Of a DNA stretch of 64,000 bases, positions 1 to 64,000 are shown piece by piece (the first letter of the stretch is position 1; each line of letters starts with the position of its first letter). The notes under the pieces are model-generated. The model worked only from the letters and a program-made list of their open reading frames with translations. It ran no database searches and had not been told where the DNA came from. The DNA comes from Siphonodentalium dalli (taxonomy: Eukaryota > Mollusca > Scaphopoda > Gadilida > Siphonodentaliidae): the NCBI GenBank assembly GCA_032622095.1, contig CP136062.1, positions 152,576,875 through 152,640,874 of the forward strand. Direction: 5' to 3'. The position numbers and the translations under genes were made by a program.

Positions 1-379
1 GTTCAAGTTGAAGTCTTTTAATAGAACAATGCAACTTTAAATAAATGAACAATATTCATTCTAAAAAGATTTGGGTCAAGTGCTGCTTTGTTCGCAATTA
101 AAGGGACACGAGGCTTTAGTAATTGACATACTGATAAAACTGTAAAAGTTTACATTGTGATAAATTTACTGAACAAAGGAATGCTTTTAAGAAACTTGAC
201 ATTATTAACGTCAATGAGCTCATGGCCTCCACTTTAAACTTTTCTTAAAATCATCCTAATTCCACAGACTAATTCCAGGAGCCTAATATGCAGTTGATTA
301 TACAATGCTCAATTCTTTAATTGATAATTAGCAAATTACATATATATTTATCATATATTCTTCTCCAGACTTGCCTTAA

Positions 380-1011
380 CCCTTTCATGACAAGAGTTGC
401 ACTGGTGCAGCATTTAAGATCCTGTGCCATAAATGTATTCGAATGCCTTATTCTATAGCCTTATTCGACCCATTTGATAAACAATTATGGTTCTCCGCTG
501 GCCTCATCCACATATTCATATTTCACATGTTTGTACTTTATATATCACATTACAAACTTAGCAATGAACGACCAACGAATTCTATTATTTATAAAAACAG
601 ACGTTTATATATCAATGTTTAGAGTTAACAAGACAAAACCTAGATAAAATCATTGTATTATTACATGTATAGTTATATTACTTTTCAACGGGGACGCCAG
701 GTAGACAACCCTCTTGGTTATGCTGTCCCCGATGCATGTTATATTACACTGTGTAGATAATTGTATATATTATGAATGAGTTATGAATAAATAATCATAG
801 TCATAGGGCATTCTCTTAAATATACATGTCTCCCCTAGGAACATTTGCATATATCAGAGAATGCACTGGCTTACAAGGTCAACGCAAATATTTTTAGGCA
901 AATGTATTCCCTTATATATGCAAGGCTCCCTATAGATGGGAGACTCGTATATATGAGAATTTATTGGCACAGGGTTTTTCGTAAATTTTCAGGAAGCTAG
1001 TCATGGAAGGG
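380..1011. mobile_element. Decayed piggyBac-like MITE (TTAA target)
   Basis: The left end reads TTAA then CCCTTTCATGAC (from 376). The right end reads GTCATGGAAGGG then TTAC (1000-1015), so the ends are inverted and the right TTAA has one change. The interior at about 806-976 is a diverged version of the double hairpin seen at 16.8 and 46.4 kb: both share GAGAATGCAYTGGC and a GGCACAGGG exit. A TTAA target with ends starting CCC is typical of the piggyBac superfamily. There is no coding capacity. The assignment is inference from ends and target. Confidence 0.65.
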
Positions 1012-1696
1012 TTACACCCCTTCTGCTGTAATTAATAGACGGATAATAATTCAGAATGTGGTATTGAGTGCTGTTACTTATCTCTTTATTTCTATTTTGT
1101 ATTGTACGTGGCAGACATCATTATCTTGATATTGCTTTTAATAAAATGTTAATGTTTTTTACTTGTTTAGAATAGAATTACACCCTGTGTCTAAAAGTAT
1201 ACATATGGTTGCACAAATTCAAGTCAGATTCTTAAAGTAACGAGCACGAAGAGGCACATGGTCTGGTGTTAGATGATAACCATCCCTAGAAGCAAAATCT
1301 CTATTAAATGCACACCTGGTTGTTTGAGCTATCACTTCAGACCACCTAAATCATATCATAATCCAAGCTTCCCAGGTGATTTTTATTTATGTTCAATCTC
1401 GATGATAAAAACCTAAACAGAACACAGATATATGCTACACAAAGTTTGTAATGATATTGAGAAGAATAGATAAACTATTTAATTAATTGTTTAATTAGTT
1501 GTTATTAAACCTATCCAGTCCAGTGATTAAACTTGGTATGGGGAAACTAAATAAATTACGTCCTTATACCTACTCATTCTTGAAATTTTGGGAACGGAAA
1601 ACGATATTTTAAATTATGGTCTAATCCATCCTGTTGCCATTAAATTTCATTTTATCTTACTTTTTCTAACTGTATTATATTATATATATTTTTTCC
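1012..1696. other. AT-rich non-coding stretch
   Basis: No open frame, RNA gene or clear repeat was seen. The end of the stretch is a pyrimidine-rich tract leading into the possible splice acceptor at 1697-1698. Confidence 0.4.
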
Positions 1697-1698
1697 AG

Positions 1699-1892
1699 TT
1701 CACGATGTTGAAACAAGAATGAAAACACTTAGGACCCAGCTGGGCAAAGTGCTGAGAACAGGAACAAGTGGAAGTGCGGCACTAAGTGCAAATTACCCAG
1801 AAATCAAATGCAAAATTGATGTAGTGCTTGAATCTCCTGTTGCCTTACATCACATCGAGACAGTCTACTTCAAATCTTTCGGTGTGCAATAA
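1699..1892 (+). CDS. Possible terminal exon, trihelix/MADF-like fragment
   Basis: A pyrimidine tract and CAG (to 1698) precede an open frame of 63 residues ending in TAA at 1890-1892. The translation starts HDVETRMKTLRTQLGKVL. A basic helical MKTLRTQ.GK segment is common in trihelix/MADF-type DNA-binding proteins, including the second protein carried by PIF/Harbinger transposons. A Harbinger transposase relic lies 1.4 kb away on the other strand, so this could be the partner ORF of that element or a piece of a host gene. The family name is a recollection of motif style, not a search result. No upstream exon was found. Confidence 0.3.
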
Positions 1893-2885
1893 TTCTGCTA
1901 TTCAGCTTTCTAATTGATATGAATGTTATTTAAGCCCTTTAGACAATGACCAACATAGTCAGTTTACTTGTAGAGGGTTAATTTCAATATGGAATTATGC
2001 AACTGCACATAAAATATACCAAGCAACTGACAATCTTACTCACATTGAGTACACTAATCATTAATATGCCAAATAATTAAGCTTGTGTTTGGTGTATCCC
2101 TACATACTCGAAAAAATCACCCCGACCCATAACATTTTTTAATTTTTTCTTCTCCATATTCATAAATGATGACTCAACTATCTACAGTTAACAAAAATCT
2201 ACATAAGATTATTCTAACAGACTATGGTATTTCAATCTACAGTAATCCAGTGAATGACATGTTCTACTGGCATATACTGAACATTATATTAAACATAAAT
2301 TGTTGATTTTATGTTTTCATACATACTGTTCTTTAAATATAAGTTTCAACAAAAATCTAAGATTGCATGTCTTGCCCATGTCCATACCTACCCTATTTTT
2401 TTCAGAGAACGTTGCCCCAAACACAAGCTTTATTTTTTTAAGCCTTACTGACACACATCTTCATTAACGAGATGCCGACAATGATCATCAGATGCTTAAC
2501 CCATACCTTCAAACATACTAACTACAACAGTTGAAATCATCAATCTAGAACACAATATATAGATATTCACAAAAAGTGAAAATGACTGAAAAGTGACATT
2601 ACATGGCATAAAACAAGAATATATCCACTTGTGGGAAACATTATTCTGGATTGGAATTATGACAACGATTAAAAGTCAGGTGTCTTTCATCATAAACTAG
2701 TTGTGCCATGAAATATACACACCTTGAATGTCATCAGAAAACAAACTGCTTATAAAATACGAGCACGATCCGACTAATATACTTGAGTTATCGCATGCCA
2801 TAGAACATGTCTATTGGTGGTTGGAAAGTGTTAATAATTTCTAAACCGATAAACCAATCGATACCAAAAACTATACAGGTGTGGG

Positions 2886-3184
2886 CAGGGACCAGCCTAG
2901 AAGTTTCAAATTGGGAGAAGTCACTTCTCACTGTTTAGTTATTAGGGAGAAATAAACTGTTATCAGGGAGAAGTAACAATGTCTGAAGTTCAATTTACAC
3001 CCTTTACAGCCCATTTATAAAACCTGTATAGTCAGAAAGGACACCATTATAATCAGTAAATATATTTAAAATATTCTGTTTGGTATATGAGAGAGAAATC
3101 ACTTCTCCCGGGGACAAAGTTAGGGAGAAGTGGTAAATTTTAGGGAGAAGATCTCTCCCAAGTCGCCCTCTAGGCTGGTTCCTG
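2886..3184. mobile_element. hAT-type MITE with perfect 8-bp TSD
   Basis: This is a 299-bp non-coding element. The left terminus is CAGGGACCAGCCTAGA and the right terminus is TCTAGGCTGGTTCCTG, inverted with one mismatch; further matches inside include GGGAGA. It is flanked by identical 8-bp copies of GGTGTGGG at 2878-2885 and 3185-3192. CAGGG-type ends with 8-bp target duplications are characteristic of hAT elements. The interior repeats AGGGAGAAGT-like words several times. There is no transposase, so it is non-autonomous. The perfect TSD suggests a relatively recent insertion. Confidence 0.8.
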
Positions 3185-3331
3185 GGTGTGGGGTGCTTCA
3201 CTATAAACATTGAACTCGATCGGATAAAAAAATACTCTAGTTATTGCATCGGATAGCATGTGCATACAGACAGACGAATGATGGATGGTTGATCCAGATG
3301 TCAGCATTATGTGTACCATAAAATGTGTTGA

Positions 3332-4141
3332 TCATATCATGTCATCTTGCCATGGAACTGATCCCAGGGTTGAGTTGAAATAAAAGAATAGGTCTCTTTG
3401 TGATTTTGTTGTCTTCGCATTTCTGTTCTTAGTTGGTTGTAGATTTGTAAGCTGATTACCCGTCCTCCAAACACCATGAGTTACATTGTGGTGATCATCC
3501 TCCTGGTCACATATAATATATGATCCAGGCTGATGATCGATTAAAAAGTTCGTGCAGCACACAAGCCAGCACAATGCTTTCCACCTCATCTGGCTCTAAA
3601 TTTAAACTTGAAAGCGAAACCTGGAATCTCCAGGACAAAATGCCAAAAGCATTCTCAACAACCCATCGAGTCCTACTCAATTTAGAATTGAACACTTTGT
3701 TTGATCTTATTGAAGTAGTCTGGGAGAATGGTTGTATGATATCGTTTCTGAGAGGAAATGCATCGTCTCCAATGATGTGGTAGTGTAGTTCATTATACGT
3801 ACCATTTAAATTTTCTGGTTTTGGGAGATTTAGTGAGCCTGCTTCCAAAGACTTGTTGAGTGTAGAATGCGCAAAAACACCAGCATCGCCAAACCTGCCA
3901 TTGGCACCAATATCAACATATAGAAACCTGTAGTCAGCTCCAACTAAAGCTATCAAAATAAGGCTAAACAATTTCTTATAATTGAAATAAACTGATCCAC
4001 TGTTTGATGGCTGTTTGATTGCAATATGTTTGCCACAAATGACCCCAAGACAATGCGGATAATTCCACTTGTTATCGAAATCTTTGGCGATCTCTCGCCA
4101 CTCATTTTCGGTGGATGGCGTCGGAAAGAAAAATGGAAAAT
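3332..4141 (-). pseudogene. PIF/Harbinger (HARBI1-like) transposase, broken
   Basis: A DDE_Tnp_4-type transposase reads on the minus strand. One continuous frame from about 4141 runs through the core: WNYPHCLGVICGKH at about 4080-4025, FNYKKLFSL, then a VDIGANGRFGDAGVF block, GDDAFPLR and VVENAFGI. It leaves frame near 3555, and the C-terminal part continues in another frame to 3332, ending GSVPWQDDMI, which is the usual family terminus. The first catalytic Asp, normally I-D-G-K-H, is Cys here (ICGKH, 4025-4045). The later Asp (GDAGVF) and the Glu (VVENAF) are present. The N-terminal region is not recognisable upstream. Frameshift plus lost catalytic residue make this a dead copy. In the family the enzyme cuts and pastes TIR elements in the nucleus. 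Confidence 0.85.
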
Positions 4142-4182
4142 TGCATACATTAGTTGAAGGTATACATCGATTTATATGTTTT

Positions 4183-4292
4183 GCATAATATGAACAGTCT
4201 GAAATACCATTATTATTTAAGGCGAGGATTATCGTGCATAATATGAACAGTCTGAAATACCATTATGATTTAAGGCGAGGATTATCGTGCAC
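4183..4292. repeat. Two-copy tandem repeat, about 54-bp unit
   Basis: A unit containing GCATAATATGAACAGTCTGA and ending GGCGAGGATTATCGT is repeated twice with only a base or two of difference. It lies just upstream of the transposase relic in that relic's orientation. High identity implies a recent local duplication. Confidence 0.85.
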
Positions 4293-4299
4293 ATATTAC

Positions 4300-5060
4300 T
4301 GCTCAAACATGACTATTCATGATCACACATTTTAATCTTTCAATTAAATATTTAGATATTTTAAAAACAATTTTGAAAATTCAGTGTAGTTGGAATTTTC
4401 AAGATGGACACCCCTAAAAAACTTAAGACTCGAGCATATGTTTCGGACTGTCAAGTAGCTCATCCATTAACGCTGACTTAATTATCTGCTTTTTGGGATA
4501 ACCAGGACCCTAATTGTCCTCAAACATGGCTATGGTGTAGCTCTTTGTTTATCAATTCCTACCAGTAGTTTATATAATGGATGGCTATTGTTGAGATCGT
4601 ACATTATTTTACAAACAACGATCCATTATTTTAGTAACAGACACTCAATATTCATATTAAATGATCAGTGTTATTTCACTGTTAACAATCTAATTTTATA
4701 TGACTTGCATATATGATACCATAATATTGTTTCATGCTAACAAAGTAACTAACTTACAGTACATATATACTGCTGGATGACTGTGATGGGAGTGTGTGTA
4801 CCTCTTAGCCCTTAACTGCCCTCTGTTGTGATGCCAGCTGGGTGTCTTGGACCATATAACCGCACGACAGATGACAATTGTACAATGCAGTCATTCGTTA
4901 CAGGTGTCAATAATGACTGCATGATCATGTGGGCTATTAGCCAGGAACTGCAAGTACCAATGCATCTTGGAGGTTCCAACTGGGGCTCAATCATTACTAT
5001 CTGGTGTGAACTGATAATGTGCATTTAAGTGTACCCATACCATGTGTGGTATATATAATG
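4300..5060. other. Non-coding stretch with one short hairpin
   Basis: No supported gene. The only clear structure is an 11-bp stem, ATGCAGTCATT and AATGACTGCAT, with a loop of about 17 bases at 4884-4922. Both strands of 4812-5028 are open, but neither translation resembles a known family. Confidence 0.4.
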
Positions 5061-5062
5061 CC

Positions 5063-5620
5063 GAAGTACGGATCAACCACTGTTTGTCTAGGCGTCCGTC
5101 TATGTTTGTATACAGATGCTATCCAACGCGATAACACAAGTATTTTAAATAACTGATACCTCTCTGGTATTTATTGATGATGTAATTTTTTGGAATATCT
5201 AGGACCCTAATTGGATTTATATAACTGATACCTGCCTGGTATGTACTGATGATATACTTTTTGGAATATCCAGGGCCCTTAATTGGCTTTAAATAACTGA
5301 TACATGTCAGTAAATGTCCATTTTATGTGAACCCATAATATCTATGTTACATATAACGACGACGTCCGGATCAACCGTCGTTCGTCTGTCCGAAGTCATG
5401 CTGTAACTCAAGTATTTTAAATTACTGAATCCCTAGGACCCCAATTGGCAGATACATATCTGGTATGTTCTGATGAGGTACTTTTCAAACCCCCAGACCT
5501 TAATTGGCTTTAAATAACGGATAGCTATCTGGTATGATCTGGTGATCTATGGTACCGTAATTAGCTTTAAATAACTGATCATTATCTGGTACTGCTCATG
5601 TAGTTTTTAGATCACCTGAG
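5063..5620. repeat. Diverged nested tandem repeat
   Basis: Subunits of roughly 70-75 bp carry AATAACTGATACC, CTGGTATGT, TGATGATRTA and GGACCCTAATTGG in that order, repeated about six times with drift. A higher-order start (GGATCAACCRYYGTT... AAGTATTTTAAAT) occurs at about 5072 and 5362, giving a unit near 290 bp. Non-coding. Confidence 0.7.
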
Positions 5621-5995
5621 ACGAAGTCTCCGGCAGAGCTACCGTCATCAGTCTGCATCTGTTGTCCATCCGTCTGTCAACAATTCTTTAAACATCTTCT
5701 CAAGAACCATAAGACCGAATGGGTTCATATTTGGTGTGGACGTCCCCTTAGTGATTAACATTCAGATTTGTTAAAAATGAGGTCACCAAGTCAGATAGTT
5801 GCGAAGCCAGGGCCATAACGCTTTCCCTCCATAGTAATTCATAAAACAAATTCTTCCCAAGTACCACCAGACTGAATGCATTCATATTTTGTATGAAGGG
5901 TCCTTGTGCGACTGTGTTCAGATTTGTTCAAATGAGGCCACTGGGTCAAATGTGGGCGGAGCCAGACATAACTCAAGAAAATGAAAATCCTTTTT
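5610..5995. repeat. Interspersed repeat starting GATCACCTGAGACGAAGTCTC
   Basis: It starts with a short hairpin (GAGAC-GAA-GTCTC) followed by CCGTCTGTCAACAATTC, then two diverged units of about 140 bp sharing CCAYMAGACYGAATG, TTCATATTT and CAGATTTGTT. Repeats of this layout are abundant in lophotrochozoan genomes as I recall them. No coding content. Class uncertain; possibly Helitron-related. Confidence 0.5.
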
Positions 5996-7200
5996 AGGGG
6001 GGTAATATTTTAAAATTTGGACACAGCCTCCGGCCACTATTTACATAATTTAAGTTGTAAATATCCTCGGGCATCTATTTACATATTTAAACATTTGGAC
6101 AGAACCTCCAACCACTATGTATCCCGATAAACTTTCAAACGATACAGGAAATCAAACAATGTCTGAAGATGGGCTAGTGTAAAAAGGTAAAACCTGCAAT
6201 AATCTCGCGTTTACATGTATACTATGCATATTTGACTCATCTAGCCAAAAATTAACCTCCATTTTAGTTTAAAATGAACTCTACCTCCAGTTATAAACTT
6301 GTTGTTTCTGATAATTCAGGTGGTATTCATTTGGAAACACCAATTTACAGAATTTAGTGTATCGTGATATGTAACGTATCGTTGATCATGAACCGTGATT
6401 CGGGTCGTATCGTGACCAAGTGTATCATTGCAGCCCAACTATTTACATACATGAATTTAAAATTTGGATAGAGTATACAGGCATTATTTACAATTTTTTT
6501 TAATTTGGACAGTCTCCGGCCACTATTTACAATAGAATATTGTATTTAGGATGTCACCAAGCGTAGAGCTCTCGTTGCAATATTATGGCGATGTTATTTC
6601 CGACCCTAAAATTTCAGAGTTTAGAAAGTCACAAATTCAAATTCAACCCAGTCTATGTTTCGGCCTTCTCAAACTAATTATATTATTTATGGAGAATATA
6701 GGTGTAAAATCTTGAACTTTAGCCCATAAAATGCAAGCCTAACACAATCCTCTGGTTGTATTACATATACCCCATTCATTAGCCCCTTCTAACAAGTGTT
6801 TATATCGATGTTTTGGAATCGTCTACTCCGATGTGTGTGTCGTGTTGCAACTTGCAAACATTATTGTTTACACATATATTCAAAACTTCTATTATTATCA
6901 GTTTAGACTGACACTAGTGTCAGTTATATAATCAAATATTGTCGAATCGGACACAGTGAAAATTAATAAACGTACAGAGCCAAACAAGGATCGTACAGGT
7001 GTGAATTTCAACTGCAAAATAAATAAGCATACATGTACGACTATTATGCACTAGAGAGTAGTCAGCTAGAATTGAGGAAGTAATATTAAAACGTTCTCGC
7101 CATCGTGTGCGGCGGCCTTGAAGGGTACACAGGGTTTGCTAAATGTGCTAAAGGGACCACAGGATTTGAAATCTCGTTCCGACGTCACGTGACACTGATG
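5996..7200. other. Non-coding, with short degenerate repeats
   Basis: Between about 6010 and 6540 a word close to TTTGGACAGAGCCTCCGGCCACTATTTACAT recurs four to five times with drift. No gene is supported beyond it. Around 7177-7192 the sequence CCGACGTCACGTGAC combines a CRE-like half and an E-box, but no transcript start is visible. Confidence 0.4.
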
Positions 7201-7302
7201 TGATCATGTGACACTCACTTGATCAATCAATTTCATCAAAATGTCGACCTTCAGAGCGAGTTCGGAGGATTTGGCCTCGAAATTCCGTTCTTTCCGCTCG
7301 CC

Positions 7303-7364
7303 AGTATGGTCCGTGACGGACGCTCCACCAAAATGATTTGGTGGAGGTGCGTCGCGGACCATCA
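7303..7364. repeat. Imperfect hairpin of about 62 bp
   Basis: ATGGTCCGTGACG...CCACCAAA pairs with TTTGGTGG...GCGTCGCGGACCAT around an ATGA loop, with a few mismatches and bulges. It may be the remnant of a palindromic MITE. No flanking duplication was recognised. Confidence 0.6.
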
Positions 7365-7459
7365 TCTTACCCACAGTTGGGACAACACATCACTGAACTT
7401 TTCTCAGCGTGCATGCCGGAATAGCCTGACCTCTATACGTCAGTACGCAAATGATCTTT

Positions 7460-9980
7460 AATGCATGGTGCGTGATTTCCCCGAGTTTCTATTAAACAAC
7501 ATGCCATGTAATAAATCCGCCAAAACTCAACAATACAGTGCACGATAAGATCTAGAAATCCAATGAAATTATGGAACACGATTTGGATAATAATATCAAC
7601 TCTTTAAGTATATGGTCGTTCACTTATTCCATGATAAAGTAGTATGATCACTGGTAAAAATTGGAGAAGAATGAGAATGAAACGCATAGGCCTGAAGGTA
7701 AGTTACCTTTGATTACATGAAATTCATAATATTACCCCCTGTCCCAGCCTTTCCGCAATATTGTTGTCACAGGCACCGTTTCTGTGTGGTCAACTTTCAA
7801 CTGGTGCCACCATACTCGCCCGTATAATTAAATATAACACCCAACTCATTGGATTGCGATGCATAGATAGAGAATACTCGATGAAAGGGCTGTCACAATC
7901 CCCATAAACCACCCCGCCCAAACCCTGAGAAACTTCATGGATTCGAATGTTCTTACCATTATCTCTGGCTCTCAAATTTTGGAACATTTTCAACCTAAAG
8001 CCCCATTGTCGGCAATATTCCAACCCATGACCATTTTGTTGAAAACAAAAAACAAATATTGTACTCTAAATGGTGGTTGGGAAATTAAACTATCAAAACA
8101 ATCTCAAATCAATATTGTTTTTGCATATTTGTTCCATATCACGTTATCTCAGGTTTGAAATCCTTTCTGTCGGGTCATTAATTGGCCAAACGTAGACCTT
8201 TTCTCCATCCAGTATGTTGTGTGAAATATCTTATCTTGCTTTTATATGAAAAGCTTAATGGTTCCCTCTAGTCCCGTCCAGTCTCACTGGATAATCGTAT
8301 CCGAAATTGATACCACAGCCCCCCCCCCTTTCCGTCCATGCATGTTTTGGTTGGTATACATATTCGTAATTCTTAAAGATTCTTTAATGTCATCAAAGGA
8401 AGGCAAGAACATGTCCTTACATTTCTTTCAAACGAAGAAAGATCGCCGACAATATATTGGTCATGGAGGTGTTGACGTTGAGCCATTTAACTATTGAGCA
8501 TTATGTGTAGTTCTTGTCTGGGGAAGTATGCACATCTCGGTGGTTGTATGATCAATTGGTATATATTCGTTTCTATTATACTTATCGTTTTTGTATGCGT
8601 GTATTATGTTATTCATGTGACTCTTCATATGATTGAGGATAGAAATAAATATAAAACAATTGATATCTGCTAAATTTACTATCGTTTCGTCACTTCAATG
8701 CGAAAGATATTAAACCAATAAAACAGTATATATAGTTATAATTATTTTCCCTAAACACTACTCTTGTCATTTTGGGTGGTTCCACATTCTCGAGTGCATC
8801 CTCATTTCCAGTTGTCCGTCTTTTGATCTGTACCCAGATATATTTTCCGGAAATTAAAGTGGTAGTTACGACATACAGTTGATCCCAGCACACCCTTTTG
8901 TCGGACTGATACCGTTTCCGTTCCATCTACATTCAGAACGTCGTCCACTGCAGAATGTCCATCTGCTATCCTACTTTTGGCCAACAACGAAACACTAAGT
9001 GCAGATTGTAACAAGCTATCAGAGCAACTAGGATGTGTCGCCTCAGGGACGTGGCGAAATTTGTGGGGGTTGGGGGTGTTGGCGAGTGACTCACCCAGCA
9101 ATTGGAAATACCTGGCACAACAGTAATTGGAAATTTCACGCCTACAATAGGTTGAACATATGCGAGCATATTGGTTTTCCAACGAGCTATTAGCGGGGAA
9201 TTTGTTATTTAATACCAACATTAATATATGTTCCAGCTTGGGGTTGTCAGGTCGACAATTTCTCATACTTTGAGAGCCTGGTGCCAGTTTAGATGCTAGA
9301 ATGGTGCAAATTTTGCAGTTTTCAGGTTAATATTTCAAATTTTCTCCCGTTGTGGCCGAGGGGTCCTGGTCACTCCCCGGTGGGCGGTTGAAAACTGCTA
9401 ATCAATTAACAAATGTAGGTATGAATTTGTCTGGAACCAGTTCTGAAATTTCAAGCCAATAACGCGATAAATTTGGGTGTGAAACATCCCACGCCAATTA
9501 CCAATTCTATGCCATTGGTCCCATATTTGTCATTTCTAACTCGTATTTGTGTATGTAAGCATTGGTTATATTTGGCTGTGATCTCTTTTAACTATTGAAT
9601 GTCATCTTTCAGTGTCGGAGGTTTGTTCCACATGTTTAGAACTGTGGAACATACCGCAGCAATCAAGAAACAATATAGTTGATAGCTTCGCGAGTCCCAA
9701 GCCAAGTAATTCACAGAAGTGAAAACACTTGAAATTTTATTTTTTCACACTGAATTGTCAAACATATCATAGAGCTGCAGTGCATTTACTAAACACATTT
9801 AGCCTACGGTTAGTATTAAATCATGTTCTGGTCTTTTCTGTACACGATAGAACATAATTGGCACAAAACTGTATGAAAAATATAGAGAGAAAAACTCACG
9901 TCCCCCCAAATTGTGAACATTGCCTTTGGGTTACTATTTTATTTTGTTTTTAATATTTTTTATTGAGATCAAATCAAAAA
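7460..9980. other. No supported gene; unassigned open frames
   Basis: The longest open frame is 154 codons on the minus strand at 8802-9266, with no recognisable domain. A shorter minus-strand frame at 7790-8023 also looks like nothing known. Both are fragmentary in AT-rich sequence, and no splice structure or repeat support was seen. Confidence 0.35.
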
Positions 9981-9984
9981 CACA

Positions 9985-10480
9985 TCTGTTAACAAAATAA
10001 AACATGACAATTTGGGTTTACATAGAGATGTGTAAATCAATCTGGTTTGTTAGACTAAAATTTTTAGGACATCTGTTATCTTATCTCAATTAAGATACCA
10101 GCCTGTTCTCACGAACATAAACACAATGTGGGCTTATTTTAAATATCACGCCTTTTAAGCCCATATAGAGCTTATTTCAGGAAAAATACATGTGCGTAAA
10201 ACTCGTCGATCAAAATAAGCCCGTATTTACATATGAAATAAACTCATATATAGGCACTATTTAATCTACTTGTTTTCATCGTCACAACTTACCAGATGAA
10301 CGTTCGGTATAATGTGTGCTCACTGCGGCCCGCGCCATTCAAAAAGAATAACGGGTTTTAGTTATACGTGCTTATTTCAGAATCAAATAAGTCCAATGTG
10401 AACCCATTGGAGGATCCCGAAAAGTCATATGGTACCGACTGTGTTTCTTTTATCACAGAAGAAACTATATTTGATTACAC
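9985..10480. repeat. Dispersed repeat, copy 1 (partner 22480-22930)
   Basis: Two blocks match 22.5-22.9 kb in the same orientation and order. One contains GACAATTKGGKTTTACATAGAGATGT and the other contains TTGGAGGATCCYGAAAAGTCAT with CAGAAGAAAYTATATTTGA. The spacing is similar in both copies, so this is one diverged interspersed family. Non-coding. Confidence 0.7.
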
Positions 10481-11700
10481 TTTGGGTTAATATTACTATT
10501 ACGTAAAGAGTCTAATAACGAGACAACGTTGGTTACTCGTTATTACGCTCTTTTCGTAATTGTGGACCAATTTATGTTTGATAGTGATTCGGAACTGCTT
10601 TACGATGAGAAATACATTTGTTCAGTCAATGTTTTTTTTTTATATAAAAGGGGCCCCAAGTCCTATTTTAGGATCCAAAACCAAATATTGGGGTTCAGCC
10701 TTACTTACTTTGATATATCTACATAGTAACCATAATACAGACACCATTTCTATTATTTGTTATAGCATTTTATGGTGGGAGCACATTATCCCCGAAGTAG
10801 CGGCTACAAAATTACCCAAAACCAACAATTTATGAGTGGTACCGAATATAATATATCGGTTTTTGTGAAGACAGCATTATTCTTCTGTGCCAGCTCAACA
10901 GTGTGACTGGTAGTTTAAAGATACATAATGCGATTTATCGCACCTAAATTTATATTTCTTCAGCTTCGGGGGGTAAACAAACATATTTGAATATAGTCGA
11001 GGAACCCACCCATCAAAGCTCAGAGTTATCAGATTTCGATTTTTGAAATTTGTTATTTGTCACCACCTGAGAGATAATGTTTATTCCTCCAATACATGGA
11101 TGAGTTGCAGTCATACGTATGACAAATGCTATATATACAATAATTATATTCAGAAAGAGTATAATGAATCTTATGTGTTATTAATCATACAAGGGTGTGT
11201 CAATTAAGCCCTTCATACATTTGAATGTGAGGCAGTCAATGAAAAGAATTTCCTCGTCACATAATTGCATCACAATTGGGGTACTGTTGGCACCATCTGC
11301 ATATGTAATAAATCCTTCTGGTGTCAGACTGTCTAGCAATGTATATACTTGGACTTTGTGTTTGTTTAGAATGTACCAGAATGCGTTCCTCAGTCCTTGA
11401 ATATGAGAGAAGAGGCCGTGAAGGAACATATGTGACAACTGGCATGAATATAATGAGTGGCAATGTTTGCAGTGATGATAAGGAGACCTTTTCAGTTATA
11501 TAATTATATAACTAATGGATTGGTCCGTTCAGACAATTTCATTTTTTTTTACAGATTGTGGATGAGAAAATCGTTCATTTGCAAGTTTTTTTCATAGCAG
11601 CCAACCAAGAATAAAACTCGCATGTGCATGTCATATGCAGCGAAGTTTGTTTTGTAATCTAGGACACGGTGTTCTAGACGGCTCAAAAGTGAAGGGGATC
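10480..11700. other. No supported gene
   Basis: AT-rich sequence with short open frames, the longest about 85-91 codons at 10560-10835 plus and 11181-11438 minus. None shows a recognisable motif. Frames overlap on both strands at 11180-11500, which argues against real coding. Confidence 0.35.
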
Positions 11701-11799
11701 GGAAAAAAACTAGGTTTCTGAAAATCTCGTACAAGACTAGTGAGTGCAAGCATATTCAATATTTCGAGGTATCCTTATTGTGTATGTTTACACGTCCCA

Positions 11800-12300
11800 T
11801 CTTCATGTGGTGCCAGGTGTGGTTTTAGGCGCCAGAAACGTACGTGTGTTTCACGAAAACCCGAACGCACACGGACGGGGTCCGCGGCAACAAATAATAA
11901 CCGCTATTAACCTCCAAAATTCCAGAATTACAATGTTCTACGTGCAATAACAGTCCATTCAATCCTAACTTACTGTGGCCCTCGGAACAATAAGAACTGA
12001 TTACACATTTGTAGCGGACCTACCAAGGACTATATTTGCGAAGAAACAAGGGCGAATCACCAACCCAAGCTTGGCAATTAACCTCGAAACCCGTCGAATA
12101 TGTTTGCCGCGAATGAAGCTAACAGACCGGATCATAGTATACCTGACCGTCCATGTGGTGCATTTAGTGGCCTAAACAGTACGGGGGTTTCACGAAAGCC
12201 CACACATACATGGATTGGGACTGTTTGCCGCACAGGAGTGCCGCCATTAAACCCCAATATGTCAGAATTGCAATGCCTTCGTATAATACATTGATACACA
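11800..12300. repeat. Two diverged tandem copies, about 340 bp apart
   Basis: The block CATGTGGTGC...GTTTCACGAAARCCC...CAGAATTRCAATG occurs at about 11812-11945 and 12152-12290 in the same orientation. Divergence is considerable. Non-coding. Confidence 0.55.
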
Positions 12301-12907
12301 ACGCGGACCTCGTGAGGCCCCTTACCACTAATAACTGCACATATATATATATCCAATTGGTACCTCTACTCAAGATTTCCAAATATTGGTGATAATTTCC
12401 TGCCTCGCGTTCCCTGATGACCATTTCAGACCAAAGTTTGACCATAGGTACATGTATAAACATATGTTGTCTAAAAACAAAAACATTCCCCATTAATTAC
12501 TGGTAGGAGCAAATTGGTCTCATTCGCCCACAATGAAAGTGAACAGAGCAAATTAAAGTTTAAAATATACTTCGTCGGTATATATTTGATTAACCGTGGT
12601 AAGTAGGGGCGGAATAGAAATAGGTAATATTGACTTCTTTTAATCATTTCTGCTTGTTTCGTGGTTAGAATCCCAGATTAAGTTCGCGACAAAGATTCAT
12701 ATAGAACATTATTCAAACTCAGTTTGTATCAAATTGTATCGAAATGCTAATAGCACAATGTCTGAGATACTTGATTGTTCAGCAATAAGAAAAATACTAA
12801 GCAAAATGATATCACCAGCCGAATGATACAAAACTTGATTAAGAACAAATTATTAAGCCATTTTGTTGGGCCATCTTGGGAACGGATCGCCAACGTGTAG
12901 GTAGCAT

Positions 12908-13112
12908 ACTATATGTACCATATCATCACAAATATGTATACATTTGTACACAAGTTATTAAATATATTCTCTCAAAAATGCGGATAAAATTGACCAGGGC
13001 CAATTGTACTATATGTACCATATATCATCACAAATATGTATACATTTGTACACAAGTTATTATATATATTCTCTCTAAAATGCGGATAAAATAGACTAGG
13101 GCCAATTGTACA
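12908..13112. repeat. Two-copy tandem repeat, 100-bp period
   Basis: ACTATATGTACCATAT...CAAATATGTATACATTTG...GCGGATAAAAT...AGGGCCAATTGTAC appears twice head-to-tail, at 12908 and 13008, with few differences. Confidence 0.9.
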
Positions 13113-14460
13113 ACGGTGGCCATGTTGGAAACCATCGTGTCTGGTGTCTATACGGCCACGCATTTTCATTCTAACATTCTTAAGTCGGTGACGGAATATA
13201 ATGAGAAGAATAGTTCCAAAAAATCTATACACTCTGGCCAATATACTCTCTTCATATTAAACGAGGACGTTGGTTCACGCCGGAACACAACTTCAACGTT
13301 GAGAGAAAAAAGCGACAATTACCACTTCTGAATGTTAAACATTAAACAGAACATTCTAGTTTGATTACTAAGTGTTCTTAATCACGGTTTGTACACGTAT
13401 ATGTATGGAATAACGCATACTTGTAGGTCGAACTGATCCGATGATAGTGTCGCCGTGAGATGGCGTTTTGTCCCCACCTAGGGTTAATTTTTTACGGCTA
13501 CTCATTATATCTCTACATATTTATATAGCGAAATGTTCGTAGGAAATTTTAGTATCAGTAGCAATAAAATTTGCCTATAATTCGTGTGGTTATGGTACAC
13601 TTTTCTCGCTCATATTTATGAAATGCGCTGGAAATTTCGAAGAACAAAATCAGTAAATGTCATTCTATCACAACCATGATGATAATATACTATCAATTTT
13701 GGCAACGGTTATTCCACTAGTTTATGATGGTAACGAAAATAGACTATAGTACTGGGCTAATGTATCTATCACCACGGGAGCATGAAGAATTAGGCTAATC
13801 GGTCAGTCTCACTTCATTTAAAACAGCGAAACATGTACATGTGCATCAGCTACTTTACATTATTAATGACGAATGGTGATTCTCCCCAGATCAAAACAGA
13901 ATGTTCGGCGGACCACATCGAATAACATGATACACTGCTATAATTGTACCGTGAAATTAGAGACATAATGGGAACGGTTGGATCGATAATTGTTTACGGT
14001 CTGTCCGTTAACTGATTTGCAGCAAAACCGTGAGTTACTTACGGTCTGTTCGTTCTTGACAGTACAATAGAACCGTGGATTAAATATACAGACTTATAAC
14101 TGTCCAAGATAGAGAATTAATCAAGCGAAGGGGCTCCTAATTTCAATATTTACCAAACAATTGTTCTTCTATAACACATTATCATGGTGTGGGTGCCGCT
14201 TCTTACGAGGAAATAGAAAAAAATGAACTTAAAAAATAACAGATTTTCCATGTTTTCATTTTGTTTTTGACATGCAATTATCGCTGCGACCCAACGCGTC
14301 ATTTAATACTTTTGGTGATTTAATGGTTTTAATGTTGAAAGATATATATATTCCCTTATGCACCGTCCCTATATACGTGCCTGCTCTATACATCATGGTA
14401 GTTAGTATACATGCATACACATCTTTGTCGCACATATACTGCTTGTAACCGATTGGTATA
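13113..14460. other. No supported gene
   Basis: AT-rich non-coding sequence. A short word (ACGGTCTGTYCGTT) occurs at about 13996 and 14041. Nothing else is recognisable. Confidence 0.4.
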
Positions 14461-14469
14461 GACGGTGCC

Positions 14470-15002
14470 TATTGTAAAGTTTAGTTAATGAGACTATATG
14501 TCCGCTGTGCAATAAAAGACACATTGGAGATGAACTACACTATTTATTAGAATGTGAATGTTTATGTGAGGCCAGACATGGCCTCTTGTCTAGCAAATAT
14601 ATCAGCATAGAACATGCAACTATTGATATTTTAGACGACATTCTGAATTTGGAAGATGTGGATTGCCTGCGCAGACTATGTTCATTCATACGACTGATAA
14701 ATCTTAAGTTAAATGATATTGACTAATATGCAGTTTGTTGTTGTTGTGGTTGTTGTTGTTGTTGTTGAATATAACGATGATAATGGTACTGGCGATTGTG
14801 ACGACGAGTAGACGAAGACGTTAACGTGATGACAACGAAGACGGTGATACTGATGACGACTACCATGATGTTGATAATAATGACGGTGATGGGAAGTTCG
14901 TGTATATATTGTACAAATACTGCAAAATTCTCAATCTTTTGTATATATTTTCTACTTGTATCTCAATATCTTTTTGATAATTGAATAAACGTATTATTAT
15001 TA
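14470..15002 (+). mobile_element. 5'-truncated LINE: C-terminal zinc finger and 3' tail
   Basis: The frame at 14499-14726 encodes CPLCNKRHIGDELHYLLEC, a C-x2-C...H-x4-C finger typical of the extreme C terminus of many non-LTR ORF2 proteins, followed by about 60 residues and TAA at 14724-14726. The 3' UTR contains a GTTGTTGTT run and AATAAA, and ends in a short TTA-type tail near 15002. The RT and endonuclease are absent, as expected from 5' truncation during target-primed reverse transcription. The finger resembles that of the LINE clade at 28-35 kb. Confidence 0.75.
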
Positions 15003-15506
15003 GGAGTGTTTTGTGATTTTGTTAGATTTATGGTGCTTTTCATCGAGTTTACCTGGCATTTCATCAGGATGGTTATTTTAAACACTTCACGACGTCAGTC
15101 GGCCTTATCCTATTTTCACAGTTTTTTTTCAAGCTTTGGGGGTAGTCCTCAATTGAGGGGGAGGGGGTTTCAGAAATTGAAAAAGAAAAAAAACTTGCGT
15201 TCCATGGTGGTGGGTTCCAAAATTTAAAAATCCAAAAATTTAAACCTGAAGTTTCATCCTGCCCACCCCTGTGTCGGCAGGGCATTAATTTAGAAAATGA
15301 TCACAGATAAAGCTATTAAATATTCAGAAATGTAAGTTGATTAGTATCTGAAAAATTCCCACACATGAATGGGAATTATTTAATACATTATGCCTCTATT
15401 TTCCCCGACATCATTTCATGCTGGGTCAAATAATAGGCCTTCTATGCAATATACACTTTTATTACTGAATAGGAGAACTGAATTGTTACAGCCGATTTTA
15501 TTAAAC

Positions 15507-15778
15507 TCAAAGTTGACAGACATAGGTGTGTATGCAGTTTACGTTAGCATATAACTGATCACAATCAAAGTCATTCATATAACCTGGAGATCCTCCCATA
15601 GTTACTGTTATGGTGAGACAGTGCTGGCCCCCGTCATTGTCACCCGCTCCTCCGTTATCCCAGTTATCTCCACCGTTGAATCCTGGTACAGTCCACAAGG
15701 GGGCACCATTTCTGTTCTTCCAGACGCCCTCTGCCACTTCATCTGATCCGTCAAGGTGATAAAACCATTTACCAGCGC
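15507..15778 (-). CDS. C-type lectin domain, C-terminal exon
   Basis: A minus-strand exon follows an acceptor (TTGACAG, ending at 15779) and runs to TGA at 15507-15509. It encodes about 90 residues of a C-type lectin-like domain: KWFYHLDGSDEVAEGVW, then HCLTI, MNDFDC and a final TYVC. These supply three of the four canonical CTLD cysteines and an ND pair of the WND motif. No EPN or QPD sugar-binding triplet is visible in the long loop, which is Gly/Asp/Asn-rich, so sugar specificity cannot be called. AATAAA signals on this strand lie at 15497-15502 and 15458-15463. The exon is phase 1 at its start and matches the donor phase of the exon at 44883-45059. CTLD proteins are commonly secreted recognition proteins. 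Confidence 0.85.
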
Positions 15779-15799
15779 CTGTCAATTCACGGAATAATA

Positions 15800-16690
15800 A
15801 CCAGTTATGAAATGTTAATATTTCACTCTCTTCAAGTAGAAACAGAGAACAGGTAATACATTGTCTAGTCTAGAGCAAAACCGATTGGTAAATCACATAT
15901 TAACATCTAAAGTTGCAAGATACAAGATTATCAAAAAATCCATTCTAACAAAAAGAAACAATCTTGATGGCAACCAGCACATATATTTTAATAAAGAAAT
16001 AACTTGAACTGAGATGGGAAATAAATTTGAACTCAGAATCAAGTTGAAAACAGAGACACAGTTCTGGAAGACTATCAAAATTGAAAAACGGAAAACTGTT
16101 TCAATTAAAACAGACAATTGAATTATTATAGGCGCAAAATTAATGAAAATATTCATATGAATTACTGGGAGTTAGTCAGATTGACTCGTTCCTTCAATAG
16201 ATATGATGCAAAAACAAATTTGTTAACGGAAAGTTTATGTTCACTTCACGCGCGGTTATAGGGATATTAATCGACCGGCATTGTATTGCCGACGATCGAT
16301 ATCTATATTCATGAGCAGATTGTTGAATAATCTATAAAATTGAGCGATATATAAAAAGGTTAATAGAGGAAAGGTCTACTTGAGTGGAAACGAAAGTGTG
16401 TCAAACATTGACAAAGCATTCACGAGTATCGTGTTGTTTCGCCGTGCGAATGGTCATTACATATTTGAACAGGTAACACGTGACCAGTTCAGATGGCTAC
16501 ATTGAAGGTTTGACAGTATTCGTTTCAGCGATGCTGTAATTCAAAAGAAACGATATCCCAAAGTGGGTGCGTTCCGGTTATATAACTTATATCAAGAAAT
16601 ATATCACATTCTCGGAGCAGCTCCCTAATATATCTGTTAGCAAAACACATGACAATCAATTGACTCAACATTCAGGCTACTCGTTGTTGA
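15800..16690. other. Non-coding, proposed lectin intron
   Basis: AT-rich sequence without recognisable coding or repeat structure. It lies just upstream of the lectin acceptor in the minus-strand sense. Confidence 0.4.
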
Positions 16691-16692
16691 CC

Positions 16693-18537
16693 TTATTACG
16701 CTCCCCTGGGTGTATACTGCGAGGCTGTTCTGGCGATGTCAAATGAGCTATGTGGTAACTATGATTAACCCTTTACCCAACAGAAGGGCCCTGTGCCAAT
16801 GCATTCTCTTATATATGCGAGTCGACCATAGGTCGCCTCGCATATATAAGAGAATGCATTGGCTTAACACATTACAAATTATAAAATTGTTAAAGAATGT
16901 AAGAAAAAATGGTAAAAAGTGTTAAAAAAAGGTTTTTTTTAGGCCAATGCATTCTCTTATATATGCGAGGCGACCTATGGTCGACTCGCATATATAAGAG
17001 AATGCATTGGCACAGGGCATAACTGTAACTATCACAATGTGGTCAAGGAGCCGGTTCCAATGATATCCATATTTGTATGGTTCTATTGAGACAGTCCGAA
17101 GATATTTTAGGCTGTTGAAGCTTTATTTGGCCGGTTTTGGCCGGTTTGTTGGGTAAAGGGTTAATAGTGTGCTCTGTGTATTGCGTACCAGTTAGACTTT
17201 TGCAGGATGTATGCATTCGCAGATGTATCTTCTCGGATGTCTCATTGTTGCAGTATGTAACTTTTATGACCGTCTTAGTTGCCTTCGATATTAAGGTGTG
17301 GACAATGGCTGCCATTGGCTGGGCCACTCTTGTATGCACTCTGTCGATTCCGCAGAATGTAAGATCGGAAGCACACAGCGATATATTGGAAAATGCCATT
17401 CCCTTCTGAATATTCATATATTACCGATCGCTCATCTTCGATTTTGTGGTAGCGGTGACAATAAGTCTGTTCGCCTATATTCATATATTTGGAGGGTGCT
17501 GGCGGCTTTCCTCTTATTCCTAACATTTTCCGACTTTAATTTCGCCCTTGTTGACTTTGGAATACATACTTCAATGCGCAGATGAATGAGGTAATCAAGA
17601 ATGCTTCTTTAGCGATTTATGGTTCGGTTACTGGTTGCCAACATGTATTTGCGCATTAATTTTAGCGGTATTTGTCTGCATTCTATATTATTATCAGTAT
17701 AGTGGTTAACTACTGTGGTTTGTAAAAAATCAAAACAAACATAAAATGAAGGTTCGGTTAGGAAATACATAATACACAATAGTAAATATAATCATTCAAT
17801 CTTCGCTTGTTGATGTTATCGTAACAGTTACTATATCAAACAAAAAAGACTACTGTTTATCACAGAACTAATTTTAGAAGAAAAGCGTGATTTGTCTCAC
17901 TAATTATTCATCAGTTATCTATCAACAAGGTAGATTGTTCTTTTGGTTGGCTCTCTAAATAATTAATTCTTTAAAAACTGTTCATCCTCCCCACCCCACC
18001 ACATTTGACAGCAAAGTTAGCAAACACAAATTTAATAATCAAACAAGAAAACCACAGTAAGAAATGGTAACGCCATCAAGATCATATTATTAGGCATATA
18101 TAACATAAAATATACTGGTGTCATAAATGCACCACCTCAGAATTCCGTAAAAACTAATCCTTCAAAGTATTACAACAGCGTACGGCTTATCACTGAAGGT
18201 TTCTCATTCACCACACCAGAAAGCCTCGAAAAGCGGACCACAAATCTACTAATCGGATTAAATACACCACCGATATGATAAACGATGCATTGTGTTGCCG
18301 CAATAAAATCTTCCAAGAGTGACCCAGCCATTGTTCACACCAAAATATCGAAAGCAATTAACGCGGTCACAAAAGTTACATACTGCAACAATGAGACACA
18401 CGCGAAGTTACATACATACTGTAGAAAGTCTAACCGGTACACAATATAGCGAGTACATTTTAAATCATATTTGAGCCATACCTCCATGGACACGACCATA
18501 TCAGCCTCGCAGTTTACACCATAGACGGCGTAATAAA
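16693..18537. mobile_element. Large inverted-repeat element interrupted by a MITE
   Basis: The left arm (about 16693-16764 plus 17161-17385) is inversely homologous to the right arm (about 18270-18537). Matching blocks include TTATTACG with CGTAATAA, TGCGAGGCTG with CAGCCTCGCA, CTCATTGTTGCAGTATGTAAC with its complement, and TGGGCCACTCTTG with CAAGAGTGACCCA. Arms are diverged, roughly three quarters identical by eye. The spacer of about 0.9 kb has no coding sequence. The left arm is split by the TTAA MITE at 16769-17160; the right arm keeps the uninterrupted sequence. Confidence 0.65.
16769..17160. mobile_element. piggyBac-like MITE with two 68-bp hairpins
   Basis: This 392-bp element has inverted ends CCCTTTACCCAACA and TGTTGGGTAAAGGG, with TTAA on both sides (16765-16768 and 17161-17164). 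It contains two near-perfect palindromes, at about 16795-16863 and 16944-17012. Each starts GCCAATGCATTCTCTTATAT, has a GTCGACC/GGTCG centre with about one mismatch, and ends as the reverse complement. An A/T-rich spacer separates them. TTAA duplication with CCC...GGG ends matches the piggyBac superfamily. It has no transposase. Related copies lie at 380-1011 and 46261-46637. Confidence 0.85.
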
Positions 18538-18589
18538 ACTACATTTTGTACATTTGTATGTTTGTTCTTTTGTCGTTAGTAGTAAGGGC

Positions 18590-18725
18590 GGCCACTCTTG
18601 GCCACTCCGTTGCTAGACTGGCACACTGGTCCATGGGCCAGAGTGTCAGTCGACCAAGGGGTTGGCCCAGAGTGGTCGCCGAGGAGGGTGCACCAGAGTG
18701 CCATCGAGCAGCGCGTTTCCGGTGC
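18590..18725. repeat. GC-rich palindromic minisatellite, short copy
   Basis: Words such as GGCCACTC, TGGCACACTGG and GGCCCAGAGTGG surround a dyad at TCCATGGGCCAGAGTG. The same sequence type forms the larger array at 43060-43425. It is far richer in GC than its surroundings. Confidence 0.6.
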
Positions 18726-18770
18726 GGGCGAGCATGCGAGTTTTTGGCTCTAAATATTTCAAAACAAGAT

Positions 18771-18842
18771 GGATGACTGCGTGAAAAAACTCCTGAGCGA
18801 CTGGAAAATGGGACAAGACGTCGTAGATAGCTTTGCCGGTAT
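18771..18842 (+). CDS. Possible short first exon (MDDCVKKLLSDWKMGQ...)
   Basis: ATG at about 18771 opens a 24-codon frame, MDDCVKKLLSDWKMGQDVV then DSFAG, ending at a plausible donor (G|GTATAG). The pattern LLSDW suggests the start of a SAM-like helix bundle, but the segment is too short to assign. A diverged inverted copy of the 3' part lies at 21207-21326, so this may be repeat-borne rather than a host exon. Confidence 0.2.
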
Positions 18843-18910
18843 AGTATACCTTTGTTATAATTATTCTTTCTACGATACACTGATTATGTAGGCTTTATGT
18901 ATTGAATGTA
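18801..18910. repeat. Inverted repeat, left arm (partner 21207-21326)
   Basis: CAAGACGTCGTAGATAGCTT, GCCGGTATA and ATACACTGATTATGTAGGCT all recur in reverse complement at 21207-21326. Identity is high, near 85-90% by eye. The two arms bracket the LINE at 18985-21206. Confidence 0.8.
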
Positions 18911-18984
18911 TATTTATTTATATTTTCCAAATTTTGAAGTTTACAAATTTACACAACTGCTGACGGCACTAATTTGACTAAAGT

Positions 18985-21206
18985 AGTAATAATAATAATA
19001 ATAATAATAATAGAGAACATTTATATAGCGCTTTTCCCAAAAGGCCCAAAGCGCTCGGCCACAACACAAGTTCACGCACAAATATGCAATATACAAGTGG
19101 GTCACGTAATAAACATATGCAGAACTAACAGGCATCACTCTCAGGGACGACGTTTCCATAGTTCCGATTTAAGTAATGTTTTAAAAGTGTCCATGGTATC
19201 GGCTTTCTTTGTGTCGGCCTGTAGCCCATTCCAGACGGACGGAGCATGATATTAAAATGATCGTCTTCCGTAGTTTTCCGAGTCACGTCTAGGAACAGCC
19301 ATCAGATTTAGATCTTCTGATCGCAATTCGCGCGGCGGAGAGTACATATTGAGAATAGAGTCAATATAAACCGGCAAAGGCTTTGTGATGTCATTTGAGA
19401 ATTTCTTATAACAAAAAGTGGCACATTTATAATCAATTCGAGTTTCAATTGGAAGATAGTGTAGTTTCGCGAGAAGAGGTGTGACGTGGTCAAATTTATG
19501 TTTTCGTAGAGCAATGCGACCCGAAATGTTAATTATTCTCTGCAGCTTTGCCAATTGATCTTGTGGCAGACCAGCGAATAGAGCATTGCAATAATCCAGT
19601 CGTGAAAATACAAATGAAGAGATCAAAGTCTTCATGGATTCTACCGACAGATGTGATCGCATATGAGAAATACGCCGAAGTTCCAGAAATAAGGACTTGC
19701 ACAGTGTGTTTATATGGGACTTCATGGACAGTCCTTTGTCTAAAATCACTCCTAAATTTTTGGCGTTATCTGAGAATTCGATGTCGGCGCTGCCAATGCG
19801 TAGGGAGGTGACCTTGATAGCTTTTAAACGCTGATCCGTACCACAAAACATTAGTTCAGTTTTGTTCTCGTTGATGTGAAGCTTGTTCACCTCCATCCAC
19901 TGTTTGACTTGCATCACCCCTGACTGCAAATGTGCGAGTTTTAAGTCTATATCGCACTGCTTAAAAGAAATGAACATCTGGGTATCATCAGCATACATGT
20001 GGTAGCTGATACCGTTACCAGCTATTATGCTTCCGAGAGGTTGTGTGTATGCCGAATATAAAACGGGTCCCAGAACTAACCCCTGTGGAACACCGTATCG
20101 AATAGATCGCGATTTCGAACACGCGTCACCAATCACCACAGTTTGCGTCCGACCAGTTAGATAAGAAGTGAACCAGGAGAGGACTGTGCCAGAAACTCCA
20201 AATGTATCTGACAAGCGTTGGGTGAGAATCTGATGGTCAATCGTATCGAATGCCGCTGAAAGGTCGAGGAATGCTATGGCGGAGACAAGGCCATCATCTG
20301 CGGCACACAGTAGATCGTTCGTGATGCGAATTAAAGCAGTTTCCGTACTGTGGTCCTTTCGATAAGCTGACTGAAATGGTTCGTTGAGATTGTTTTTATC
20401 CAGATGATTCCTTAATTGATACAGAACCATCCGCTCAAGAACTTTATAGACGAATGGAAGGTTGGATACCGGTCTGTAATTTTTTAGGACATTTTGATCC
20501 ATGTTCGCCTTCTTCAGAAGCGGTATGACAAGGGCCTCTTTAAAGTTTTGAGGCACGATGCCCTCCGTCATTGAAGAATTGATTAAATCCGCAATTGCGG
20601 GCGCTATTAAATCAATGTTTTGTATGAGGAGTTCGGTTGGAATAGGATCCAAAGCACACGTTGTGGGTGACATAAACTTCATAACTGTTATAACTTGCTC
20701 TGGTGTAACACGACTGAAACTATATAATCTCTCTCCAGTGAATTTAGCAAATTCGGCACACCCTGGTGTTTGATCTATGTCCTGCCTTAGCTGAGAAACT
20801 TTATCCTCAAAGAAAGAGGCGAAGATATCAGGCAGTTTATCAAGAGGTTGATCATTCGGGAGAACAGATTTATTCGTTTTGCCGACCATGGTATTTGTGA
20901 TGCTGAATAATGCCTTTGTTGATTTACATGCACTGTTGAATTTTGTCATTGTAATACTCTGATTTGGCCCGTTTAATGAGATCGATAACATGTTGGTTAG
21001 ACTGTGAATACATTTCACGATGAACTGTTAGTTGACTTTTTCTCCATTTACGTTCAGTTTGCCTCCGTTCGCGTTTAGCTTCCATGATCTCCTCTGTCAA
21101 CCAAGGAGCAGACGTCCTACTTTTAGCGGTGTGTGTTGTTAAAGGGGCGTGCTTATTTATGAGTGTGAGAAGTTTAGAATTTAAATCATTAGTCAGTTCA
21201 GCGCAT
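18985..21206 (-). mobile_element. CR1/L2-like LINE, 5' truncated
   Basis: A non-LTR element runs on the minus strand: partial ORF2 upstream, RT domain, C-terminal domain and a short 3' UTR. The 3' end has a hairpin-forming AGCGCTTTGGGCC...AAAAGCGCT, then ATATAAATG and a TTA microsatellite tail at 18988-19012. This layout is typical of CR1/L2-type elements. The endonuclease is missing, consistent with 5' truncation. It sits between inverted arms (18801-18910 and 21207-21326) that are not part of the LINE. Confidence 0.85.
19252..21018 (-). pseudogene. LINE ORF2: reverse transcriptase, CR1/L2-like
   Basis: The open stretch encodes a full RT palm and thumb. Motifs include AFLDLSAAFDTIDH (first catalytic Asp), VPQGLVLGP and YHMYADDTQMF (catalytic YADD, 19981-19995), followed by the C-terminal SRLDYCNALFAGLP and HYLPIETRIDYK blocks that are diagnostic of the CR1/L2/Rex1 group. 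The linker before RT (20924-21214) is in another frame, so a frameshift lies near 20940. At 19252 a TAA interrupts the normal C-terminal tail; the same frame continues after it with APSVWNGL and ends near 19145. The RT core looks catalytically intact, but the element cannot encode a full protein. In the family this enzyme performs target-primed reverse transcription. Confidence 0.9.
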
Positions 21207-21214
21207 TCATACAC
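20924..21214 (-). pseudogene. LINE ORF2 linker region before RT
   Basis: It encodes HAPLTTHTAKSRTSAPWLTE and a basic helical stretch, the region between endonuclease and RT in CR1/L2-type ORF2. The frame differs from the downstream RT frame. The start is not native: no endonuclease is found upstream because the element is truncated at about 21206. Confidence 0.75.
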
Positions 21215-21326
21215 TCAACACATAAAGCCTACATAATCAGTGTATCGTACAAAGAATAATTATAACAAAGGTGTGTTATACCGGCAAAGCTATTCACGAC
21301 GTCTTGCCCCATTTTACTTTCCAATC
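21207..21326. repeat. Inverted repeat, right arm (partner 18801-18910)
   Basis: Contains AAAGCCTACATAATCAGTGT, TATACCGGCAAAGCTATTC and ACGACGTCTTG, the reverse complement of the left arm with a few changes. Confidence 0.8.
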
Positions 21327-21329
21327 AAC

Positions 21330-21620
21330 GTTGGGTAAACTTTCCAATCAACAAATGTCATCCAACTCTACCCAACACCCAACAGTTCAATAAACGTAGA
21401 TAGGTGCTGTGGGCAATTAACGTTGGTTGGGTGTTGTGTGAAATTTCACCCAACACGTTGTATAATTAACATACAACCGTTGGTAGTAAATATATATGCA
21501 ACGTTGTGTAAAAGTGTATCCAACAAAATTGTCATGCAACTTTTCACACAACGTAGATAGGTGCTGTGGGCACACAACGGTTGGTTGACTGTTGGATAAC
21601 TTCTTATCCAACTGGATTTA
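21330..21620. repeat. CAAC/GTTG-rich repeat with 157-bp direct copy
   Basis: AACGTAGATAGGTGCTGTGG occurs at 21393 and 21550. Many CCAAC and GTTGG words lie around these, giving several small potential stems (CAACGTTG, CCCAACACGTTG). Non-coding; possibly a MITE remnant. Confidence 0.6.
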
Positions 21621-22333
21621 GGGTGTAGGGGTCGGGTTTGTCGCCTGCTCCGGGCAGGTCATTCGCTTCCATAATTGACTCCGACCGGAGGTGGTAACCA
21701 ATTTACACACCACTGGAATGCAAATACGATAGACAAGTAACACTATACCAACTACTTTGACACCAAAAGTATGCAATATGGTGTGCATTCCAACCGCGGC
21801 GACAATACACGCATGGTCGCATCATTGTGCACATATCCGAAAACAATAGGCCGCACGAAATTCACCCACGCCATTTACTTGGACCAATATCTCGGTGAAG
21901 GCGACAGTTATCTTGATTACTTGTTGATGATATGCCGATAAAAAGAATTCTTTGCTGACCTAGCGCGCTTTTATAATCCTGATGTCTGTTCGCTGACGTT
22001 GGTGTTGCCTGTTTCAACATTCAGAGATACGAATCGGACGTGTCCGTCGTAGGTGATTTATATAGTAATCAATTACATACATCATAATTAAGCGGAGTTT
22101 GAGCTTACTGGTTAGGGACACACATCAATTTTAAATATTGTCGCGGTCCGCCAATTCTTGCCACAGTCATGATGATGTCAATGAAAACTTAGAATCTGCT
22201 GAGTATTTTGGCTCTATATTTACAGCTGCATGTGCGATCATTTCAAAAATTGATAAATTGATTTCTTTCATGCAAAAAAGCAGGTCAAATTTGAATCTAT
22301 GTTCGGTCCGGTTTGGCGATAACTTTTTTCATG
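21620..22333. other. No supported gene
   Basis: A mixed non-coding stretch. There is a small CTCC-GACC-GGAG dyad near 21680. Nothing else was recognised. Confidence 0.35.
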
Positions 22334-24745
22334 ACTAGCAGGGTTACCCGGCGTTGCCCAGGTTAAAGTAATGTGAAACCCTCTGAATATTGTGGATATA
22401 TGGGGGGAATAGAGGATACTCTTGTTCATGTTCATAGCATTAGTCATATATTCTATATTTGTCATTTCAGACATTATAACATGAACATCATAAACACATT
22501 AGTTCGCAAAAATAAAAGATGACAATTGGGTTTTACATAGAGATGTATCAATCAATCTAGTGGGTTTGACTAAGATTTTAAGGACACCTGGTTATCATCT
22601 CTTCATGATGATACAGATGTTTTAAAGAAATGTTCAGGTGCTCCTCTGCTCATTGTGCTATATACTGGGTAATTATTCTCAGTTTAAAAGAAATGTTGCT
22701 ATGCGGCTATATCAGCTACATGTACCCGACACAGAGCGGGATTTTGAGTTGTTTATGTTAGGCGATGAGTTTGTTCTAAAACATGAAAGATATCATCTGT
22801 ATATTTGGCAGATATAACCTTGTCAGATGTCAGTATTGGAGGATCCTGAAAAGTCATGTGCCACTGACTCCGTTTTCTTTTATATCAGAAGAAATTATAT
22901 TTGACGGTACACTGTGACCACTATTGTTGAACAGGCATTCTATACATTTCCATATCTCTTGTAACTTTTTGTGGAAAATATATTGAATGGGGCAGACTCA
23001 ATTGTGTTATAATATTCACATGAGCTATTCTAATATTTTAACATGCACCATTATCTTCCTCGTAAAACGTTACCACTGTTAGAATTCCTTGGTGCCACCT
23101 CGATTGTACCCAGTGAAGTTATATAGAACACATACAGACAGACATATATTTGCAAAAAGACGTTTTTAACACGCACGATTTAATTCCTCGTATCATTTGA
23201 GAAGAACGTGTATGAATTTTATGTTAATTGGCACTAATCATCGTTATATCAGTTGTGGTGACCCGCCCGTCCCTATTTCGGACTCAAGCGGCGCCACATT
23301 TGACATCAGTAAACCACAAACTTAGACTCTTTTATGGAGATGAATCTATATATAAAATTGTTGAAAATTGGCGAGTATACAAATTCGTATCAAATTTAGC
23401 CCCCCCCCCATATCTCTCACCCAAACGGTACCAATTTAAAACACACGATTAGCTTCCTCATATCACAGAGAAGAATATGTATCAGTCTTGTGGAAATCGG
23501 CGCTAAACATATTGTTTATCTATTTTTGTGCATCTCTCGCCCTCTGTGGACCCCTGTCACGAATGGCACCACTTTTTTACATCTTTAGACCACACAATTG
23601 TACTCCTGATATCATGTAGATACATATTTATATGTTTGGTTTATCAAATTTGGATATCATGGAGATGATTATTGATAAGTGTGGTAAACCAATTTTGATC
23701 AAATTTAGTGTCCACTAACCCCCCATCTCTCATCCAAACAGCACCAACATGGCGTCTTTAAATCACACGGTCAGACTCCTCGTATTATGGATAAGAATGC
23801 GTATCACTTTGGTGGAATTGGCGCTAAAATTATTGCGTATCAATATTGGTGCCCTCTGCCTTTCAGTTCAACCCTGACTCGAATGACGCCACTTTTGGCA
23901 GGTTTAAGCCACACTATTAGACACATCATACCATGGGGATGATAATGTATAAGTGTGGTGGCAATCGGCGACTAAACCCGTTCTTATCAAATTGAGTGTC
24001 CCTCCCACAATCTTTCATCAAAACGACAGCAATTTGGAGTCTTTAAATCGCACAATTAGATTCCTTGTATCATAGAGAAGAATATATATCAATTTGGTGG
24101 CAATCGGTGATAAAATTAGTTTGATCAACTTTGGTGCTCCTCTCCCATTCCGTGCACCCCTGACGCGAATGTCGCCATGTTTGAATATTTAAATAACACC
24201 ATTAGAGTCCTAATATCATGGAAATGATTGTATAAAAGTTTCATGGCAATCGGCGGCAAACATTTGTTCTACCCCTCCCCATTTTCTGCCCCTGACAACG
24301 GCGTCACTTTTGAAAATTCTAACCCGCACCATTATCTTTCTCGTAAAAAGTTACCCCTAGTAGACCGTTTGGTGCCATCTAGATGATCCCTCGGCGCTAA
24401 ACTGTGTTTATCAATTTTGGTGCCCCTCTCCACTTCCGTGCATCCCTGACTGGAAAGGCGCCACTATTGATATATTTAAACCACACCATCAGATTCCTTA
24501 TATCATGGGGATGATTATATATAAGTTTCGTGGCAATCGGCGACAAACTTGGTTTCTGCCCTGCCCCTTTTCTGCCCCTGACAACAACGGCGTCACTTTA
24601 GAAAATCCCAACCCTCCCCATTAACTTTCTCGTAAAAAGTTACTCCTAGTAGACCCCTTTGGTGCCGTCTAGATAGTCCCCTGTGAATTTCTATAGGACA
24701 CAGACAGACAGACATTCGCAAATATTGATACGGTCGGTTATTATC
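22334..24745 (-). mobile_element. Helitron-like (HINE/Helentron-type) element
   Basis: Read on the minus strand, the element ends with a hairpin (CTGGGCAACGCCGGGT) followed by AACCCTG and CTAG, then T: a Helitron-type 3' terminus. At the other end (about 24695-24725) is ACAGACAGACAGACATTCGC. The body at 23090-24690 is a diverged tandem array of roughly 140-175-bp units sharing GGTGGCAATCGGCG, ATCATGGRGATGATTATG and GACGCGAATGGCGCCAC. It includes the dispersed-repeat copy at 22480-22930. No Rep/helicase is encoded, so it is non-autonomous. Confidence 0.65.
22480..22930. repeat. Dispersed repeat, copy 2 (partner 9985-10480)
   Basis: Same two blocks as at 9985-10480, in the same order and orientation. 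Confidence 0.7.
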
Positions 24746-25438
24746 ATGCATGCAGGGATGTTACGCGGTGACAGATGGAGTAGGTGGGGTTGATGAGAAC
24801 CTATAACTTGGCTCAATATCAGTTGTGAATTTAGACCTAAATATGTTCGGATTGTTAGATTTTCCAACCAGTATTTACTGTGAATTTTTTCGCTCCGTAC
24901 TTTTTACTGAAATGTTGAAGAACAGTTTACAAGCAAAATAGATGACAGTTTGGAGAAATTTATGGGTATCAGTTGTTGAAAATGTTCAACACAAGGGGTG
25001 CATATACAAGTGAACTCTGCACACATAGTGTCTGTTTCACGGGGTTGGGGTGCTCGGAAGCACGCGAAATGTGACTGCGACAACGCATTCATAATGCATG
25101 CATTTTGGAAAACAAACATCAAATGGTTACGTAGCGTTTTTCCGAAGACCCATAACTCCGAAAGTCCGATTCTCCGAAGGTCAGATTCTCCGACGCCCCG
25201 ATTCTCCGAAAGCCCATAACTCCGAAGTCCCGATTCTCCGAAATCCCATAACTCCGAAGACCCATAACTCCGAAAGCCCATAACTCCGAAGGCCTATAAC
25301 TCCGAACGCCCACAACTCCGAAGGTCTATAACTCCGAAGGTCTATAACTCCGAAGGGCCGATTCTCCGAAGGTCCGATTCTCCGAAGGTCCGATTCTCCG
25401 AAGATCATGTTTTATCGCTTATTAAATAAGGTGCAGTC

Positions 25439-25725
25439 CAGTGGCGGGGTCAATGGGGCCCTAGAGAAGACCGCCCCAAAAAAACGTGTCAAATGTCATG
25501 TAAACGTCAGGAAATCCCTCCTAGGCATTCAAATATTCACAGTGTTCCTGCCCAGGGGAGCCCCCGGTCCAACGATTGGGGGCGACCCCTCCCATGTATG
25601 CGCTCCCCAAATCAGGCCTTCGTGATATGCTTTCGGCATATCATATGCATGATATATCCCCCACATATCCCCCACATATGCTAATTAATGTGCACCCCTA
25701 AATGGCAACCCTGGCTCCGCCACTG
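25439..25725. mobile_element. hAT-like MITE in the foldback loop, first
   Basis: Inverted ends CAGTGGCGGGG and CTCCGCCACTG bound a 287-bp non-coding segment. CAGTGGCG ends are common in hAT-like MITEs. The flanking 8-mers (GTGCAGTC and GTGTGCAC) do not match, so the duplication is not proven. Confidence 0.55.
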
Positions 25726-25875
25726 GTGTGCACCGGTATATTATAACGAAACGCTGCAAGAATGTCAGAGTAGCCTAACATGCACAGGGGCGACAAGTTC
25801 TTCCCCGTTCACCCCTGTACATTTTACTCTGGCATCTCATGGGCCAACGTAACGTTATAGTATCTGGTGTATAGA

Positions 25876-26067
25876 CAGTGGCGGGCCAGGATTCCCATTT
25901 AGGTGGGGGCAGTAGGAAAAGTTTGAATATTGTGATGCCCCATGAACGATTTCCGGGCGTTTACATGACATTGGACATGTTTTGGTAGGGGCCCTTATTG
26001 TCTGAAATAGCAAGTAGAGGTTTAATGGGGGCAGTGGGAATTTTGGGACCCCTTGGCTTCGCCACTG
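25876..26067. mobile_element. hAT-like MITE in the foldback loop, second
   Basis: Inverted ends CAGTGGCGGGCC and GGCTTCGCCACTG bound 192 bp of G-rich non-coding sequence (GGGGGCAGT twice). It is related to the copy at 25439-25725 by its termini. Flanking 8-mers do not match. Confidence 0.55.
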
Positions 26068-26529
26068 GACTGTACATTATTTAGTAAACGATAATACCCC
26101 GATAAAACAAATTTTTCGGAGAATCGGACCTTCGGAGAATCGGACCTTCGGAGTTATGGGCCGTCGGAGTTATAGGTCTTCGGAGAATCGGCCCTTCGGA
26201 GTTATGGGCTTTCGGAGAATCGGGTCTTCGGAGTTATGGGCCGTCGGAGAATCGGGTCTTCGGAGTTATGGGCCGTCGGAGAATCGGGTCTTCGGAGTTG
26301 TGGACCGTCGGAGAATCGGGTCTTCGGAGTTGTGGGCCTTCGTAGTAATAGGTCTTCGGAAAACCGGTCTGACACCCATCAAATTGTTTAACGTAGAACC
26401 CCATTTCATTCAGCAAAATTCACAACATATGCAATTAAAAGTATTCCGGTCCGCTTTGATTGATGCTTTATACTCATAATTACAAATGAATATTGAGAAA
26501 TACAGAATGATATCTACAAAAATGATATG

Positions 26530-26740
26530 AAGACATATACACATATTATATACACATATTATATACACATATTATATACACATATTATATACACATATTA
26601 TATACACATATTATATACACATATTATATACACATATTATATACACATATTATATACACATATTATATACACATATTATATACACATATTATATACACAT
26701 ATTATATACACATATTATATACACATATTATATACATGTC
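26530..26740. repeat. 13-bp minisatellite, about 15 copies
   Basis: Near-perfect head-to-tail ACACATATTATAT units. The period of 13 shifts frame each unit, so the long open frame across it is a by-product of a stop-free repeat and not a gene. Confidence 0.95.
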
Positions 26741-26759
26741 TCCGGTGCAATGGGGATAT

Positions 26760-28200
26760 CTTACACTAAACAACTTTTTTTGTCTGATTCGACCCGGCGG
26801 TACGAAGCTGTTCAGAGTACGTTTTGTTATATGTGCGTGAATTCCGAAATGGAGTTTGGGAACTCATGAGTCGTGTTGGATTCGACATACAACGGTAATT
26901 GTTTATTTAAATACGTTAATCGTTATTTAATGTCTATAAATACGTGTGAGTGATGTGCCAGTCTGTTAGTTAACTGTTGTCCGGGATATTGTTCATATAA
27001 TTGGGCATAATGATTCTATTCACTCTGTGAGTGCAGCTGGGATTACGTATAGGATAATCCCCGAGCTGTCGGGCATTCGGAAAAATAATTCACCGAGGCG
27101 AGGGAAATATATCTTCTTAAGCCTCAGTATTTTAAGAATAACAAGACGAAATTTAAAATTTTCGCTATAATTTTACTTAAAAATTTGTCAATGATATTAC
27201 AATGTATGGTATATTTAACTAAAAGTCAATAAACATTTTAGCGAAAAATGTGAACATGGCCATTAAACAAGTTCCGAGTCTGTCAGACAAATAAAGATTT
27301 GTACGCAAATTCAGTTGGCACTTTAAATAGTTATCCGGAGATTTGGAATTGAAATCGTCATTAAAAATGTGTCAAACGACACCCCCCGCCCCACGAACAC
27401 TGTTCAATCCTGCGATATGTCCTACTTGGCTGTGCACGTATAAACCAATAAACACAATATTTCTGACTCACATGTTAGATCTCAGATCACACATGGGTCG
27501 AAGTCTAATTGCATATGTGTTAACAGCGTGGACACCTTCCAGCTACAACAAACATTTAATTTGCTTGACCTGCTAGTGTGTGTCCTCGCTGCATCGACTT
27601 CGCTTGCCAAGGCATTGTCACAAAACCAAATTATCGCTTTGAACTGGAATTCACTGGGCCGCGTTGACAGTCCAGTTATTTGATGAGTGGTGTTGGGACA
27701 TCAAGTTTATTATTCATTTGATTGTTATGGACCATTGTATACTTACCGTGTTTGAATTATAAAGTGGTCGTGAAAATAGGAATATATGGTGAATACAGGA
27801 CGAATATGGACATCCCATATAATTTGTGTCTGTATATGTCCCTGGTTTCTTCTGACATGTTTTGGGAGTTCAAGGGAACAAATAACGCACATGTATGGTA
27901 TAGCATGGTGCATTTCGATGCCAGTCAATGGCTACTGCATGTATTTAGTATATATCAAGTTCAACTTAAAAAGCGGGGGGGGGGGGGGTAATAAGAACAT
28001 ATTTAAAACCAAGCACCATGTAATTAAGATTGTGGTACATTAGAGAGATCCTTATGAACCTTCCCGATGAGTGTGCATGCTTGGTTTATAAGTGATGTGG
28101 CTTGTGAGTTCAAAATTTCGTTCATCATCATAATGTTTGCTTTTCCACGTTATTTTTCTGGGTTGATTTTCTCCCTTATATGTCAATATGTTGTGCATTC
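26760..28200. other. No supported gene
   Basis: Non-coding intronic or intergenic sequence with a G11 run near 27975. Several short frames at 27343-28043 on both strands lack motifs. Confidence 0.4.
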
Positions 28201-28225
28201 TTGTAAATAATGGAACGAATCTCCA

Positions 28226-28640
28226 ATCATACCTTTATGATTTGTCCCATTCCATCTCCCAGTATCAGTTGGAAGGTTATGATTAGCTGTTCTGAGTCTA
28301 CATAATTCAGTTCTGTTTCTACTTCTAGGGCTTCCAAATATTTTTCAAAATTGATATCGTGTTTGAATATACGATATATCTTACCTCTGCTTGAGGTGTC
28401 GCGTTCGGATGCCCATTTAATTTTATAGTCCCTGATAAGGCCTCTTTTCACACAGTCAAAAAATTGGACTGCACAGTGCAATTTACCAGCAGTCAATAAT
28501 TGGGGTTGGCCCCAGCTAGCTAATATTTCTTTAATTTCTCTTGTCCACTTAAAGAGGCCTTCATTTGCTTCACTTAGAAGTTCACCAATATTTTATAAGT
28601 CTTAATTTAATTGTGAGTTCCAATGGGAATCTTCCTGATT
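28226..28640 (-). pseudogene. LINE ORF2 C-terminal region, broken
   Basis: It encodes SRGKIYRIFKHDINFEKYLE, the segment that precedes the terminal Cys/His finger in this LINE clade. The finger itself is not readable because the frame decays near 28230. It follows the RT block at 28643-29278 with at least one frame change. Confidence 0.65.
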
Positions 28641-28642
28641 CA

Positions 28643-29278
28643 CTATAAATCATATAATTGGGGGTTGATTTTTTTCAAACTCAGGACATGTTTTAGAGAT
28701 TTTGTGTGGACATTTTCAAAGGTCTGGTTATCACCATAACCCCAGAACTCACAGCCATACAATAATATTGGTAGCACATGGGCATCAAATAGATCAAATT
28801 GGTTGGCTATTGAGAGGCAATTTACTCTGGATTTTTTAATCACGGTGTACAGTGCATGAGTTCTCGTTGTGGCAAGTATCTGTTTTGCTTCCGAATACGA
28901 ACCAGATTTTGTGTGTTCGATTCCCAAATAGTTGAATTTTTGTACTACTTCAATTTTAATACCATTTAAATTGAAATGATTATTACGTGGTAAGCTACGC
29001 TTGGACATTAGTAGGATTTTTGTTTTGTTTATATTCACAGTAAGTTTGCAAGTCTTACAATACTTGCTGACGGAATCTAGTTCTTTTTGTAATTTGTTTG
29101 GGGTTTCAGCCAAAAGAACCGTGTCATCCACATCTAAAATTATAAGCAATTTCATATAAGTATTCAATTGTTCTTCGATCTGATTTGATATTTTCTTGAG
29201 GCCTACAATATCCTCGTTTATCATAAACATCTCTAGGTCATTGAGGATTAGAGAAAATAGGACGGGCGATAGATTCAC
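28643..29278 (-). pseudogene. LINE RT palm/thumb fragment, mutated catalytic motif
   Basis: It encodes the second half of RT: NLSPVLFSLILNDLE, then LDVDDTVLLAE at the position of the usual Y-A-D-D-T (29123-29134), NINKTKILLMS, and thumb or connection sequence ending YGCEFWGYGDNQTFENVHTK. Replacement of the Ala in ADD by Val, with Asp at the aromatic position, would impair catalysis. The start is not native; the preceding part is in other frames (29291-30088). Confidence 0.85.
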
Positions 29279-29290
29279 GCCCTTTGTAAC

Positions 29291-30088
29291 TCATGATAAG
29301 CATGGGAAGAATGCCGAATGTTCATTTCCTGTCTTGACAGAGGATTTAATATTCTGATACATATTTCTAATGACCTGGAAGAAATTTCCATTGATATCAT
29401 ATGACAATAGTTTATGCCACAGGCCAGGTCTCCAAACTCTATCGAATGCCTTCTCGAAATCTATAAAGGCACAGTAAAAGTTGGAATTTATATTCTTTGT
29501 CAATTCTGTTAACATGCAATATGAATAAATTATCAACCGTCGAGTGATCCTTTCGGAACCTTGCTTGGTTTACCCGAAGAGTGTCATTATTTTCTATAAA
29601 TTCGTACAGCCTGTTTGAGAGAATTTTTGTGAACAGTTTCCCAAAACAACTTAGGATTGTGATATGCCTATACTTCCTTGTGTCGTTAGCGTCACCTTTA
29701 GTTTTATAAATAGGGATGATGACCCTATGCCACATGCATCTGGTATACATCCAGAGTTCAGTACATAGTTAAATACTCTAACATATATGTTTAACAGTTT
29801 ATCTGATGACGCTTTAAGATATTCATTTAATATCATATCGTGTCCACATGCTTTATTATTCTTCAAGCCACGCAGTGCCTTTTTAATATCATCTATACTG
29901 ATTGGTTTATTTAGTGATTCATTGCTATCTGGATGCTCCATTGGAGTGGCAATATCGTCGTTATCATATACTGCACTATTCAACTCTCGGTAAGAGTCTT
30001 CAAATTTGCCTATTTCAATGGGTGATGCATTGCTTCTCACGCGGTTATTTAGAGTAGCCCAGAATGTCTTTGGCTTTTTATATTTCAT
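29291..30088 (-). pseudogene. LINE RT fingers/palm, three frames
   Basis: Three overlapping pieces give successive RT blocks: LRGLKNNKACGHDMILNEYL (about 29880), IIPIYKTKGDANDTRKYRHI then LFTKILSNRL (about 29700-29600), and FYCAFIDFEKAFDRVW (about 29470-29420) carrying the first catalytic Asp. Frames change near 29720 and 29520, so no continuous protein remains. Confidence 0.85.
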
Positions 30089-30259
30089 GTGTGCTATTTC
30101 TTTGGATGCTTTCTCTCTATGTTTGCCTATAGTATATTTATTTCTCTTTTATATTCACTTGCTTTGTCATGCATATTCTGCTTCATTTCTCCACGATATT
30201 CTTTTTTTTGCAGACCAGCATGATTTTGTAAACCATGGTTTATTATTGCGGTGTGATAT

Positions 30260-31435
30260 TCAACTCTTTTTTTACTGGTCTGCTAAAGGTATTATCAGCT
30301 GTGATTAATAGCAGTTTTGATACCATGATCACCACTTGGTTAATATCCGAGGGCCTATATTTGTCACTTTCCATCTGATCGAGGAGTAGATTTACATTAT
30401 TTATGCTACTTAAATCCAGGTTCAGTGCAAATTCGCTGGACTTTCCCTCTTCCCAATTTCTAATAGTTTTTTCACTATTTGTATTGGTTTGTGGTACCGC
30501 TACTATCGTGTTTGTTGGTTTGGCAATGGGAAGGTTAATTTCCATTGTTATGGTACAATGTTCGTCGGAATATAAGTTACAGAATGTTCCAACTGTGAAT
30601 TGTTTTAACAATTGAAGAACTTGAGCCGAGCATACCATATAATCAACTGTAGATGCGTCACGGCAGGTGAGTTTTCCAACACCAAAATCGTTTCCGACTC
30701 GGCCATTAGCATGAAAAATTCATTACATTTACAAAATTCTAATAGTTTTTGTCCCTGTAAGTTTTTGACTCTGTCCTGGTTAAACCGTTCTTTTTGGTAA
30801 AACTGCTTAATATAGGAATATTGATGTATCCACTGAAGTTTGTTCAATTTGCAGTATATTGATGTTCCTTTCATCGGTTGTTATATATTCAGCGTTGTCT
30901 GATGTTCGTGCGTTAAAGTATCCAGTTATAAATACACGAGTTGTATCTTCCCTCAAATTTAAGTAATCTGTCAAAATTTGTGTGTATCCTTCCTCTGATG
31001 CATACCTACTACTTTCGGGTGGAATATAGACCGCCAAAACCAATATTTTACATTCACTGCGTGCTTGTATCTCAGCCCAGTGCACGTACTGGCATTTTGT
31101 TTCTATAATTCGAGTTGAGCTTATCAGATCAGTTTTCACCCCGATTGTAATGGCACCCGATCTTACTCTGGAGAGCTGGGTTCTATTTTACATATAAAGT
31201 GTATAGCCTGGAAGATTCAATTCATCACACTTATCCGTTTTAGTTTCGAGAAACATAGTATATCATGGCTTTCACACAATTCTCTAAATTCAGGATATAA
31301 GAGCGTTCTTCGCAGGCCACAGCCATTCAGTGCCAATATTTTCAGTTCTCCGTGATTTAATTGCGGAGTTTCCTCATGTGTGTATTCAATACTGTGCGTG
31401 CATTTAATGCCCTGTGAGTGTTTTGGTGTACACAT
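30260..31435 (-). pseudogene. LINE APE-type endonuclease, broken
   Basis: The endonuclease starts with LKILALNGCGLRRTLLYPEF (about 31350) and DILCFSKLKR, continues as LAVYIPPESSRYASEE, then GYFNARTS at 30906-30923, where the family has G-D-F-N. The catalytic Asp is therefore Tyr. The C-terminal part is split over two frames (RFNQDRVKNLQGQKLLEF near 30780; YSDEHCTITMEI near 30560). In the family this domain nicks target DNA to prime reverse transcription. Confidence 0.8.
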
Positions 31436-31529
31436 CTCAGACTATGTACACGTGCATCAGTGTCCGGGCTATAAGAAAGTATGCGTTTTTTATCTCTTCA
31501 TAATCATAGTAACTTTGCGTTTCGTTCAG

Positions 31530-32246
31530 CTAATTCTTATATGTTTGCTGGCTGTCCGGTTTCTGTAAATTCTGTTCAGTAGATATTAGTGGAATCTCCA
31601 TACCTTGACTATCATATTCCACATTATGATAACTGTGTTTGGAGTTCAAGGGTTGTAACACATATATTTCCCCAAAGAAGGGGGCATAATTTATATCTTG
31701 ATAGGTTCCCAACATGCCATTGTATATACTGTTGTTATTGTGTTCATATTTAGGCATGTTCATTGCTTGAACCTCGAGATCACACATGGGTAACATTTCA
31801 TTAGCATACATTTGTTTTTCTGGGTAATTTGTTTTCATAATATTGTGTGGGGCCAAAACGTGGGAGCATCTCGATTTATATGGACACGTTTCTGTAATAT
31901 CAACGTGTATACAATATGATTCAGTGTGATTGCTATTGTTTAAAGGGTCATTTTGCTGGTCATTTTCTAGATTATTTCCAATCCCGTACAATATTTCTCT
32001 TGACTGCATTATCATCTGGGATATGGGTAGGCCAGTATAATTTGTTTTGTTTACTGTACTGGGTTGAATTAATTTTGGTTCTGGGTTGATTGGATCATTT
32101 CCATTTGTGTCATGTGTGATCTTTCGGTACAAGTGATCGGTTTGATATATGTCTACCAAACCTTGAGTTTGATTTATGGAACATATATCATTGTGGTAGG
32201 GATTAATACTATACAACAATAAGTCATTTTCCCCATCGTAACACAT
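31530..32246 (-). pseudogene. Asn/Tyr-rich linker of the decayed LINE
   Basis: A 238-codon open stretch of low-complexity polar sequence rich in Asn, Tyr, Gln and Ile, between the SGNH domain and the endonuclease. It contains a small Cys/His cluster (CIHVDITETCPYKSRCSHV) of unknown meaning. Its position fits the end of ORF1 or the ORF1-ORF2 junction. No domain recognised. Confidence 0.55.
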
Positions 32247-32318
32247 CAGGCTTTTACTTTTGCCTGTGTGTTCTGTTCTGGTGGTGTAGCAGATTCGAGT
32301 GTCGTTTTCCTGCTGCCC

Positions 32319-32870
32319 TTAGCACTTGCTTGCGTTTATATACGAATCAGTAAGTTTATCTCTTCCAATTTGGCTCAGGTGAATCCCCCTTTTGTCCTTT
32401 TCGCTGAAAAGTTCCTTCCTTACTCCGTCCATGCTCGAGAATTGTTCATAGTTATCAAAGAATTCGAACTTATCCTTCTTGGCGCAAAACTTAGACAGGA
32501 AATCATTAACAACTATAGCTGCTGAGGTATGATCCTGGCCGACCATGCTGTTCCCTCTTCGTGGGGGGGTACACTGCATATACTCATCTTGGCGTTTTGG
32601 GAATACGGCTTCAATTTCTGTAACTGCCTCAGTCATATTTAGTATTGCTGAGCTTGCATTCAGATTGTTTTTAGTCAAGTCATTAGTTCCCAAGTGTACA
32701 ATCACAAAGTTCACAGCGTCCAGTGATTTTCTGAAGATTTCATCATTTGTTCAATCATCCAGTAAATTTGATATTTCACCGAATGTTGCGCCACTGACAG
32801 AATTTTTTTGTTTATGTTCGACTTGTTTATTTGAGTCCAACACAACTGCTGGCCCCGAGGATTACCATGT
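32319..32870 (-). pseudogene. SGNH-hydrolase-like domain of LINE ORF1
   Basis: Blocks typical of SGNH/GDSL hydrolases appear in order: VILGASSCVG (block I, GAS where GDS is usual) near 32856, FVIVHLGTNDLTK (block III) near 32690, and GIHLSQIGRDKL (block V His) near 32375. Stops and a frame change separate block I from the rest. SGNH/esterase domains in ORF1 are known from CR1-type LINEs, where they may act on lipids or assist RNP function. Here the copy is non-functional. Confidence 0.75.
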
Positions 32871-32971
32871 TGATTGTTCCATCGTCAGCTTGACCTATAT
32901 CGTTGACATTGTCCGAATTGAGGTTAATCTAATCTTCAAGTGTATCAGGTGTCGGCTGAGTGTCACTCACT

Positions 32972-33250
32972 TTAGAGGTTTGTTTGTTTCCTCGGACCTG
33001 GGTCACCGACAGGTGGCTTTTGTTTATTTGTCTGCTGCTCTAGTCGCTCTGGAAACATATTCATCACGTGACCAGTCTTCAGACAGCCCCAACATCTGAC
33101 GTCATTTGTACATTCCCGTCTGGAGTGAGTATCGCTCAGACACTTGGTGCACTTGCGTTTGGTTGATTGATTGTTTATTGCAAAGTCGTCAATTAAGGCG
33201 AAACATGCTATAACATATATACAATATTTACAATAGGTCACAAAAAACAA
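32972..33250 (-). pseudogene. Gag-like zinc-knuckle part of LINE ORF1
   Basis: It encodes KCTKCLSDTHSRREC, a perfect C-x2-C-x4-H-x4-C knuckle, and a second degenerate one, CWGCLKTGHVMNMF, whose last Cys is Phe. Nucleic-acid binding is the usual role. The upstream gag part is not adjacent; a candidate N-terminal piece lies at 34893-35085 beyond another LINE fragment. Confidence 0.8.
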
Positions 33251-33455
33251 TTGTTACACAATCATACATATATTAATATATAATATGATAAATGTATAGA
33301 TATATCGTAATATGTATTATAATATCTTATATATATTATATTATAATTTAATCCTTTATAATATCATTATCATAATATTTTGCCTGAAATAATTATTCAC
33401 GGATATAAATAATGCACTTAATCACACGTTTTTCAATTTGGAATAATCGGCTCAG
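33250..33455. other. AT-rich LINE tail/junction
   Basis: Almost pure A/T (ATATATTATA-like). It is probably the 3' UTR and tail of the LINE fragment at 33456-34848. Confidence 0.5.
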
Positions 33456-34848
33456 TCATATTTTAATTTTCTTGATGCCAATTTGATAAAAAACTTTTTT
33501 CAGTAATAGGTGATTTTCCAAAGATAATAGTCTTTCGAATTTTTCTTTCGTGGGATTCTCCCAGTAATATTTCGGGATATAGTCTGCTCGAATTATCTGT
33601 AGTTCTTTGCAAATAATAATAAAATGGTATTCATCACCCGTGCCATCACCGCAAATATCACAGGTTTTGTCACCATTATCCACAGATTTAGATTTCCATC
33701 TTGTATATTCGACAGGTAGCTTTATATTTGCGGTTCTAAATTTTAGCAAAATGTTTGCTAAGTGAGCCGGTAAGAAACTTAGATAGTGACCCATGCCCGG
33801 CCTCGTTTTAATACTCATATAAAAACGTGCTCTAGATGAGTTTGCATTCTGCATTTCAGTAAATAGTTCTGTTGTGTGTCGCTCAATAAGCTCTGATTTT
33901 ATATTTCTAATTTCAGCCTTTGTTAAACCTGACTGATTTGTCCATGCTCTTTCTATGTTAAGTTCTTTCAGTGTTTTAGAAATAAAAAATAGCCATGGGC
34001 TATTGAAGGAGCCATCAGAATTGTGATCCAATTCTTTAACAAGAATATATATATTTTTTACTAGTTCTGAGCCATCGTGTGATAGTAGTTTGGACCAGTA
34101 AGATAGTGCTCTACACTTTATCTCAATGGACAGAGGGTGTCTGCCAAATTCACCGTAAACCATATAATTTGGTGTACTTGTTTTCAGATATCCTATAATT
34201 TTGCAGTATTTAAGATGAAGCGATTCAATAATTTTAGTTCTTTCGTTACACCAAATTTCACTCCCATATAATAGGATGGGTACTGTCATGCAGTCAAATA
34301 GTTTTAACATAATATCGATTGGAAGCTTGAGAGATCTCACTTTGTTTAGTAATCCATACATTGCTCTTGTGCCAATTGTAACTATTTTTTTTCAAATTTT
34401 GGCAAAATCTTCCATTGTAAAAAAAGGTTACTCCCAAATATACAAATTCTTTAACTGTCTCGAGTTCTTGACCTCGATATCTGAACGTTGGAATTGGTTT
34501 GGGTAACTTATTACTAAATATTATGACTTTATTTTTTTTTGTATTCACTTGTAACTTCCAAGCATCTGCATAATCTGCAAATGCTTGGAGAGAACGGTGC
34601 ATATTTTCTTCTGTATCAGACATTAATACTGTGTCATCTGCATAAAGAATACAAAACAATTTTATGTAACATCCCACATTTTCAATATATAGTTCATCTA
34701 AATAACTCAAATTTTGTATTGCACAATCATTCATAAAATCTTGGATGTCGTTAATGTACAAGGAAAATAAAAAAGGTGACATTATTTCCCCTTGAAAAAG
34801 TCCTCGCATTGGTAATTGGGGAGGTGAAGTTCGTTGCAGGTTTGACAT
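33456..34848 (-). pseudogene. Second LINE fragment: RT YADD to C-terminal finger
   Basis: Minus-strand frame 34848-34294 encodes GEIMSPFLFSLYINDIQDF and FCILYADDTVLMSDTEEN, an intact YADD, then VNTKKNKVIIFS. After a frame change near 34360 the second frame (34361-33456) gives PILLYGSEIWCNERTKIIES and the terminal finger CDICGDGTGDEYHFIIIC, ending with a natural stop at 33456. It is the same clade as the 28-33 kb element but a different family. Endonuclease and RT fingers are absent, so it is 5' truncated or deleted. Confidence 0.85.
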
Positions 34849-34892
34849 GATTGTTTTGATACGTCAGAGTAAACACGAATACTATATTATCC

Positions 34893-35085
34893 AACCATCA
34901 TCACATTAGGAATCTCCTTACAATTTGTCATTTGAAGATAGCGGGTGCCATTTTCAACATTCGAATCCTTGATGAATCCTCCTTTAAACGTTTCTTCCAC
35001 TAGGTTGCCGTATGTAGACACTGCTTGTATGAGATCGGAGTCATCCATATATATGGGTACATCTTTCAGTGTGACATGAAGGTTT
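34893..35085 (-). pseudogene. Gag-like N-terminal fragment of a LINE ORF1
   Basis: The minus strand reads VTLKDVPIYMDDSDLIQAV, then YGNLVEETFKGGF and ENGTRYLQMTN: the RRM-like gag segment that precedes zinc knuckles in many LINE ORF1 proteins. It may be the missing start of the ORF1 at 32972-33250, separated by insertion of the 33456-34848 fragment, or the start of that second element with the middle deleted. Both fit. Confidence 0.55.
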
Positions 35086-35089
35086 TTCT

Positions 35090-37900
35090 ATCAATCTCAG
35101 TGGGACGAAAACAATCTCCTATATAGATTTACTCCAGTACTAATAACATCATTTTTGACTGCCGGTTCCGAGAGAGTAATATAACATTATTTCCCAGTTA
35201 TTTGGACTGCTATGATTTTACTCACGTCCACTACTTGTTGTACTGCTCGTATGACGTCTCCGTGTCTAATATAGCGAATTTTTTGAAAACTGACAGTGCA
35301 CTTCCTTCTAGTACCCGGTTCCATCATATTTATTTTGATCCCGTTTATAATATATAATGTCACTGATTGTATGTGTACTGTCTTGATCTAATCTGCACCA
35401 CCGATCTTCACCCATAAACCATATTTAAAGCTATTTCCACCGCTAATAAACCACATCGCATCCGCCATTGACCGGTGTTGAGTCTGAATTAATACAGACA
35501 TGTAGACTATGTATTCTATTTGTGGGGGGGGGGGGTACACCCTCGGTCGATTCTATTTTATTATTAAACAAGCATCCTATAACCAAATATAAGACCATCA
35601 AGACCGTGACATGTCATTGACGTGCTTGATTCCCTTTAGCTGAGAATGAGAATTTCCCATCAGAATATCTAGTTTGATTCGCCTGGTCTGACATCCTCAG
35701 CTCGACGACATGATTCGTACACGACATGTCACTTTAGCTCGAGTGGTCAGGTTACTACTTTTTCAGATTTTTGCAGTTTTGGACTAGGATTCGGTCTATT
35801 CAACAAGGGACATTCTATGCTCGCAGATAAACAGACATGCGAGTCACAGAAACAATTACAGACGACAAATATATAAGAGACGAGACTGTCACGAGAGTTT
35901 GTTATTGAAATTTGCTTTTACTTCCATGAAGTAGAAACTAAACAATGTAACTGTTGTTGCCAAAATTTCGCACATTAGACTGGTTCTTGTCCCAATTACA
36001 GCATCTTCCCGATTTGCAGTAACATGACCCTTTTGTGTCACGCTCGAGTACCGCCGTTGCAATATGTACCATAGATCTGTGTATACATGATTCACGTACA
36101 TGTATGTGCGACACATTCAGAACCACTCTGTTATCTGGAGAGTGTATAGTGTGCATTATTCTTAAATAGTTGCAAAGAATTGCAGTAACTGTTGTCTGAT
36201 TCTCGAAAGATCGAAAGACACATGTCGCGTCATTACATGCCACATTCACTTTTGTTTAATTAACCGAGTGACACACTTTGTACCAATTCTACATGTAATC
36301 CATGTTGATTTCCAATTATAACTTGTACACTCGGCAATATTAAAGGTCGTATCTCCTTCGGCGTTATTATTCGGAAGTGATCTCGCTCTACGTTCCGTAA
36401 AAGTCGTATCTCTAAACACGTTTACGTCGTTTTCTAGCGATGGAGCGCATAGACTGTGAAATGTCGCATCTAGGTGTATTTCTGTGTCATGGATAATATT
36501 CGCATAGTTACAGCGAGGTCAGAACAATGCAAATATGAAAACTGAGCAACCGAAACTTCACACCCGAATTGATCGGAAAATAGAATATTGACTTAGGACC
36601 TTGTAGCATTGTTGCGAAGATATGGCCAATTGTTTTCATTCTTAGCTGCCCGACGAATGGTTAGAACAGATTCCGTAGTACCGGCTGTCTGGTTGACAAA
36701 GTTAAATTCGATTTATCAGGGGTTTCGCGATTGTTGTCACCACAGCATCGCATTACCTACTTTCAACCAAAATATGTGTACTTTTTAATTCGTGTCTCAC
36801 ATTGGGTAACATTTTACAATTTATAATGCTGAAATTGATGCAGATAATTATATAGACGGGGAATATTACATATTCAGGGGTATATCAGTCGCCATGACAA
36901 CAGTTATATTCGCCAAAAACAATACGAAATGAGAGGTGTGTTTATGACCAGTCAGTTCTATATAATACAGTGCATGCACATCTCTATTTAATTCAATGAG
37001 ACGAAATATTTTTGACTGGACTCACTATTTATCGACTTTCTGATGTGAAAATAATACATTTTGGCAGCCATTTTGAAAACGGTTTCCATGGTGACGAGAG
37101 AACCTGTTGACGAAATCTACCCAAATTATTTTGGAAGCCCTTGACCCAAGGTACATAACTTATATAGAGTTTGCTCTAGAGCAAGAAACCCCTGCGGGGC
37201 CATATGCTGGGTCCAGTATTATTATGTATAACCTGAATTTACTACAGCCACGTCTTAAAATATCCACGTCCGATTTACAATACCTTTCTATCTCTTTATG
37301 AAAATAAAAAATGTCCCCACCCTAGCTTCATACCATTTTAGAAATGCTCTCTCTATTTTCCTCCGACATTAAGGTGACGTTTACACATAGCCGGTGAATC
37401 CGTTACCCGAAGATACGCATATATTCATGTGTCTCCTTTACTTGTTAATAGTTTTAGTTTTAGTTTTCACTGAACTGCAATATGATATTGCTGTACACTT
37501 GTAAACAGCTAGCCGCTTCCTGTTAGAGGTATTGTTGGGCAGTATAGTGAAATGAAACTTTTTAGAAATGGAAATGCCGAAATTATTAATATCCAACTCA
37601 AACTTTCAGGTATTGCTATTGGTAATTTTAAAGATATTTAAACAACATTGTTAATGGTTTGTTTGAGTTCATAGACAGCATGTGAAGTGAGTGTCGCACC
37701 AAAAGCATTGTCATTGTCAGTTTTGAGATCTTTTCGTCGCATACATCTACAAATTGGTGTCTAATCATTCGGATTGGATTTTCTCTCCAATATATTTTGA
37801 TACAATCTGTATTCGAGAGATAACCCACATCATCCGGACCTCAATGATATGATCGTGAATGAGTATTGATATACCCCACTAAATTTTGACAAACACCAGT
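35090..37900. other. No supported gene
   Basis: Mostly unstructured intronic-type sequence with a G11 run near 35523. The longest frame is 103 codons at 35938-36249 on the minus strand, Cys-containing but unrecognised. Around 37785, 37935 and 37975 the word TATATATTTTGATACAATCT recurs three times, leading into the Helitron-like element. Confidence 0.4.
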
Positions 37901-37974
37901 AATGGTGTGTAGATAATTTACATATCTCTCCTATATATTTTGATACAATCTATCTAATTTACATATCTCTCTTA

Positions 37975-38493
37975 TATATTTGGATACAATCTATCTGTTT
38001 GTCTGTTTGTCATTTATACAAATCTACGATTCTCCACCGATCGAGACCAAACTTCGTATCTAGGGGTAAAATTCCACGGACACGGTCGTTGCCGTATTGG
38101 CGACCCCGTGCGACTCCCGTGCAGCGCATGCGCAGACGAGATATCGGAAACGGATGGAGCTATCGACTTGAAATTTGCTATGTGAATGTATCTTGCCCCG
38201 GATACGAATTTTATCGGGTCGCCGAGCCCGTGCGACGCCAGGTTCGCGCATGCGCAGACGAGATCTCGGAAACGGGTGGAGCTATCGACTTGAAATTTGG
38301 TATGTGAATGTATCTTGCCCCGGATACGAATTGTATCGGGTCGCCGAGCCCGTGCGACGCCAGCTTCGCGCATGCGCAGAACAGATCTCGGAAACGGGTG
38401 GAGCTATCGACTTGAAATTTGGTTTTTGAATAGCTATCGACTTGAAATTTGTTTTTTTTTAATAGCCCGGACAACTTCGGGCTCATCGGCTAG
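37975..38493 (+). mobile_element. Helitron-like element, plus-strand copy
   Basis: It begins with TCTGTTTGTCTGTTTGTC and TACAAATCTACGATTCTC, continues with three 122-bp units (AACGGGTGGAGCTATCGACT and GCGCATGCGCAGACGAG), and ends with the hairpin GCCCGGACAACTTCGGGC, TCATCGG, CTAG and T (38490-38493 is CTAG). This is the same family as the array at 49153-51956 in the opposite orientation. The 3' hairpin plus CTAG-T fits Helitron-type termini. Non-autonomous. Confidence 0.75.
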
Positions 38494-38499
38494 TTATAT

Positions 38500-39494
<995 letters not shown>

Positions 39495-39499
39495 CATAC

Positions 39500-39970
39500 A
39501 TGTACATGAACACGCACATTTAATTCCCTCGAATGCGCAACAAATGTACCATGCACATGCAGAGTACGTGTACCATCATCAGTTAGTATTTATAATAATA
39601 GCTTATAACCAAGGTGCGTGACCACAGACGGACAGCTGATTAGAGACAATCAAACTGACACACTGACCAATATATACACAGGTGAAAAACGGGCTGGTCT
39701 ATCAGCGATTGCACAATAATATTGTTCGAGTTAATTGTTGAAAGGAAATCGCCCATGACGGCATGACCCCAGATAAATATATAACTTAATCCAGACGACA
39801 ATCAGGTGCTTGTACTAAATAATTTTATCCAAAAGTTGAAAACCGTATAGCTGAGTATCCGGATAGCCGTAATTCTTATCCGGCGAAGTATAAACACTCT
39901 ATTGTTATCGCTACCGGCTAAAGCGAATACGATCTTCGCCGGGTAATGTATAAACACCCCCTAAGTCAGG
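39500..39970. other. No supported gene
   Basis: Non-coding sequence between the TA run and the PolB relic. Any continuation of the polymerase domain is not recognisable here. Confidence 0.35.
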
Positions 39971-39974
39971 TTTA

Positions 39975-41714
39975 TAGTACTTTATGACCAGATATGGTCG
40001 TACATAATTCTGAAAATCCTGTGTATTTGCCCAATGGGGAAAATGACCTTTTGCCATTTTTTTCAATTTTAAATGTTTTTGGAAATTTAGACAATGCCAT
40101 AGGAATGAAACTCAATGAATCGATAATCCTAACACCATTACGAGCTCAATATTGTGTTACCATTCATAATAACACTAGGCTTTGAATGTCCATTGTTTAC
40201 CAAGTAGTGTAAGAGAAATTGACTATCATAGACTCTTGCATTGTGAGCAATACATGTCGTACCTTTATGGTCATTTGTGTAAAACAACCACTTACAAAAT
40301 CTTTCTAATATATTTTCACCTCTAAACACATGTTCTCTATTGGTATATACATAATCACATGAATTGCTTATTTCATCAATGGGTTTATATATACAATTTT
40401 CACAAGCAATTTGTGCAACACAAAAATTTGGTACAGAACGCCAGTATCTTGTTGACATTCAAAATAAAACATATGAATGGTACCTTGGCTTCTTTCTGTG
40501 ATTCTTTCTTTCATCTTGCTGAATGTGGCATCTGTTGTCTGGTTCAAAAAATGTTCATGCAGTATTTACACATCTTCTGTCCCGTGCAAATATGTCTCTT
40601 ATTCTTTCTTCTGATGATTTCCACCCCACACTTTTCACGCATACGTATCAAATCACAAACGAATTTGCTTTGTCCCGGTGAACTTTTCAAATGGTTGTCG
40701 AAGCATCGTTGACTTCTGCATGTCCTTTTTTTGCATAATATATTTGTTGTTCAATGGGACATATCTGGCTCTCGAAGTAGATACAGTTGTGTGAGCAAGG
40801 ATGGTCACCTCTGTTACTCCAGCCGACATCACAGTGTTCGCAATAATATGAACATCCTAGAAATCCTGTGATAGTTGTGATCACAACGTAGTGGTTATCT
40901 TTAAAATACAAATGAACTTTACTTTCTTTTCTGACTAGTGGTGGTTGGCAAAGCAGGCCTTCGTCAGAAAATTGACTGTGTATGTCGATGACATAGACCG
41001 GGTACAGTTGTCTTGTATGCTTTTGTATTCCTCCAGTCCACAACTGCTGTCATGCGGAATACCAGCTTTATCAAGCGATATGTTTGTAGATTCACGCTGA
41101 GGACCTCTTGCTGGTCTTATTCGTTTCCATTGCTGTTTCCATTCAATGGTCTCATTTTTATCTGCATTGCACACACCAACAACGATAGCCCTCGCAAAAC
41201 ACATGCTATCTGCATTCTGAATCAGAAGAATTATTTTCTTTGTTGTTTTCATGTTGTTTTTATCACCAAATGCTCCATAATGTAATGTAAGTCTTGCTGT
41301 CCCCGCAGGCATGTGCGTAACATTGATGTCAAATGGCATCTGCTCATCGTGGATTTTGAATTTTGTATTTGACTGTGCAACTTTCTCTATGTGGTCCAGC
41401 AATAATTGGCTAGTTAGATTATCAGCTTCTGTAAACGGAACGTGAATTCCTAGATCTAACTCTGGGTGATAGATGGAAATTCTACCCTGATCTCTTCGTC
41501 CTGCGTCACATTCATCTTTCAAACTGTTCACCAGATCTTCGAAAATTCTACGAACATCAAATATAACTCCAAATTTCTTCGACGCAGTTTTGAATCTTCT
41601 CGAATATTTATCTGTCAAATTTTTGGTGGTGTAATATTTATCCTCATCGAGTCTTAATCTTGTTCTGCTCTCTTGCTCACTATCGCTATCGGAGTATGGT
41701 ACGAGTCGCTTCAT
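39975..41714 (-). pseudogene. Polinton/Maverick-type DNA polymerase B, N-terminal and exonuclease part
   Basis: Six pieces in changing frames follow the order of a protein-primed family B polymerase from Polinton-like elements: N-terminal MKRLVPYSDSDSEQE (start 41714), a region to about 41035, YYCEHCDVGWSNRGDHPC (about 40800), CFDNHL and ICTGQKMCKYC cysteine motifs (40700-40550), the Exo I site FYFECQQD (about 40446-40469), Exo II AHNARVYDSQF (about 40216-40248), and PMALSKFPKTF then GHFPHWANTQDF (to about 39990). The Exo I site lacks the expected Asp between Tyr and Phe. At least five frame breaks. The polymerase palm is missing. Other Polinton genes (integrase, ATPase, capsid) were not found, so this is an isolated fragment. 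Confidence 0.8.
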
Positions 41715-41839
41715 TCTGAAATGACGGTTTGGCGCAAATCGGGTTGCTTTTGTGCTCGCATACGGACATGCGTAGTCATCGCCGTGCAGGAGCATAACAG
41801 CTATGCGATCCACGACTACAGAGTAACAACATACAGCAT

Positions 41840-42355
41840 TTGAGAAATATCGCATTAGCTGTGTTAAAGAATACAAAGTGGACACCACCATATGGTAACT
41901 GCTTCAGATGTAACTCTAGTTCACATTGGGCTTTTCAATGTGATATTGCTTCGAAAAAGAAACAGATGCACGAATCATCAATGATGATGGGTGATGTTTA
42001 TCCCGGGAGTCCGAGTTGGACACACACATCGGAAAATAATAACAAATATTATCAATTCACGCAAGAAGATGTTGTCACCGATGTTGATCAATGCATACAA
42101 ACCGGAGCATCAGCGGTCGAAATCGCGGATATGAAAACTGAGAATGACAATCAAGATATATCATCCGAACCGTTAAATGATGAAATCACCATTCTAGACA
42201 CAGGTGACTCGCAGCTGGAAGTGACAAACGCTGTAGCTGAAGGCGATATCGCTACAGAAAATTCGCAAAAGACAATACCAACCAGAAAACGCGCACATCA
42301 CCAAAATAATTCAAAAAAGTTAAACATGATGAATAAATTATTTATCATTATTTGA
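41840..42355 (+). CDS. CCHC zinc-knuckle protein, hypothetical
   Basis: A 171-codon frame contains CFRCNSSSHWAFQC, a perfect C-x2-C-x4-H-x4-C knuckle at residues 21-34, then a long acidic Asp/Glu/Thr-rich region and a basic tail RKRAHHQNNSKK. It is transcribed away from the PolB relic and starts 126 bp from it. The first ATG may not be the real start. Zinc knuckles bind single-stranded nucleic acid in gag-like and host RNA proteins. It could be the end of a gag-like ORF, an accessory ORF of the Polinton, or a host exon. No neighbour decides this. Confidence 0.45.
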   Translation: MRNIALAVLKNTKWTPPYGNCFRCNSSSHWAFQCDIASKKKQMHESSMMMGDVYPGSPSWTHTSENNNKYYQFTQEDVVTDVDQCIQTGASAVEIADMKTENDNQDISSEPLNDEITILDTGDSQLEVTNAVAEGDIATENSQKTIPTRKRAHHQNNSKKLNMMNKLFIII

Positions 42356-42359
42356 ATGT

Positions 42360-43050
42360 TACGTTTTTTCTTTCGTAACCCCGAAAAGCTAATGCTCTAG
42401 AGCTATCTCAACTATATTTTGGGGCCCTGAAAAGGGCCGTTTATTGATGTGGAGTCAAAGACATTCCGACAAATCCGGGTATAGTCCTCCCTCTTTTAAT
42501 CTTCGGTCTCCAATGTGGCTCCGATACGTACTCCGATGCCGCACTGGAATTCTTTCACTCCTGTCTTTATCATTTGCTTCTGCTGGGCAGAATCCCGAAC
42601 ATTTTTCCTGCCAATGCTTAAATCGATCGGCAGAAAACTGCAATAAAAACTTCTTCTTTTCAGAAAACAAGTCGAATAATAACGACGACATCACACCGCG
42701 CCGCATCATATATGAATTGCGAGGGCGTCGCTGACGACGTAACGGTGTCTCACCCCAAAATTTCGCTGAACGCCAACTTAGTTGTGTTTCCTTTTTTGAC
42801 AATAAATCATCATATTTCTGTAAATAAAACACCGATTTGATTCAGGAAAGTTTTATTTGTACCGTATTACCATTATCAATACAAACATAGCATAATTTAC
42901 GCTAAAGAATTACTCTTATATCAGATTGTACATTTCACAACGCTATCGTCATCGAATATATATTCGAAGACTTTCGCATTTGTTAAAAATGCACTGGTAA
43001 AGTAACACATTTCGCTAACGTCCCGGGTTCTCTGTTTTTCTTCGCCTAGC
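42360..43050. other. No supported gene
   Basis: Open frames of 96-125 codons overlap on both strands at 42444-42832 without a motif. Base composition is balanced here. A promoter or first exon is possible but not shown. Confidence 0.35.
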
Positions 43051-43059
43051 ACACTGTCC

Positions 43060-43425
43060 TTATAAGTCCTGGCTCGTGGGTAATCTGGCCCACCCTGGGC
43101 TCGTGGTCACTCTGGCCCGCCCCCTCCTCGGCGGCCACTCTGGCACACCCCTTGCGCGACGGCCACTCTGGGTCACCCTGGACACTTTGGCCCTGCCACT
43201 CTGGGCCACCCCTTGCTTGGCGGCCAATATCCCTCCTCCACTGCCAATCTGGGCCACCCCTGCCATCGATGCCACTGTGGGCCATGGGCCAGAGTGGCCG
43301 TCGAGCAAGGGGTGGCCTAGAGTGGCAGTCGAGGAGGGGTACCGCCCATTCCTCGACTGGCACTCTGGGCCATGTGCCAGAGTGGCATTCGAGCAAGGGT
43401 GTGGCCCAGAGTGGCAGCCATTATT
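43060..43425. repeat. GC-rich palindromic minisatellite
   Basis: Units near GGCCACTCTGGGCCACCCCT and TTGCTCGACG repeat on one strand up to about 43275, then the reverse complement (GGCCAGAGTGGC, TCGAGCAAGGGG) repeats to 43425. The centre is GGGCCATGGGCC at about 43268-43283. The result is a large imperfect palindrome that is open in several frames on both strands only because it lacks stops. A shorter copy is at 18590-18725. Confidence 0.8.
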
Positions 43426-43435
43426 ACTGTCGTTC

Positions 43436-44060
43436 CGGCTCTATGGTACCAAACGCTGAACCATCGAAGCTGAACATATGTATATAGGTATACTTTTAAT
43501 GGGGAAATGTTATTAGACACACGTAGGCGACGTTAACCTCGGACATCTTAAAATGGCACTAATAGTTATTTTGTTTATATATGTTTTCCCTGGGAGCGGA
43601 AACCTTGTACATATAAGTAATTTGACCCGGGGAATCTTATTAGACAGGTCCCGTTAACATCAACTGTCTTCAAATAGCACTAATCATTGTTTTATTTTTG
43701 GCTATAGGCGACCAAACGGCTGGACTATCGGAACTGAAAATGTTTACACAAGGTCACCGATAAATGGAATATCATGGGACAGGCGCCATTTTCCTCCGAT
43801 GACTTAAACGGCACATTGAGGTAATTTGGCTCGGGGATTGTCATGTGATATGTGCCATTGGCATCAGATGACTTAAAAGGGGAACTAATAATTAGTAATA
43901 AAGAGCGTTTAATGTCAACTTCAAAGTTATCGGGAGAGTTCATGCAATAGGTGATGTTTACTACAGGTAACTAATAATTAATTTATATGACTTGAAGGGG
44001 CACTACTAATTTACTCATCTTACGCGAGCAACACCGGGTACCCCAGCTAGTTTTATATAC
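43436..44060 (+). mobile_element. Helitron-like element, third core type
   Basis: The body has four diverged units of about 110-130 bp sharing GGGGAATSTTATTAGACA, TCAACTTC or CATC-AGATGACTTAAA and GGCACTAAT. The 3' end is CAACACCGGGTACCCCAGCTAG followed by T. The CCGGGT/ACCCCAG hairpin and CTAG-T fit the Helitron 3' pattern. Confidence 0.55.
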
Positions 44061-44112
44061 GCCGGGTACCCCGGCCAGATTGATATACGCAGGGTACCCC
44101 AGCTAGTTTTAT
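44028..44112 (+). repeat. Three stacked Helitron-like 3' ends
   Basis: CCGGGTACCCCAGCTAGTTT, CCGGGTACCCCGGCCAGATT and CAGGGTACCCCAGCTAGTTT follow each other every 32-35 bp, each after TATATACGC-like sequence. Repeated terminus pieces suggest local slippage or repeated end use. Confidence 0.7.
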
Positions 44113-44119
44113 ATAAAGC

Positions 44120-44880
44120 TGATTTACAGATATGTTTTGTGAATAAAATTACTGATAAAACTGAAGATTTTGTATATTATTTGTCTATACATCGAGCGCA
44201 AATCTCGATGAAACCTGTTAGTTGAAATGAAATTTCCTTTATTGAGGGCGTTCACAATACATGATTCTGACGCTCCAAACGTTTTTTGCGAGATTTCCCG
44301 AAGTGTGTGTTCGAAATATAGCAAAATTGTCCGACAGGTTGTATGTATTACACCAGACAAATCGAATTAGAATAAATATTATTGATGGATGCGTTTCCCG
44401 GTAGGTGTCTTAGATTCATATATATTATTGTGTAGCTAGGAAACTACATACAACTTGTTATGAAGAGAGAAAATATGCAACGGTTTTCATTATTTGGCTA
44501 AAAATGTATTTAATTGGTCTCGGCAGCCCGGCAGACTTGGTATGAGGGGCATAGACCAATATAAAAACCGTTGCATGTCACATTTAATACTAAATACTCA
44601 TTGACGAGTAGCTCCACAGACGTCCGTCCTATATATGGTCTTATAACCCGAACAATTCCCATCAATAAACCAAACACAATTCCCATCAATAAATAGGAAT
44701 CATTCTACAATTCCCATATTCTGTCGTATGCTCATAATTCCTGAGCATCCCTCCCGACGAATAATACTCTTCCAATGTATAACTGAATCAGAGACTCCAT
44801 TTAGTCTCCATAAGTTTCAAAAAATTGTGGCCCAATCCCTTTTGTATATTATGCAAATAAGATATGTTTTAAGTCAACCG
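44120..44880. other. No supported gene
   Basis: Non-coding; start of the proposed lectin intron on the minus strand. CAATTCCCATCAATAAA repeats twice near 44655-44690. Confidence 0.4.
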
Positions 44881-44882
44881 AC

Positions 44883-45059
44883 CTTGAGTTCTGGATCCTA
44901 CGACGGCAGCTAACCAATCGAACATCTCCTGACTGGTCACCTCGAACAGATGAGCCCCTTCTGCTTCGCACAGAGCTTTGTTCTGACTCACTGTTTGGGC
45001 GTTGAACGCTCCAATCTTGTACCAGACACTAAACTGTTCATTGTATGTGTAACCTGGAA
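44883..45059 (-). CDS. C-type lectin domain, N-terminal exon
   Basis: The minus-strand exon has acceptor TATCCTTCAG (ending 45060) and donor CAAG|GTCGGT (44883/44882). It is 177 bp, phase 1 at both ends. It encodes VPGYTYNEQFSVWYKIGAF, then CEAEGAHLFEVTSQEMFDW, the classic first half of a CTLD with helix 1, the first conserved Cys and the GAHL...V.S.E block. Joining CAA-G to GC-GCT keeps frame with the exon at 15507-15778 and gives normal CTLD spacing between GAHL and the W-x-x-L core. Upstream exons (signal peptide, first disulfide) were not found and may lie beyond 64 kb. Confidence 0.85.
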
Positions 45060-45249
45060 CTGAAGGATACCGGGGTTATTTCATTAAATATACGCCATTA
45101 TTTTTGTCAACAAACTCTAATGAATGACAAGTTTGAAAAGTTATTTTATTAAATATACGCCACTATATACGCCAGAGTCTTTTAATGCCTGGGACTATTT
45201 CTTTACGCAGGCAAACCACGCATACTGAAGTGAAATGTCATCGCAGATC

Positions 45250-45590
45250 TCATAGAAGCCGATGTTAGTTTCACGTCCCATTTGTTGATTTATGTATATG
45301 TTTTATCGAGGTTTTGGATCATATAATAATAATAGAATCTACAACTCGTCCCAAGTTTATAGCGGAATTATACCCGTCCAATAAATTAGGTCTGGGTCCC
45401 GCCATAGGCTCGGTCCATACCTAATTTGCTGAACTCGTTTTGTAAATTCCGCTATAAACTGGAGACTCGTTGTATTCTATTTATTTCACCTCGATAAAAC
45501 AGACTTAATTCAAAAAAAATTGTTGAATTAAGTCTGTTTTTTTTCGAGGCTTTAATGGGACGTGACACTAACATTGGCTTCTACAACGAT
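45250..45590. mobile_element. MITE with nested palindromes
   Basis: The outer inverted ends are TAGAAGCCGATGTTAGTTTC (from 45254) and the complement ending ACTAACATTGGCTTCTA (to 45587). Inside are a hairpin of about 155 bp (arms 45329-45371 and 45444-45484, sharing AGTTTATAGCGGAATT) and a second with 25-bp arms (45489-45549, AAACAGACTTAATTCAA). No coding and no clear TSD. Confidence 0.7.
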
Positions 45591-45914
45591 GACGTTACAT
45601 GTAACTATATGTTGTTTGCCCGAAGAAATAGTCCCAGGTAAAGACTTTTTTTATGTATTTTATGGGCTAAATTTAAGAAAATAACTTCAAACTCTTCATT
45701 CATTAGTTTGCTGGAATTAATATTGGAAGCCATATTATTTTGAGACGTAGCGTATGAATGTAAACATACGATAAACCGGAAGTCTAATGTCACGTTTGCG
45801 CAAACATAATATATTGTGCCAAGACGGGGTACATATAACGTTCAGACAATCAAAACGATTTGATCATTTATTACAAACTGTTCAATAGAATAACTTCGGG
45901 TCGTTGGTATGGAA

Positions 45915-46135
45915 TATCTTCGTTGGGTTCGTCTTCATGTCGTCTACGTGGATCGTGGGCTTCTATTATCTTCATAGGTTGAGTTCGTCGTCCTGTCGTC
46001 TGCGTGGATCGTGGGCTTCTATTATCTTCATAGGTTGAGTTCGTCTTCCTGTCGTCTACGTGTATCGGGGGCTTCTAGTATCTTCATAGGTTGAGTTCGT
46101 CTTCCTGTCGTCTGTGCGTCTCGTATGCTCCTCGT
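45915..46135. repeat. 56-bp tandem repeat, about 3.7 copies
   Basis: GGTTGAGTTCGTCTTCCTGT, CGTCTRCGTGGATCGTGGGC and TTCTATTATCTTCATA repeat at exactly 56 bp (45927, 45983, 46039, 46095). Confidence 0.95.
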
Positions 46136-46260
46136 TTCGTCATAGGTTGAATTCGCTGTTCACTAGTTGAGCATATCGGCATGTCGTCTGCTGTCGTTGG
46201 GCGTGCCTCGTCGTCGATACATCGGGGATGCGTTGCTCGGAACTACAAGTATTTAGTTTA

Positions 46261-46637
46261 CCTTGTATTCACGGCCATCTCGCCGCTTCAACAGCCTAAA
46301 ATATCTTCGATCTGTCTCAATAGAACCATACACATATGGATATCATTGGAATCGGCTCCTTGACCACATTGTGATAGTTACAGTTATGCCCTGTGCCAAT
46401 GCATTCTCTTATATATGCGAGTCGACCATAGGTCGCCTCGCATATATAAGAGAATGCATTGGCCTAAAAAAAATCTTTTTTTAACACTTTTTACCATTTT
46501 TTCTTACATTCTTTAACAATTTTATAATTTTTAATGTGTTAAGCCAATGCATTCTCTTATATATGCGAGGCGACCTATGGTCGACTCGCATATATAAGAG
46601 AATGCATTGGCACAGGGCCGTTCTGTTGGGTAAAGGG
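46261..46637. mobile_element. piggyBac-like MITE, inverted copy
   Basis: This is the inverse of the element at 16769-17160, with the same double hairpin at about 46396-46464 and 46545-46613 and the same internal words (CTTCAACAGCCTAAAATATC). The right end TGTTGGGTAAAGGG is followed by TTAA (46638-46641). The left end is diverged (about 46257-46285), so its terminus is uncertain. Confidence 0.8.
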
Positions 46638-47106
46638 TTAATTAATGGCAGAACTATGAAATTAGTCCAGCGTCTATTCTTCTTGGTATATCTGCTGTCG
46701 TAATTGCCGAAACGTGCGTCGACTTCGAGAGTCTCAGTGGACATCTGATTCTTGGACTTCGTACTGACTTGAAAACTGTTTATTTATACACGTCTTCACT
46801 CTGGCGTGCTTCGGGGTTTTCTTTATGGTTGCTCGGCGGCCTGGCACGAATGCCGTCAGACGGTACAATCTTCGTGATTCTATCTGTAGATATGTACCAG
46901 GTGGTCACATGTGGTCAGCTTGTGGTAGGCTTGTCCATGCTATGTCGCCGAGTCCAAGATCCTATCTATAGATTGTTCGGTTCTGTCCACTTCGATGAGT
47001 ATAGCTAATGGAAGGTTCTCTACTTTTTGTCAGGGGCATTGTATGTTCTTGTCTCCCCTATATTTGAGATGGTGTCGTCTTGTTCGTGCTGCATATTGTC
47101 ACTATA

Positions 47107-47200
47107 TTATTGTTCACCTGGCACTATTTCCTGTTATGCCACGAACATTGCATAACACAATTTATAGAATGGGTTTATTGAATGGAATAAGGGCAGGATC
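47107..47200. repeat. Repeat, inverted partner at 53495-53580
   Basis: GGCACTATTTCCTGTTATG and ATTTATAGAATGGGTTTATT match the reverse complement of 53.5 kb over about 80 bp with few changes. Confidence 0.8.
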
Positions 47201-47608
47201 ATGTAATACAATTCAAACGTTACCTGTATCAGGGCCGGGAACATAATTATCTCAAAAATGGCGGAAGATATCACGCATGGTAATTTCGGCATTCATTTTT
47301 CTATATTGTAACCTATTACACCAATGAGTTCCCCCAACAAATTATCGGATACTGTAAACACGGGATAACGAACATATTTTAAGCAGATATTGTCGTTCAG
47401 ATGTCAGAAGTTCAAAAAATGTGACAGAATCACTTAACACTTATATCTTCTCAACAGTCATATCTATAATGCAAATAGATTCGTAGTGAGCTGGTAAAAA
47501 TATATACGTATCAATTTTGAGTTATTTATTGAGAAATGTGGCAGCAATTTCGATACAACGATGACATTGATTCACGGTCTATGTATACAGCTCAAAACAT
47601 TGGGTGTA

Positions 47609-48290
47609 ACGCAATTGAATTGCGCTTATGTGCAATTATTTACGCTGAAGCACAGTTAGTTGTACTATAATTCAATTGAGATTAAGAACAATTCAATTAC
47701 GCTTAAAGACACGGTTGGCCTTGGCGGTGGGTATCCTGTGAAAATATCCCCACCCGTCAAAAACCGCCACAAACAGAAAGATCATCAAAATGTAGATAGA
47801 CTTTGTCCGTATACAAATAAGAAATATCGCATAAACAGTATGTTATGGTCATATGTTTGACCATTGTTATGTAAACAAAAGCATAAAAAGTTACTTTTCT
47901 GGTGTTTGTTTATATTATGATGGTAAACATAAAGAGCGTTCTTTGTTGGTGAATACCTGATATGGAACTAATAAAGAGCGTTTATGCCAGTTGTGTGTGA
48001 TTAGCCAGTAGCATTGTGCTGTCTTCTGTAACACAATCAGGCTCTTGCTTAGGTAAAATATAGTAGGTCTTTGTGATAACATGCTGTTTATGCGATGGTC
48101 ATGGTATATATGAACGGAACTGTATGCGTTTTAATGTTTTTCTGTTTACGGTGTTAGGAACCAAGATGAATATTTTCGACAATTAAGGCCGCACGTGCCT
48201 TTAAGCGCAATTCATTTAACATTATGTGGACAGCAATTCCGCTTAATCGCAACTAAACACTCTGTAATTTCAGCTATTGATCACCATAAA
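47609..48290. mobile_element. Inverted-repeat MITE-like element
   Basis: AATTCAATTACGCTTAAAGA, CACG and GGCC at about 47687-47722 face the inverse at about 48184-48215 (GGCCGCACGTGCC, TTTAAGCGCAATTCATT). Further CAATT/CGCTTAA words extend both flanks. The interior has AAAGAGCGTT twice and no coding. Outer limits are uncertain. Confidence 0.5.
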
Positions 48291-48420
48291 CAAAACCCTG
48301 GCAAAACCTGATTATGAACCTCATTTGATCTTCGAGGGGGTGACAAAAACTTGTTATGGCTATTGTGCAATTAGATGGATATGTACGTAATTGCGTTTAA
48401 GCCCAATCTATATATATTAT

Positions 48421-49150
48421 ACTAGAAGGTGACCCGACTTCGTCCGGGCTTTGACCTTGAATTGTCTATTTTGAAGGCCAAGGTCAAGTGGGGTCACGAT
48501 TTGACCCGTCCAAAACACTGCCCGAACAAAAGTACCCGACAAAAGTACCAGTCTAAATCCATCCGGTTTCATCCGATTTGACCTTGAATTGATCATTTTG
48601 AAGGTCAGGTCTGGGTCACGATTTGACCCATCCAAAACACCCAGTGGACAAAAGTAACCCTATGTATAAAATTTCGTCGAAATACCATCAAAATTGGCGA
48701 TTTGACCTTGAATTGACCCTATTTCAAGGTCAAGGTCACGTCGCACAGGCAAATGAATATGCTTATGAGACTCCCCATACGAAAGTACCCCCACATACCA
48801 AGTTTCATCGAAATCCCGTGATATTCGGGCGTTTGACCTTGAAATGACCCGATTTCAAGGCCAAGGTCACGTCGCACGGGCAAATTAATATGCTTATGAG
48901 ACTCCCCATACGAAAGTACCCCCACATACCAAGTTTCATTGAAATCCCGTGATATTCGGGCGTTTGACCTTGAAATTACCCGATTTCAAGGTCAAGGTCA
49001 CGTCGCACTGGTAAATTAATAGGCCCATGTCACTCCCCAGCCGAAAATACCCACACATACCAAGTTTCATCGAAATCGGCTTGGCCGTTTTTGAGTCCAT
49101 CGATTACAGACAGACACACACACACACCCAGATCTTCCAAAATATATAAT
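48421..49150 (-). mobile_element. Helitron-like element with nuclear-receptor-type half-sites
   Basis: On the minus strand it ends GCCCGGACGAAGTCGGGTC, then ACCTT and CTAG followed by T (plus-strand ACTAG at 48421). The body has five units of about 125-131 bp, each starting TTTGACCTTGAA (48450, 48577, 48701, 48831, 48961) and carrying AAGGTCAAGGTCACG or a variant. The other end is CGAAATCGGCTTGGCCGTTT, then ACAGACAGACACACAC. No protein. Confidence 0.65.
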
Positions 49151-49152
49151 AG

Positions 49153-51956
49153 ACTAGCCGATGAGCCCGACGTTGTCCGGGCTATTCATAAACAAAATTT
49201 CAAGTCGATAGCTCTACCCGTTTCCGAGATCTGGTCTGCGCATGCGCGAAGCTGGCGTCGCACGGGCTCGGCGACCCGATAAAATTCGTATCCGGGGCAA
49301 GATACATTCACATAGCAAATTTCAAGTCGATAGCTCCACCCGTTTCCGAGATCTCGTCTGCGCATGCGCGAAGCTGGTGTCGAACGGGCTCGGCGACCCG
49401 ATACAATTCGTATCCGGGGCAAGATACATTCACATAGCAAATTTCAAGTCGATAGCTCCACCCGTTTCCGAGATCTCGTCTGCGCATGCGCGAAGCGGGC
49501 GCCGCACGGGCTCGACAATACGACAACGTTCACCGCCCGGTCAAACTACACACACGTACCAAGTTTCGTCCCGATCGGTCGAGAATCGTAGATTTGTATA
49601 AATGACAGACAGACAAACAAACAAACAAACAAACATACATACAGACAGAGGTCTTCAAAATATATATGAGATAGACTAGCCGATGAGCCCGACGTTGTCC
49701 GGGCTATTCAAAAACCAAATTTCAAGTCGATAGCTCTACCCAGCCCGAAATTTCAAGTCGATAGCTCTACCCGTTTCCGAGATCTGGTCTGCGCATGCGC
49801 GAAGCTGGCGTCGCACGGGCTCGGCGACCCGATAAAATTCGTATCCGGGGCAAGATACATTCACATAGCAAATTTCAAGTCGATAGCTCCACCCGTTTCC
49901 GAGATCTCGTCTGCGCATGCGCGAAGCTGGTGTCGCACGGGCTCGGCGACCCGATAAAATTCGTATCCGGGGCAAGATACATTCACATAGCAAATTTCAA
50001 GTCGATAGCTCCACCCGTTTCCGAGATCTCGTCTGCGCATGCGCGAAGCGGGCGCCGCACGGGCTCGCCAATACGACAACGTTCACCGCCTGGTCAAACT
50101 ACACACACGTACCAAGTTTCGTCCCGATCGGTCGAGAATCGTAGATTTGTATAAATGACAGACAGACAAACAAACAAACAAACAAACAAACATACATACA
50201 GACAGAGGTCTTCAAAATATATATGAGACTAGCCGATGAGCCCGACGTTGTCCGGGCTATTCATAAACAAAATTTCAAGTCGATAGCTCTACCCGTTTCC
50301 GAGATCTGGTCTGCGCATGCGCGAAGCTGGCGTCGCACGGGCTCGGCGACCCGATAAAATTCGTATCCGGGGCAAGATACATTCACATAGCAAATTTCAA
50401 TTCGATAGCTCCACCCGTTTCCGAGATCTCGTCTGCGCATGTGCGAAGATGGTGTCGCACGGGCTCGGCGACCCGATACAATTCGTATCCGGGACAAGAT
50501 ACATTCACATAGCAAATATCAAGTCGATAGCTCCACCCGTTTCCGAGATCTCGTCTGCGCATGCGCGAAGCGGGCGCCGCACGGGCTCGACAACACGACA
50601 ACGTTCACCGCCCGGTCAAACTACACACACGTACCAAGTTTCGTCCCGATCGGTCGAGAATCGTAGATTTGTATAAATGACAGACAGACAAACAAACAAA
50701 CAAACAAACATACATACAGACAGAGGTCTTCAAAATATATATGAGACTAGCCGATGAGCCCGACGTTGTCCGGGCTATTCAAAAACCAAATTTCAAGTCG
50801 ATAGCTCTACCCAGCCCGACGTTGTCCGGGCTATTCAAAAACCAAATTTCAAGTCGATAGCTCCACCCGTTTCCGAGATCTCGTCTGCGCATGCGCGAAG
50901 CTGGCGTCGCACGGGCTCGGCGACCCGATAAAATTCGTATCCGGGGCAAGATACATTCACATACCAAATTTCAAGTCGATAGCTCCACCCGTTTCCGAGA
51001 TCTCGTCTGCGCATGCGCGAAGCTGACGTCGCACGGGCTCGGCGACCCGATAAAATTCGTATCCGGGGCAAGATACATTCACATAACAAATTTCAAGTCG
51101 ATAGCTCCACCCGTTTCCGAGATCTCGTCTGCGCATGCGCGAAGCGGGCGCCGCACGGGGTCGCCAATACGACAACGTTCACCGCCTGGTCAAACTACAC
51201 ACACGTACCAAGTTTCGTCCCGATCGGTCAAGAATCGTAGATTTGTATTAATGACAGACAGACAAACAAACAAACAAACAAACATACATACAGACAGAGG
51301 TCTTCAAAATATATATGAGATAGCCGATGAGCCCGACGTTGTCCGGGCTATTCAAAAACCAAATTTCAAGTCGATAGCTCCACCCGTTTCCGAGATCTCG
51401 TCTGCGCATGCGCGAAGCTGGCGTCGCACGGGCTCGGCGACCCGATAAAATTCGTATCCGGGGCAAGATACATTCACATACCAAATTTCAAGTCGATAGC
51501 TCCACCCGTTTCCGAGATCTCGTCTGCGCATGCGCGAAGCTGGCGTCGCACGGGCTCGGCGACCCGATAAAATTCGTATCCGGGGCAAGATACATTCACA
51601 TAGCAAATTTCAAGTCGATAGCTCCACCCGTCTCCGAGATCTGGTCTGCGCATGCGCGAAGCTGGCGTCGCACGGGCTCGGCGACCCGATAAAATTCGTA
51701 TCCGGGGCAAGATACATTCACATAGCAAATTTCAAGTCGATAGCTCCACCCGTTTCTGAGATCTCGTCTGCGCATGCGCGAAGCGGGCGCCGCACGGGCT
51801 CGCCAATACGACAACGTTCACCGCGGTCAAACTACACACACGTACCAAGTTTCGTCCCGATCGGTCGAGAATCGTAGATTTGTATAAATGACAGACAGAC
51901 AAACAGACAAACAAACAAACATACATACAGACAGAGGTCTTCAAAATATATATGAG
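49153..51956 (-). mobile_element. Head-to-tail array of five Helitron-like elements
   Basis: Plus-strand ACTAG junctions at 49153, 49675, 50228 and 50746, plus a damaged one at 51319, divide five units of 518-638 bp. On the minus strand each starts TCTCATATATATTTTGAAGA, then has GTCTGT/GTTTGTTT microsatellite, CGATTCTCGACCGATCGGGA, three or four 122-bp repeats, and ends with the hairpin GCCCGGACAACGTCGGGC, TCATCGG, CTAG. The next unit begins directly with TC. TC start, hairpin and CTAG fit Helitron/HINE architecture. The many open frames across it come from stop-poor repeats: 122 is not a multiple of three. Confidence 0.75.
51408..51774. repeat. 122-bp tandem repeat, best-preserved four units
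   Basis: Units start at about 51402, 51524, 51646 and 51768. Each contains CTGCGCATGCGCGAAGC, GTCGCACGGGCTCGGCGACC, GGGGCAAGATACATTCACAT and TTTCAAGTCGATAGCTCCAC. Similar units occur three at a time in the other four elements of the array. Confidence 0.95.
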
Positions 51957-52935
51957 ACTAGCAGATTAGCCCGCCACTGGCGGGATTGGTCCCATGGCTT
52001 TGGTCGATCCATTAATTTTTGTTTTTCAAGGTAACCCCGTACAGGCACGCCGAAAAAAATATTCCCCGTCCAGAGTTGACAAATAATTATTTTGTTTTTA
52101 TAAATTTTAAATTGCGGAAAAATTTACCCGATGAAATCCCCCCCTTCCTAGGAACGACAGACAACGCATTCTTTGTTTTTCTTTTTTTTTAACCTGCCCG
52201 TACCCGTCCTAATGTCAAGGTCAAGTCGGGTGACAATTTAACCCGTCCATGACACTTCCCGTAGACACCAAGTTTGAGCTCAATCGGTCCGAGTCTATAA
52301 AGGACACACACATATATATCATTTGTGGGTACCCGTTTCAAGGTGAAGATCACCTCGGGCGGAAAAACTTACCCGATAAAAATCTCCCCCGTTACTTGGA
52401 ACTCCTAAGTACGAAATTATGTACGAAATTTCGCCTCGAGACGCTCAATGGAGCCGTATTTATACTCATCGTGTATATAGACGCTCAGTACGATAACATT
52501 GTATTGAACTGAAAACAAACGCTTCCCGTCCTGAAATCATCTCTCTGCATAATATTTCGAGGGATAAAATTGCATTGAATTGAAAACAAACGCCGGCTTC
52601 CCGTCGTGAAAATCTCTCTGCATAATATTTCTAGCGACAGGCTACAATCTCTCTGCAGATGCTAATAACGTTGAATGGTAAACAAAACGCTCTTTATAGC
52701 GATGTGTCAAAAACAAACGCTCATTAAATTATGACTTGATTAACGCCCGCCGTGCCTTTGCGGTGATTTGGGAGTGGATAAAGGGTGCTCTGAGCTTCTC
52801 CAAAACGCGACCAAGGCGGTGTCGGTGATATTCTACACTTACATACGAAATTTTAGCTCAATCTGTACACGCGTTTTGGATTCTATGAAGTACACACACA
52901 CATATATACGAAGTCTCAAAATATATAGTATAGAC
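51957..52935 (-). mobile_element. Helitron-like element, fourth core type
   Basis: It abuts the array. The minus-strand 3' end is the perfect hairpin CCCGCCAGTGGCGGG followed by CTAATCTG and CTAG. The body has AAGGT...AACCCCGT and GACCCGTCC-type units plus two CAATCGGTCC or TCAATCTGTACACGCG blocks followed by ACACACACATATAT. The far end is near GACAGATAAGAG at about 52935. Confidence 0.5.
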
Positions 52936-53494
52936 AGATAAGAGTAGGATCTGTCCGTCCGTCTGCATTTTTCTCCCAGACTGCTGGTCCGTTTGATGTG
53001 ATAGGTACCCTGGCGGAGGTTAGAACGGCGTTATTTAAAAAATTTGATTTAAAAGAAAACTTAAATAAATAACAACAAAACAAAACAAATACGCTCACTA
53101 TGGGCCTATTTCAGCACCAGATACACGCTCTTTATAGATGGGTTTTCATCCAAAGGAATAAAACGTATGAGTCCACTATGGGCTTATATCAGAACCAAAT
53201 GAGTCCAATATGAACCAATGTCAATATTTAGGTCCAATATGAACCTAAATATTTAGGTCCAATATGGACACTCGGGGGTGGGGGGCACAGGCCCCTAACG
53301 CACAAAGTGGCCACAGCTCCCCCCCCCCCCGACGCTGAATAAAGGCTCCCTTCGTGAGTTTGTTTCAGTTAGTTATTAATAAACCTGAAAACGGCCTCCC
53401 ATATATACATATATATCAGAATGAATGTCATGGCGGCATGTGCGGATACATTGACTCTGACATAATATTATAAAACACTTTATTACATTATCCT

Positions 53495-53580
53495 CCCCTT
53501 ATTCCATTCAATAAACCCATTCTATAAATTGTTATATGAAACGTTCGTTCGTTTCATAACAGTAAATAGTGCCATAGTCT
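53495..53580. repeat. Repeat, inverted partner at 47107-47200
   Basis: CCCTTATTCCATTCAATAAA and CCCATTCTATAAATTG followed by ACAG-AAATAGTGCC are the inverse of the 47.1 kb block. Confidence 0.8.
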
Positions 53581-53864
53581 GGTCGTTGAAGCATTTTACC
53601 TAGAACAAATTTATGACAAGCTGCTTTGGTTCATTCCGTCGGGCAGAGTCGGGGGGACAACATATCCAAAATCCGCTATAATCCGCTTTGGGGAAATTTT
53701 TTTAGAGCATTTTGAAAAAAGGTCCTATTAATTGTTTTTATGTATGATATACACTTGAATGGTTTTTATATTAAAGTTATACAGATGGCAGGAACGTGCA
53801 ACATAAACATATTACCACTGTTGTCAAGACAGACTTGTCATTTCGTGTACAATTCGATTGTCAA

Positions 53865-54430
53865 AATTCAAAATGGCGGACAAAATGGCGAAAGTGGTAA
53901 AATTGACAAATTTCGCTAACTTTTACCCGATCGTTTCCATTTATACGAAATTTGGTTTAAATGTCAATTTGTGGCAAAAATATACCATTTTAATTCATTA
54001 TCTGATAATTGTGAGCCATATCACGGGGGTTTGGGAATTTGGGCTCTTCAGTGTCCCTCAAATTCGAAATAGATGTACTAAATTTCGAAGAAAAATCTAT
54101 TATTATTTTAATGCCCAAAATAACCACAAATCGAACACACCAGTGTACTGAATACTCATTATATGTCAGATATGAACCAATTGTGTCCATTTTAGCAGAA
54201 ATGAGGCTATCACTTCCCAAAATAGGGACAAACTGGCTACCGAAAGTAGTAAAATTGGGAAATTTTCGCTAAAGTTTACCAGATTGTTTCCATTTAGACG
54301 AAAATTTTGATGTAATTACTAGCACCACACTAAATGATGTCGTATCCTAATCCGATAACAATGAGCTATATGTCGAGAATTTGTACCTATGTGTCGCAAA
54401 ATGGCAGCGAAAATTGCGATCAAAAGTCAA
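53865..54430. repeat. Diverged tandem repeat, about 345-bp unit
   Basis: GTGGTAAAATTGACAAATTT with CGCTAACTTTTACC at about 53890 returns as GTAGTAAAATTGGGAAATTT with CGCTAAAGTTTACC at about 54246. A weaker third start lies near 54400. Non-coding. Confidence 0.6.
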
Positions 54431-54489
54431 TTTTTTTTAATTTTGTCATTGATTTGTAACTAAATCTTCTCATATTGAATATAACTTGA

Positions 54490-55250
54490 TGAGTGTCCAA
54501 GGCAACCGAACTAGTATCGAAATACATACAATGACTGTCCAAACCACTTAACGGGTGTCCCGAACCATCTGAGACGGGTAAAACCACGCAACGGGTGTCT
54601 CAACCACATTCTTAATAATAAAATAAATTAATCGGTGGCGTCCCAAATCAGCCAACTAGTGACAAAACAACATAATATGTATCATAGTCCACACAAATAG
54701 TGTCACAAACCATCCAAAGAGTGCCCAAACCAGTCCAATTTGTGTTCCATACCATCCAACGATTGCTATATGTCACCCATCGAATGTCCCAATTCATACA
54801 CGTGCATGGTGTCCCAAACCATACAAATGGGTGTCTCAAGCCAACAGATGATTGTTCCTAATCATCCAAGGAGTGTTCCAAGCCACAAGCTGATTGTATC
54901 AGACCACCAGAAGTGTCTAAAACTTCCAACTAGTATCTCAAATCACCCGCTGAATGTCCCACATCATATGATCTAATGAGTGTCACAAACTAGTGTACAA
55001 AACCGTCCATCAAATATATCAAACCATGTTTTGGGAAACTCATTGGATGGTTTGATAAACTCACTTCATCGTCTTAAATACTCGATGGAGGGTTTTGTAC
55101 ACTACTGTGGATGTATTGAGATGGCAGATGGTAGTTGGATTATAACACATTTCCAGTTGGATGGACATGGAACTCATTGGATGGTTTGTGATGCTAGTTT
55201 TATGGTTTGGGTCACCCGCTGTGTGATTTGTGACTTCAGTTAGACGGTTT
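54490..55250. repeat. CCAAACCATCCAAC-type array that switches strand
   Basis: About 20 short units of 20-24 bp, close to GTGTCCCAAACCATCCAACG, run to about 55030. After that the reverse complement (TTGGATGGTTTG) dominates to 55250. Units are degenerate. Non-coding. Confidence 0.65.
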
Positions 55251-55410
55251 TGGGGCACAATTACAGTACAAATCCCGTGTTTTATTCAAAACCACGCGTG
55301 GCCAACGTTTTAATACGGAAAAAACACGGTAAAATCGCGCGTGGTCAACTTCAGAAAAATGACCAGCGTGTTCAAAAACAGTCTGAACACGGCGTGTACA
55401 TGCCGTGGTC

Positions 55411-56440
55411 ATCTGAGTGCACGCCGTGGTCATCCGTGTTGAAGTCGTGTTCATGTCGTGTTAATAGCGTGGTCAGCCGTGTTTACGGCGTGGTCTTCAC
55501 CCCAGTGCAGAGCGGCATCTACTTTTTTCAGGGACAGTGCGGGAGGTGTGAATAATCCGCGACATCAAAGAGTTGCCGCAGTATTACTTGCGGTAGGATT
55601 TGTTCGGGTATATTTGGCCCCGATTGAGTTCGTCAATGAATAAAGAATTGTCAGATAAAATCTTTTATAATAAAAAACAATTGCATATATTGAATTATAT
55701 ATATATATATGCATATTTGTTAATCCCTGTCAAAGGCCTTTATGTCCGTGTCATGTTTTGTTGTCGCATTTTATTTTAGTTGGCATTACTATTTTCTTGT
55801 GTTTGTTCATATTACATGAACGAAAATGGTTTCGGTAGTTTGTGCGGCGATATCGTGTTCTAACAAATGGCTGAAAAATTGGATATAACATTACAAAAAT
55901 TCATAAGCTAAAGACATATTATGCACTCTGAGTGCACTCCGTGGTCATCCGTGTTGAAGTCGTGGTCATCCATGTTAATAGCGTGGTCAGCAGTGTTTAC
56001 CCCGTGGTCTGCATCCCAATGCAGAGAGGCACCTACTCTTTTCCGGGACAGTGCGGGAGATGTGAATAGTCCGCGACATCAAAGAGTTGCCGAAGTATTA
56101 CTTGCGGTAGACTTTTTTAGGGTATATTTGGCCCGGATTGATTTCGTCAATGAATAAAGAATTGTCAGATAAAATCTTTTATAACAAAAAACAATTTCAT
56201 ATATTGAATTATATATATATATGCATATTTGTTTATCTGTGTCTATATGTCTTTATATCCGTGTCATGTTTTGTTGTCGCATTTTATTTTAGTTGGCATT
56301 ACTATTTTCTTGTGTTTGTTCATATTACATGTACGCAAATGGTTTCGGTAGTTTGTGCGGCGATATCGTGTTCTAACAAATGGCTGAAAAATTGGATATA
56401 ACATTAAAAAAATTCATAAGTTAAAGACATATTATGCACT
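55411..56440. repeat. Two-copy tandem repeat, about 511-bp unit
   Basis: Unit 1 starts CTGAGTGCACGCCGTGGTCA (about 55415) and unit 2 CTGAGTGCACTCCGTGGTCA (about 55926). Both contain CGACATCAAAGAGTTGCCG, TTCGTCAATGAATAAAGAAT and the ATGGTTTCGGTAGTTTGTGC block. Identity is about 90%. A third partial copy follows at 63420. Confidence 0.9.
55826..55888 (+). other. THAP-like N-terminal peptide, repeated
   Basis: ATG at 55826 opens MVSVVCAAISCSNKWLKNWI then stop; identical peptides start at 56339 and 63513. M-x-x-x-x-C-A-A-x-x-x-C-S-N resembles the start of a THAP zinc finger (C-x(2-4)-C, then Asn and a basic residue). No C-terminal half (C-x2-H or AVPTIF) was found, so at best this is an isolated first-exon remnant carried in the repeat. 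Confidence 0.3.
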
Positions 56441-56824
56441 TGTTCGGGCGCGTGAAACTGGGGGAATGTAGAATTCTACTAACATTGCCGAAAATCTCAA
56501 ACAAATCGACCGTACCACTTCATAGAAAACATCGTCTGAACTACGCTCAATTGTAAATATTTACTTCCCGATTCGGGACGCAACTATCGGCGGTAAATTA
56601 ACACAAATGATTTCGCCATCGGGGGGGGGGGGGTCACTGTATTTAATGAATATATAAGAATTGCGGTGTGTTTTGTCAATTTGGATATAATATTTGTAAA
56701 AATAACTACTTTCAGCACGATTATTCTCCATTTCTATTTGATCACCCTACCGGAGTGTTTCACATCATTTTAACATTTCGAATTTAATGTTCAAAACGTA
56801 ACTAAAGTTTTAAATTTTAATTTT
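56250..56824. repeat. Direct repeat, left copy (right copy 63424-64000)
   Basis: Base-for-base the same as 63424-64000 apart from the length of a G run (13 versus 15). The offset is 7174 bp. The right copy is cut by the window end. Confidence 0.95.
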
Positions 56825-57036
56825 CATAAATTGTTTTGAAAACTCGGATCCAAATTTATAAATAAAATTTAGTTTTTCCAAATTTAATTTTAAATGCTCA
56901 TTTTCAACAATTAATAAAATGTTCAAGAATTGTCAATATCAAAGTAATTTCATATATATGCACATATACATATTTGAGGACTCACAGCGAAAGGAGTACA
57001 GTTACAACGGCGGGGGTCCCAGTAAAAAGAAGGAAT

Positions 57037-57922
57037 TGCCAATTTTAAACCAGACCGACCATATATAGACAGTATTTCAATAACGTCTGTTGATGTTTAC
57101 AAGGCTCTAAAATTTCTGAAGGTCTCAAAATCATGTGGTCCAGATAAAATAAGTCCTAGATTACTCAAGCATTGTGCATCTTCTTTATGTGAACCACTTG
57201 CATCTTATTTCAAATTATTTATTGAAAACAATTATTACCCGCACCAATGGAAGATATCTAATGTGACCCCGATTTTTAAGGCAGGAGATCCCGGTATTAC
57301 TTGTAACTATCGTCCAGTCTCCCTACTTAGCTGTGTATCAAAGGTGTTTGAGAAGTGTATATATACATGTAAATATCTCTGGGAATTTCTGGAAGTCAAT
57401 AAACTACTATCAATTTATCAATCTGGATTTGTGAAAGGTGACTCAACTGTTTTTCAACTGACAGAAATATACGACAACATATGCAGGTCCCTAGATGATG
57501 GAAAGGAAATAAGATGTGTTTTCTGTGACGTTAGTAAAGCATTTGACAAGGTATGGCATCGCGGACTACTTTATAAACTAACGAAGATAGGAATTACGGG
57601 GGATTTACATAAACTGATTGAATCATATCTTGAACACCGACAACAACGTGTTATTATCGATGGATCAAGTTCTCAGTTGCAGAATGTTTCTGCGGGAGTT
57701 CCTCAAGGATCTATCTTAGGTCCTCTTTTTTTCTTGATATACATAAATGACATAACTGAATTCATAACATGCAAAATTCGTCTTTTCGCTGATAACACTT
57801 CGATTTTCCTAACCATTGAAGACCCCAATCTTGCCGCAAAAGTTATCAATGATGACTTAGAAACTTTAATGAAATGGTCGACTAAATGGCTTGTCAAATT
57901 TAATCCACTGAAGACAGAAACT
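57037..57922 (+). pseudogene. Jockey-type LINE reverse transcriptase fragment
   Basis: The frame encodes RT blocks in order: LKVSKSCGPDKISPRLLKH, VTPIFKAGDPGITCNYRPVS, FCDVSKAFDKVWHRGLLYKL, AGVPQGSILGPLFFLIYIND and LFADNTSIFLTIE. The second Asp of F-A-D-D is Asn (57785-57796), so it is catalytically dead. Sequence typical of RT stops at about 57922 (KFNPLKTE), where the intact LINE's 5' end begins. The endonuclease and C-terminal domain are missing. It probably served as the target or neighbour of the newer LINE. Confidence 0.85.
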
Positions 57923-57981
57923 CTCCATCAAACTTTTCAGCATCGCAGACTGACACTCCAGTCAGCATTAACTCCTCACAA

Positions 57982-59190
57982 ATGCCATCTTTGGCTTCAT
58001 CTCTACTTGAAATTCAGAAGGATATATTACTGATGAAGGAAGATCAAATCTCCACGACTCAGGCTGCACTGCGCGAGCTTCCACTTCTTAGAGGAATGAT
58101 TACTAACTTTGAATCACGTTTAGTTTCCATAGAAAATAAGTTATCAACAGTCTCGTCGATCCCTGCTCTCGTGACGCGCGTGGATACTCTTGAAACCAAA
58201 GTCAATAACATTTTTGAAATATATGATGAACATTATAGATTCGCAAATGGAATTTCATCTGATTTGACCGATTTTAAAATGTGCAATAAACGTGATAACA
58301 AACATGTATCCAAGGATGTAACAGAGCTTGAGCTAAGGTGTAATGAGTTAGACAGGAAAATAGCCTGCCAATCTGGATCGATTGCTTCACTCAGTGACAC
58401 AATGAAGAAAAAACTTACACCTACGGATAGAGCTACACAGGAAGCAACAAAGGAATTTCTCAAATTCACGGAAAAGGCCGTCGATGTTTTAAGTACAAAA
58501 ACATTTAATAAAATGAGTGAATTCGCTGACTCGCTACAAAAGTCTTTGTTGTATATAAACCAATGTCAATCTGACATATCCCGTGGCATCTTGCAATTTT
58601 GTGACTCCTCTGCAAACAACACTTTTGATGGGAAATCACCTACTTCTCGGCAATCCCCGAAATCATCGCCTATCTCGGTAAAGGAAACAGCCTCTCAGAC
58701 AGCTTATCGTAAGGAATCGTACTTGGAAGACATCACTGTTGAAGATTCCCCTGGTGAATCAAGGGGTGCTGCCACAAAATATCGCCACACCAATACAAGT
58801 AAACCTGAGGAAAACTTTGATCGACGACGACGTGCATCTGACAGCAGTGATCGTTCTCATTATTCTCATAATCAACGCTATCGGAAATTTATGCATCAAA
58901 AACATGATAATCCCATGAAGACAGCTCGTCTCTTTGTTACTAACCTGCCATTAAATTGTGATGCTAATGTTGTGAATTCCTATTTGGAAAAGTATGACAT
59001 TCCGTACACCATCATCAGAATTTTCAGGACACGACGTTCTAGTTACACATCGGCAAGAATCAATGTGTGTGTAGATAACGTAGGTGACGTTCTGGAACCT
59101 CACTTTTGGCCCAACGACGTTCAATGTAAAGAGTGGGTCGAACACAAAGTTTATAAATCTACAACACAAAAGGGACAGTACTCTAGTTAA
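57982..59190 (+). CDS. LINE ORF1 protein, coiled-coil plus RRM-like C-terminal domain
   Basis: 402 residues. Residues 1-200 are rich in heptad-like Leu/Ile/Val with charged positions (LEIQKDILLMKEDQ; VTRVDTLETKVNNIFEIYDE), suggesting a coiled coil. Residues 210-310 are Ser/Arg-rich and probably disordered. Residues 315-390 start TARLFVTNLPLNCDANVV and contain EPHFWPNDVQCKEWVEHKV, resembling the C-terminal nucleic-acid-binding domain of CR1/Jockey-type ORF1 proteins. No zinc knuckle. Expected role: trimer-forming RNA-binding protein of the LINE RNP. The first ATG downstream of the element start is used. It ends 57 bp before ORF2. Confidence 0.8.
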   Translation: MPSLASSLLEIQKDILLMKEDQISTTQAALRELPLLRGMITNFESRLVSIENKLSTVSSIPALVTRVDTLETKVNNIFEIYDEHYRFANGISSDLTDFKMCNKRDNKHVSKDVTELELRCNELDRKIACQSGSIASLSDTMKKKLTPTDRATQEATKEFLKFTEKAVDVLSTKTFNKMSEFADSLQKSLLYINQCQSDISRGILQFCDSSANNTFDGKSPTSRQSPKSSPISVKETASQTAYRKESYLEDITVEDSPGESRGAATKYRHTNTSKPEENFDRRRRASDSSDRSHYSHNQRYRKFMHQKHDNPMKTARLFVTNLPLNCDANVVNSYLEKYDIPYTIIRIFRTRRSSYTSARINVCVDNVGDVLEPHFWPNDVQCKEWVEHKVYKSTTQKGQYSS

Positions 59191-59247
59191 CTCATTTACA
59201 GAATGGGGTTATCTCTCTTTTAACAGTTTCGCATTCCTCAGCGAGAC

Positions 59248-62200
59248 ATGAAGGCAAATAAGTGCAGAATTGTTACTTGGTTAATGTATTTGATATGTAT
59301 TTTGTCGCTATTATTCTGTGTCTCACATTTTCAGTATTTATCAAAGAAGGATGAGCTTCCTGCGGTGGCTCAAATGTATGATTTTCCACTGGTGCAAAGT
59401 ATCTTGATCCACAAAATGCTTTCCTTTGGCACATGGAACGCGACTGGTATTCTTTCGTCTGCGTGTTATCTCAGTAATTTTCTTGACAAACTGAACCTGG
59501 ATATCTGTGGCATCAGCGAACATTGGTTATGTGATGCAGATTTACCTTACTTTCGCCACATTAACTCAAAATATGACTTTTTTGCTGTTAGCGATTTTTC
59601 TCAACGCCTCCCTTGGAAACGCGGGCGTTACTCTGGTGGCGTATGCCTCATGTGGAATCGCGATAGGCTCGGGAGCAGAGTAACCCCTCTTGATATAAAT
59701 GATGATCGCATTATCGGCATACAAGTAAACATGGGAAGGAGATATATTTTCACATTCCAAGTTTATCTTCCGTCTACGAACTATACTGTTGCATTTTTCC
59801 GGGAGTACATCCAGAAGTTGATTGACCTCCGCGATACATATAGTGTTCTCGGCAAAGTAGTTTTTATGGGCGACTTCAATGCAAGCCTTCAGCGTGATGA
59901 TGCGCGTGCCAAATCATTTAAGAAGTTTTTAGACAATAAGTTTATCTCTGTCAATGTCGTGTCTTTTCCCCTGAATATACCTGCAACACACGTTCCTGCC
60001 ATGGGTTATCCTGGTTCAGTGATCGATCACATTGTCGTCAACAAAGACGACACTGATCTTATTTTTCATTGCGAAATTCTGGATGATGATGCAATCAATG
60101 TGTCCAACCATAGGCCCATTTACGTCATGATGAAGTACGATGACTATACATATACACCTCGAAGTAGTACAATTCCAAGCCATAGTACATGTAAGTTCAG
60201 TTGGAAGAAGTTTAAGCTAGACACTGTAATGCAATTGTCGTATCAGTCAGATTTAGCTACATCGTTACCACGCGATGACGTAAATAACAAATCTGAGTTG
60301 GATACATTTTATGAAAACATAGTTAACTCTATCACAGTTTCTGCTCAGAATAATATCCCAAAGAAACGTTTTAAGAAGTTTCTTAAACCTTACTGGTCGA
60401 AAGAATTAAGCTTACTTCACAAGAGTATGCGATATCACAGATCTGTTTGGATTTCGGTTGGTAGGCCAATTAATGATGCAACTGGTTTATATCGCTGTTA
60501 TAAAGATGCCAAATGCTCTTTCAGGCGCGAATACCGGAGGGCATCAACTAATTTTCTTCGCTCTTTTAACGATGACATAGATAAAAGCGCTGAGTGTGAT
60601 CAAGATACTTTCTTCAGACTCTTCAACGCGAAACGCAAATCATTAGGGACACTTGGTAGCACACACTTCTCCTTTCAAAATTCGATAGTACGAGAAACCC
60701 CAGATATTCTTGAAGCTTGGGCTGAGTACTATTATAACATTTTTTCCACACCGCTAACGGATCCCAAGTTTGACGAATCACATTTTAACCTAGTCAACCA
60801 ATTTGTAGAGACCGAATCGATGAAAAATTCAACATGCCCATTAGACGGATTGTTAACTTTTCCAACTAATATGAAGGAAATCACATCTCTTTGTCGCACT
60901 TTAAACCTCAACAAAGCAGCTGGTACAGATGGTGTAAATTATGAGCATATTATTTTTGGTGGTGAGGCTCTTGCCCGCTGCATTGCTACCTTGTACAACT
61001 ATTTCTTCCAATTTGAACATATACCACTTGGTGCTAAGCGTGGTTGTATAATATCTCTATATAAGGGACATCCTAAACCAAAAGATTCCTTTGATAGCTA
61101 CAGAGCAATTACTCTGCTACCAGCAATATATAAACTTTTTGAGAAACTTTTATTATCGAGAATGGAGAAGTATACTGCCTTTGCAATTGAAGTTGATTCC
61201 TTGCAGAATGGGTTCCAGCGGGGCATAAGTTGCAACATGTCTTCTTTTCTTGTAACAGAAAGTATAGCGTATACATCCGAGAGACAGAGCAAACTGTTTG
61301 CCTGTTTCTTGGATGTATGGAAAGCTTTCGATAGTGTTTGGATAAACGGTTTATTGTATAAACTGCATAAGAGGCAATTACAGGGAAAAATTTGGAGGCT
61401 ATTTTACCACTTGTTGAACAATATCAGCTGCTGCATTAAATACCAAGGTGGTTGCTCTAGGTGGATCCCAATGCTGCAAGGAACAAGGCAGGGAGGTACA
61501 TTATCTCCCCTCTTTTATATAATATATATCAATGATCTTTTGTCAAATCTAAAGTCATCGGGATATGGCCTTTTGATGCAAGGTGCAAATTGCACATGTC
61601 CAACGCATGCCGATGACATGGCACTTTTCTCTTTAACTGCATATGGACTTCAGTCTCTTGTCGATATATGTGTCGAATATAGCTTGAAATGGCGTTATAG
61701 ATACAACACAAACAAAACCCATGTCATTGTTTTCAATGAAAGTGCTAACGCAGCACTTAAACGTCATAAGAACTGGCACATGTCTTCTCATGTCCTAACA
61801 GAAACCGACAGTGTTACTCATTTAGGTATTCCGCTTGAGAAATATAATTTTCGCTCAAAACTTGTTGACAATATTTGTACAAAAACGAAGAATGCTTTCT
61901 TCTCTTTGGCTAATGCTGGCCTGCATGCAGGCGGTATTACCCCAGCGAGCTCTCTCAAGATTTACAAGTCCGTGGTCTTACCGCGAGGCTTATACGGTAG
62001 TGAATTTTTGTGTGGTCTCTCTCAATCGGACACTGTTCAACTAGAGAAAGCACATCGTATGTGCCTCAAACTTATACAAGGCCTCAAAACTAGGACTAGC
62101 ACAGACATGGTCTTGGGTCTGCTTGGTATTCCTCCTTTAATCACATTCATTAATTGTAGAAAAGTGTCCTTGTTTTCGTCATTTTGTTTACTCGAGTCTA

Positions 62201-62889
62201 AAAAAACTGTTAAAGATGTATTTATTATCAGATTACTGAGCTTTTCATATGAATCCAACACTGCATCGAAGAATGTGTTTTTTCAGGACCTATCCAGTAT
62301 TCTTGATAACTGGAGTTTGTCCTCCTATATGTCTCAATACATATCAACAGCTCTGTTTCCAGAGAAAACAGTTTGGAAAACCCTATCGAAACAGGGCAGT
62401 CATGTTTGGAAATCTGAATGGTCTCACAGGGTGCGCACGGAACCCACCTTTGATAGATTTCGTTTGGTTCACAGCAGTCCAGAATTATCGTTTTTATGGA
62501 AAGTCTGCCAAAAGTACCCAGATGAGAAGGAGTCATTTTTCATCGCGACACAGCTACTGTGTTACCGAAATTATGCTGGCGAAACTCAGTGCCTGTTATG
62601 TGCGCGAAGTTATATAGACCTACCGCAACACATTATAGCGGTTTGCCCAGAACTTGCAGCGTCGCGTAATCATTTTTGGTATCACTTTATAGATATGTTG
62701 CCTTTAGGGGCATTTCAACTTGTGGAGTCTTTTGATCAGCAGAGACTTATTGCCCTCTTTCTAGGCTATTTGCCTATTGAACTTTTGGACATTGCATGCA
62801 TTCCACCTCAAACCATATTGAGATACTTCTTGAAGGCGACTAGGGCGCTGTGGTGCGAATGGAACCATCGTTCGTCATTGGCGTCATAA
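59248..62889 (+). CDS. LINE ORF2 protein: endonuclease, RT and C-terminal zinc finger
   Basis: 1213 residues, uninterrupted. Residues 8-28 are strongly hydrophobic (VTWLMYLICILSLLFCVSHF), unusual before an endonuclease. The APE endonuclease covers about 60-295: TWNATGI (N64), ISEHWL (E91), GDFNAS (D209, N211), VIDHIVV (D260) and SNHRPI (H288; Asn where Asp is commoner). RT covers about 545-850: NKAAGTDGVNYEHI, ACFLDVWKAFDSVW (D689), TRQGGTLSPLFYIIYINDL and CPTHADDMALFS (D789, D790). The C-terminal finger C1115-x2-C1118-x9-H1128-x4-C1133 is complete. Function: target nicking and reverse transcription of its own RNA. I do not assign the clade. A downstream start at Met57 (KMLSFGTWN) would remove the hydrophobic part. 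Confidence 0.9.
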   Translation: MKANKCRIVTWLMYLICILSLLFCVSHFQYLSKKDELPAVAQMYDFPLVQSILIHKMLSFGTWNATGILSSACYLSNFLDKLNLDICGISEHWLCDADLPYFRHINSKYDFFAVSDFSQRLPWKRGRYSGGVCLMWNRDRLGSRVTPLDINDDRIIGIQVNMGRRYIFTFQVYLPSTNYTVAFFREYIQKLIDLRDTYSVLGKVVFMGDFNASLQRDDARAKSFKKFLDNKFISVNVVSFPLNIPATHVPAMGYPGSVIDHIVVNKDDTDLIFHCEILDDDAINVSNHRPIYVMMKYDDYTYTPRSSTIPSHSTCKFSWKKFKLDTVMQLSYQSDLATSLPRDDVNNKSELDTFYENIVNSITVSAQNNIPKKRFKKFLKPYWSKELSLLHKSMRYHRSVWISVGRPINDATGLYRCYKDAKCSFRREYRRASTNFLRSFNDDIDKSAECDQDTFFRLFNAKRKSLGTLGSTHFSFQNSIVRETPDILEAWAEYYYNIFSTPLTDPKFDESHFNLVNQFVETESMKNSTCPLDGLLTFPTNMKEITSLCRTLNLNKAAGTDGVNYEHIIFGGEALARCIATLYNYFFQFEHIPLGAKRGCIISLYKGHPKPKDSFDSYRAITLLPAIYKLFEKLLLSRMEKYTAFAIEVDSLQNGFQRGISCNMSSFLVTESIAYTSERQSKLFACFLDVWKAFDSVWINGLLYKLHKRQLQGKIWRLFYHLLNNISCCIKYQGGCSRWIPMLQGTRQGGTLSPLFYIIYINDLLSNLKSSGYGLLMQGANCTCPTHADDMALFSLTAYGLQSLVDICVEYSLKWRYRYNTNKTHVIVFNESANAALKRHKNWHMSSHVLTETDSVTHLGIPLEKYNFRSKLVDNICTKTKNAFFSLANAGLHAGGITPASSLKIYKSVVLPRGLYGSEFLCGLSQSDTVQLEKAHRMCLKLIQGLKTRTSTDMVLGLLGIPPLITFINCRKVSLFSSFCLLESKKTVKDVFIIRLLSFSYESNTASKNVFFQDLSSILDNWSLSSYMSQYISTALFPEKTVWKTLSKQGSHVWKSEWSHRVRTEPTFDRFRLVHSSPELSFLWKVCQKYPDEKESFFIATQLLCYRNYAGETQCLLCARSYIDLPQHIIAVCPELAASRNHFWYHFIDMLPLGAFQLVESFDQQRLIALFLGYLPIELLDIACIPPQTILRYFLKATRALWCEWNHRSSLAS

Positions 62890-63201
62890 TTGTTTGTCAC
62901 TTATATGCATGTAGTCAGTGGGAGAAGAAAGTCACCATTGTTGGCAAATATAAATAATTGGTAGCCCTCTTATATACAATGGTGTTGTGTTGGGTCTACT
63001 ATTTGTTTGTAATGTCCAACAACGGTGTCTGACAACTGTGATGTGAGCGAACATCTGGTCGTGTGGTCGGCTGGGTGCTACAGTTCTCCATGAATTTAGG
63101 ATTATCTAGCTTCAATTAACCCCTCTCTGCTTCTCCCCACTTTTCTCTAACTTAACTCATTTCATTCTATTTTCCCATACTGTCTCTATCTGTATCCGGC
63201 G

Positions 63202-63235
<34 letters not shown>

Positions 63236-63420
63236 GTCTTGTTCGTGTGCCCGGCCGATCTGTTTCCATCTATATTCGTTTTGCTTTGCACATACATAAA
63301 GTGTGTACATGTATATATGTTATGTTCTCGTTCCTATGTTCTATTGTTTTTGTATGTTCTTGTATTACATGTGTATATCATATCTTCATTTATATGGAGG
63401 AATTAAAGATATATATATAT
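62890..63420 (+). other. LINE 3' UTR
   Basis: Non-coding, with (CT)n at 63203-63236, ATTAAA at 63402-63407 and a terminal (AT)n that abuts the repeat copy. Confidence 0.7.
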
Positions 63421-63423
63421 ATG

Positions 63424-64000
63424 TCTTTATATCCGTGTCATGTTTTGTTGTCGCATTTTATTTTAGTTGGCATTACTATTTTCTTGTGTTTGTTCATATT
63501 ACATGTACGCAAATGGTTTCGGTAGTTTGTGCGGCGATATCGTGTTCTAACAAATGGCTGAAAAATTGGATATAACATTAAAAAAATTCATAAGTTAAAG
63601 ACATATTATGCACTTGTTCGGGCGCGTGAAACTGGGGGAATGTAGAATTCTACTAACATTGCCGAAAATCTCAAACAAATCGACCGTACCACTTCATAGA
63701 AAACATCGTCTGAACTACGCTCAATTGTAAATATTTACTTCCCGATTCGGGACGCAACTATCGGCGGTAAATTAACACAAATGATTTCGCCATCGGGGGG
63801 GGGGGGGGGTCACTGTATTTAATGAATATATAAGAATTGCGGTGTGTTTTGTCAATTTGGATATAATATTTGTAAAAATAACTACTTTCAGCACGATTAT
63901 TCTCCATTTCTATTTGATCACCCTACCGGAGTGTTTCACATCATTTTAACATTTCGAATTTAATGTTCAAAACGTAACTAAAGTTTTAAATTTTAATTTT
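63424..64000. repeat. Direct repeat, right copy (left copy 56250-56824)
   Basis: Nearly identical to 56250-56824, including the THAP-like ATG at 63513 and the poly-G run (15 G at 63795-63809). It continues past the window. Confidence 0.95.

Follow-up and report, generated by a model that had tools for sequence, protein, structure and literature searches.

Five head-to-tail non-autonomous Helitrons with an NRF1-type palindrome in their internal 122-bp repeats in the scaphopod Siphonodentalium dalli

Within a 64,000-nucleotide window of the Siphonodentalium dalli genome (C2:152576875-152640874; positions below are those of the window unless a contig is named) lies a feature that is real, very abundant and ordinary in kind, a non-autonomous Helitron with an NRF1 consensus in its internal repeats. 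The account that we favour, with a probability of about three in four, is that of a five-copy head-to-tail cluster in which the interior of each element holds three or four satellite-like 122-bp units with an NRF1 palindrome (one of the sixteen being changed), and in which the palindrome is a passenger most likely amplified passively, any effects on nearby genes being incidental and specific to particular copies. The observations on which this account builds are the sequence itself, the element ends, the hairpin, the A|T flanks, the junctions, the copy number and the NRF1 genes with their base contacts.

A search of both strands of the whole window allowing up to one mismatch finds 19 palindrome sites, where dinucleotide shuffling gives a mean of 0.09 and a maximum of 1. 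Sixteen of these lie in the array between 49,237 and 51,780 (starts 49,237 to 51,769, the motif having no assigned strand); fifteen are exact copies of TGCGCATGCGCG, and the remaining one, TGCGCATGTGCG at 50,434 to 50,445 on the plus strand, has a single mismatch, just as the original prediction had it. The prediction had also likened the 12-mer to an NRF-1 site, and TGCGCATGCGCG does fit YGCGCAYGCGCR, the consensus given there, with the changed unit at 50,434 falling outside it; moreover, the core is a structurally defined NRF1 site (see below). Motif-to-motif spacing is exactly 122 bp in all 11 within-element intervals, and the five elements contain in order 3, 3, 3, 3 and 4 motifs, so that the motif positions together with the element limits confirm five head-to-tail elements holding sixteen 122-bp units. 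Comparison of the units shows that they do vary at other positions, as had been noted, and the right half is diverged in the last unit of each element. The sole other occurrence of 122-bp units in the window is a second array at 38,074 to 38,422, listed on the minus strand and in the opposite orientation to the main array, with three minus-strand motifs at 38,123 to 38,378, two exact and one ending in T.

The elements are read on the minus strand and occupy approximately 49,154 to 51,955, their individual limits being likewise approximate. Element 1 (49,154 to 49,669; three units) is separated by TAGA at 49,670-49,673 from element 2 (49,674 to 50,226; three units), which abuts element 3 directly (50,227 to 50,744; three units, the second with the one-base motif change); this in turn directly abuts element 4 (50,745 to 51,320; three units), which has a 56-bp tandem duplication at 50,757-50,868, and element 5 (51,321 to 51,955) has four units and has lost the C of its terminal CTAG. 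Each element begins with 5'-TC next to a microsatellite-like stretch (49,605 to 49,669 in element 1, minus strand, an arrangement repeated in the other four) and ends with 3'-CTAG, apart from the missing C in element 5 and two genomic copies (L040 and L043) that start without CTAG. The 3'-end hairpin of element 1 (49,164 to 49,183, minus strand) has a 6-bp stem and an 8-nt loop and stops 10 bp before the 3' end, within the 10-15 bp typical of canonical Helitrons, and the same hairpin is present in the other four elements. Its folding energy is -6.4 kcal/mol (z of -2.2 to -2.4), with 5 to 7 of 200 shuffled sequences folding equally well, and the five folds are not independent because four of the five 34-mers are identical.

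Inspection by eye of the flanks shows that an A|T target fits the outer base in six of six CTAG left ends with a non-Helitron flank (L003, L037, L041, L042, L046 and L056), as well as three right ends of the same or related Helitrons (L003, L005 and L036); this count sets apart the tandem junctions, L040, L043 and other Helitron types, and concerns ends rather than empty sites. At the right end of a different Helitron downstream, at about 52,930, the A|T fit is not plain. CTAG is joined directly to TC in four of the six junctions, two of them within the array (50,227 and 50,745) and two with different neighbouring Helitrons (49,154 and 51,956), and the other two either have four extra bases (49,674) or lack the C (51,321). 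An element with 131-bp units ends just before 49,154 and an element with another hairpin starts at 51,956, and with Helitrons adjoining both of its ends the array belongs to a longer series of Helitrons that share one orientation. The ends of Helentrons and HINEs lack CTRR, and CTAG ends are present here; judged by their ends, the elements of the array are canonical non-autonomous Helitrons. Their ends, hairpin and insertion site match the canonical Helitron features given in the available parts of PMC2267711 and PMC4778049, and direct CTAG-TC joins are described for bat and maize Helitrons in the former.

Several other features of the window were noted. The neighbouring region with 131-bp Helitron units contains nine exact copies of TCAAGGTCA between 48,452 and 49,000, and the next element downstream has one at 52,215 to 52,223; the window has 11 in total, against 0.67 expected. 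We take this word to be an ERR/NR5A-like half-site, and a single cluster thus brings together different Helitrons with different factor-like motifs. Long open frames at 19,252-21,027 and 59,224-62,889 resemble, by eye, non-LTR reverse transcriptases.

The genome as counted comprises 2.23 Gb in nine contigs and contains 63,353 exact copies of the 12-mer, compared to 72 of the reversed word and to 47 to 70 expected from first- to third-order Markov models of a 200-kb sample. In 55,470 of the 63,353 the 12-mer is directly followed by AAGC, as it is in the 122-bp unit, and the 28-bp tail word of the element has 16,849 exact copies, some of which are in long one-strand clusters such as that at C1:13.72-13.79 Mb. 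Twenty 10-kb loci at spread positions contained no 122-bp unit, and a single palindrome in a different setting (context E, below). A DNA search with the 110 bp separating two motifs gave no match, but such a search skips very common words and so has no bearing on copy number. The ends, the hairpin, the junctions and this copy number bear out the claim of a Helitron-like element that is tandemly arranged and amplified genome-wide. We rejected the number of exact 12-mers as a sign of function, because the Helitron accounts for it.

Conservation of the motif was assessed in 40 elements of 421 bp each, drawn from the 100 places listed for the tail word, all of them on C1. The tail word lies outside of the units and was used because copies chosen by the motif itself (L001-L008 and L037-L056) bias the conservation counts, although the sample leans to young copies, since all 40 have the exact tail word and come from the first 17 Mb of C1. 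Eight of the 107 unit matches had low alignment scores and were removed before counting, leaving 99 units, and a change was counted only if the base was rarer than 20% at its position. The 10-mer core has diverged by 1.83%, compared with 1.95% for the left 44 bp and 3.15% for the right 66 bp; bootstrapping by locus, the core differs from the left by -1.04 to +0.74 percentage points and from the right by -2.26 to -0.34 (95% intervals). An exact core (GCGCATGCGC) is present in 80 of the 99 units and an exact full 12-mer in 65, with T at position 12 in 20 units being a subfamily trait. If agreement with the majority base is scored instead, 14 of the 113 ten-base windows are less diverged than the core over all units; the corresponding figures are 27 for internal units and 33 for terminal ones. 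CpG bases diverge by 3.31% inside the motif and by 3.10% elsewhere.

The passenger account draws support from three of these values, the similar divergence of the core and the left part (1.83% and 1.95%), the exact core in 80 of 99 units, and the similarity of CpG bases inside and outside of the motif. Against it stand the better preservation of the core than of the right part, and of the motif block than of a control block with an equal number of CpGs: the motif block is intact in 91 of 100 among the matches listed (29,504 in all), and the control block, which sits in the faster-diverging right part of the unit, in 19,202 of 25,831 (74.3%). This block contrast was set aside as support for selection, because the whole-unit profile shows the left block to be equally well kept.

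A further observation against passive carriage is that the palindrome occurs in about four unrelated contexts in the first 7.9 Mb of C1. Ten of the 100 12-mer places listed, all on C1 between 0 and 7.9 Mb, are in sequence unlike the unit (L001, L002, L004, two in L039, two in L045, L044, L047 and L054); of the other 90 some were fetched, and the rest were placed by the AAGC or by nearness to other units. The ten represent about four contexts, with C and D appearing to be related, and only about 0.2 to 0.3 places are expected by chance in this region (0.26 from the reversed word). Such a distribution would fit a site in use somewhere in the genome. Several repeat families were at first assumed to lie behind these contexts, and only context E (L054, and L026 in one of the spread loci) held as a second dispersed family: a pattern built on the flanks, in which the motif may vary freely, has 288 matches. 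Counting by hand the 66 copies with letters among the 100 matches listed, we find the exact 12-mer in 55, with changes in 12 of 792 motif bases (1.5%) and in 3 of 330 flanking bases (0.9%; five flanking bases per copy). A word common to context C (L039 and L045) and context D (L044) matches the genome 80 times, as rare as its reversed control with 85, and these contexts are therefore not abundant repeats. The genome counts covered contexts C, D and E; context B comprises L001 and L002, which lie 6 kb from each other, and context F is that of L004.

In L039 and L045 two palindromes are separated by 181 bp, within repeats that are 62.5% identical to each other; the sole stretch of at least 12 identical bases runs for 17 and includes the palindrome, these being loci that were found via the motif. 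L004 also has two palindromes, within about 210 bp (1,290-1,723 of the locus), one ending in G and one in A, with flanks that otherwise differ; outside the families studied there is no other such pair. The 1.4 kb of sequence beyond a context C locus (L104, C1:1572688-1574087) contains no recognisable gene; it has a minisatellite with several open frames on each strand and a unit of about 36 bp, judged by eye from the translation.

At least two dispersed repeat families therefore carry the palindrome, neither of which appears to keep it better than all of its surroundings. The original prediction proposed comparing the 12-mer with its neighbours within the unit, and its core is better conserved than the right 66 bp, but not than the left 44 bp, and in context E the 12-mer is no better kept than its five flanking bases. 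That test goes mostly against selection, and these comparisons do not support selection keeping the motif.

A role of the palindrome in recombination or as a monomer-junction element, as in some bivalve satellites and pearl-type elements, would make NRF1 irrelevant, and is a live rival that we nonetheless consider unlikely. Subfamilies differ in a block of about 4 bp immediately after the palindrome (GAAG in 78 and TGCA in 20 of the 99 units), and one locus (L005, minus strand, 1,211-1,232) has a unit with the 11-bp palindrome word doubled head to tail; however, the subfamily difference spans no more than a few bases, beyond which the unit continues. In the available text of PMC5139131, palindromes are described at the junctions of the phBglII400 satellite and near a repeat junction in DTC84, but for DTHS3, BIV160 and Cg170 the authors found no link of this sort.

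The alternative that Helitrons have spread regulatory input, with the arrays bound by NRF1 and neighbouring genes gaining NRF1-responsive expression like HSF-1 at Caenorhabditis Helitrons, is possible, but the sequence evidence does not favour it and we think it quite unlikely. In its favour, the core of the motif is that bound in the human NRF1 crystal structure, where R206, N242 and R244 read it (available text of PMC10810270), and 15 of the 16 units have the GCGCATGCGC core with two TGCGC half sites. On C1, exon-like matches to NRF1 form two ordered sets, one at 133.91-133.92 and the other at 137.30-137.31 Mb (L009-L016), which we infer to be two NRF1 genes about 3.4 Mb apart; alignment and inspection by eye show R206, N242 and R244 to be kept in both, and the exon at 137.3 Mb matches PDB 8k3d with E = 4.3e-28. 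Single-base changes in the site are described as reducing NRF1 affinity about 2- to 12-fold (PMC10810270, in the part available), and since the change equivalent to that at 50,434 (G5 to A) costs only about 2-fold, this unit is predicted to be weakened, not dead. Binding of NRF1 to the palindromes in the cell is plausible, though methylation of the CpGs in the core would be expected to prevent it. The array offers four to six sites per kilobase, and with a CpG observed/expected ratio of 0.91 in the 200-kb sample (0.96 in the window) CpGs are not lost fast. There is also the precedent of Caenorhabditis Helitrons, which carry heat-shock elements and contain 61.4% of the C. elegans sites according to the accessible part of PMC6927752. 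Against regulatory spread, the core is conserved neither above its left neighbours nor, in the context E family, above the flanks, and the scan of the window for long open frames ties the array to no gene.

Some NRF1-like sequences lie outside of the two genes. Seven loci on C1, C3, C4 and C9 (L057-L063) contain NRF1-like frames, some of them interrupted by a stop; the dimerisation and DNA-binding parts are recognisable, and the loci form groups of near-identical copies on different chromosomes. One of them (L061) keeps the equivalent of R206, with K and G at the equivalents of N242 and R244. These loci are possibly a mobile or retrocopied NRF1 relative.

That tens of thousands of sites titrate NRF1, requiring the animal to make more of the factor or to silence the repeats, is very unlikely: the 63,353 exact 12-mers and the two NRF1 genes on C1 are in keeping with it, but sites in closed chromatin do not titrate, and the NRF1 duplication may be unrelated. 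We regard as still more improbable a broader scenario in which the more than 60,000 Helitron-loaded palindromes drew a response from the NRF1 system, with two gene copies and short multi-copy NRF1-like proteins that may interfere (two of three base-reading residues being changed), and in which these elements, together with neighbouring Helitrons bearing ERR/NR5A-like half-sites, may as rolling-circle elements have rewired mitochondrial gene control. The least credible alternative is that the motif matters as Z-DNA or a cruciform through its alternating purine-pyrimidine DNA, for although the 12-mer, read off the sequence, alternates perfectly, the reversed word does so too and has four CpG steps rather than three, and yet occurs 72 times against 63,353, this being a single control.

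Under the passenger account, a Helitron would have acquired the 122-bp satellite-like units, and rolling-circle transposition would then have spread many thousands of copies. Head-to-tail arrays could have arisen via circles, by read-through, or by insertion beside an earlier end. Accessible copies could be bound by NRF1, and the palindrome would have risen in number with the element as a passenger, its effect on nearby genes being incidental and varying from copy to copy.

A search of the literature, most subscription journals lying beyond its reach, turned up no description of Helitron-borne NRF1 sites, nor of NRF1 together with satellite DNA, and among the listed papers that contain the palindrome none is about transposable elements by its title. 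One paper on re-methylation in germ cells (PMC7236515) reportedly deals with NRF1 binding sites together with transposable elements, and one on ageing is said to mention NRF1 together with molluscs and transposable elements. The closest parallel is with the Caenorhabditis Helitrons, where consensus sites of a conserved transcription factor likewise occur in clusters; but there, in the available text of PMC6927752, HSF-1 occupancy and induction of nearby genes are demonstrated, whereas the NRF-1-type motif here is known from sequence alone, and conservation lends no support. The Cg_HINE elements of Crassostrea gigas are likewise rolling-circle elements of the non-autonomous kind, with satellite-like repeats at their centre, a microsatellite segment and a terminal palindrome, but these are classed as Helentrons, with subterminal inverted repeats and monomers mostly of 140-180 bp (PMC7492417, as far as its text was available), whereas the elements described here have canonical TC/CTAG ends, A|T insertion and a 122-bp unit. 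In joining CTAG straight to TC they resemble the head-to-tail Helitrons and Helitron circles in the available portions of PMC2267711 and PMC4778049, to which they add internal 122-bp arrays and long one-strand clusters. They can also be likened, by description, to the bivalve pearl-type elements and BIV160/Cg170, which are modular with short internal arrays, and, again by description only, to DTC84 with its palindrome near a repeat junction (PMC5139131, in its accessible part).

On present evidence the main lesson is that a consensus site may be perfect and repeated on a massive scale and yet be a passenger, and that its conservation has to be measured against adjacent bases within the repeat that carries it. 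If the arrays do bind NRF1, they would amount to a natural collection of mobile NRF1 sites on a very large scale, and would provide a direct test of whether rolling-circle elements can rewire mitochondrial gene control.
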